DNA from: Candidatus Uhrbacteria bacterium
GTDB taxonomy: Bacteria; Patescibacteriota; Patescibacteriia; UBA9934; GWF2-40-263
DNA length: 34,488 nt
Assembly (NCBI GenBank): GCA_016188475.1
Contig: JACPHT010000008.1
Span: 1-34,488 of the forward strand
Direction: 5' to 3'
Under the pieces are notes generated by a model. It made no database searches. It worked only from the letters and a program-made list of their open reading frames with translations, and was not told the DNA's origin. Within the stretch, counting starts at the first letter, position 1. The number at the start of each line of letters is the position of its first letter. Below, piece after piece: positions 1-34,488 of this stretch. A program made the position numbers and the translations under genes.

Positions 1-32
1 AAGATCTGCATTCAAAAACATCACAAAACAAA

Positions 33-54
33 AACTTGACCGAGTGGTCAAGTT
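33..54 (-). terminator. Probable intrinsic terminator, minus strand
   Basis: A perfect 9-bp stem (AACTTGACC/GGTCAAGTT) with a 4-nt loop is followed on the minus strand by TTTTGTTTTG. No convincing coding sequence ends here on the minus strand, so it may close a non-coding transcript or a gene I cannot recognise. Confidence 0.45.
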
Positions 55-160
55 AATAAACAATCGTCCGAGAAAGTGTCTGAGTTACCGAACGCCAGAG
101 GAAGTTTTCAACAAGCGTTCGGCTTCGCGTTAGAATCCACCTACAGCAATGTAGGAAAAA
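34..160 (-). ncRNA. Possible small structured RNA ending in a terminator
   Basis: The stretch has no credible gene but has nested inverted repeats. There is a 6-bp hairpin at 140-155, an 8-bp perfect stem pairing 88-95 with 115-122, and the terminator hairpin at 33-54. The terminator orientation argues for a minus-strand RNA. A TTGACT sequence lies at 174-169 but no good -10 follows it. I do not recognise the family. A 75-codon ORF on this strand has no protein-like features. The evidence is structure only, so confidence is low. Confidence 0.22.
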
Positions 161-191
161 AGTAATGAAGTCAAAATCATGGAGTGAACGG

Positions 192-221
192 CTTACTTGC
201 TGAGCCTGTCGAAGCAGTAAG
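192..221. repeat. Dispersed palindromic repeat, copy 1
   Basis: This copy carries the core GAGCCTGTCGA with a private stem CTTACTTGCT/AGCAGTAAG. Core and loop match the other copies but the outer stem does not, while still being self-complementary. Confidence 0.8.
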
Positions 222-243
222 TTGTTAATTATTACGACTTGTT

Positions 244-273
244 TTATTGCCTTCGACAGGCTCAGGCAATAAC
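244..273. repeat. Dispersed palindromic repeat, copy 2
   Basis: This is the consensus form: TTATTGCCT and AGGCAATAA form a perfect 9-bp stem around the 11-nt core TCGACAGGCTC. It lies just upstream of the promoter at 314. Apart from repeats and the possible RNA at 34-160, I see nothing else in 1-313. Confidence 0.85.
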
Positions 274-313
274 TATTCACAAGGTCAGCTCATGAATAAA
301 ATTTAAATTAAAT

Positions 314-342
314 TTGACAAAATCGCCTTGATAAACTAGATT
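314..342 (+). promoter_or_regulatory. Sigma-70-type promoter for the gene at 377
   Basis: Consensus -35 TTGACA at 314-319, a 17-bp spacer, and -10 TAGATT at 337-342. Transcription would begin near 349. This excludes the TTG at 341 as the start of the downstream gene and supports the GTG at 377. Confidence 0.65.
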
Positions 343-376
343 GCCGATACGTCAATCACCAAGAAAGGAAAAAGAC

Positions 377-856
377 GTGAAACTGAAAGCTGTCGTGACA
401 GAAGGAGCACCGGAACCGGTCGTTAGTGCTATGAGCTCAAAACGATTCGCGATGAGTTTCTTGGTCGATGTTGTGACTGAAATCCTCGGACCTCAAAGCG
501 CTATTGAGCGTCCGGCCGAGTTCTATGTCCAGTGGCCCGATCGCACTGTCTACACCGAAAGCGGATTCGGAGTCGAGCTTCGTCTAACCGGAGTCAGCAG
601 GTATGGTCGGAAAGCATCGCAATTCCACAAAGCACTTGCGAAGCTTCATGATATAGCGAAGAATGAAATCGCCGATGCGCTGGCTACAAGCGCCTGCGGA
701 ACCAGAATTCAGCTCTATACTGTGATCATGCTCGACGGAGATATCGAGACATCGCCTGGATCCGGTGTGTACAGCAGTGTGCTCGAACACGAGGCAGAGT
801 GGGTCGTCGCAGTACGAACCGAAAATCCAATAACCGAAAAGACTCATGAAATCTAG
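377..856 (+). CDS. Hypothetical protein, GC-rich orphan gene
   Basis: This 159-residue soluble protein has no signal peptide or membrane segment, and I do not recognise its family. The reading frame opens at a TTG at 341, but that lies inside the -10 box. The GTG at 377 follows a purine-rich Shine-Dalgarno (AAAGGA, about 7 nt upstream), so I use it. The gene is monocistronic, with a consensus promoter at 314-342 and a terminator at 869-891. Its base composition is clearly richer in G+C than the surrounding wall and repair genes, like the gene at 7709. That hints at a separate origin or different codon selection. The middle contains a run of charged and aromatic residues (FYVQWPDRTVYTESGFGVEL) typical of a folded beta domain. 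Function unknown. Confidence 0.7.
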   Translation: MKLKAVVTEGAPEPVVSAMSSKRFAMSFLVDVVTEILGPQSAIERPAEFYVQWPDRTVYTESGFGVELRLTGVSRYGRKASQFHKALAKLHDIAKNEIADALATSACGTRIQLYTVIMLDGDIETSPGSGVYSSVLEHEAEWVVAVRTENPITEKTHEI

Positions 857-868
857 TTTCCTCTCTCG

Positions 869-891
869 CCGCCAACGCTGGCGGTTTTTTG
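869..891 (+). terminator. Intrinsic terminator of the gene at 377-856
   Basis: CCGCC and GGCGG form a 5-bp GC stem around AACGCT, followed by six T residues and GTT. It starts 13 nt after the stop codon. Confidence 0.85.
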
Positions 892-920
892 TTACATGAA
901 AATAGTGTAATCTTATTAAG

Positions 921-947
921 AGATCCTTCACTTCGTTCAGGATGACA
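921..947. repeat. Dispersed repeat, TCCTTC...AGGATGACA variant
   Basis: Form TCCTTCACTTCGTTCAGGAT with the flank GATGACA. It has the same TCCT/AGGA closing stem logic as the other copies. A truncated second copy (CACTTCGTTCATTCTCGCAA) lies at 992-1011 and runs into the start codon of the next gene. Confidence 0.7.
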
Positions 948-1010
948 CAGTGTATAAGATTGCTTCATGGTGGAGCTGTGTAAGCTGTCGTCACTTCGTT
1001 CATTCTCGCA

Positions 1011-1481
1011 ATGAACATAAATTCATCTATGCTAAAACCACTCAAGTTTATTAAATCACAAAAGTTAATGACAATCGCGACTCGTGGAAGCAAAGATATT
1101 TGGGTTGCGAATGTTTATTTTGGTGTTGATGAAAAATCAACAATTTATTTTATCAGCCAAAAAGATACAAAACACAGCAAGATGATTCAAAAAAATCCAA
1201 ATATCGCTTTTTCAATTGCTTGGTTTGATCCAAAAAATCACAAAAACAGAAAAGCGATTCAAGGACTTGGTGTTTGTCGAGTAGCAAAAAATCCAAAAGA
1301 AATTTCAACTGGAATAAAACTTTTATACAAAAAATTTCCGGATCTTCGAGAAATACTCACTGTAAAATGGATTCTAACAAACGCATGGGGTTCAAAAATT
1401 TGGGTTCTAAAACCAACGCACATGAAATACTGGGACGATGAAATTTACGGCGATGATGAAAGTGAGGAATTTAAATTCTAA
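1011..1481 (+). CDS. Pyridoxamine 5'-phosphate oxidase-like split-barrel protein
   Basis: A 156-residue protein resembling the PNPOx-like flavin (FMN or F420) split-barrel superfamily. It has the opening pattern 'LKFIKSQKLMTIATRG..DIWVANVYFG', then 'IYFISQKDTKHSKMIQKNPNIAFSI', then a C-terminal Trp-rich strand 'IWVLKPTHMKYW'. Members bind FMN and reduce small substrates or act as general stress proteins; the actual substrate is unknown. The ATG at 1011 falls at the end of a truncated repeat copy, and an in-frame ATG at 1029 gives a start more typical of the family. Neither has a visible Shine-Dalgarno. Codon use is AT-rich, as in most of the window. The gene is monocistronic and followed by a repeat-filled gap. 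Confidence 0.75.
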   Translation: MNINSSMLKPLKFIKSQKLMTIATRGSKDIWVANVYFGVDEKSTIYFISQKDTKHSKMIQKNPNIAFSIAWFDPKNHKNRKAIQGLGVCRVAKNPKEISTGIKLLYKKFPDLREILTVKWILTNAWGSKIWVLKPTHMKYWDDEIYGDDESEEFKF

Positions 1482-1528
1482 TTACTGGCAAACAAAATTT
1501 TATTTTTTTATTGAAACTAATTATAAAT

Positions 1529-1556
1529 ACTGCCTTCGACAGGCTCAGGCAATAAC
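1529..1556. repeat. Dispersed palindromic repeat, consensus copy
   Basis: ACTGCCTTCGACAGGCTCAG followed by GCAATAAC, nearly identical to the copies at 3231 and 8800. Confidence 0.85.
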
Positions 1557-1588
1557 TATTTAAATCTCTGCAAAACTCGAACTGAATG

Positions 1589-1630
1589 CCAAATTTTATT
1601 CCCTGAGCTTGTCGAATGGGTAAAATTTGG
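1589..1630. repeat. Dispersed palindrome with long private stem
   Basis: The core CCCTGAGCTTGTCGAATGGG is enclosed by CCAAATTTTA on the left and TAAAATTTGG on the right, a perfect 10-bp outer stem. A similar AT-rich stem surrounds the copy at 19033-19075. Confidence 0.8.
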
Positions 1631-1640
1631 CTCATTCATC

Positions 1641-1669
1641 TACTCCCTCGACGAGCTCAGGCAATAACT
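1641..1669. repeat. Dispersed palindromic repeat, diverged copy
   Basis: TACTCCCTCGACGAGCTCAG followed by GCAATAACT. The core is recognisable but the left stem is altered. Confidence 0.7.
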
Positions 1670-1708
1670 TATCAGTAGGTTTAGGCAATAAATTTTCATA
1701 CTAAACTT

Positions 1709-1757
1709 ACTGCCTTTGACAGAGGTTATGGTCGGCAAGCAGGCTCAGGCAATAACT
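1709..1757. repeat. Dispersed palindromic repeat with 20-nt loop insertion
   Basis: The left half ACTGCCTTTGAC and right half AGGCTCAGGCAATAAC are separated by AGAGGTTATGGTCGGCAAGC, which is absent from other copies. A similar split copy is at 6543-6586. Confidence 0.7.
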
Positions 1758-1810
1758 AGGTTCTAAGCAGCTTAGGTAATAATTAGATTCTCAATAATCA
1801 ATATAAAAAA

Positions 1811-2191
1811 TCAATCTTTCGATTGTTTGAATTTATTTTTTATCCACACAGGAAGTCCGTCAGCCATGAGAGCAAGTGTCGCAGACAAAATTGCAATGTC
1901 GCGGACAGTTATGTCGTCGATTCCACTGACCATAAGAACAATCACCAAATGAACAGAGCCGATCAAAGCCGCAAGCCACACAAATGAATCAAGTAAAAGC
2001 AAACCGCCGACCACAATGTCCAAAATCGCTGTTCCAATCATTGCTTGTTCAATTGGAATAGGAAGAAGTCCAGCGGCCCATGGTTGAAGAAATCCTCCCC
2101 AAGCTTCTGGTTGCTTGAAAATCAAAACACCGATCCACAAAAACGTAATTGCTGTTCCAACCCTCAAAATGTTAAAAGAAGTTTTGTTCAT
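1811..2191 (-). CDS. DoxX-like small integral membrane protein
   Basis: A 126-residue protein with about four hydrophobic helices and a pattern resembling the DoxX family: an early 'R.G.A..FLWIGV', then 'GTAILDIVVGGLLLLD', a final helix, and a short basic cytoplasmic tail. DoxX-like proteins sit in the cytoplasmic membrane and are often found with redox partners. The start ATG overlaps the stop of the VKOR gene (ATGA, 2188-2191), so translation is coupled. This context suggests a role in quinone- or thiol-linked redox at the membrane, which is an inference. It is the last gene of the minus-strand run starting at ftsI. No terminator is obvious beyond it; the gap contains hairpin-forming repeats that could serve. 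Confidence 0.6.
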   Translation of the reverse strand: MNKTSFNILRVGTAITFLWIGVLIFKQPEAWGGFLQPWAAGLLPIPIEQAMIGTAILDIVVGGLLLLDSFVWLAALIGSVHLVIVLMVSGIDDITVRDIAILSATLALMADGLPVWIKNKFKQSKD

Positions 2192-2598
2192 AAGCGAGTG
2201 CTAAAAAGTATTATTATTTGCATTATCCAAATAGTGAATGCTGACATCAAGCACCAGAAACACCAAGCGTGAATCACGCGCCACTGTAAAAGCGTGAGAA
2301 AAACAGACATGAATGACGCAACAGCCACAAGGATTTTCAAAAAAATAATCGACAAAAACACTGGTTGAACTTCAATAACCAAAAAAGCAGCAACAAATGC
2401 AATTATGATATATGTCAAAAGACCGAGTATATCATTGTGAACTAAAAAAATTTTGCTGTATTTGCTCGTGAGAACAGTCACACATCCGCCACCAATCGGA
2501 CAAATAGGTTTTTCCGACGCAATTCTTTTTCTAACAAGATAGACGGTCTCACTTATTCCAATTGCTGAAATTGTAAAAAGAAGAGCGAAAGCAGTCAT
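2188..2598 (-). CDS. Vitamin K epoxide reductase (VKOR) family protein
   Basis: A 136-residue membrane protein with four predicted helices. VKOR homologues reoxidise DsbA-like thioredoxins using quinone and so drive disulfide formation outside the membrane. The family residues are visible: a loop Cys pair C33/C39 (CPIGGGC), the conserved Ser in 'LTSKYSKIF' (S45), and the active-site CXXC at 113-116 (CFWC) in the last helix. Many bacterial VKORs are fused to a thioredoxin domain; this one is stand-alone and no DsbA-like gene is next to it. The upstream membrane-anchored protein at 2618-3226, which has several Cys residues, could be a partner. The gap to that gene is 19 bp and the stop overlaps the DoxX-like start by 4 bp. 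Confidence 0.85.
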   Translation of the reverse strand: MTAFALLFTISAIGISETVYLVRKRIASEKPICPIGGGCVTVLTSKYSKIFLVHNDILGLLTYIIIAFVAAFLVIEVQPVFLSIIFLKILVAVASFMSVFLTLLQWRVIHAWCFWCLMSAFTIWIMQIIILFSTRL

Positions 2599-2617
2599 AA
2601 ATTATATAGCGTAAAGT

Positions 2618-3226
2618 CTATAGATGGACATTCAAAACATAAGCCGGCGTTTTGCAGGAAATTGGTTCACCCCCTGTGACGATTGAATAAACAGTAATTT
2701 CAATTTGATTTTTTTCATTCGCCGCTTTCAAAAGTTTCTTTTCAACATCAGCCAACAAATCTGTGTTGATTGGAAAATCAGCGCCGCCATCAATTGCAAA
2801 CGCTTCACAAATTATGACTTCAGCTTCTTCAACTTCTCCAGCCTCTTTAACTTCTTTCAGTTCAGAAACATATCCTTTCCACCGACTCAAACCGCGAGTC
2901 TGCTCGGCAAAATCTTCAACACCATCCACTCCAATGCGAGTTGAAAGACAATACGGTATTTCACATCCTTCTGTTTCAAACTTCCACAAATTTAATGTGT
3001 CGATTCCGGCTGTTCCCAAACGTTGAGCGATCGGAATGATTTGCTCATCTGCAAGAGCCACTTCTAATTCATTATTTTTTTGCTTGATATTTGAAACTTC
3101 TTTGTCAATGTCACTATTACTTTGATCGCGAACGAAAATAACAACTATAAGAACGACAATAACTAAACTTAAAATATAGATAATCGATCTCGTAAACCCT
3201 CCTGATTTTTTCTTTTTTGTTGGCAT
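2618..3226 (-). CDS. Membrane-anchored extracytoplasmic protein, unknown function
   Basis: A 202-residue protein with a basic N-terminus (MPTKKKKSGG), one membrane segment at about 13-34, then a short coiled-coil-like stretch (about 37-60), and a globular domain outside the membrane. The outer domain has Cys residues at CEIPYC, IICEAF and ISCKTP, so disulfides are plausible. It directly precedes a VKOR gene, which suggests the protein is a partner or substrate of disulfide formation; this is an inference. The CEIPYC spacing is not a thioredoxin CXXC, so I do not call it a DsbA. The Shine-Dalgarno-like AAGG 9-10 nt before the ATG is part of the dispersed repeat at 3231-3259. I do not recognise the family. 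Confidence 0.65.
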   Translation of the reverse strand: MPTKKKKSGGFTRSIIYILSLVIVVLIVVIFVRDQSNSDIDKEVSNIKQKNNELEVALADEQIIPIAQRLGTAGIDTLNLWKFETEGCEIPYCLSTRIGVDGVEDFAEQTRGLSRWKGYVSELKEVKEAGEVEEAEVIICEAFAIDGGADFPINTDLLADVEKKLLKAANEKNQIEITVYSIVTGGEPISCKTPAYVLNVHL

Positions 3227-3230
3227 AAAA

Positions 3231-3259
3231 TACTGCCTTCGACAGGCTCAGGCGATAAT
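3231..3259. repeat. Dispersed palindromic repeat between murF and the gene at 3226
   Basis: Consensus copy TACTGCCTTCGACAGGCTCA followed by GGCGATAAT. It fills almost the whole gap between the murF stop and the next start. On the minus strand it provides GAAGGCAG, a possible ribosome binding sequence. Confidence 0.8.
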
Positions 3260-4536
3260 TAATTTTTCCAATCTTGTCTCACTAATAACTCTTCGGCTCG
3301 CGTAGGTTCTGCCATGATATCTTTCACGGCTTTTTCCATCCGCGCACTCTGTGAACCTTTCACCAAAACAATATCACCCTTTTTAATTTGTGAATCAAGA
3401 AAGCGTCCTGCTTCAACAGAATCAGAAAAATGTTGTGTTTGGTCTTCTCTTAAACCAGCTTCGATTGCACCACGTCGTATGTCACGCGCAATTTCTCCAA
3501 CTGTCACCAAAAAATCAACCCCAACTTCCTGCGTTTTCATTCCAATAATTCGATGTTCTTGTTCACTGTATTGACCAAGTTCGGCCATGTATCCGAGAAC
3601 TGCAATTCGTCTCGAGTTTTCAGCAGGATAAAACTCGCCCAAAACTTCAAGCGCCGAATGCATTGACGCTGGCGCCGCATTGTAACTTGAATCCAAAATA
3701 AGCGAACCTTTGATTCCTGGAATAGGATTCATGCGACCAGGTTCATGTTTTGTTTTTGGCAGAGTAGATATAATTTCTTCATCTGATAAACCCAAATGTC
3801 GAGCAATCGCAATCGCGGCGATAAGAGAACTCGCCGAAGCTTTTCCAAGCATATTTTTGACTTCAACATTTAATCTGCTTTTTTCATTCGTCTCAACTCC
3901 AAAAGATAATTTGGAAAATAATTCCCCGGGTTCAAATGAAAAATCCTCGCGAGTCCAAAGAGAATAATCAACAGCGTGAACATTCGCGATTGGTGAAAAA
4001 CCGTAAGTCAAAACTTTCGCACTTGCATGTCCCGCGAGTCCAAGTACAAGCGGATCATCGGCGTTAAGCACAACCAAACCGTTTTCAGGAACGCACTCAA
4101 TAAGTTTTGCTTTTTCCTCCGCAAGCTGTTCAACTGAACGAAAAAATTCAGCGTGCACTGGAGAAATGCGCGTTAAAACTGCGATACTCGGTTTTGCTGT
4201 TTGGCACAAAACATTCATATCACCAGGATGATCGATCGCGTATTCAAGAACAAACACCTGTGGCATTTTTTTTACTGAAGAAAACAAAATAGAAAGCCAT
4301 CCAAAAATCGAACGGCCGGGCGATAATTTACCAAGAATGGTCAAAGGCAATCCAAACTCGTTGTTGTAATTCTTGATGTTTGGAGCAACATCAAACTTGG
4401 CTGACAAAACTGTCGCGATCGCGTCCCGTGTGGAAGTTTTACCAACAGAACCTGTCACACCAATAATGATTGGATTGTATTTTTCAATCAGCTTACGCGC
4501 TTTTTTAGCAAGTTGTTTTTGGATAAATATTTTCAT
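3259..4536 (-). CDS. murF: UDP-N-acetylmuramoyl-tripeptide--D-alanyl-D-alanine ligase
   Basis: A 425-residue Mur ligase that adds D-Ala-D-Ala to the UDP-MurNAc tripeptide, the last cytoplasmic step of the peptidoglycan precursor. The ATP-binding loop GVTGSVGKTS is at 26-35. The Mur central-domain pattern 'YNNEFGLPLTIL' follows, then 'EYAIDHPGDM' and 'ILDSSYNAAPASM' in the C-terminal half. The frame extends 16 codons upstream, but that extension is encoded by a repeat copy, so I start at the ATG at 4536 (MKIFIQKQ). The N-terminal substrate domain is short compared with E. coli MurF (about 450 residues); the protein enters the ATPase domain almost at once. The gene follows ftsI by 88 bp containing a nested repeat, and an AAGGAT from that repeat is the nearest Shine-Dalgarno-like sequence. 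MurE- or MurC-like ligases share the fold, but MurF fits best. Confidence 0.85.
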   Translation of the reverse strand: MKIFIQKQLAKKARKLIEKYNPIIIGVTGSVGKTSTRDAIATVLSAKFDVAPNIKNYNNEFGLPLTILGKLSPGRSIFGWLSILFSSVKKMPQVFVLEYAIDHPGDMNVLCQTAKPSIAVLTRISPVHAEFFRSVEQLAEEKAKLIECVPENGLVVLNADDPLVLGLAGHASAKVLTYGFSPIANVHAVDYSLWTREDFSFEPGELFSKLSFGVETNEKSRLNVEVKNMLGKASASSLIAAIAIARHLGLSDEEIISTLPKTKHEPGRMNPIPGIKGSLILDSSYNAAPASMHSALEVLGEFYPAENSRRIAVLGYMAELGQYSEQEHRIIGMKTQEVGVDFLVTVGEIARDIRRGAIEAGLREDQTQHFSDSVEAGRFLDSQIKKGDIVLVKGSQSARMEKAVKDIMAEPTRAEELLVRQDWKN

Positions 4537-4542
4537 ATTTTT

Positions 4543-4617
4543 AGATCCTTCGACTTCGGCAAAGTTATTGCCTGAGTTTGTCAAAGGCCATAACTTTGCC
4601 TTCGCTCAGGATGACAT
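4543..4617. repeat. Nested dispersed repeats (one copy inside another)
   Basis: The outer halves GATCCTTCGACTT (4543-4555) and CGCTCAGGATGACAT (4603-4617) form a normal GATCCTTC...AGGATGACA copy when joined. Between them is a second palindrome whose stem CGGCAAAGTTA/TAACTTTGCC encloses TTGCCTGAGTTTGTCAAAGG. Confidence 0.75.
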
Positions 4618-4624
4618 TAAAATG

Positions 4625-6382
4625 TCACTTCCTCACTGGCGGTACTTCGAAATACTGTAACAGAAATTGAGCCATTTCACCAAACAGCGGAGCCGCGGTT
4701 GATTCCGCCCATACAACATCGCGCGGATTGTCAATACGAACAACCATCGTAAACTTCGGATCTTCAACAGGCCCAAAACCGGCAAATGAACCGATCGTGT
4801 AGTCGTTGGAATATCCTATTCCGTCAGTTCGAGCGACTTGAGCTGTTCCGGTTTTTCCTGCGATGTAATATCCGGGAACTCCAGCTCGTTTTCCGTGTCC
4901 GTGCTCAATAACAGAAACTAGCATTGCTCCAAGCATTCTCGAAGTTTTTTCATTTATAACTTGCGCAACGTCTTGCGGTGAACGTTTTTCAACAGTTCCG
5001 TCAGAGTATCGAATCTCATCAATGATCTGCGGTTTCTTCAACATACCTCCGTTTGCGATTGCCGCATACGCCATTGCAATCTGCAAAGGTGTGACAGTGA
5101 TTCCCTGTCCAAACGATGCTGTTGCCGCGTAAATTTCAGATGACTTATCAAGCGAAGAAATATTTCCTGTGGCTTCTGTTTCAAGTTCAACTCCTGTTTT
5201 TTTTCCAAAACCAAACCGTTTCACGTAATCCACAAATGTCTGTTGTCCCATCGAGCGCATTGAAAAAATCATTCCGGTGTTGATTGAATCTTCGAGAACT
5301 TTGGTCATATCAACATCGCCGTAAATTTTTCCTTCCGCGTTTCCGAGCGGCTTTGGCCAACCGTCAACCAACACAGAACCAACATCTGTAAAATGTGTCG
5401 CGGGTGTAACAGCATCAACATCAATAGCCGCGGCCATTGTGATTGGTTTGAAAACCGATCCTGGTTCGTACGAGTCAAAAATAACCGGATTGTTAAACTG
5501 ATCAATGCTTTCAACTTTTGAATAATGATTCGGATCAAAATCCGGAACAGAACACATCGCAAAAATTTTACCCGTTTTCGGATCAAGAATGACAATACTC
5601 CCGCTGTCAGCTCCATGTTTTTCAACAGTTGACGCCAATGACGAACAAGCTTTGAATTGAATCGTGCGATCGATTGTTAGAACAATATCAGCTCCGTCAA
5701 CTGCCGGCTCAAGCGAACGCTCCGCAACAGCAATTAAGCGACCGGCAATATCTTTTTCTGAACGCAAAAATCCCGGTATGCCGGCAAGTATTTGATTGAA
5801 ATACCCCTCAATGCCATATCGACCGGCCTTGTTTCCATCTTTGTCTGAACCGATAAAACCTATCACATTTCCGCCAATTCCTTGCTCTGGATAAAGTCGT
5901 GAAAGTTCACGCGTATAAAAAATTCCGGCAAGTTTAAGCGCTACAACTTGATCCAAGATTTCGTCTGAAACCTGTCGCTCGATTGGTTCGTAAGGATCTG
6001 TTGGTTGATCAAGGCGTGTTTCAAGCGCCGCGATTTTTTCTTCGTCGTATCCAAAAACTTTACCAATCGCTTGCGCTGTTTCATCTGGATTTTTAATTTT
6101 TCGAGGATCTGCGTAAATAAATGCCAAACGTTGGTTGATCGCGAGCGGAACAAGCGTTTCGTCTTTGTAATCGTGAATGAAAACATCTCCGCGTTCTGGA
6201 ATAAGTTCACGCAAAATTTCATGTTGACCGCTTGCGAGCGCTTGGTAAAAACCATGATCAATAATTTGCAAAACAAAAAGTTTCACGCCAATCACAACTG
6301 CGAAAAATAAAATAAATAAACGGAACGCTTCAACACGAGCGTCGCGACGAGATCTAGACATGTCCCGCCAACGTTTTTTCAT
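4625..6382 (-). CDS. ftsI: Class B penicillin-binding protein, FtsI/PBP2-like transpeptidase
   Basis: A 585-residue septal or elongation peptidoglycan transpeptidase. It has a short cytoplasmic N-terminus, one membrane anchor (about 20-41), a pedestal domain (about 55-225) and a C-terminal transpeptidase domain with all three catalytic motifs: SVFK (S309/K312), SIN (366-368) and KTG (510-512). Its length is normal for the family. The membrane-proximal motif 'RGDVFIHD' is typical of FtsI and PBP2. It heads the minus-strand run ftsI-murF-membrane protein-VKOR-DoxX. It is separated from the mraZ-rsmH-ftsL part of the division cluster at 15302-17161, so the ancestral dcw cluster is split here. 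The ATG at 6382 has no clear Shine-Dalgarno; an in-frame ATG seven codons later is an alternative. It could be named pbpA/PBP2 instead of ftsI; sequence alone does not decide. Confidence 0.88.
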   Translation of the reverse strand: MKKRWRDMSRSRRDARVEAFRLFILFFAVVIGVKLFVLQIIDHGFYQALASGQHEILRELIPERGDVFIHDYKDETLVPLAINQRLAFIYADPRKIKNPDETAQAIGKVFGYDEEKIAALETRLDQPTDPYEPIERQVSDEILDQVVALKLAGIFYTRELSRLYPEQGIGGNVIGFIGSDKDGNKAGRYGIEGYFNQILAGIPGFLRSEKDIAGRLIAVAERSLEPAVDGADIVLTIDRTIQFKACSSLASTVEKHGADSGSIVILDPKTGKIFAMCSVPDFDPNHYSKVESIDQFNNPVIFDSYEPGSVFKPITMAAAIDVDAVTPATHFTDVGSVLVDGWPKPLGNAEGKIYGDVDMTKVLEDSINTGMIFSMRSMGQQTFVDYVKRFGFGKKTGVELETEATGNISSLDKSSEIYAATASFGQGITVTPLQIAMAYAAIANGGMLKKPQIIDEIRYSDGTVEKRSPQDVAQVINEKTSRMLGAMLVSVIEHGHGKRAGVPGYYIAGKTGTAQVARTDGIGYSNDYTIGSFAGFGPVEDPKFTMVVRIDNPRDVVWAESTAAPLFGEMAQFLLQYFEVPPVRK

Positions 6383-6418
6383 AAAACAAAATAATGGTTT
6401 ATGAACCGTGATTACGAG

Positions 6419-6458
6419 TCGTCGTTATTCCCTGAGCCTGTCGAAGGGCTAACGACGA
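6419..6458. repeat. Dispersed palindrome with private TCGTCGTTA stem
   Basis: The core CCCTGAGCCTGTCGAAGGG is enclosed by TCGTCGTTA (6419-6427) and TAACGACGA (6450-6458), a perfect 9-bp outer stem found around no other copy. Confidence 0.8.
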
Positions 6459-6468
6459 TAAGCTAAAA

Positions 6469-6500
6469 ATTTATTCCTTCGACAAGCTCAGGAAATAATT
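6469..6500. repeat. Dispersed palindromic repeat, TCCT/AGGA form
   Basis: TTATTCCTTCGACAAGCTCA followed by GGAAATAAT. It is the second copy within 100 bp of the ftsI start. Confidence 0.8.
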
Positions 6501-6542
6501 TTTTTAAATTGCGTAATTCACAACCCACTACCTCATTATTCT

Positions 6543-6586
6543 ACCCTTCGACTTTATAGATGTCTAAACACACACTGCTCAGGGCT
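6543..6586. repeat. Dispersed repeat with a 24-nt loop insertion
   Basis: The halves ACCCTTCGAC and GCTCAGGGCT are separated by 24 nt (6553-6576) not present in other copies, as in the split copy at 1709-1757. Confidence 0.6.
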
Positions 6587-6608
6587 TCGCGCGACAAAGC
6601 CGCGCTTG

Positions 6609-7049
6609 CTAAATTTCGTTCAAGTCGTCTTCTGAAACAATTCTGCCAAGATACGAATCAGTCTCTCCGGTATTTTCATTGCTTATGATTCGCAACTTTT
6701 CACCGTCAGATGATTCATATTCTGAAAATAGATATCGATCGTCAAGCTCCATGTCTGTCTCTCCATCAGACGATGTAATTTTTCCTGCGCCCTCATAACT
6801 GAATTCATATTCTTTACCGTGTAAAAAAATACTGTCATCAGCTTCAACTTCATCCTCAAGATGGTCAAAAGTTATTAGTTCTTCTTCGTCAGGTGCAACA
6901 GAAAGCATTCCATCTTCGTCGTTAAAAAGCCAATACATCTTTGATCCGTCATCAAGCGTGATCTCCGCGCGACCGACATATTCAAAAGGTTGGTTAAAAA
7001 CACTGACTGTTTCGTTGAGTGGAAGTGAGAGAAGTTCTTGAAGGGTCAT
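6609..7049 (-). CDS. Hypothetical acidic protein, weak DUF4178-like pattern
   Basis: A 146-residue, strongly acidic soluble protein (many Asp and Glu, few Lys and Arg) without a signal or membrane segment. Two similar halves are suggested. Residues 20-50 read 'FEYVGRAEITLDDGSKMYWLF' and residues 80-115 read 'YEFSYEGAGKITSSDGE' with 'YLFSEYESSDGEKLRI'. Both look like beta-rich modules with an aromatic residue, a Gly-rich turn and a Trp or Leu strand. The pattern is reminiscent of DUF4178-type domains, but this is only a resemblance. The ATG at 7049 has no clear Shine-Dalgarno. Downstream is a repeat-containing gap before ftsI. Function unknown. Confidence 0.6.
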   Translation of the reverse strand: MTLQELLSLPLNETVSVFNQPFEYVGRAEITLDDGSKMYWLFNDEDGMLSVAPDEEELITFDHLEDEVEADDSIFLHGKEYEFSYEGAGKITSSDGETDMELDDRYLFSEYESSDGEKLRIISNENTGETDSYLGRIVSEDDLNEI

Positions 7050-7061
7050 AGTGAAAGGAAT

Positions 7062-7091
7062 GAGGAAGTAGGAAGAAGGAATTAGGAATAC
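7062..7091. repeat. Purine-rich repeat bordering the S23-type gene (side A)
   Basis: AGGAAGTAGGAAGAAGGAAT followed by TAGGAATA. On this strand it is complementary to the repeat at 7473-7505, so the four-helix-bundle gene sits between inverted copies of a GGAAGTAGGAATTAG-type sequence. Confidence 0.65.
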
Positions 7092-7463
7092 TCATAAACG
7101 TAAACGTGAAGATTTGATCAAGCCATTAAGTATTTTGTGAACTTTCACACTTTGTGAAAAGATATCTTGATAATTTTTGTCTGTCAAATAATGCACGTCA
7201 TGAGAAAGAATAATTTGATTTTGCAATTCAGTCAAAGAACTGTGAGCTATAGAATAAAATCTGATCTTTTCAGAATAGCTTAATCGTGAAAACCCTTCCG
7301 CAATGTTTGATGTTACTGAAACACCGGCACGGCGCATTTGATTTATCAATGAAAATTTTTCAGACTTCGGAAAATTATTTGTAATTTCATAAACAAACAA
7401 GACGAATTTATGAGCCTCCTGCCAAGCTTCCAAGTCTTGAAATGTTTTAATTTCAGAAGCCAT
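7092..7463 (-). CDS. S23 / 23S rRNA intervening-sequence-type four-helix-bundle protein
   Basis: A 123-residue protein of the 'four helix bundle' (S23, IVS-encoded) family, which also includes the Avd accessory proteins of diversity-generating retroelements. The diagnostic pattern is clear: 'FQDLEAWQEAHKFVLFVYEIT' at the N-terminus, 'LINQMRRAGVSVTSNIAEGFSR' in the middle and 'SSLTELQNQI' in the third helix. The family forms pentameric bundles. Its role when encoded outside 23S rRNA genes is not established. There is no reverse transcriptase or variable repeat nearby, so a DGR role is unsupported. The gene is bracketed by inverted purine-rich repeats (7062-7091, 7473-7505), which suggests it moved or was copied as a unit. 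No Shine-Dalgarno is visible next to the ATG at 7463. Confidence 0.85.
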   Translation of the reverse strand: MASEIKTFQDLEAWQEAHKFVLFVYEITNNFPKSEKFSLINQMRRAGVSVTSNIAEGFSRLSYSEKIRFYSIAHSSLTELQNQIILSHDVHYLTDKNYQDIFSQSVKVHKILNGLIKSSRLRL

Positions 7464-7472
7464 ATCAGCATA

Positions 7473-7505
7473 TTCTTACTTCCTAATTCCTACTTCCTAA
7501 TTCCC
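7473..7505. repeat. Pyrimidine-rich repeat bordering the S23-type gene (side B)
   Basis: CTTACTTCCTAATTCCTACT followed by TCCTAATTCCC, a tandem of CTTCCTAATTCCTA. It is the inverted counterpart of the repeat at 7062-7091. Confidence 0.65.
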
Positions 7506-7587
7506 TTTTTGGAATGATAACAATCTATACTAATATGTAAAGGCACTAAATAGTCGCTAAATTCAGCCAAATTATTTTGCTCGGCTA

Positions 7588-7616
7588 TTGACAAAAGGTC
7601 GTTTTTATGATATATT
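7588..7616 (+). promoter_or_regulatory. Strong sigma-70-type promoter for the gene at 7709
   Basis: TTGACA at 7588-7593, exactly 17 bp, then TATATT at 7611-7616. The expected leader (about 7623-7708) contains two short hairpins: GCCC-AGAGAT-GGGC near 7655-7668 and TGTCC-TGAAAG-GGACA near 7673-7688. Confidence 0.75.
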
Positions 7617-7708
7617 TGTTGCCTACGATGCAGTTCAGGTGAGCTGTGTCGCCTGCCCAGAGATGGGCGCAATGTCCTGAAAGGGACACATTTTCATAGG
7701 AGGTTCCA

Positions 7709-8365
7709 GTGGAGCGCTTGATCGATTCTTGTTCTGTTGTCTCGATTGTGTTCTCTCTCAAAACCGGCGTCGAAACTCTGATAGCTCTCGGTGTTCGAAC
7801 AGTAAACCGCGGCGCCAAGGAAGTGCAGAAGGTGCAGGCGAAGTACGTCGCACAGGCCGAGGAGATCGGTCGCGACGCTTTCCGGCTCGGGCGAACTGAC
7901 AGGAACGGCCAGGCGCTTCCGGACAGCGGCCGTCTGATGTTCGGCCACGAAAAGGCCGTGGGTGGAGCGTTCATGTTCGCAGCTCTCGCGGACGACCTGT
8001 TCACGGCCGGGTACAAGATGGCCGACGTGAACATCCTGCGAGAGGACCATCGAGACCGTCTGTTCGTGAACTTCAAGAAGGACGGCGAGACCGTGGATCT
8101 CCAGCCCGAGGCGAAGCTGGCAGTGGAAGGGATCTTGCGTTCTTGGTGGATCAACCTCCAAGGATTCCGAAACCCGGACGGCCGCTGGACCATCAACGTC
8201 TCCGGTTACCTGTCCATCGGACACGACGCTGATGACAAGAAAATCGTCCGGATGAACCCGAATGGCACGTTCCGTCTCCTGCAGATCCGCCAGCCCACCA
8301 CCACCGCGCCCCAGCCCACCACCGAAAAAGGCGATCGTTCCTTCTTCAGAAAGATATCCTACTAG
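7709..8365 (+). CDS. Hypothetical protein, GC-rich orphan gene
   Basis: A 218-residue soluble protein of no family I recognise. It starts at a GTG preceded by a perfect AGGAGG (7698-7703, 5 nt spacing). The strong promoter at 7588-7616 and the terminator at 8376-8437 make it a self-contained unit. Composition is far richer in G+C than the neighbours, with GC-ending codons, as in the gene at 377-856. An N-terminal amphipathic helical part (to about residue 60) is followed by a mixed region with 'WWINLQGFRNPDGRWTINVS'. The tail is Pro/Thr-rich (PTTTAPQPTTEKG) and ends in a basic end. The opposite strand is also open for 231 codons, but it lacks a ribosome binding site and its product is low-complexity Gly-rich. 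Function unknown; the signals suggest high expression. Confidence 0.75.
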   Translation: MERLIDSCSVVSIVFSLKTGVETLIALGVRTVNRGAKEVQKVQAKYVAQAEEIGRDAFRLGRTDRNGQALPDSGRLMFGHEKAVGGAFMFAALADDLFTAGYKMADVNILREDHRDRLFVNFKKDGETVDLQPEAKLAVEGILRSWWINLQGFRNPDGRWTINVSGYLSIGHDADDKKIVRMNPNGTFRLLQIRQPTTTAPQPTTEKGDRSFFRKISY

Positions 8366-8375
8366 AACACTCTCG

Positions 8376-8437
8376 CCCCGTGCGAGCAAAGAACCTCGAG
8401 ATTCTTATCTCGGTTCCGCGCTTCATCGGGGTTTTTT
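8376..8437 (+). terminator. Intrinsic terminator of the gene at 7709-8365
   Basis: An outer stem CCCCG/CGGGG (8376-8380 with 8427-8431) is followed by TTTTTT. An inner hairpin pairs GAACCTCGAGAT with ATCTCGGTTC, with a small bulge. Confidence 0.7.
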
Positions 8438-8448
8438 GTTTTGTTATT

Positions 8449-8509
8449 TTATTGCCTGAGCTTGTCGAAGGCTATAGAGATTTATTGCCTGAGCTTGTCG
8501 AAGGCTGTA
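8449..8509. repeat. Two tandem dispersed palindromes (direct orientation)
   Basis: TTATTGCCTGAGCTTGTCGA followed by AGGCT occurs at 8449-8475 and again at 8481-8509. They lie on one side of the GIY-YIG gene and are inverted relative to the pair on its other side. Confidence 0.85.
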
Positions 8510-8522
8510 ACAATGTTTTGTG

Positions 8523-8789
8523 TCATTCCCAATTCTTTCCCCACTCTCCAGAGATTAATTTCTCTTTTTTTATTCTTGTCCATCCTTTTATTTGCTTCTC
8601 TCGATTTCTAGCACATTCTAAATCTTCAAATTCTTCCATATACACAACAGATTTCGGCTTATGTTTTGACGTGTAAACAGAACCTTCACCAATGATGTGT
8701 TGCTCCCATCGATCACTTGGACACCAAGTCATTCCAGTGTGGTAAGACCCATCTTCACATTCGATTATGTATACAAACCATTTCCACAT
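8523..8789 (-). CDS. Small GIY-YIG domain protein
   Basis: An 88-residue single-domain protein of the GIY-YIG nuclease superfamily (UPF0213/YhbQ-like size). 'FVYIIECEDGSYHTGMT' corresponds to the GIY...YIG strands. The helix region contains 'DRWEQH', and 'ARNREKQIKGW' holds the conserved Arg and Glu. The second motif reads YHTG rather than YIG, which is common in this small subfamily. Such stand-alone domains are abundant in candidate-phyla genomes and their cellular role is unclear. The gene is isolated and bracketed by two repeat copies on each side in inverted arrangement, which may reflect joint mobilisation. Confidence 0.85.
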   Translation of the reverse strand: MWKWFVYIIECEDGSYHTGMTWCPSDRWEQHIIGEGSVYTSKHKPKSVVYMEEFEDLECARNREKQIKGWTRIKKEKLISGEWGKNWE

Positions 8790-8799
8790 ATTTATCTTA

Positions 8800-8828
8800 T
8801 ACTGCCTTCGACAGGCTCAGGCAATAAA
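8800..8828. repeat. Dispersed palindromic repeat, consensus copy
   Basis: TACTGCCTTCGACAGGCTCA followed by GGCAATAAA, just upstream of the GIY-YIG start (minus strand). Confidence 0.85.
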
Positions 8829-8842
8829 TTTTCATACTGACA

Positions 8843-8870
8843 TACTGCCTTCGACAAGCTCAGGTAATAA
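8843..8870. repeat. Dispersed palindromic repeat at the truD 3' end
   Basis: TACTGCCTTCGACAAGCTCA followed by GGTAATAA, ending six bases before the truD stop codon. It may form the transcript end of truD. Confidence 0.85.
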
Positions 8871-8875
8871 AATAA

Positions 8876-10297
8876 TTATTTCTCCTCTTCCTGTTCCACC
8901 TTCCGACTCATCACATTTTTTATTTCCTCTGCCAACAGTGTTTTCACCTCGTCCAAATTCCCTGTTCCTAATTCCTTTTTTGAATCAATCTCTTTGCGAT
9001 TCACCCACTCTGGAATCGGATACCCTGTTACAACTTGAAACAACTCTTCCAAAACAGTTGTCGCGTACGCGCCTTTTTGTAAATCAAAACTTACAATCAT
9101 TCCTTCAAGTAAAATTTTATATCCGTGAAACTTCGGATAGATCACAGGTTCAATTGTTGGATTTTTTCCAGCTTGGATGAATTTCATATCTCTCAAAAAC
9201 GAACGATAATTCACAGTGTTGTGTTTTTGCATCCATGGTTTGAAAACAGGATCCATTTCCTGCTCGCGTCCAAACATGAGCGCCAACTCATTTGGCATTT
9301 TTTTTCCAGTCTGCTCCGCGTCAGACAAAACAAGATTCACAAGATAACTTGAATACGCGCGAACCCACATTGACGCTTGCTGGCCAACTGCGTGAATCGC
9401 GTTGAGTTCATTCGGCCGCGTGATCATCGCTTCAATCACCTGAAGCTCAAATCGAAACGTGTATGGCAGAACGGAAAAAATTTCTTTCATATTTTGCCAG
9501 TTGCCATATTGCAACGCGACCTCACGACGTTTGTTTGTAAAAAAAGGCAATTCAAATTCACTTTCTTTTGTGAGATAAGCGCGAACACATTCCTTATATT
9601 CTCCTCGCAAAAGATGCATTCCAAATAAATGCGCGAGAAAACGCGGAGTTCCAAAGCGTTGAACTCCAAAATAATTCATGATTCCGTTTTGCTGAATTGT
9701 TTGAATGTGTTTTGAAAAACTATTCTCGTCAACTGATTTTTCCGTTCGAATAAAAAGCGTAAACCTATTCCCCATCAAATTTCCAACTCCAATCGCGCCT
9801 TTATTTTCTTCGACGTTTCTAAATAAGCATCCTGAAACACGCAATGCTTCAACAGCTTCTTTAATTACGCCACGAAAACTTATACGTTGCGAAGTCAGAG
9901 CAACCGCGTCTTTTATTCCAGCATATCCGATTTGTTTAATCTCAACATGAAGTGTATCGGCCACACGCTGAACAGCATCTAAAGTCGAAATTCCGACTTT
10001 CGTAATATCAGCATAAACAGTTCCTTCGCCTTCTTCATATTCTGGTCGCACCTCTTTTCCATCAACTGAAATTATGTCTCCGCTTGGACGGATTTCTTCG
10101 ACAATAAAATCAAGTGGTGAATATTTGATATATCCTTTTGGGCGTTCACTTTGAATTGCGGTAATTCCAACTCGTTTCAAAAGCGCGCCTTCTTCTTTCA
10201 TCACTGGCGCAAAAAGCTCGGGATGGAGTTCCCTCTGTTTTGTAATGAACGGCTGTTCTTGTTCCCAAAGTTTGTGATCCGAGGCAGAGATGGACAT
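8876..10297 (-). CDS. truD: tRNA pseudouridine(13) synthase TruD
   Basis: A 473-residue pseudouridine synthase that modifies U13 of tRNA-Glu. The family signature GYAGIKDAVALTSQ carries the catalytic Asp (D130), and NYFGVQRFG is the second diagnostic motif. 'YIKYSPLDFIVEEI' near residue 56 is the usual start of the TruD domain. The protein is longer than E. coli TruD (about 350 residues). It has about 55 extra N-terminal residues and a large insertion between the two motifs and the C-terminal lobe, closer in size to the archaeal/Pus7 type. The start ATG follows the methyltransferase stop by 3 nt (TAACACATG), so the two genes form a tight operon. The C-terminus ends in an acidic/Lys-rich tail. 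Confidence 0.88.
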   Translation of the reverse strand: MSISASDHKLWEQEQPFITKQRELHPELFAPVMKEEGALLKRVGITAIQSERPKGYIKYSPLDFIVEEIRPSGDIISVDGKEVRPEYEEGEGTVYADITKVGISTLDAVQRVADTLHVEIKQIGYAGIKDAVALTSQRISFRGVIKEAVEALRVSGCLFRNVEENKGAIGVGNLMGNRFTLFIRTEKSVDENSFSKHIQTIQQNGIMNYFGVQRFGTPRFLAHLFGMHLLRGEYKECVRAYLTKESEFELPFFTNKRREVALQYGNWQNMKEIFSVLPYTFRFELQVIEAMITRPNELNAIHAVGQQASMWVRAYSSYLVNLVLSDAEQTGKKMPNELALMFGREQEMDPVFKPWMQKHNTVNYRSFLRDMKFIQAGKNPTIEPVIYPKFHGYKILLEGMIVSFDLQKGAYATTVLEELFQVVTGYPIPEWVNRKEIDSKKELGTGNLDEVKTLLAEEIKNVMSRKVEQEEEK

Positions 10298-10300
10298 GTG

Positions 10301-10807
10301 TTATTTTTTTATATAAAGATAAATATCAGGCGATCCTTCTGTGCGATCAACATACGACGGTGTCCAATCTGGAATAGGCCACACATAAGAAATCACGCGA
10401 GCGCCGGATTGAAGTTCTGATGTAAGTTTATCACGAAGTTTTTTATAAGTCTCTGGCATGAGAAACATATAAACAACATTGTAAGAAGAAAGATTGTGAT
10501 TAAAAACATCGCCTAGAAAAATTTCAGTGGTTTTCCATTGTAATGATAAAAAATGTGCGACCGCCCACTGCAAAAAGGAAAGTTCAATTCCAAATGTTTC
10601 TGCCTCTGTACGTTTTGCTAAGTGACGACAAACACGACCTGTTCCGCAACCAAGTTCAATGAAACGTTCACCTTTTTTAAGTTGCGCCAATTTTTCAATT
10701 CGACGTAAATCCCGTTTCCATGTAGGAACCCATGGCGCGCCACGAAACGCCGCATACGCGGCTGACGCGAGTAAAATGAAAATGATAGAAAACAAAATCC
10801 ATGTCAT
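10301..10807 (-). CDS. Membrane-anchored class I SAM-dependent methyltransferase
   Basis: A protein of 168 residues from the ATG at 10807 (a GTG three codons upstream is the alternative). A hydrophobic N-terminal helix (about 2-20) is followed by 'GAPWVPTWKRDLRRIEKL' and then the SAM-binding motif I 'FIELGCGTGRV'. The motif II region is 'GDVFNHNLSSYNVVYMFLMPE'. This order resembles FAM173-type (ATP synthase c subunit) lysine methyltransferases, which share the membrane-proximal segment before the Rossmann fold. Substrate is unknown. It is the first gene of a two-gene operon with truD, starting 3 nt before it. No Shine-Dalgarno is visible, and a possible leaderless transcript cannot be excluded. 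Confidence 0.72.
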   Translation of the reverse strand: MTWILFSIIFILLASAAYAAFRGAPWVPTWKRDLRRIEKLAQLKKGERFIELGCGTGRVCRHLAKRTEAETFGIELSFLQWAVAHFLSLQWKTTEIFLGDVFNHNLSSYNVVYMFLMPETYKKLRDKLTSELQSGARVISYVWPIPDWTPSYVDRTEGSPDIYLYIKK

Positions 10808-10942
10808 AATGAACACAGAATATCACGATACTTGATTTTACAAAAAAAATTCATTACGATTGCATTGGTTCGCGTTGAATTCAGAATACGCGACCATGTT
10901 GACATCTTTTCGCGGGTGTGAAAAAACGTCAACACTTTCTTA

Positions 10943-11018
<76 letters not shown>

Positions 11019-11019
11019 A

Positions 11020-11547
11020 TCAAAAATCCAGTCCTTCTCTTGCTTTCACGCCAGAATAAAAATAATGTTTTTGCAAACGCATCTCTGTCACAAGATGCGC
11101 TTTTTTTATAAACGATTCTGGCGCATTGCGACCAGTTAAAATCAATTCTGTTTTTTCTGGCTTGTTATCAATCAAACTTAAAACATCTTTTTCAGAAAGC
11201 ATTCCAAGAGATGTTGTTGAATTTATCTCATCCAAAATTACAAGGTCATAATTTTCGTCAAACAATCGTTTTACTTCTTTCAAGCCACGCTCCGCTTCTT
11301 CTCTATCAACATCTTGAATTGAAAAATCAAACCGACCATTTTTTGGATCAATGCGATCGCGACCTGTTGCTAAATAAAAAATTCCGAGCTTATCTAAAAT
11401 CTTTCGCTCGGAATAATGTGTTCCTCCTTTGTCAAAAAAAATAATTCCAACTTTTTTTTCAATCGCAACAGCGCGCAATGCCTCGCCAAGAGCCGCTGTT
11501 GTTTTTCCTTTGCCGTTTCCTGTAAAAATTTGAATGAGACCAAACAT
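11020..11547 (-). CDS. cobA: Cob(I)alamin adenosyltransferase, CobA/BtuR type
   Basis: A 175-residue ATP:corrinoid adenosyltransferase, which converts cob(I)alamin to adenosylcobalamin. The P-loop GNGKGKTTAALGEALR is at about 10-25. 'VILDEINSTTSLGMLSE' and 'ELILTGRNAPESFIKKAHLVTEM' are typical of the CobA fold. The C-terminal 'KHYFYSGVKAREGLDF' fits the usual end 'K..Y..G..AR.G.E'. Length is slightly below the usual 180-200. No other cobalamin gene is in the window, so the substrate may be salvaged. The ATG follows a repeat that supplies GAAGGGAT as ribosome binding sequence. The gene lies downstream of the glycosidase gene in the cysS operon direction, 15 bp after its stop. Confidence 0.87.
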   Translation of the reverse strand: MFGLIQIFTGNGKGKTTAALGEALRAVAIEKKVGIIFFDKGGTHYSERKILDKLGIFYLATGRDRIDPKNGRFDFSIQDVDREEAERGLKEVKRLFDENYDLVILDEINSTTSLGMLSEKDVLSLIDNKPEKTELILTGRNAPESFIKKAHLVTEMRLQKHYFYSGVKAREGLDF

Positions 11548-11574
11548 ATCCCTTCGACAGGCTCAGGGAATAAT
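11548..11574. repeat. Dispersed repeat forming a gene junction
   Basis: ATCCCTTCGACAGGCTCAGG followed by GAATAAT. On the minus strand it contains the TGA stop (11565-11563) of the upstream glycosidase gene, and its AAGGGA provides the Shine-Dalgarno position of cobA. Confidence 0.85.
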
Positions 11575-12762
11575 GAACAACGGTTTTGTTGTATCTACTT
11601 CGCTCACATTCATTCTATTTTTTGTTCCATTGTAATAGATCACTTCAACCTTTCCTTTTATCTCTTCCGGCACTGATGCACCGTTCCAAAGAGCAAAAAC
11701 AGTCTTTTTGCCAATCGTAAATTTTACAGCGTGTTCACTTAGACGTTCAACCGTATCAAATCCGTCAATCGTCTTTATTAACAACTCGAAAGTTTGTTCA
11801 GCTTTTTCGCCAGGCCCTCCAGTCGGATCATTTTTCCCAACATCAAAAACTTTTTCCGCGCCATTTGCGAATGCTGAAACATAACCTATGAAAGTTTTTT
11901 GAGCTTTCATATCTTCATCCCAATTCACATCAAGCGAACCAACAAGCGCTTCTGTAACCCAAAAGGATTGCGTATCACGACCAACACCTTTCCAAAAGTC
12001 GTTGTATTCTTTTGTAAAAAACTGATCTGACGCGCTGATGGAATGAATGTTTCCGATATCTCCGCGTGTTCGTTCTGTAAAAAATACTCCTCGCCAATAA
12101 TTTATTGATGACATTTCCATTCCAGACATTCCAGCAAATAAAACTTTCGCGTTCGGACTTGCGGCTTTTATTTCATCAAACGCAAGACGGAAAATTTCCG
12201 CATACGCGCCAGCTCCGGATTGAAAAAAAGTTAAGTCTTTAGTTTGAAGATCTGGTTCGTTTCCGATTTCCCAATGTGTGATTGGATATTTAAGTCCTGG
12301 CATGTCATCAATTCCATCGCCATCATAACGTTCTGCCATTGCACGAACCCAATTTTGAAACGGCTCAACATGACAAATGCTGTACATCTTAATCATCTCG
12401 TCGCCAAACGGATGTTTCACTTTTTTATCTTTTGGATGACAAGCATCTTGATCCCATTGCGCGTATGGCCATATCGTCGCCAAGATCGCTTGATCGCGTT
12501 CTTGCCAATATGAAACTTCGCGATCAGCCTCTGACCAATCGTATGTTTGTCCTTTTTCTTTTTCGATGTTGTCCCACCAAAATGCTCCAGGATGCGGACG
12601 AACCCAACCTCCTGTGATCGGACTTTCTATAACTGGCCCACCAACCAAACGACCAAAATGAGACGCACCGATTGATTGTCGTGGAACTGATTTTGACAAA
12701 CAGCCAACGCCAACGAAGGTCAAAAGAGTCAATAAAGTCAATAGAGTCAATTTAGTTTTCAT
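11563..12762 (-). CDS. Glycoside hydrolase-like lipoprotein (TIM-barrel, GH39/GH5-like)
   Basis: A 399-residue secreted protein. A Leu/Thr-rich signal ends in the lipobox GVGC, with the lipidated Cys at 21. The mature part looks like a TIM-barrel glycosidase of the GH39/GH5/GHA clan. 'PITHWEIGNEPD' holds a probable acid/base Glu (E169), and 'SFWVTEALVG' holds a probable nucleophile Glu (E271). Substrate cannot be deduced. The ATG overlaps the cysS stop (ATGA at 12762-12759), so the gene is translated with cysteinyl-tRNA synthetase, an unusual pairing. The last codons (Ile-Ile-Pro-stop) come from a dispersed repeat. The signal peptide is encoded by a short tandem repeat at 12718-12756. Confidence 0.72.
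   Translation of the reverse strand: MKTKLTLLTLLTLLTFVGVGCLSKSVPRQSIGASHFGRLVGGPVIESPITGGWVRPHPGAFWWDNIEKEKGQTYDWSEADREVSYWQERDQAILATIWPYAQWDQDACHPKDKKVKHPFGDEMIKMYSICHVEPFQNWVRAMAERYDGDGIDDMPGLKYPITHWEIGNEPDLQTKDLTFFQSGAGAYAEIFRLAFDEIKAASPNAKVLFAGMSGMEMSSINYWRGVFFTERTRGDIGNIHSISASDQFFTKEYNDFWKGVGRDTQSFWVTEALVGSLDVNWDEDMKAQKTFIGYVSAFANGAEKVFDVGKNDPTGGPGEKAEQTFELLIKTIDGFDTVERLSEHAVKFTIGKKTVFALWNGASVPEEIKGKVEVIYYNGTKNRMNVSEVDTTKPLFIIP
12718..12756. repeat. 9-bp tandem repeat within a signal peptide coding region
   Basis: On the minus strand, TTGACTCTA, TTGACTTTA, TTGACTCTT and TTGACC follow each other and encode Leu-Thr-Leu units. The unit length is a multiple of three, so copy changes would lengthen or shorten the hydrophobic core without a frameshift. 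Confidence 0.75.
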
Positions 12763-14135
12763 ATTTCATGAATAGTTTGGCTTTGATTTGTATCCTCTAT
12801 AATAAATCCTCTATTTTTTATTTCCTCTCGCAAACGATCTGATTCTCCCCAATCCTTTTTCACTCGCGCCTCATCGCGTTGCTGTATAAGTTCTAAAACT
12901 TCTTCCGGAATTTCCAATCTTTTTCCAACAAAATCACCCAGACCTAGTCCTAGCACAAAGTCAAATTTTAGAAGCGATTGCGCTCGCGCTGAAGTCGGCA
13001 TTTTTGCGTCTTCAACCATCTCCCACAAAATCGCGAGAGCTTGCGGAGAGTTGAGATCATTGTTGATTGCATTCAAAAATCTTTGTTCGTATTCCGCGCA
13101 ACCAATTTCAGGAGAGTCCCAATCGCGAACGATTTTTCGCAAACGTCGCAAAGCATTTTGCGCTGCCTCAAGAGCGCTCCATGTAAAATTTAACTTCGCT
13201 CTATAATGCGCGCCCAACAAAAAATAACGAAACTCAAGCGGATCAAAACCCTTCGAAACCAAATCATCAATTGTAAAAAGATTTCCAAGCGACTTGCTCA
13301 TCTTTCCACCATCAACTGTTAAAAAATCATTGTGAATCCAAAAACGCGCGTGATAAGCGCCACAACATCCGATTGCTTGAGCAAGTTCGTTTTCATGATG
13401 AACCGGAATGTGATCAATTCCGCCAGTGTGAACATCAAACGGCATACCGAGATATTTAATCGACATCGCGGAACATTCAATGTGCCAACCAGGGAAACCT
13501 TTTCCCCAAGGTGATTCCCATTCCATTTCACGCTGAACACCTGCTGGTGAAAATTTCCACAACGCAAAATCTGTCGCGTTTCGTTTTTCTTTCATCTCAA
13601 CTCGCGCACCAGCTTGTTTTTCTTCACTTTTTTGTCCTGACAAAATTCCGTATTGAGGAAGTTTGGAAGTGTCAAAATAAATTCCATCAGTCGTTTGATA
13701 TGTAAAACCGTTTCGTTCAATATCTTTTATCATTTTAATTTGTTCAGCAATGTGTTCTGTCGCTTTTGGATAATGATGCGCTGGTTTGATGTTTAGACGA
13801 TTCAAATCTCTCAAAAATGCTTTGGTATAAAAATCTGCAATTTCGTACGCTGTTTTTCCTTCACGTTTCATCGCAACAATCATTTTGTCTTCGCCTTCAT
13901 CAGAGTCGCTTGTCAAATGCCCAACGTCTGTGATGTTTATAACGAGTTCAACTTCAAAGTTGTTGTATTCAAAAGTGCGGCGCAGTAAATCTGAACACAA
14001 ATACGCTCGCATATTTCCAATGTGAGGAAACCAGTAAACAGTCGGGCCGCAAGTGTACATTCCAACTTTGCCCTGTTTAAGCGGCTGAAATACCTCAACT
14101 TTTTTGGTGAGAGTGTTGAAAAGTTTAATAGCCAT
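12759..14135 (-). CDS. cysS: Cysteinyl-tRNA synthetase
   Basis: A 458-residue class I synthetase that charges tRNA-Cys. The HIGH-like motif HIGN is at 38-41, KMSKS at 278-282, and the zinc ligands are visible as C29, C221, H246 and E250. '[15 protein letters not shown]' and '[15 protein letters not shown]' are diagnostic. The length is normal. No Shine-Dalgarno precedes the ATG at 14135. Instead, a 21-codon Cys-containing leader ORF with a very good Shine-Dalgarno overlaps the start by 11 nt. The start codon also lies in the 3' arm of a 26-nt inverted repeat. cysS is therefore likely controlled by translation of the leader (see the regulatory entry). The stop overlaps the start of the glycosidase gene. 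Confidence 0.95.
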
Positions 14136-14190
14136 ACCCGGTAGTACAACAATGATATTTACATTTGTTAGTATTTCTTTTGGCTGACAT
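14125..14190 (-). CDS. Cys-codon leader peptide overlapping cysS (21 aa)
   Basis: A small ORF of 21 codons plus TAA. Cys codons (all TGT) are at positions 10, 14 and 15, read as ...NKCKYHCCTT... It has the best Shine-Dalgarno in this region (AAGGAG at 14204-14199, 8 nt from ATG) and overlaps the first 11 nt of cysS in another frame. Three Cys in 21 residues, placed just before a cysteinyl-tRNA synthetase, is what a cysteine-sensing leader peptide would look like. Cys14 and Cys15 codons lie inside the 3' arm of the long hairpin, and Cys10 is 5 nt before it. Expression is not proven, and such a short ORF could arise by chance. Confidence 0.6.
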   Translation of the reverse strand: MSAKRNTNKCKYHCCTTGYGY

Positions 14191-14280
14191 TTGCGCGACT
14201 CCTTATGTAGGGTATCGGACTTACTTCGTAAATGCCACGTAGAACAGGTGACAGATCATTGTTGTCCTACCGGGCATAGC
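14131..14280 (-). promoter_or_regulatory. cysS leader with 26-nt long-range stem sequestering the start codon
   Basis: On the minus strand the 5' arm (14280-14255) pairs with the 3' arm (14156-14131) at 25 of 26 positions: two G-U pairs and one G-A mismatch. The loop is 98 nt. The 3' arm includes the cysS ATG and the last Cys codons of the leader peptide. The 5' arm includes the Shine-Dalgarno and start of the first leader ORF. A ribosome on the Cys leader would open the stem. No T-box features (AGGGTGG-type antiterminator, specifier loop) and no intrinsic terminator are visible, so control would be at translation. Confidence 0.6.
14221..14259 (-). CDS. Possible first leader ORF upstream of the Cys leader peptide
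   Basis: ATG followed by 11 more codons and TAA (MICHLFYVAFTK), with AGGA 5 nt upstream (14268-14265). An in-frame ATG at 14277 lies near the inferred transcription start and would allow leaderless translation. Its start region forms the 5' arm of the hairpin that covers the cysS start, so translating it would compete with hairpin formation. Low confidence as a real peptide. Confidence 0.3.
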   Translation of the reverse strand: MICHLFYVAFTK

Positions 14281-14287
14281 AAAAAAT

Positions 14288-14317
14288 ATTCTAGCATTCG
14301 CGTACGGCCTTCGACAA
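14288..14317 (-). promoter_or_regulatory. Promoter for the cysS leader
   Basis: Extended -10 TGCTAGAAT (hexamer TAGAAT at 14293-14288), an 18-bp spacer, and -35-like TTGTCG at 14317-14312. The start site would be near 14281, directly at the 5' arm of the hairpin. The -35 element is inside the dispersed repeat at 14304-14331. Confidence 0.5.
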
Positions 14318-14331
14318 GCTCAGGCAATAAT
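14304..14331. repeat. Dispersed palindromic repeat upstream of cysS
   Basis: ACGGCCTTCGACAAGCTCAG followed by GCAATAA. Degenerate fragments continue to about 14390 (GGGCAATAAATTTACATACTG and CCTTCGACAAGG), the remains of at least one more copy. Confidence 0.8.
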
Positions 14332-14395
14332 AAAAAAGCTGGGCAATAAATTTACATACTGCTCATACAACCTTCGACAAGGAAGGAATTTAAAG

Positions 14396-14555
14396 GAGCG
14401 GTCGTACCATGTCGTAGGGAGTCGAGGAGGAGTAAAGAAGCCAACTGCTTGGCTTCGTACCTCCGAGACGGGTTGGAAGATGTCTGGCTGAAAGCCAGAC
14501 CGTACAACACCTGCGGCGAGGAGTCCGCTGGCCCGGAGACATTGTACGACCGCTC
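14396..14555 (+). ncRNA. Putative multibranched structured RNA of unknown class
   Basis: A 160-nt GC-rich island without an ORF. P1 pairs 14396-14413 with 14538-14555 (17 of 18). P2 pairs 14421-14430 with 14460-14469 and contains a tandem G-A mismatch flanked by GTC and GGAGG. It encloses a 7-bp hairpin at 14438-14455. A second arm pairs 14470-14475 with 14505-14511 and encloses an 8-bp hairpin at 14482-14500 (GTCTGGCT-GAA-AGCCAGAC). A short stem GCGG/CCGC lies at 14513-14528. G-A tandem pairs form on the plus strand only (C-T on the other), so I favour plus. It does not resemble tRNA, tmRNA, RNase P, SRP or T-box RNA. A small inverted-repeat mobile element is the alternative. Confidence 0.5.
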
Positions 14556-14571
14556 TACTATTTTCTAAAAA

Positions 14572-15111
14572 TTAATACGAATCGTAGTTGCGGCCCAACA
14601 TCACCATAGCCAACAAAGGCATCGAAACCCAAACAGCCTTCGCGATATCACTGACAAAAAACGCTTGCGTTGTGCTTGATAAAACGCCGGCCAAATCATT
14701 TGGAAAAAATGAAAGAGTAACACTGATTAGTAAACCGACGTGTAAGAATGAAAAAATCATCACCTGCCATAAAGGACCTTGAGCGGCCGCGTGACCAAGT
14801 GTTCGAAGCAAAGCTGAATGTGATAAGAAAAAGAAAAGAAGAATAAACACACCAAGAAAAACTGAAACTCGTAATGCAAAAGCGTCATTGATGGAAATTC
14901 GCGCGGTAAAAGCATTTATAAACGGTATATAATTCACTATCGCAAGCGCCATGTAAATCGAAACCAAGATCACGATAATTCGATCACGTCCAAGTGAAAT
15001 TCCATAAATCAGCGATGCAATAACAAAAAATAAAAGAATGAAAAGATCCCAACTTGGCTGAAGCCAGTTGATTCCCGTAAACATTTGAACAAACGATTGG
15101 ATTTGAAACAT
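14572..15111 (-). CDS. Hypothetical polytopic membrane protein
   Basis: About 179 residues from the ATG at 15111, with five or six hydrophobic helices and short loops. It contains 'LSHSALLRTLGHAAAQGPLWQVM' between helices. I do not recognise a family. It follows ftsL by about 190 bp and ends close to the structured RNA. A perfect AAGGAGGT sits directly against the ATG (no spacer), which is too close for normal use. A TATACT at 15131-15126 would place the transcription start near this AAGGAGGT, so the mRNA may be nearly leaderless. A GTG eight codons upstream overlaps that -10-like box and is unlikely. The gene's location next to mraZ-rsmH-ftsL suggests an envelope role but does not show it. 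Confidence 0.65.
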   Translation of the reverse strand: MFQIQSFVQMFTGINWLQPSWDLFILLFFVIASLIYGISLGRDRIIVILVSIYMALAIVNYIPFINAFTARISINDAFALRVSVFLGVFILLFFFLSHSALLRTLGHAAAQGPLWQVMIFSFLHVGLLISVTLSFFPNDLAGVLSSTTQAFFVSDIAKAVWVSMPLLAMVMLGRNYDSY

Positions 15112-15301
15112 ACCTCCTTGGGAATAGTATAACACGAAGTGAAAAAGTGGTGGAGTGAAGAAATTGATGAGTTAATCAAGAGTTAAGTTATGGAAGTCAA
15201 GTTAGTCGATTAAGAAAAAACGCCTAAATTAAAAACAGAACATGAACCCATGTCTGCTTCAACTTCATTGACTAATCTGACCACATTTACTCTTCCGACG
15301 C

Positions 15302-15664
15302 TCACTTACTCTCCGCTAATGCGTACGACGGTGTTGAAGACAACACATACGTTGGACGTTCGGCTCGCACAAGCCCAAGCATCTTTGTAGCGCGCTCGAC
15401 ATTCTCAAGCGATTGGGCTTGTTGTGTAACGACCTCAAGTTTTTGATTTCTCAAAGTTAGTTCTGATATTTCTGATTCAATTTCTCTTATTTGATATCCT
15501 TTCGAAACTGACTGGTTGATTTGAATGATATACGTTGCGCCAAAAATCAATAAAAAAACGAAAGAGGCGATATTCAACAATGTTTGATTGGAACGAACCC
15601 AACTAACAGGTGCTGAATGATGAATAACATTCGGACGCGAAAATGATGTTGAGAATGGGGACAT
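15302..15664 (-). CDS. ftsL: FtsL-like cell division protein
   Basis: A 120-residue bitopic membrane protein. It has a cytoplasmic N-terminus (about 30 residues), one membrane segment (about 32-50), then a heptad-rich coiled coil ('YQIREIESEISELTLRNQKLEVVTQQ' region) and a short tail containing 'LGLVRAERPTYV'. This is the FtsL/DivIC septum-initiator layout, and the 'A..LG...A..P.YV' ending is typical. Sequence conservation in this family is low, so the call rests on topology and on its place directly after rsmH (gap 30 bp), where ftsL is expected. In the canonical cluster ftsI comes next, but here ftsI is 9 kb away. Confidence 0.72.
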   Translation of the reverse strand: MSPFSTSFSRPNVIHHSAPVSWVRSNQTLLNIASFVFLLIFGATYIIQINQSVSKGYQIREIESEISELTLRNQKLEVVTQQAQSLENVERATKMLGLVRAERPTYVLSSTPSYALAESK

Positions 15665-15694
15665 ACGCGAGTGGGGATCGGTATGATTGTATGA

Positions 15695-16579
15695 TTAAAT
15701 TTTTTCAGCTACTCGGAGTTTTGCGCTTCTAGCTCGAGGATTACTTTTTATTTCCTCTTTGGACGGCTTGATCGCATGTTTGGTCACTACGCTAAGTCGC
15801 GCATTCTCATTCATAAATCTCTTCACGATCCTATCTTCAAGAGAATGGAACGTAATGATTAGCAATCGTCCGCCAGGAGCAAGAAGCTCAACGAAATCGA
15901 GCAACGCGCGCGTTAATTCGTCCAGCTCGTTATTCACCGCGATCCGAAGTGCTTGGAACACTCTGGTTGCCGGGTGAATTTTGCCGGAGGACCGCACAAC
16001 GCGCGACACGCACGCTGCCAATTCCGTTGTGTTTGAAAACTTATGCTGTGAGCGCTCGGCAATTATCGCCTGAGCAACACCACGCGCTTGTTTTTCTTCG
16101 CCATACTGTCGAAAGATACGCGCAAGCTCATCTTCACTCCATGTATTTACTATATCCGCCGCTGTCATCCCTTTTGAGATGTCGTAGCGCATGTCGAGCG
16201 GACCTTCCGCGCGAAATGAGAATCCTCGAGTTGGATCATCCACATGCGATGAAGCAAACCCGAGATCCAAAAGGATTCCATTGACATGAGTAAATTGATG
16301 AGCGTACGCGTGAGCTTTGACATTGGCGTAACTGTCATGAATAAACACAACAGCTTTGCCAAAATTTGATAACTCCTTGCGCGCTATCGCGAGATTTCCA
16401 GCGTCGCGGTCTATCGCAAGAAGTCTGGTTTTGCTTGATGGAACCACAGAGAGGGCGCGCATGAGGATGGCACGCGTATGCCCTCCCTGCCCCACAGTCC
16501 CATCAATAAAACATTGATTCGGCTCCGGTTGAAGGTGATCAAGCACCTCTTGGAGAAGGACAGGTTTATGTATAAACAT
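15695..16579 (-). CDS. rsmH: 16S rRNA (cytosine(1402)-N4)-methyltransferase
   Basis: A 294-residue MraW/RsmH methyltransferase that modifies C1402 in the decoding centre. The N-terminal 'HKPVLLQEVLDHL' and 'FIDGTVGQGGHTRAIL' (SAM motif I) are diagnostic. 'GILLDLGFASSHVDDPTRGFSF', 'RYDISKGMTAADIVN', 'ATRVFQALRIAVNNELDEL' and 'LLIITFHSLEDRIVKRFM' follow in the expected order. I use the ATG at 16579, which has GGAGG 10 nt upstream and starts with the family N-terminus MFIHKPVLL. The longer frame (to 16627) is not supported. Its place between mraZ and ftsL is the classic division-cluster order. Confidence 0.93.
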   Translation of the reverse strand: MFIHKPVLLQEVLDHLQPEPNQCFIDGTVGQGGHTRAILMRALSVVPSSKTRLLAIDRDAGNLAIARKELSNFGKAVVFIHDSYANVKAHAYAHQFTHVNGILLDLGFASSHVDDPTRGFSFRAEGPLDMRYDISKGMTAADIVNTWSEDELARIFRQYGEEKQARGVAQAIIAERSQHKFSNTTELAACVSRVVRSSGKIHPATRVFQALRIAVNNELDELTRALLDFVELLAPGGRLLIITFHSLEDRIVKRFMNENARLSVVTKHAIKPSKEEIKSNPRARSAKLRVAEKI

Positions 16580-16653
16580 AATTTTGTTTCCTCCAAATAA
16601 GAAGCCGGAACTGAAGCGTCCTAGCACGCATCATTTCTGACTACTCATTCAAG

Positions 16654-16676
16654 AGCCACGGCTAAAGCCGTGGGCT
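16654..16676. repeat. Second dispersed hairpin family, GCCACGGCTAAAGCCGTGGGC
   Basis: A perfect 8-bp stem (CCACGGC/GCCGTGG core) with loop TAAA, between mraZ and rsmH. Degenerate relatives lie at 26124-26146 and 32634-32655. The following 16680-16728 is a pyrimidine-rich tract with repeated CCGACCTTT/TCGGTCCTTT units. Confidence 0.75.
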
Positions 16677-16729
16677 ACCATTTCATTTCCGACCTTTTCA
16701 GACTTCTCGGTCCTTTCCGACCTTTTATT

Positions 16730-17161
16730 CTAAAACCCCAACTCTCCCAACTTTTCCGCAACAGAATCAGCATCGCCTTCGACCTTTTTCTTGTAAGTTT
16801 CCCATTTTGCCTCATCCCAAAGTTCAAGACGTGTAAACAAACCAGCTACAACAACATTTTTCTTCATCACCGCATAAGCGCGAAGATACTCTGGAAGCAC
16901 GACCCTCCCCTGTTTGTCCAAAACAACATCCATTGCGCCCGCAAGCATGAGTCGGGCGAATGCGCGGCTGTTGGATTGTCCCAGGGGCAAACTCGCAAGT
17001 TTTTGCGCGAGCTTATCCCACTCCTCCTTGGGAAACAGGAAGAGGGACGTGTCTAGACCACGTGTAACGACTGCTCCTTTTGAGAGCGCTTTGCGAAACT
17101 TTGACGGAATCGCAATGCGGCCTTTGTCATCGAGTGCATGTTTGTATTCACCGATAAACAT
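16730..17161 (-). CDS. mraZ: Transcriptional regulator MraZ
   Basis: A 143-residue AbrB-fold DNA-binding protein that controls the division and cell wall cluster. Two tandem MraZ/SpoVT-like halves are present. Residues 1-20 read 'MFIGEYKHALDDKGRIAIPS' and residues 77-93 read 'AMDVVLDKQGRVVLPEYLR', each with the DxxGR motif. I use the ATG at 17161, because the upstream TTG is not a family start. A 10-bp phased operator overlapping a good promoter lies upstream (17215-17265), so autorepression is expected. The leader contains a hairpin at 17192-17210 (CGGGAT/ATCCCG). Confidence 0.93.
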   Translation of the reverse strand: MFIGEYKHALDDKGRIAIPSKFRKALSKGAVVTRGLDTSLFLFPKEEWDKLAQKLASLPLGQSNSRAFARLMLAGAMDVVLDKQGRVVLPEYLRAYAVMKKNVVVAGLFTRLELWDEAKWETYKKKVEGDADSVAEKLGELGF

Positions 17162-17214
17162 ATAGAAAGGCAATCAGACAAAAAGTGAGCACCGGGATTC
17201 TTTCATCCCGATCC

Positions 17215-17265
17215 CCACTTTGTTCCACCTACAACCATTTTATTCCACTTCAAAACACGCGTCAA
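17215..17265 (-). promoter_or_regulatory. mraZ promoter with four phased MraZ boxes
   Basis: On the minus strand, -35 TTGACG (17265-17260), a 17-bp spacer and -10 TAAAAT (17242-17237). Four TGG triplets (within GTGGA, ATGGT, GTGGA, GTGGG) begin at 17247, 17237, 17227 and 17217, exactly 10 bp apart. They span the -10 and the start region. MraZ is known to bind direct repeats of TGGG-type boxes with this spacing. Confidence 0.8.
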
Positions 17266-17331
17266 CAAAAAAACCCACATGGCTGTGGATAAAAAAGAAG
17301 ACAGAGGATGATAAAAGGAGACAAGAGAACA

Positions 17332-19113
17332 TTACTTCAATGTCGGGAAACCTTCGTCAATCAAAACAGGTGTTGTTGAATAATCTAGTTCACCATTTTC
17401 AAACACATCAACAGTGGCGATCATACTGGTGTTTTGTGCTTCACCAAACTGATCAAAAATAAAATTCCCAAGCGAGTAAAAAATCAAACCTTTTTTATAT
17501 CTCTCAACAGGTTGTAAAACATGAGGATGATGACCAAAAATGATATCAGCTCCTGCGTCGATCATTTCATGAGCAAGTAAAACGGTTTCTGGCGTTGGAG
17601 TTGATTGATATTCTTCGCCCCAATGCATTGAAACAACAACCACGCCATGTGATTTTGCCGCAGAAGTGATGGCAGAAAGAACGTCTTGTTTATTGAATGG
17701 TTTTACTAAATTTTCAAAACCCAAAAACGCAAACTCTTGCCCACCAGCAGTCACTGTTTCAATTTTAGCCTCGTTTGAATAGCCACCAACCGGAACAATG
17801 CCTTTTGTGCGCAAAACATCAACCGATTGTTCCCATGCTTCGCGTCCGTAATCTGAATTGTGATTGTTGGCAACAGATAAATGGCTAAATCGCCACTCTG
17901 ACAAAAGATCAACAAGCCTTGGTTCAGCTTCAAAAACATATTCTTTTTGAACTGGCTTGCCTTTGTCCGACAAAACGCTTTCTAAATTTCCGAACAAAAG
18001 ATCGCTGTCGCCTGTCACACTTTTCATTAGCACATCAACTTTTTTCAAATCTGAAGTTATATTTTGATTGATGTGATCATAACTCAATCTTTCTCCAATT
18101 CCTCGCGCAAGCATAATGTCGCCAACAGCGCTGATTCGCGCAAGCGGACGTTTTGAACAATAATAAACAAAATAACTCGTTCCGTCTTTCGGCCCAATAC
18201 CTGACATCAAACGAGAGTTATATTCGTGCCAGCGAGGTTGCGCGAGACAACCTGAATATCCTTTCCAAAATAAAAACGTATCAAGCGCGAAAGATGAGTC
18301 AAGATAATCAGAATTCATTTTATCAATACGATCAAAATCTCTTTCCGCAATAGCTTCTTGAGTTTCAAGATCGTTCGCATCGGAAATTTCAGCTGAAAGA
18401 TAATGACTGAAATCAATACTCGCGATCAATAGAATTTTTTTATCAAGTGAAAATAATTTTCTAACAAACGCATCCGCATCAGTCATGCCAGATCTTGATG
18501 GAGCGATAACTGGAACAACTGGAACGTCGGGAAAATAATAAGCAATGAAAGGCATGTGAGTTGCGATTCCCTGTTCATTTACAAACGATTTTGGTTCAAG
18601 TGAAATTCCCAAATCTTTAATCGTCCGTGCGTCTGTTTGAACATCACCAAAAGGAGTTTTCCAAATACCGTTTGTTGTTTGAACATTTGCATTTCCCTGA
18701 TCCAAATGCGCAGGGCTCACCAAAACAATAACGTCCGGCTTGCTTCGTTTTGATATTTCTAACCAAAATTCATCTATTTTTGAACCAATATCAGTGTGAT
18801 GCGGCAAAATCGCGGCTTGAATTTCAGCATGCGATTTTTCAGAATCGAAATTTGATTGGTCTGTTTTTCCAACTGCGGCAAAAACTTTTTCAATGTTTGG
18901 AATAAAGTCGAGATAAAAAATGGGAACGTTACGAGGAAGAGATCGTTCGTTACTCATTATCCCTTCGACGAGCTCAGGGAATAATGAGTTCACAAAAACT
19001 AAAACCAAAACGAGGGCACATAGAAGCGCCCCCAAAAATTTTATTCCACGAGCTTGTCGAATGGATGAAATTTTTCTTAACCACCTATTCTTGAATCGTA
19101 ATAGTGTTTTCAT
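17332..19113 (-). CDS. Exported MEMO-like (AmmeMemoRadiSam B) and CapA metallophosphatase fusion
   Basis: A 593-residue protein. An N-terminal membrane anchor (about 25-45) is followed by a MEMO1/AmmeMemoRadiSam-system-B-like domain (about 60-330): 'AAILPHHTDIGSK', 'VIVLVSPAHLDQGNANVQTT', 'WKTPFGDVQTDARTI' and 'IASIDFSHYLSAE'. A C-terminal CapA/PgsA-type calcineurin-like domain (about 340-590) has 'SAVGDIMLARGIG', 'FGNLESVLS', 'SVANNHNSDYGREAW', 'VVVSMHWGEEYQSTP' and 'IIFGHHPHVLQPVE'. CapA proteins act in poly-gamma-glutamate or capsule export; MEMO domains bind metal with His/Asp ligands. The start overlaps the alpha-2-macroglobulin stop by 29 nt. Two dispersed repeats lie in frame in the N-terminal coding region and encode LFPELVEG and SSIRQARG-like strings. 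Actual substrate unknown. Confidence 0.85.
   Translation of the reverse strand: MKTLLRFKNRWLRKISSIRQARGIKFLGALLCALVLVLVFVNSLFPELVEGIMSNERSLPRNVPIFYLDFIPNIEKVFAAVGKTDQSNFDSEKSHAEIQAAILPHHTDIGSKIDEFWLEISKRSKPDVIVLVSPAHLDQGNANVQTTNGIWKTPFGDVQTDARTIKDLGISLEPKSFVNEQGIATHMPFIAYYFPDVPVVPVIAPSRSGMTDADAFVRKLFSLDKKILLIASIDFSHYLSAEISDANDLETQEAIAERDFDRIDKMNSDYLDSSFALDTFLFWKGYSGCLAQPRWHEYNSRLMSGIGPKDGTSYFVYYCSKRPLARISAVGDIMLARGIGERLSYDHINQNITSDLKKVDVLMKSVTGDSDLLFGNLESVLSDKGKPVQKEYVFEAEPRLVDLLSEWRFSHLSVANNHNSDYGREAWEQSVDVLRTKGIVPVGGYSNEAKIETVTAGGQEFAFLGFENLVKPFNKQDVLSAITSAAKSHGVVVVSMHWGEEYQSTPTPETVLLAHEMIDAGADIIFGHHPHVLQPVERYKKGLIFYSLGNFIFDQFGEAQNTSMIATVDVFENGELDYSTTPVLIDEGFPTLK
18952..18989. repeat. In-frame dispersed repeat in the MEMO-CapA gene (a)
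   Basis: The core CCCTTCGACGAGCTCAGGGA has an outer stem ACTCATTAT/ATAATGAGT (one bulge). Read in the gene frame it encodes NSLFPELVEGIMS, just after the membrane anchor. Confidence 0.8.
19033..19075. repeat. In-frame dispersed repeat in the MEMO-CapA gene (b)
   Basis: The core CCACGAGCTTGTCGAATGG has an AT-rich outer stem (AAAAATTTTA/TGAAATTTTT), similar to the copy at 1589-1630. It encodes part of the N-terminus before the membrane anchor. Confidence 0.7.
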
Positions 19114-22100
19114 TTGAGAAGTTTATAAGCGATGGATCACGCGAAGCGCGAATTGAAGCCGGTTCTGCTTTGAACGTTCCTGTATTTAATACTCGCGCAT
19201 AATACGTAATCATGTTTCGTGGACAATATTGAGAATACCAATTTACACTTGCGAAGAATGTCAGTGTTTGATCAGTATCGGTTTCAGGATACGTCACACA
19301 ATAATCACCAATTTCAATTCCTCCGCGCCAAGTTACCGGCGTTAGACCTGATGGCACACTTTCTGTAATCTGAAATACTTCTTTTGGAAGCGAGGCATCG
19401 ATTTGAAATGTCAGTTCAACTCGAACCAAATCATTTTCTTTGAAACTCGTGATATCTTTTTTGGTTTTTGGATCGATAAATCGACGTTTCACTGAAATCT
19501 TATCGTATACATTAGGAAAAGAAGAAATTGGTTTTTGATACGACGTGATAACAGAAACGCTACCTGAAGTTACAGTTGGTTGCAGTTTCGATAACTCTTC
19601 AGCTGACACAGCTATTGTTGATGAATTTCCATACGCAAGTTCAACAGTTTTGGTTTCTCCACGAAGATTGAACGATACTTTCGAAGCCCCAGACTTTATA
19701 AAAGGCAATGCCGATTTGATTGTCGCTAGTTCTTCCAACACAGTGAGTGTTTGACCTTGAGCTTGATTTTCAACATACGCGCGAAGTCCATCGCGATCTT
19801 GCACTTCATTAAACATTGCGGCAAGAAGCGCGAGTTGAGCGTTTGCCTCTTTTGTTTCTTCCGGGGTTTCACGTTCGACCCAAACATATTTTAATTCTCG
19901 TTTTGCAGACTCCATCAATTTTTCATAAATATCACGCGCGCTTTCTTTGTCTCCCGAATAGGCATACGCGATCGCGAGCGCAAGCCTTGCTTCATCAGTA
20001 AGTTCCTGTTTTGCGAAACGTTTTGCTTCAGACAAAATCGGTGTATCCAACGCGGCAAGTCCGGCATAAGCCCATGCCGCTTCAACTGGTGAAAGAACAC
20101 GATCTGAATCAACACCATACAACCACGAAAGCAAAGCTCCGCGCATTTCTGTTTCATCAAACGGCGTTTCTTTCAACAAAGCGATTTTTGCGGTCAAGAT
20201 TGGATCAAAATCAGAATACGGCAGTAACCTTATCCCTCCACTTTGATAAGAACCAATGTCAAGTTCTGGAATTGAAACATTCGTTGAAAAAACGTCATTC
20301 AAAACTTTTGTTGCGACAAAACGAACCGTCGCTTCATCAGCGCGATCACCATATCGCCAAGACATCCACGCTAAATCGCGATAATACTTTCCGACATTCC
20401 CATCAACAAAAGTAACATAAGTCAAACCTTGCTCTGCGCCAGACAATTTTGTGTCAGTTTGAAGTATTTGTTCCTCAACGACTGGAACCGACAATCGTGA
20501 TTTCACAATTTTAATTGGATATGCAACCGCGTCTTTAAGCGATCCTGTTTGCGCTTTGATAGTAATTGTGTGCGCACCTTCCGTAAGTTTCGGAAGCGCT
20601 AAATGAGCGCGCGCTCCGACAGTTGTATTCAAAACCGAGCTTGCTTTCTGATCGTCAACAAATAATTCGTAATGAATTGGATCTGTAATTTTTGTTTGCG
20701 TTCCTGCGGCTGTTGCTAAAATCTCCGGTTGATCTTCTGTAAGATATGTTGGCTGAACAGAGGCGTTAATAAAGAACGGTAAAGTTGTCGCGATATTTTT
20801 TGTGATAATACCTGCTTGCAAACCTTTTGTATCAATCGCTTGTGTTGTAAAACGCCACGACGTGATGTTGTCTGGAAGTGGAATTTGAACATTCGCAATT
20901 CCTTCATTGTTTGTTTGAACTTTGATAAACGCGGCAGTGTCAACAAAGTTGCTTCGTATTTCGCCTTCTCCGCCTCCTCCACCTTCAGCGCCGCCAAATC
21001 CCAATTCGCGCTTGTGGCTTGAGATGATTCCTGAAATTCCGCTTGGCAATCGTTGATACAACACATTCAATGGATCAACGTACTCTGGAAAAACCGCGAA
21101 GTATGCCTCATCAACAACACTTATATTTACTTCGGCTGAAACCGGATTTCCATTCTTATCTTTCACAACAACTTGAACATTCGCGTTCTGGCCTGGCCTG
21201 TATTGCTCCTGTTCAAGCACAAGATCAACATCCAGTTTGCGACTTAATTTGTCAAAATCAACTCGATGTCCGCTTGTATATCCAAATCGTGAATTGACAG
21301 TTACATATCCGTCGCCAGTAAACAAAACTCCAAAAACAGTCACGTTCGGAATATGTTGTTCACCAAATGTAAACGAATATTCTGGCGCTGAAGAAAACGA
21401 GTATTGTTTAATTCCTTGTTGAGCTTCAATGAAAAGGAACTTCCCGTTTTTGATCATTTCAAACTTCTTTCCAAACTGACGAACTTCCAATTTAACTTCT
21501 TCTCCAATTTTATAATCGAATTTTTGCGCGTTTTCAATGTCTGTTTGAGGATCGAAGAATGTTAAATACGGATCAGAATAATCAACACCGCCTGCATAAT
21601 TTTCATTGCTGAATGGATAAACAGACGCGATATCTGTCCGACCTTGTGAATCGGTTGCTGAAAGGCGTATTTCATAAGATGCATCAGGACGATTCGCATT
21701 AAACTGCACAGAGGCTTTTCCTTGCGCATCAGTCACGACTGTTCCGGAATAAACATCATTCTCACGTCGCTCGTAACGAAAATTCTCACGAACGATCTTG
21801 CGAATAAAATCGTAAGTGTTTTCAGTTTTAATTTTTTCGTAATAAATTTCTTTTGCACTAACTTTGACCGAAGTATTTGGACTTACATTCTTATAATCTT
21901 CTGTTCGATCGTCTGAATCAGTTATTTGCACTTGGCGCGTGTCAACATTCACTGTTGCAACACCATCTTTGATTTTTCCATCACCTAAAACAACTATTGA
22001 AGATGAATAAATATAGAAATTACTGTACGCATCAACTGGCTCTAATCCGGGTTCGGATAAAGACGCTTGATTATAAGAAGAGTCAACATTCGTAATTTGA

Positions 22101-24208
22101 AGCGTTCCTGAAGCGGTCCCTTCAGCAGAAAGAACAACAGGAATTTTTGTATACCAATCACCGACATTTACTGTTTTTCCAACAACAGGTGTGCCATCAA
22201 AGTAATTTGATTTAACCATAAACCCGATTGATTCGCCTTTTATAACGGCTTTTTTGTCAAACTTAAGATCAAGCGTGTAAACCGGCTTGCGATATTCCTG
22301 AACCTGAATTGAACGCGACAAAACAGACAAATCACCATACTCAACCGAAAGAGTAAGAGAATCGGCAATCATGTCCGGTAAAGTCAACTCGCCAATGAAC
22401 GTTCCTTCTGGAGAAATCTGAACATCAACAGAAGAATATTCAATACTATCGCTCGAACTATTTTCATATGAATAACCAAAAACCCATGATGTCAATTTAA
22501 TCTTGGCGGTTTTTGGAAGTGACTGTCCGTTGCGCGGTTTTGCAAAACCCCAAACATGAACTGTGTCGCCAGCTTTATAAACAGTGCGATCGCTGTATAG
22601 ATAGCCCCAATAATTATCGTCTACTGATACGCTATTTGGCCCATCCCACCACCCATCCAATCCCCAGCCGTAATTGCTAGATTCAAGCAAAAGAAGAAGT
22701 GAACGATCTCCTGAAATAACTTCTGTGAACTTTGCCTCTGGCGCGAAAGAAATGCGCGCCACTCCTTCGTTGCTTGATACAACAACTGGAGAAGTTTCAA
22801 AAGTTTTTTCATTTTCTGAAATTAATTTAATTCCTTCAACTTGAGCGCTCGCAAGCGGTTGTTTTGTGTTAGTATCGTGCGTCCAAACAAGAGAATAATC
22901 TCCATCTGATTCAACAACTGTCGCGCTTATTGAAACTGATTGAATGAAAAGCCAAGCATCTTTGCCTTTGTAAGTTGCAACAACTCCGTAATAACCTTCA
23001 TCCAAACCAATTGGCAGGCGATAGATTGGTCCGTAATCAGAATCAACAACTTCCGGAGAAAAAATTCCTATTGATTTCAAATCTGAAAGATTGATATATT
23101 CTTTGAACGATCTGTTGTAACGCCATCTATCAATTGTTGATTCAAGAAAACTCTTTCTAAATGTTTCATAAGTTGGAAACTGATAAACTTGCAAAGAAAC
23201 GTTTTCAAGAGATTGAGACTCGTAATAATCTTCTGTTCCCATTTTTAATTCAGTTTTTTCTTGCGGTGTCACTGTAACGTCGTGATCAAAAAAATCGATG
23301 TATGAACCTCGTTCTAATTGACGGTCAGTTTCAAACTTGAAAGTATAATCTTTCGCCAAAGTTTCTGAAGATGAATCTGGCGTAAGCGAAGATGAAATGC
23401 GAACTTCGTAAACAGCGCTTGGTGTGAGAGCATCCGGGACAAATACAATACTTCGACGATTTTTTTCAAAATGACCTTTTACAGCAGGTGTGATTGAAAA
23501 CGCTTTTTCAAAATCACTTGTTGTTACGTTTTCGTGACTGAAAACAACTTCGATCCCGCTATCGAGCGGAACACGGGAAGTTTTATTACCGGGAATTGTG
23601 TTCAAAACTTGAAACGATTTCTTAACTTGAAATGCCCATTCGTACGGTCGTTCGCGCGCTGTTCCATCCGCTTGTGGAGTTTGTGAAATTAAAATGAATC
23701 GAACCATTTGACCTTGATCGAGTGGCTTTGCAAAAGTAACTCGTGCGTGATGCTCGTCTATTTTGTTTAGCTCGAATTCAACGTCAATATCAGTTGAAAG
23801 ATACTTTTTCAAAAAATCCATCTGAATCTCATCTTTGCTTTCAATAATAAAATTAGTTGCTGGATCAACACCAAGTGAATCTTCTTGTTCAGCAATGAGC
23901 GTAAAATTATCCTGCGCGTACACGACAGGAACTGATCGCAAGAATGGACCGAACACGAGCATAACAACGATCACGACAATAAGCGCGGCGAAACCTCCTC
24001 CTGCGAGCTTTGGAGAAAGCCTATGAAACCAAGATAATGAAAAGCGCATAGATGTGTTGTGTCTGGCCTCGAGAATTCGCTGTTTTAGCGCTTCTTTGAA
24101 ACCTTGACGGGCGTGAATATCTAAAGATTGAGTGATTCGAGCAAAAAGCTCGTTCACTTTCTTAAACGGATCACGCTCGTTTTCATTACGCAGGTTAGGA
24201 TTTTTCAT
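19085..24208 (-). CDS. Membrane-anchored bacterial alpha-2-macroglobulin-like protein
   Basis: A 1707-residue protein. About 65 cytoplasmic residues, including a helical 'ELFARITQSLDIHARQGFKE' segment, precede a membrane helix (about 68-90) and 'VYA' (a possible signal-peptidase site). Outside are Big_5-like domains, MG-type beta domains ('YLYSDRTVYKAGDTVHVWGFAKPR'), a Gly-rich bait-like linker ('GGAEGGGGGEGEI') with 'PDNITSWRFTTQAID', and an alpha/alpha thioester-region-like domain. The thioester CxEQ is absent: the site reads 'WRYGDRADEATVRF' (near 20325-20362). The C-terminal domain has two Cys (YCVTY, QYCPRN). Bacterial relatives trap proteases. The ATG overlaps the sigma factor stop (ATGA, 24208-24205), so the cytoplasmic N-terminus may act as its anti-sigma; this is an inference. 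Confidence 0.87.
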   Translation of the reverse strand: MKNPNLRNENERDPFKKVNELFARITQSLDIHARQGFKEALKQRILEARHNTSMRFSLSWFHRLSPKLAGGGFAALIVVIVVMLVFGPFLRSVPVVYAQDNFTLIAEQEDSLGVDPATNFIIESKDEIQMDFLKKYLSTDIDVEFELNKIDEHHARVTFAKPLDQGQMVRFILISQTPQADGTARERPYEWAFQVKKSFQVLNTIPGNKTSRVPLDSGIEVVFSHENVTTSDFEKAFSITPAVKGHFEKNRRSIVFVPDALTPSAVYEVRISSSLTPDSSSETLAKDYTFKFETDRQLERGSYIDFFDHDVTVTPQEKTELKMGTEDYYESQSLENVSLQVYQFPTYETFRKSFLESTIDRWRYNRSFKEYINLSDLKSIGIFSPEVVDSDYGPIYRLPIGLDEGYYGVVATYKGKDAWLFIQSVSISATVVESDGDYSLVWTHDTNTKQPLASAQVEGIKLISENEKTFETSPVVVSSNEGVARISFAPEAKFTEVISGDRSLLLLLESSNYGWGLDGWWDGPNSVSVDDNYWGYLYSDRTVYKAGDTVHVWGFAKPRNGQSLPKTAKIKLTSWVFGYSYENSSSDSIEYSSVDVQISPEGTFIGELTLPDMIADSLTLSVEYGDLSVLSRSIQVQEYRKPVYTLDLKFDKKAVIKGESIGFMVKSNYFDGTPVVGKTVNVGDWYTKIPVVLSAEGTASGTLQITNVDSSYNQASLSEPGLEPVDAYSNFYIYSSSIVVLGDGKIKDGVATVNVDTRQVQITDSDDRTEDYKNVSPNTSVKVSAKEIYYEKIKTENTYDFIRKIVRENFRYERRENDVYSGTVVTDAQGKASVQFNANRPDASYEIRLSATDSQGRTDIASVYPFSNENYAGGVDYSDPYLTFFDPQTDIENAQKFDYKIGEEVKLEVRQFGKKFEMIKNGKFLFIEAQQGIKQYSFSSAPEYSFTFGEQHIPNVTVFGVLFTGDGYVTVNSRFGYTSGHRVDFDKLSRKLDVDLVLEQEQYRPGQNANVQVVVKDKNGNPVSAEVNISVVDEAYFAVFPEYVDPLNVLYQRLPSGISGIISSHKRELGFGGAEGGGGGEGEIRSNFVDTAAFIKVQTNNEGIANVQIPLPDNITSWRFTTQAIDTKGLQAGIITKNIATTLPFFINASVQPTYLTEDQPEILATAAGTQTKITDPIHYELFVDDQKASSVLNTTVGARAHLALPKLTEGAHTITIKAQTGSLKDAVAYPIKIVKSRLSVPVVEEQILQTDTKLSGAEQGLTYVTFVDGNVGKYYRDLAWMSWRYGDRADEATVRFVATKVLNDVFSTNVSIPELDIGSYQSGGIRLLPYSDFDPILTAKIALLKETPFDETEMRGALLSWLYGVDSDRVLSPVEAAWAYAGLAALDTPILSEAKRFAKQELTDEARLALAIAYAYSGDKESARDIYEKLMESAKRELKYVWVERETPEETKEANAQLALLAAMFNEVQDRDGLRAYVENQAQGQTLTVLEELATIKSALPFIKSGASKVSFNLRGETKTVELAYGNSSTIAVSAEELSKLQPTVTSGSVSVITSYQKPISSFPNVYDKISVKRRFIDPKTKKDITSFKENDLVRVELTFQIDASLPKEVFQITESVPSGLTPVTWRGGIEIGDYCVTYPETDTDQTLTFFASVNWYSQYCPRNMITYYARVLNTGTFKAEPASIRASRDPSLINFSNENTITIQE

Positions 24209-24795
24209 ATTTGCTTGGTTTTTGTAAGAAATTCCTGACATTTTTTCAAACCTCGATAGAGCAACACGCCGACATGGTTGGCTGAAATGTTCATCATATT
24301 GGCAATTTCTTGATGATTGTATTCACCAAAAAACTTGAGTTGAATAACTGTTTGAGTTCGCGAATCAAGTTTTGAGAGAACTAAATTCAAAACCTCTCTC
24401 AAACTCGCAATGTCGATTTCTTGATTTGTCGATGGCTGTGCTGACGGTTCTGTATGAATTTCTGGATCAAACGAAACAACTGGTTTGTGTGAACGATAAT
24501 GATCGATCAAAGTGTTGCTAGCGATTTGATACAACCAAGATTTGAATGATGTTTTCCAAATGAATCGTGCGCGAGACGCAAACGCTTTCAAAAAAATGTT
24601 AGAAACAAGATCTTCCGCAACCTCGCGAGCGCCAACGCGACGAACAATAAACGCGTAAATCCTTTCAAAATATCGCTCATACAAAATCTCAAACGCGTGA
24701 TCATCGCCGTTTTTCATTCTTTTGCACAATTCTTCTTCTGAAAGCTCTTTATCTTCAATTCTAATACCGCCGCCAAGAAGATTAACGGCAGTCAT
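24205..24795 (-). CDS. RNA polymerase ECF-type sigma factor
   Basis: A 196-residue sigma-70 family factor with regions 2 and 4 only. Region 2 includes 'FEILYERYFERIYAFIVRRV' and 'AEDLVSNIFLKAFA...SFKSWLYQIASNTLIDHYRS'. Region 4 is 'LDSRTQTVIQLKFFGEYNHQEIANMMNISANHVGVLLYRGLKK', the DNA-binding helix-turn-helix. The start ATG at 24795 has AAGGAT 5-6 nt upstream; the longer frame has none. The stop overlaps the alpha-2-macroglobulin start (ATGA), so the two are translationally coupled. No zinc-finger anti-sigma gene is present, and the membrane partner is the obvious candidate regulator. The target promoters are unknown. It follows uvrC by 57 bp. Confidence 0.92.
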   Translation of the reverse strand: MTAVNLLGGGIRIEDKELSEEELCKRMKNGDDHAFEILYERYFERIYAFIVRRVGAREVAEDLVSNIFLKAFASRARFIWKTSFKSWLYQIASNTLIDHYRSHKPVVSFDPEIHTEPSAQPSTNQEIDIASLREVLNLVLSKLDSRTQTVIQLKFFGEYNHQEIANMMNISANHVGVLLYRGLKKCQEFLTKTKQI

Positions 24796-24851
24796 TATTA
24801 TCCTTAACGGAAAAGTGAGAAAAAAATTACACGATGTCACAATAAGATTGT

Positions 24852-26096
24852 CTATCGGCTCACATCTCTAAGTTTGCGATGATATTGTACAGCAAAACGG
24901 TGTGCTTCGTCGCGAGCGCGTTGCAACAACTCTTTTTTACGATTAACCAGACTTAACAATTCTAAGTTTGTGTGATCGAACACAAAACGATCTTGTTTTC
25001 TATCAAAACCTTTTGCGATTCCGACAACGGGAATTATTATATTCATTTCTTCCAAAATTTTCCGCGCTCGATTTACTTGCCCTTCTCCACCATCGATAAT
25101 TATAACTTGCGGCAAAGACCAGGCGTTCGGAAAATTTTTTGCTCGCAATAAACGCCGTCTCAAAACTTCTTCCAACATCGCAACATCGTTTGACCCTTTT
25201 ACTGTTTTAATTTTAAATTTTCTGTATTGTTTTTTTGATGGTTTGCCTTCTTCAAAAACAACCATCGAACCAACAGCGGACGTTCCTGAAATGTTGCTTA
25301 TGTCATAGGCTTCAATACGACCTTGAGAATCGTTATCAATATCGTCTTTCGAAATGAGAGCGATATCTTGAATGTGCTCGAGCGCGAACAAATGACGTTT
25401 TAATTCAGCGGCTTTTTCAAAACGTAACTCTTTTGAAGCAAGCTTCATATCGCGTTCAATTTGACGAATAATCTCTTTTTTCTTTCCTTCAAAAAACAAA
25501 ATCAATTGACGGATAATGGCTCGATAATCTTTTTTTGAAATCGATCCAATGCACACGCCAGGACATTTTCCAATGTGAGAATAAAAACACGGTCTTGTTC
25601 TTCCGGTCACCTCTGGAGGCTGACATTCACTCCATGGAATTGCTTTTCGAATAATATCAAGCGCTTTCTTGAGCGATGCACTGCTTGTGTATGGTCCAAA
25701 CACTTTCAAAAAATTTTTTGAAGATGTATGTTCCAACTCATGTCCTCGAATTAGCGTCGGTCTAGGAAATGGTTCGTTCGTTATTGCTAAATACAAAAAA
25801 CTTTTATCATCGCGTTGTAAAATGTTGTACTTTGGTTTTTTGGCTTTGATTTGATTTGCTTCAAGAATAAGCGCTTCGATAACAGTCGGTGTTGTAATAT
25901 ATTCAATTCGCGCAATATGCAAAACCATTTCCGCGATTCTATCGCTTGCTGGTTTTGTAAAATAAGAATTGACACGGTTTCGCAAAGACGTTGCTTTTCC
26001 AACATACAAAAGCGCGCCGGTTTTATTATAATAAAGGTAAACACCTGGTTTATCAGGAATGCTATCTTTCTTAATTTTAATCTTGTTTGGAATCAT
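24852..26096 (-). CDS. uvrC: Excinuclease ABC subunit C, short form
   Basis: A 414-residue UvrC, the dual-incision nuclease of nucleotide excision repair. It has the N-terminal GIY-YIG domain ('GVYLYYNKTGALLYVGKATSLRNR'), then a Cys-rich segment 'RPCFYSHIGKCPGVCIG', the UVR motif helix ('RDMKLASKELRFEKAAELKRHL') and the RNase H-like endonuclease domain ('IEAYDISNISGTSAVGSMVVF', 'IIIDGGEGQV', 'RDEAHRFAVQYHRKLR'). It stops right after that domain, so the tandem helix-hairpin-helix DNA-binding domain of the usual 600-residue UvrC is missing. The TAG after RDVSR gives a clean end, with no in-frame remnant that I can see. A TATAAT at 26120-26115 is a likely -10 with a short leader. The start codon lacks a clear Shine-Dalgarno. 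Confidence 0.93.
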   Translation of the reverse strand: MIPNKIKIKKDSIPDKPGVYLYYNKTGALLYVGKATSLRNRVNSYFTKPASDRIAEMVLHIARIEYITTPTVIEALILEANQIKAKKPKYNILQRDDKSFLYLAITNEPFPRPTLIRGHELEHTSSKNFLKVFGPYTSSASLKKALDIIRKAIPWSECQPPEVTGRTRPCFYSHIGKCPGVCIGSISKKDYRAIIRQLILFFEGKKKEIIRQIERDMKLASKELRFEKAAELKRHLFALEHIQDIALISKDDIDNDSQGRIEAYDISNISGTSAVGSMVVFEEGKPSKKQYRKFKIKTVKGSNDVAMLEEVLRRRLLRAKNFPNAWSLPQVIIIDGGEGQVNRARKILEEMNIIIPVVGIAKGFDRKQDRFVFDHTNLELLSLVNRKKELLQRARDEAHRFAVQYHRKLRDVSR

Positions 26097-26123
26097 AGGA
26101 AAACTTTTTCAACAATTATACTT

Positions 26124-26146
26124 GCCACGACTAAAGCAGTAGATTA
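26124..26146. repeat. Degenerate second-family hairpin (GCCACG-CTAAAGC)
   Basis: GCCACGACTAAAGCAGTAGA resembles the perfect hairpin at 16654-16676 but with a weakened stem. It lies between the divergent uvrC and cupredoxin starts. Confidence 0.45.
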
Positions 26147-26187
26147 CAATACTTTATACTATAAAAATTGAATATAAAACCATACTT

Positions 26188-26679
26188 ATGAAAAAATATT
26201 TATTGATTTTATTCACACTCGCATTAATAGGCGCCGGCTGTACGGCAACTCCAACAAAAGACACACAAACAACCAAAGAAAACAAACAGACTTCCGCAAA
26301 CTCGAACTCACAAACAGTAATTACTGATAATGGTGTTGAGGCAACTTTTGAAACAGAGCCTATAAAAAACGATGATGAAAAAATCGTTGACGTTGTTCTT
26401 GGAAGTCCGGCTGAAGTTAATGTTGACATGGAAGCATCAAACTTTGCGTTAACACCAAACACAATCTCTGCGGCTCCGGGACAAAAAATCAAAATCACAT
26501 TCACCAAAAATTCCGGATTCCATACATTTGTAATTGATGACATTGATCTCAAATTCGCAATCAAGGAAGGTGAAGCGCTAACATTTTCTGCGCCTACAAC
26601 TCCTGGAACATATGCGTTTTACTGTGATGTCGGATCACACAGAGCAAATGGAATGGAAGGAATGTTGGTGGTGAAATAG
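26188..26679 (+). CDS. Cupredoxin-like blue copper lipoprotein
   Basis: A 163-residue exported lipoprotein. The signal ends in IGAGC, with the lipidated Cys at 18, followed by a Thr/Gln/Asn/Lys-rich linker (to about 60). The C-terminal domain (about 70-163) has a type 1 copper site: H112 ('SGFHTF'), C146, H151 and M156 in 'YCDVGSHRANGM' (C-x4-H-x4-M). Such proteins carry electrons outside the cytoplasmic membrane. It is the only plus-strand gene in the repair cluster. It converges on uvrA with 3 bp between the stops and diverges from uvrC. A TATACT at 26155-26160 may be its -10. No Shine-Dalgarno is visible. The electron partners are unknown. Confidence 0.87.
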   Translation: MKKYLLILFTLALIGAGCTATPTKDTQTTKENKQTSANSNSQTVITDNGVEATFETEPIKNDDEKIVDVVLGSPAEVNVDMEASNFALTPNTISAAPGQKIKITFTKNSGFHTFVIDDIDLKFAIKEGEALTFSAPTTPGTYAFYCDVGSHRANGMEGMLVVK

Positions 26680-26682
26680 TTT

Positions 26683-29229
26683 TTACTTCTTCAACACTCT
26701 CTTCAAATACTGTCCTGTGTAACTTTTTGCGTGGCGCGCGATTTCTTCTGGTGTGCCAGCAAACACAACTTCCCCGCCTTGATCTCCGCCCTCTGGTCCA
26801 AGATCAATGATCCAATCTGCTGTTTTTATTACATCCAAATTGTGTTCAATCACAACAACAGAATTTCCTTTATCAACAAGAAGATGTAAAACTTCAAGCA
26901 ATTTTTTTACATCAGCAAAATGCAAACCAGTGGTTGGCTCGTCAAACAAATAAAGCGTGCGGCCTGTTTGACGTTTGGCAAGTTCTGTCGCGAGTTTAAT
27001 GCGTTGCGCTTCGCCGCCAGAAAGCGTTGGAGCCGGCTGGCCAAGTTTTATGTATGACAAACCGACTTCGTTCAGTGTTTTAAGAATATCAGAAACCATT
27101 GGAATATCTTTAAAAAATTCACTCGCTTCTTCAACAGTCATTTCAAGAACATCAAAAATGTTTTTATTTTTATAATCAATTTCCAAAGTTTCACGATCAA
27201 ATCGTCGTCCTTTACAAACATCGCATTTCACATAAACGGTTGGAAGAAAATGCATTTCAATCGCGATCATCCCGTGGCCTTCACAGTTTTCACAACGTCC
27301 GCCCGGACGATTAAAACTAAAACGTCCGGGCTTGTATCCTCGATATCGCGCTTCTGAAGTTGCGGAAAATAATTCTCGAATCGGACCCCACGCTCCAGTG
27401 TACGTTGCCGGATTTGAACGCGATGTTCGGCCAATAGATGATTGATCTATCAAAATCGCTTTATCAAGATACTCAAGACCGAGCACTGCTTTGTGCGCGC
27501 CAGGAGTGTGTTTACTTCCGTACAATCGTTTGGCGATTGTTTTATACATTGTTTCGTAAGCAAGCGTTGATTTACCAGAACCAGAAACTCCAGTAATACA
27601 AACGAAACGTCGAAGTGGAATGTCAACGTCTATGTTTTTCAAATTGTTAGCGCTCGCTCCGCGAATTTTTATTACGTCCTTGGCAATTGTTCGACGATGT
27701 TTTGGAACTTCAATCTTTTCATCACCACGCAAAAACGCGGCAGTCAATGATTTTTTATCTTCAAAAATTTTAGGCGTCTCGCCAGCGGCAATAATTTCAC
27801 CTCCATGTCTCCCAGCTCCAGGCCCAATCTCAACCATATAATCGGAAGCAAGAATCGTATCTTCATCATGTTCAACAACAATCACAGTGTTTCCAAGATC
27901 CCGCAAACGTTCGAGTGTTTCAATCAAACGATCGTTATCACGTTGATGCAATCCGATTGTTGGTTCGTCCAGGACATACATCGCGCCAACAAGCCGCGTT
28001 CCAACTTGTGATGCAAGACGAATGCGCTGTGCTTCTCCTCCGGAAAGTGAACCAGCCATACGATCAAGTGAAAGATAATGCAATCCAACATCCATCATAA
28101 ATTGAAGACGATTTTGAATTTCTTTCAAAATCGAACTTGAAATTTCTTTTTGTTTTTCTGTCAATTTGAGATTTTGAACAAATTTTGTCGCGTCATCAAT
28201 CGACATTTTTACAACATCAACGATCGATTTATTACCAACACGAACAAATAAAGCTTCGTTTCGCAAACGCGCGCCAGTACATTTTCCACAAAGCTCTTCG
28301 CTAAAAAGTTCCGCAGTTCCAAGACCCCCGCATTGTTCACAAGCCCCGTGTGGAGAATTAAACGAAAATAAACGCGGCTCTATTTCCGGAAAAGAAAATC
28401 CGTCTTTTGGACAACTATATTTTGAAGACAAAAGTTGTTCATTACCATCTGGATAAACGATAGTCGCTACGTCGTTGCCTCGATTAACAGCAGTTTCCAA
28501 TGCTTCTGCAAGACGCTGACGAAAATCCAAAAGAGATCCTTCGACTCGCTGATGCTCGCTCAGGATGACAGGAACTGGAATTGTATCAATCACAACTTCG
28601 ATTGTATGTTGTTGATAACGAGCAAGTTTAATGTGCTGATCCAAACGAAATTCTTTTCCATCAATCCTCACTCGCGCAAAACCTGAATTATACAAATCGT
28701 ATAACAATTGATAGTACTCGCCTTTCCGCCCAAGTACGACCGGCGCGAGAATTTTTATCGATCCCTTTCTTCCATCTTGGTCCTTTTGGTCTTCTCGGAC
28801 CTTCCCCAACACGACATCCACCATTTCTTCATTTGTGAGTTTTTGAATTTCTTTTCCGCACTTCACGCAGTGTGGCTGGCCAATCCTCGCAAACAAAACA
28901 CGCAAATAATCATAGACTTCAGTAATTGTCGCGACAGTTGAGCGCGGATTGTTGGAATGCGCTTTTTGATCAATCGAAATCGCCGGAGACAAACCCTCAA
29001 TTTCATCAACGTCTGGTTTTTCCATTTGACCCAAAAACTGTCTAGCATATGCGGACAGAGATTCGACATATCGTCTTTGACCTTCTGCGAAAATTGTATC
29101 AAAAGCCAAACTTGATTTTCCGGAACCGGAAACTCCCGTAAAACAAATCAACTTGTTGCGCGGAAGTTCAAGCGAGATATTTTTTAGATTATGTTCCCTC
29201 GCGCCCTTGATTATTATTTTATCTTGCAT
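26683..29229 (-). CDS. uvrA: Excinuclease ABC subunit A
   Basis: An 848-residue damage-recognition ATPase. It has two ABC cassettes with Walker A '[14 protein letters not shown]' and '[13 protein letters not shown]', signature motifs '[12 protein letters not shown]' and '[12 protein letters not shown]', and zinc-binding pairs 'CEQCGG', 'CGKC' and 'CENC...CDVC'. I use the ATG at 29229 ([17 protein letters not shown]), the family start. The frame runs 46 codons upstream without support. The protein is shorter than E. coli UvrA (940). The stretch between 'CEQCGGLGT' and '[13 protein letters not shown]' lacks about 100 residues found there. An in-frame repeat encodes [13 protein letters not shown] (28533-28570), and a low-complexity [14 protein letters not shown] lies before '[15 protein letters not shown]'. 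It is the second gene after uvrB on this strand. Confidence 0.95.
28533..28570. repeat. Dispersed repeat inserted in frame in uvrA
   Basis: GATCCTTCGACTCGCTGATG followed by CTCGCTCAGGATGACA: the same GATCCTTCGAC...GCTCAGGATGACA form found between genes at 4543 and 921. It adds about 13 codons between '[10 protein letters not shown]' and '[15 protein letters not shown]' without breaking the frame. Confidence 0.8.
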
Positions 29230-29319
29230 ATATATATCCACAAATAAAGTTTGACAAATATAGCTCAATATGATTGAATATAAATAGTGAGTGAAGAAAA
29301 ATATTCTCGTTGTCACATT

Positions 29320-29356
29320 AAGATCCTCCTGTTTATTCTGGGGGATCTTTTTGTTT
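29320..29356 (+). terminator. Terminator-like hairpin upstream of the tRNA-like sequence
   Basis: AAGATCCTCC pairs with GGGGGATCTT over 10 positions (one G-T pair) and is followed by TTTTTGTTT on the plus strand. No plus-strand gene ends here, so it could end an antisense or leader transcript, or just be part of the structured block. Confidence 0.45.
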
Positions 29357-29369
29357 ACCCGAGCCAAAA

Positions 29370-29446
29370 GGGCTCATTGAAGTAACTGGTAACTTCACTC
29401 GCTTTGACAACGAGAATTACTGGTTCAAATCCCGTTGAGTCCACCA
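29370..29446 (+). tRNA. tRNA-like sequence, probable degenerate tRNA (pseudogene?)
   Basis: A 77-nt sequence that folds as a cloverleaf: acceptor GGGCTCA/TGAGTCC, D-arm GAAG-CTTC, anticodon arm CTCGC-TTTGACA-ACGAG, T-arm ACTGG-TTCAAAT-CCCGT, encoded ACCA. Faults: C-A at the base of the anticodon loop, T-C in the T-stem, and C37 instead of a purine. The loop reads TGA at 34-36, but the short variable loop argues against tRNA-Ser; a one-base shift would give a GAC (Val) anticodon. Flanking DNA is complementary to its anticodon arm (29303-29315) and T-arm (29463-29470), so competing folds exist. Confidence 0.35.
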
Positions 29447-29535
29447 TCGATTTATTTCGATGTGCCAGTAATTTTGCCCTGGCTCGGGACCACCACCCCA
29501 CTCCATCAATTCGATGGAGTGGTTGAGATATCAAA

Positions 29536-31545
29536 TTATTTCTTTAACAAATCAATTTCATCTCTCAAAATCGCCGCGGTTTCAAAATCCAACATCCGCG
29601 TCGCTTCTTTCATTTCTTGCTCTTTTTCTTTAATTACTTGTTTAATTTCGTGTGGCTCGGCAGTTAGCTCAAGCTCTAAAATTCGTTCCGATGTTTCCTG
29701 TTTTTCTCCTCCAAGATTGCCTCGAATATCCTTGATTTCTTTTTGAATACTTTGCGGAGTTATGTGATGTGTCTTATTATATTCGATTTGAATTTTGCGT
29801 CTGCGATCTGTTTCTTTAATCGCGCGTTTGAGCGATCCTGTCATTTGATCCGCGTACAAAATAACTTCTCCATTTATATTACGAGCCGCGCGTCCAATTG
29901 TTTGAATGATCGACGTTTCTGAGCGCAAAAAACCTTCTTTATCAGCATCCAAAATCGCGACGAGCGTTACTTCAGGCAGATCCAATCCCTCACGAAGCAG
30001 GTTCACACCAATCACAACGTCATACGCGCCCTTTCGCAAATCAGAAAGAATCGTGATGCGATCAAGAGTTTCAACATCAGAATGAAGATATTGAACTTTG
30101 ATATTTTTTTCTTTTAAGAACTCCGTCAAATCTTCCGCCATTTTTTTTGTAAGAGTTGTGACGAGCACACGTTCCTTTTTTGGAACACGATTTTCGACTT
30201 CTTTTATCAAATCACCAACTTGGCCATCGTTTGAGTCTGTCGGTGTGATAGGACGCACTGTAATTTTTGGATCAACAAGCCCTGTTGGACGGATAACTTG
30301 CTCAACAACTTGTTGAGAAACTTTTTTTTCGTAAACACTTGGCGTCGCGCTTGTAAAAATTACCTGACCAATCTTTTTTTCAAACTCATTAAACTGAAGC
30401 GGACGATTATCAAGCGCTGACGGCAAACGAAAACCATGCTCGATCAAAGTTTTTTTTCGAGCCTGATCCCCATTGTACATTCCGGAAACTTGAGGAACAG
30501 TCACATGAGACTCATCAATGATAGTTAAAAAATCTTTCGAAAAATAATCGATGAGTGTTTTTGGAGCTTCGCCTGGCGAACGCCCGTCGAAATAACGTGA
30601 ATAATTTTCAATTCCATTGCAATAACCGATTTGTTCGATGAGCTCAAGATCATATCGTGTGCGTCGACTCAATCGTTCTGCCTCAAGAATTTGTCCAGAC
30701 TTTTCTAATTCTTCCAAACGATTTTTTAGTTCCTGGCGAATCGCGCGAATCGCACTTTTTTGTTTTGAACTTGAAACAACATAATGTTTAGCTGGAAAAA
30801 TCCAAATGTTATTAACTGCCTTTCGAAGTTTCCTCGTTATTGGATCAAGTTCATGAATCGAATTTACATAATCTTGCTCAAACAACAAACGATAGATAAT
30901 TTCTTCATTCATCGGCATTATCTCAAGCACATCGCCCTGAACTCGAAAATGTCCGCGAGTTAAATCAGAGTTCGTTCGTTCAAATTGCATTTCAACAAGT
31001 CGTCTCATCAATTCCTCCCTCTTGGACATCTGGGCCATCTTGGACATCTGGGCATTTTCTTCAATTCCAACATGTAACATTTCATTCTCATACGCTTCCG
31101 GACTTCCCAAATTATAAATACAAGAAACTGATGCGACAACAATAACATCTCTTCTGCTTAACAACGCTTGCGTTGCCGCGTGTCTTAAACGATCAATCTC
31201 CTCATTTATCATTGATTCTTTTTCAATGTATGTATCGGTTCGCGGCATGTATGCTTCAGGTTGATAGTAATCATAATAACTTACGAAATACTCGACAGAG
31301 TTTTCTGGAAAAAATTCTCGAAACTCGTTGCAAAGTTGAGCCGCAAGTGTTTTGTTGTGCGCAATCACAAGTGTCGGACGCTGAATTTGTTCGATCACAT
31401 TCGCAATCGTAAAAGTTTTTCCAGAACCGGTAACTCCAAGCAAAGTTTGAGCGCGATTTCCAGCTCGAACACCGACCATTAGTTGCTCAATGGCTTTTGG
31501 TTGATCACCGGCAGGTTGAAATTTAGAGCGAAGTTTAAATTCCAT
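29536..31545 (-). CDS. uvrB: Excinuclease ABC subunit B
   Basis: A 669-residue damage-verifying helicase-like subunit. Walker A '[15 protein letters not shown]', the beta-hairpin region '[20 protein letters not shown]', '[32 protein letters not shown]', 'QTIGRAARN' and the C-terminal UVR motif '[23 protein letters not shown]' are all present. Length and start ([22 protein letters not shown]) are normal. An in-frame near-tandem repeat encodes [10 protein letters not shown] at about residue 167 (31022-31054), a place where most UvrB proteins have a short loop. The gene lies upstream of uvrA on the same strand, with a 306-bp structured gap between them. A hairpin TCCCAT/ATGGGA at about 31556-31582 precedes it. 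Confidence 0.96.
31022..31054. repeat. 18-bp tandem repeat in frame in uvrB
   Basis: TTGGACATCTGGGCCATC is followed by TTGGACATCTGGGCA. On the coding strand this reads [11 protein letters not shown], and the unit is a multiple of three. It resembles the GGTCCTTTTGGTC-type low-complexity runs at 28770-28805 in uvrA and 16690-16728 upstream of rsmH. Confidence 0.75.
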
Positions 31546-31643
31546 AAATCAAATTTCCCATCGAGTTGAAACTCTATGGGATGAGGTGAGCAAATATATC
31601 TTCATTATAACGATACCACAAGTACGAACAAACGTCGAACAAA

Positions 31644-31678
31644 TAAAAAACTCACGTGATCAGATCGATCTTGTGAGT
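31644..31678 (-). terminator. Intrinsic terminator of the gene pair at 31678-32530
   Basis: On the minus strand ACTCAC...GTGAGT (outer 6 bp) encloses GATC/GATC, followed by TTTTTTATTTG. The stop codon of the upstream gene touches the 5' arm. Confidence 0.75.
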
Positions 31679-31869
31679 CAAGAAATATAGTGATTCCACG
31701 CGCAATTACGCAAACATGCGCGTTCAATTTCTTTTGAAAAAGCATCGCCATTATCGATGATGGCTTGTGCTTCGTCAAAAGTCATATTTGGAAACTCGCT
31801 AACTATAATCGCGAAAATGTCAGCAAGTAGTTCACCACTGATTGGCTTAACCTCATAGTCATGCTTCAT
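31678..31869 (-). CDS. Small hypothetical protein with the domain shared by its neighbour
   Basis: A 63-residue protein. Residues 9-55 ('ISGELLADIFAIIVSEFPNM...DEAQAIIDNGDAFSKEIERACLR') align by eye with the N-terminal 50 residues of the upstream protein ('ITGEQVGTICTIIEHAIPIE...DAHAIIKNRKAFAADIRRVFLK'). Both have the order [IL]xGE, a hydrophobic helix, (D/E)AxAII(D/K)N, xAFxxxIxR. The ATG at 31869 follows GAGGG about 8 nt upstream and overlaps the end of the upstream gene by 11 nt, so translation is coupled. No known function. It is probably a helical protein-protein or DNA-binding module, which I infer only from its size and helix content. Confidence 0.65.
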   Translation of the reverse strand: MKHDYEVKPISGELLADIFAIIVSEFPNMTFDEAQAIIDNGDAFSKEIERACLRNCAWNHYIS

Positions 31870-32530
31870 TAGAATCCCTCACTATCACTTCGACAAGCCA
31901 TCGCCATGTATCATCTTTTGCTAAGTCAGCTCTACTGAAGTGAACGTTGCCAATCTTGTTAAAGTAGCTGGGAATATAAGTATCAGGACGTTTATCGAGT
32001 TCCCAGCTTGAATCGCAGATCCCAATCGGACCTTCATTGTCGTGTTGACGATACTTTGTCATGAAAGCAATCAACCACTGACAATGTGGAATCCTGCCAT
32101 GTGACTGAAGTTGTCTCCTGACAGATTCAATGTTACCGAAACGTCCGATTCGAACAAGCTTGAAACGACGGGTGTATTTCCCAATAATCGTAACGCCGGA
32201 ATATTTCCACCCTGTCATTCCTTTACAACAGTCTTCCGGCTGTATCTCATCAGCGTCAAGAGTAAGTTCAAATTCCACATTGTCAGCTGGTATGTTTTGA
32301 GCAGCAACACTGGTTGATCGTTGTGATGGGGATCCAGCTCTATACTTCGGAATGTATTTTTTTAAAAACACGCGTCTGATATCTGCGGCAAACGCCTTAC
32401 GATTTTTTATGATCGCGTGAGCGTCAACGTTGGAAAGTCTTTCAATCGGAATCGCGTGTTCGATGATAGTGCAAATTGTTCCGACTTGTTCGCCGGTTAT
32501 TAAGTTTGTTGCGCATTGAACATCTTTCAT
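31859..32530 (-). CDS. Hypothetical protein with duplicated N-terminal helical domain
   Basis: A 223-residue protein from the ATG at 32530, which has GGAG 9 nt upstream. A second ATG at 32545 overlaps this Shine-Dalgarno and is less likely. The N-terminal ~50 residues are the domain shared with the downstream gene. A Ser/Gln-rich linker follows (about 70-85), then a C-terminal domain (about 90-220) with 'CCKGMTGWKYSG', 'RFKLVRIGRFGNIESVRRQLQSHGRIPHCQWLIAFM' and 'GICDSSWELD'. It is followed by a closing 'WRWLVEVIV' strand. I do not recognise the C-terminal domain, though such 'GICDSSW' and 'F...YRQHD' motifs look like a conserved family. Base composition is more even (less AT-rich) than in the repair genes. 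Confidence 0.65.
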   Translation of the reverse strand: MKDVQCATNLITGEQVGTICTIIEHAIPIERLSNVDAHAIIKNRKAFAADIRRVFLKKYIPKYRAGSPSQRSTSVAAQNIPADNVEFELTLDADEIQPEDCCKGMTGWKYSGVTIIGKYTRRFKLVRIGRFGNIESVRRQLQSHGRIPHCQWLIAFMTKYRQHDNEGPIGICDSSWELDKRPDTYIPSYFNKIGNVHFSRADLAKDDTWRWLVEVIVRDSNEA

Positions 32531-32633
32531 GAGATATTTCTCCATGTTTGTTGGTTTGAAGGTACAAAACTAACGCTCAAGACTAGCATTTTGAACTTTT
32601 ATTGTCAATTGTCAGAAAGGTTGTATGAAATTG

Positions 32634-32655
32634 TAGCCCACGGCTTCAGCTGTGG
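32634..32655. repeat. Second dispersed hairpin family, CCCACGGCTTCAGCTGTGG
   Basis: TAGCCCACGGCTTCAGCTGT followed by GG, an inverted and slightly changed copy of the hairpin at 16654-16676. Confidence 0.65.
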
Positions 32656-32680
32656 TGTTGAAAAGTTATAAAGGGTTATT

Positions 32681-32705
32681 GGCTAACGGCTAATGGCTAA
32701 AGGCT
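32681..32705. repeat. Short tandem GGCTAA(N) repeat
   Basis: GGCTAAC, GGCTAAT, GGCTAAA and GGCT occur in succession just downstream of the vWA-protein terminator. I see no gene in 32546-32716. Confidence 0.7.
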
Positions 32706-32716
32706 CACTTCCCAAC

Positions 32717-32745
32717 AAAAAAAGCGCGAGGATAAACCTCACGCA
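32717..32745 (-). terminator. Intrinsic terminator of the vWA-protein gene
   Basis: On the minus strand GCGTGAGG (32744-32737) and CCTCGCGC (32731-32724) form an 8-bp stem with loop TTTAT, followed by seven T. The gene's TGA stop lies in the 5' arm. Confidence 0.85.
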
Positions 32746-34488
32746 GTGCGAGCGGCCAGAACGACCGCTGTGAAAACTTTAACCAGCTCTTTGTTGAGCT
32801 CGTTCCATGAGTCAAAGAAAAGCTCAATTGGATACGTTCGTGGCGCAATATCTATACCGACCAGAATCCTCATCGGAAGAATGCCACGCGCGAGAAGCGC
32901 GTCAGTTTCTTTTTTCACTGCCGCAATATGTGCAGGCGCGCCATCGCACGTTGTGATGAGAAGTTTGCGTGGTCGCCGAATCCCTTGTAGCCAGTTTCCT
33001 GCCACACGGATTCCAAGTTCCTCCTGTGTTCCACCTCTGCATTCAACGCCAGCGATCCCATTGTTCGCTTGCGCAGAACCGCAGTCAAACACTTGATCGT
33101 GAAAGGCAAAGAAAGCTGACTCAACAGAGCGATAATGTGGAAGAATCGCCTCGTTGAGCGCAACAGCGAGTTCTGTTGCAGCGTTCAAAGCTGACATTGA
33201 TCCGCTAACGTCAGACAGGAATGCAATTCCGACATCAAGACGCTGTTCACGCAGTTCGATCTGCATACAGTCGCCTCGGCCAGTCACAAGAATAGGTAGA
33301 GCTTCAATATCGAATTCCCCGCGCGTCAAGCCAGTTAGCCGATGCACTTCTGGAATACTCAAACGCTGAATGATTTCACTCAAACCGCGAACTTGCGATC
33401 TGACTTTTGAAAGTATCGGACGATACGCAACTGGATTTGGTGGAACCTTCACAACTGGAAGTGTCTTTCCAGCGCCTGCACCAGAGCCAAAAAATTTTCC
33501 AGCTCCTGATCCAGTCTTTTTAGAGACAACAGCCAATTGGCTTGGAAGAACAGCAAGACTCTTTCTTCGACGGATTGACAGCTTGCTTGCCATCATCTGT
33601 CGAAACAGTCTTGCGAGTTTAGGATCAGACCTGTTTCCAGAAATCGCTTTCTGAAGAGCTTGCATAAACTGTTTAAAGTTCTGCTCGCTTTCAAAAATTT
33701 CCTGCTCTCGTTTTTTATCTTCCTCTGTCGCGTTATCACGCAAGATTTGAAGGATGTGTTTGGAAGCTGTAAGCAGACATTCGTAACGACACTTGTGTGC
33801 GTTCACGCGCCTGACTGCTCGAAGCGCAATGTTTACACATCTGCACACAATAGCGTGTTTCGGTCTTGTTCGTTTCTTGATCGCGTAAACGAAATCGATG
33901 AACACTGACGTCTCACACCCAAGCGAAGTTCCGTTCAAACTCTTGATTGTCTCTCCGGTCTTGGAATCTTTGGATTCACCCGGAAGCAAGTAACCAAGCC
34001 GTCTGAAAATAGGATCTTTATTACCTGGAAATTCCTTCACCTGTTTGTCATCAGCTCGACGATCCATTATCAGGTTGAGGATGTTGGCAAGTACATCTCC
34101 GCCTTCTTCTTGCGCTCGAGTAAGAAGAGCGGCTCCATTTCGATCGTAGCGAATATGCCCTGCCTCGTGCAAACCTCGTCCAAAACCGGCTTCGATCTGA
34201 CCTTGCAAGAATGGTTCCGGATTGAAATTGATTACAGAACAGCAGTCTGTTGAAGCTGTTCCGTTTCCTACAAGTTCAAGACGTACGCCACCTTCTGCGA
34301 TCGCGAGTATTCGAGCAAGCATCTCATCCACAAACGGTTCAATGTCAGACGGTTCAAACACTGGTTCCGGAGGTGGTGCTGGCTGTTGTGAAACAAGCCT
34401 TAACTGAACAGGCTGTGTTGAATTCGAGGATGAAATTACATTGGACAATGGTTCAGACTCGCGCCTGATCTTGGCCAGCGTAATTGCA
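32739..34488 (-). CDS. vWA-domain protein with N-terminal HExxH motif (5' end beyond the window)
   Basis: At least 582 residues; the frame stays open to the window edge. A TTG at 34448 exists, but the upstream codons read as normal protein (ITLAKIRRESEPLS), so the true start is probably beyond. The N-terminal part has 'GRGLHEAGHIRYD', an HExxH metallopeptidase-like motif, and 'NLIMDRRAD'. A central basic and Gly-rich stretch (GSGAGKFFGSGAGAG) follows. The C-terminal von Willebrand A domain has the MIDAS residues DVSGSMS, the Thr in GGTQEE and the Asp in TTCDGAP. This layout resembles CobT/CoxE-like vWA proteins that work with a MoxR/CobS-type AAA+ ATPase. Such a partner would be sought upstream, outside the window. 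Composition is GC-richer than in the repair genes. Client unknown. Confidence 0.8.
   Translation of the reverse strand, partial: AITLAKIRRESEPLSNVISSSNSTQPVQLRLVSQQPAPPPEPVFEPSDIEPFVDEMLARILAIAEGGVRLELVGNGTASTDCCSVINFNPEPFLQGQIEAGFGRGLHEAGHIRYDRNGAALLTRAQEEGGDVLANILNLIMDRRADDKQVKEFPGNKDPIFRRLGYLLPGESKDSKTGETIKSLNGTSLGCETSVFIDFVYAIKKRTRPKHAIVCRCVNIALRAVRRVNAHKCRYECLLTASKHILQILRDNATEEDKKREQEIFESEQNFKQFMQALQKAISGNRSDPKLARLFRQMMASKLSIRRRKSLAVLPSQLAVVSKKTGSGAGKFFGSGAGAGKTLPVVKVPPNPVAYRPILSKVRSQVRGLSEIIQRLSIPEVHRLTGLTRGEFDIEALPILVTGRGDCMQIELREQRLDVGIAFLSDVSGSMSALNAATELAVALNEAILPHYRSVESAFFAFHDQVFDCGSAQANNGIAGVECRGGTQEELGIRVAGNWLQGIRRPRKLLITTCDGAPAHIAAVKKETDALLARGILPMRILVGIDIAPRTYPIELFFDSWNELNKELVKVFTAVVLAARTA

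Follow-up and report, generated by a model that had tools for sequence, protein, structure and literature searches.

A conserved RNA module with an alanine-type tRNA-like domain and a complementary leader between uvrB and uvrA in a “Candidatus Uhrbacteria” genome

The window, i.e., the whole analyzed stretch of 34,488 nucleotides from a “Ca. Uhrbacteria” contig, contains the uvrA (26683–29229) and uvrB (29536–31545) genes, both identified on the minus strand with NCBIfam models. The element studied here lies between them, as the first-pass annotation of the sequence had stated, and uvrC is also located nearby. The UvrB protein was closest to the records of Magasanikbacteria, Uhrbacteria, and Parcubacteria, with 60–62% identity, an affinity that assigns the window to Patescibacteria. 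The uvrC reading frame (24852–26096, minus strand) encodes 414 amino acids and matches the 574-position model in two stretches. The genome that includes the window (G000) has a size of 893 kb and is 97.7% complete. Its inventory comprises no fewer than 43 normal tRNAs that exceed the cut-off, tRNA-Ala(UGC) and tRNA-Ala(CGC) among them, and the isoacceptor in question was not missing, a point that the first-pass annotation had suggested checking. In addition, truncated partial copies of tRNA-Lys(UUU) (G000:C1:49979-50039, L016) and tRNA-Val(CAC) (G000:C10:142284-142346, L010) were observed near their intact genes. An ordinary tmRNA gene is located elsewhere in the genome (G000:C10:102752-103142, 140.9 bits) and no RF00023 match was found in the window; identification of the element as a tmRNA was rejected on these grounds.

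On the plus strand of the uvrB–uvrA junction, ARAGORN detected a 77-nt cloverleaf with CCA at positions 29370–29446 and called it tRNA-Ser (TGA). The cloverleaf and the mismatches in its anticodon and T stems had been noted before, and both were recovered, the mismatched pairs being 31.39 and 51.63, respectively. The score of the cloverleaf against the Rfam tRNA family (RF00005) was 21.3 bits, which is below the 29-bit cut-off, and no other Rfam family reached its threshold at the element. When the plus strand of the whole block was folded as RNA, the fold was much more stable than those of shuffled sequences (z = −7.9; 0 of 200 shuffles).

All parts of the element are read on the plus strand. 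The first is a DnaA-box-like motif, ATATCCACA (29234–29242), which has one mismatch to TTWTNCACA and is separated by 8 nt from the downstream −35 box of a predicted promoter, P1 (29251–29279). By consensus match, P1 is a near-consensus sigma70-like promoter consisting of the −35 box TTGACA (29251–29256), a 17-nt spacer, and the TG-extended −10 box TTGAAT (29274–29279), an arrangement common to nearly all copies of the element. The −10 box ends approximately 7 nt before the leader segment L1 (29286–29296), where transcription is predicted to start. L1 is complementary to positions 29393–29403; this 11-bp arm, absent from the first-pass annotation, is 91% complementary, and its odd pair is G.T. 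The second leader segment, L2 (29303–29315), forms a perfect arm with positions 29405–29417 of the anticodon loop and 3′ strand, in agreement with the 13-bp complement of the anticodon arm described earlier. L2 is followed by H1 (29320–29356; arms 29320–29329 and 29340–29349), a terminator-like hairpin with a U-rich tail. The tRNA-like domain (29370–29446) comes next and is enclosed by the 9-bp outer stem that had already been seen on the first pass; its 5′ arm, CCCGAGCCA (29358–29366), is of the CCCGGG type in most copies from the window's order, and its 3′ arm, TGGCTCGGG (29480–29488), was located by the inverted-repeat search. The domain has the acceptor strands GGGCTCA and TGAGTCC with G3.U70, A73, and CCA, a D-loop with GG, the T-loop TTCAAAT, and the non-decoding anticodon loop UUUGACA. 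An extra arm (29465–29473) complementary to 29415–29423 (AATTACTGG/CCAGTAATT) pairs with the variable region and T stem of the window copy itself; it corresponds to the T-arm complement reported before and was measured as 9 bp. The candidate transcript end is a 3′ hairpin (29498–29522), the T-run of which is weaker here than in relatives, where the hairpin is terminator-like.

A blastn search with a query of 311 bases against 145 relatives revealed related elements in approximately 18 genomes, with a maximum of four per genome. Twenty-one copies were trimmed and aligned, and a covariance model was built on 20 of them. The raw tally of model matches, 358 of 381 genomes of the class, was not used because it consisted mostly of ordinary tRNAs; carriers were counted only at approximately 75 bits or more, or when the copy was read by eye. 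In the window's order, 20 of the 37 sampled genomes carried the element at 75 bits or more, often with two to four copies each. Outside this order, the element was rarer in the phylum: the full layout was recognized by eye in eight copies from other classes (L167–L171, L176, L183, and L184), and the remaining inspected matches from other classes were ordinary tRNAs or ambiguous. Altogether, approximately 70 curated copies in unrelated intergenic sites share one layout, in which P1 is followed by L1, a short loop, L2, the U-tailed H1, the outer stem, the tRNA-like domain, and the 3′ hairpin. The H1 hairpin and its T-run were present in the copies inspected at the sequence level. Some unusual forms were also observed. 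In L139 (G006:C5:81651-81832) and L140 (G005:C4:38670-38834), the T-loop is split by a structured insert several tens of nucleotides in length, downstream of which the remainder of the T arm and the acceptor follow; the insert may be intron-like or a decay product. The variant pair L160 (G091:C28) comprises two copies approximately 640 nt apart, with a contiguous rather than permuted antisense leader, a G3.U70 acceptor, a more canonical loop, and an Ile-type GAU anticodon.

The leader is complementary to two nearly contiguous strands of the tRNA-like domain. One of them, T1, is the D-3′/anticodon-5′ strand and is complementary to L1; the other, T2, comprises the anticodon loop and 3′ strand and is complementary to L2. 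Given the order L1-L2-T1-T2, the two helices cross and have a pseudoknot topology. Covariation was assessed on the 20 copies obtained by BLAST before any model was built. In this set, 10 of the 11 L1:T1 pairs and 9 of the 12 L2:T2 pairs showed double changes, and 95.9% and 83% of the respective cells were paired. The covariation value over L1:T1, L2:T2, H1, and the acceptor and T stems was 0.487 compared with 0.227 after shuffling (0/500), and it did not exceed 0.14 once the strands were slid by one to three columns. The D stem (98% paired) and the anticodon stem (87.5%) also covary, although they are mutually exclusive with the leader helices. The L1:T1 and L2:T2 helices average 10 and 11.6 bp over 73 copies, and in 69 of these the combined complementarity was higher than in any of the 28 ordinary tRNA genes used for comparison. 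The L1 and L2 sequences change quickly, even among copies at the uvrB–uvrA site, and only the complementarity is kept; the leader of each copy matches its own mimic. When 16 copies were split into leader and mimic, the predicted pairing gain averaged −9.0 kcal/mol for cognate and −1.7 ± 2.1 kcal/mol for mismatched partners, although the gain was small in some copies. Duplex energies computed with the leader in one piece discriminate poorly because the two segments are permuted, and scoring L1:T1 and L2:T2 separately discriminates better.

These patterns bear on the earlier proposal of a tRNA that had decayed and been captured by a palindromic element. A functionless tRNA gene in a palindromic repeat would explain the low Rfam score, the T-stem mismatch, and the extra arm of the window copy, and it could hold for that copy alone. 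The family as a whole argues against it: the approximately 70 copies keep their layout with heavy compensatory change, found in every helix of the 20-copy set, G3.U70 is fixed, and the promoter is conserved. Moreover, the element occurs only once in its own genome, so it is not a repeat there. We therefore regard decay as very improbable. A palindromic repeat or mobile element as such was rejected in view of this single copy and the lack of a recurrent neighboring gene. The window copy itself may be drifting, because its T stem carries a mismatch and its tRNA-like domain, folded alone as an 80-nt sequence, does not have the cloverleaf as its minimum-energy structure; both the extra arm and the T51.C63 mismatch are absent from an orthologue at the uvrA site (L038). 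The comparison of copies places the element in a conserved family of self-contained RNA modules, and it is neither a decay product nor a chance structure.

The most constant part of the module is the upper acceptor stem. The pairs G1-C72, G2-C71, and G3.U70 were each present in 70 of 70 curated copies and A73 in 69; the copies beyond the first 20 were recovered with a model that favors G3.U70, and the first 20, found by BLAST, had it in 20 of 20 cases. Acceptor pairs 4–7 vary with compensation, and the anticodon arm varies as well. G3-U70 is the major determinant of recognition by alanyl-tRNA synthetase (AlaRS) in all three domains of life (PMC6451123). Among the 30 tRNAs checked in the window's genome, G3.U70 occurred only in tRNA-Ala(UGC) and tRNA-Ala(CGC), and the tRNA-like domain has the identity set of tRNA-Ala (G3.U70, G1-C72, G2-C71, and A73). 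A near-invariant set combined with a variable remainder fits selection for charging by AlaRS. The elbow motifs, GG in the D-loop and TTCAAAT in the T-loop, are also kept. The anticodon loop has the consensus N-U-U-G-N-C-A with U33 in 66 of 70 copies, and a UGC or CGC triplet occupies the anticodon position in a minority of them. Position 37 is a pyrimidine in 60 of 70 copies, unlike in decoding tRNAs, and pair 31.39 is often mismatched; for these two reasons ordinary decoding by the domain seems unlikely. The window copy, with C37 and a C31.A39 mismatch, has neither the 7-nt loop with U33 and a purine at position 37 nor the intact 5-bp stem of a decoding tRNA, and with its subthreshold score it was rejected as one. 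Of the earlier suggestions, an unusual tRNA or a tRNA mimic was thus close, and conservation in relatives was observed despite that score.

The fixed alanine identity also weighs on a reading in which the leader regulates mRNAs as a small RNA, with the tRNA-like part serving as a sponge for it. The leader does resemble a free-standing, terminator-ended small RNA, and it is complementary to the mimic; however, the fast change of L1 and L2 even at the same uvrB–uvrA site speaks against this reading, and the alanine identity would be left without explanation, so we consider this reading improbable.

The promoter region provides further hints of regulation. A DnaA-box-like 9-mer (at most one mismatch, either orientation) was found before the −35 box in 45 of 61 copies from the window's order compared with 8.6% of control windows, usually approximately 8 nt upstream of it, and DnaA may bind the motif. 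A second −10-like box (TATAAT/TATACT) lies 16–24 nt before the tRNA-like domain in most of the distant copies and in a few copies of the window's order (L138, L143, L144, and L155), which suggests the synthesis of two separate RNAs. No second promoter was visible in the window copy, and the mimic there would need read-through of H1.

The genomic context is variable. An all-against-all comparison of flanking ORFs revealed no recurrent protein family beyond shared orthologous sites. The uvrB–uvrA junction is occupied in G000, G035, and G022; in G001, of the same genus, uvrA begins approximately 40 nt after uvrB and the site is empty, and G009 also lacks the element. With other copies beside unrelated genes and a uvrB–uvrA junction of the same genus free of it, the earlier idea of a regulator of uvrA finds no support as a general role. 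No real match pointed to phage carriage: one sequence pattern gave none, two pattern matches in IMG/VR were chance matches inside reading frames, and blastn of phage records returned short matches only, several of them to tRNA genes.

The same context allows two further readings to be weighed. The element could supply an alanyl-tRNA that does not decode and serves purposes other than translation, for instance as the donor in a tRNA-dependent transferase reaction or as a sensor of alanine charging; its level would be regulated by the leader. The alanine identity of all 70 copies despite a non-decoding anticodon loop and the retained elbow would agree with this, but a metabolic adaptor would hardly be expected to be lost from close relatives or to exist as several orthogonal copies, and no linked enzyme gene was found among the flanking ORFs; we consider it unlikely. 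An RNA-only toxin-antitoxin system is a stronger possibility, albeit a tentative one. Here, a labile, strongly transcribed antisense leader would be the antitoxin, and the charged mimic would be the toxin, disturbing translation by missense, frameshifting, or blocking upon leader decay. Such a role would be consistent with a discrete module present several times per genome with its own leader–mimic pair in each copy, with the patchy presence in the order and the clean empty site, with a strong consensus P1 against a weak or absent second promoter, and with the frequent U33. On the other hand, the pyrimidine at position 37 and the frequent 31.39 mismatch make normal decoding doubtful, and the second promoter is mostly absent from copies of the order. 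The pairing is conserved and copy-specific, and two promoters occur in only part of the copies.

Taken together, the comparative data suggest that the element is likely a two-RNA toxin-antitoxin or regulatory module. In its specific form, in which a tRNA mimic that is charged with alanine but does not decode is kept inactive by the antisense leader of the same copy, we give the proposal about an even chance. According to it, P1 would produce a short leader RNA comprising L1, L2, and H1, with the alanine-type mimic lying beyond H1, and pairing with the leader would inactivate the mimic by opening its D and anticodon arms. In copies with a second −10 box after H1, the mimic might be made on its own and be targeted by the leader in trans; copies of the window's order mostly lack this box, and there pairing might take place in cis within read-through transcripts or through leader RNA terminated at H1. 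A fall in leader supply would free the folded, alanine-charged mimic, which could then act on translation or on enzymes that use alanine-tRNA, and, to judge from the DnaA-box-like motif, synthesis of the leader might be tied to DnaA status. The anticodon of tRNA-Ala is not read by bacterial AlaRS, and the anticodon arm would therefore be free to vary. It is conceivable, but doubtful at present, that the copies represent a Patescibacteria-wide class of all-RNA toxin-antitoxins or switches, with an alanine-charged mimic as effector and the anticodon arm as a copy-specific address for the antisense leader made from a DnaA-box-bearing promoter.

If the module is real in the cell, it would be a new RNA class in a phylum with tiny genomes and few retained regulators, a class in which tRNA identity is reused apart from decoding and mutually exclusive, covarying folds are maintained at one locus; some Patescibacteria genes annotated as tRNA-Ser, -Thr, -Pro, or -Ala would then not be decoding tRNAs. 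The RNA gene family is apparently undescribed: searches of an open-access library revealed no description of the element. Its ingredients, namely an AlaRS-recognized tRNA-like RNA, an antisense leader, and a terminator, are known, and their combination is not known to us.

Among known systems, T-box leaders resemble the element in having a leader followed by a terminator and in anticodon pairing, but the tRNA-like RNA paired here is encoded immediately downstream in the same element, which controls no protein gene beyond it; Rfam gave no T-box match at the element. The tmRNA (ssrA, RF00023) likewise includes an alanine-identity (G3.U70) tRNA-like domain in a larger RNA with pseudoknot-type pairing, whereas the element has no tag reading frame, possesses a D stem and an anticodon arm, and is approximately 200 nt long. 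With bacterial tRNA-Ala it shares G1-C72, G2-C71, G3.U70, A73, the elbow motifs, and, in many copies, CCA; it differs in its variable C37 anticodon loop, the 31.39 mismatch, and the D arm, and in being preceded by an antisense leader and a terminator. Finally, CreTA (PMC8501985) and the antisense type I and type VIII modules are also small, rely on RNA partners, and are linked to tRNA biology, and the element is patchily distributed as well. In CreTA, a tRNA is sequestered by CreT through a mini-ORF, with CreA as a guide of the CRISPR type (PMC8501985), whereas the putative effector of the element would be the alanine tRNA mimic itself, with a leader that pairs in permuted order.
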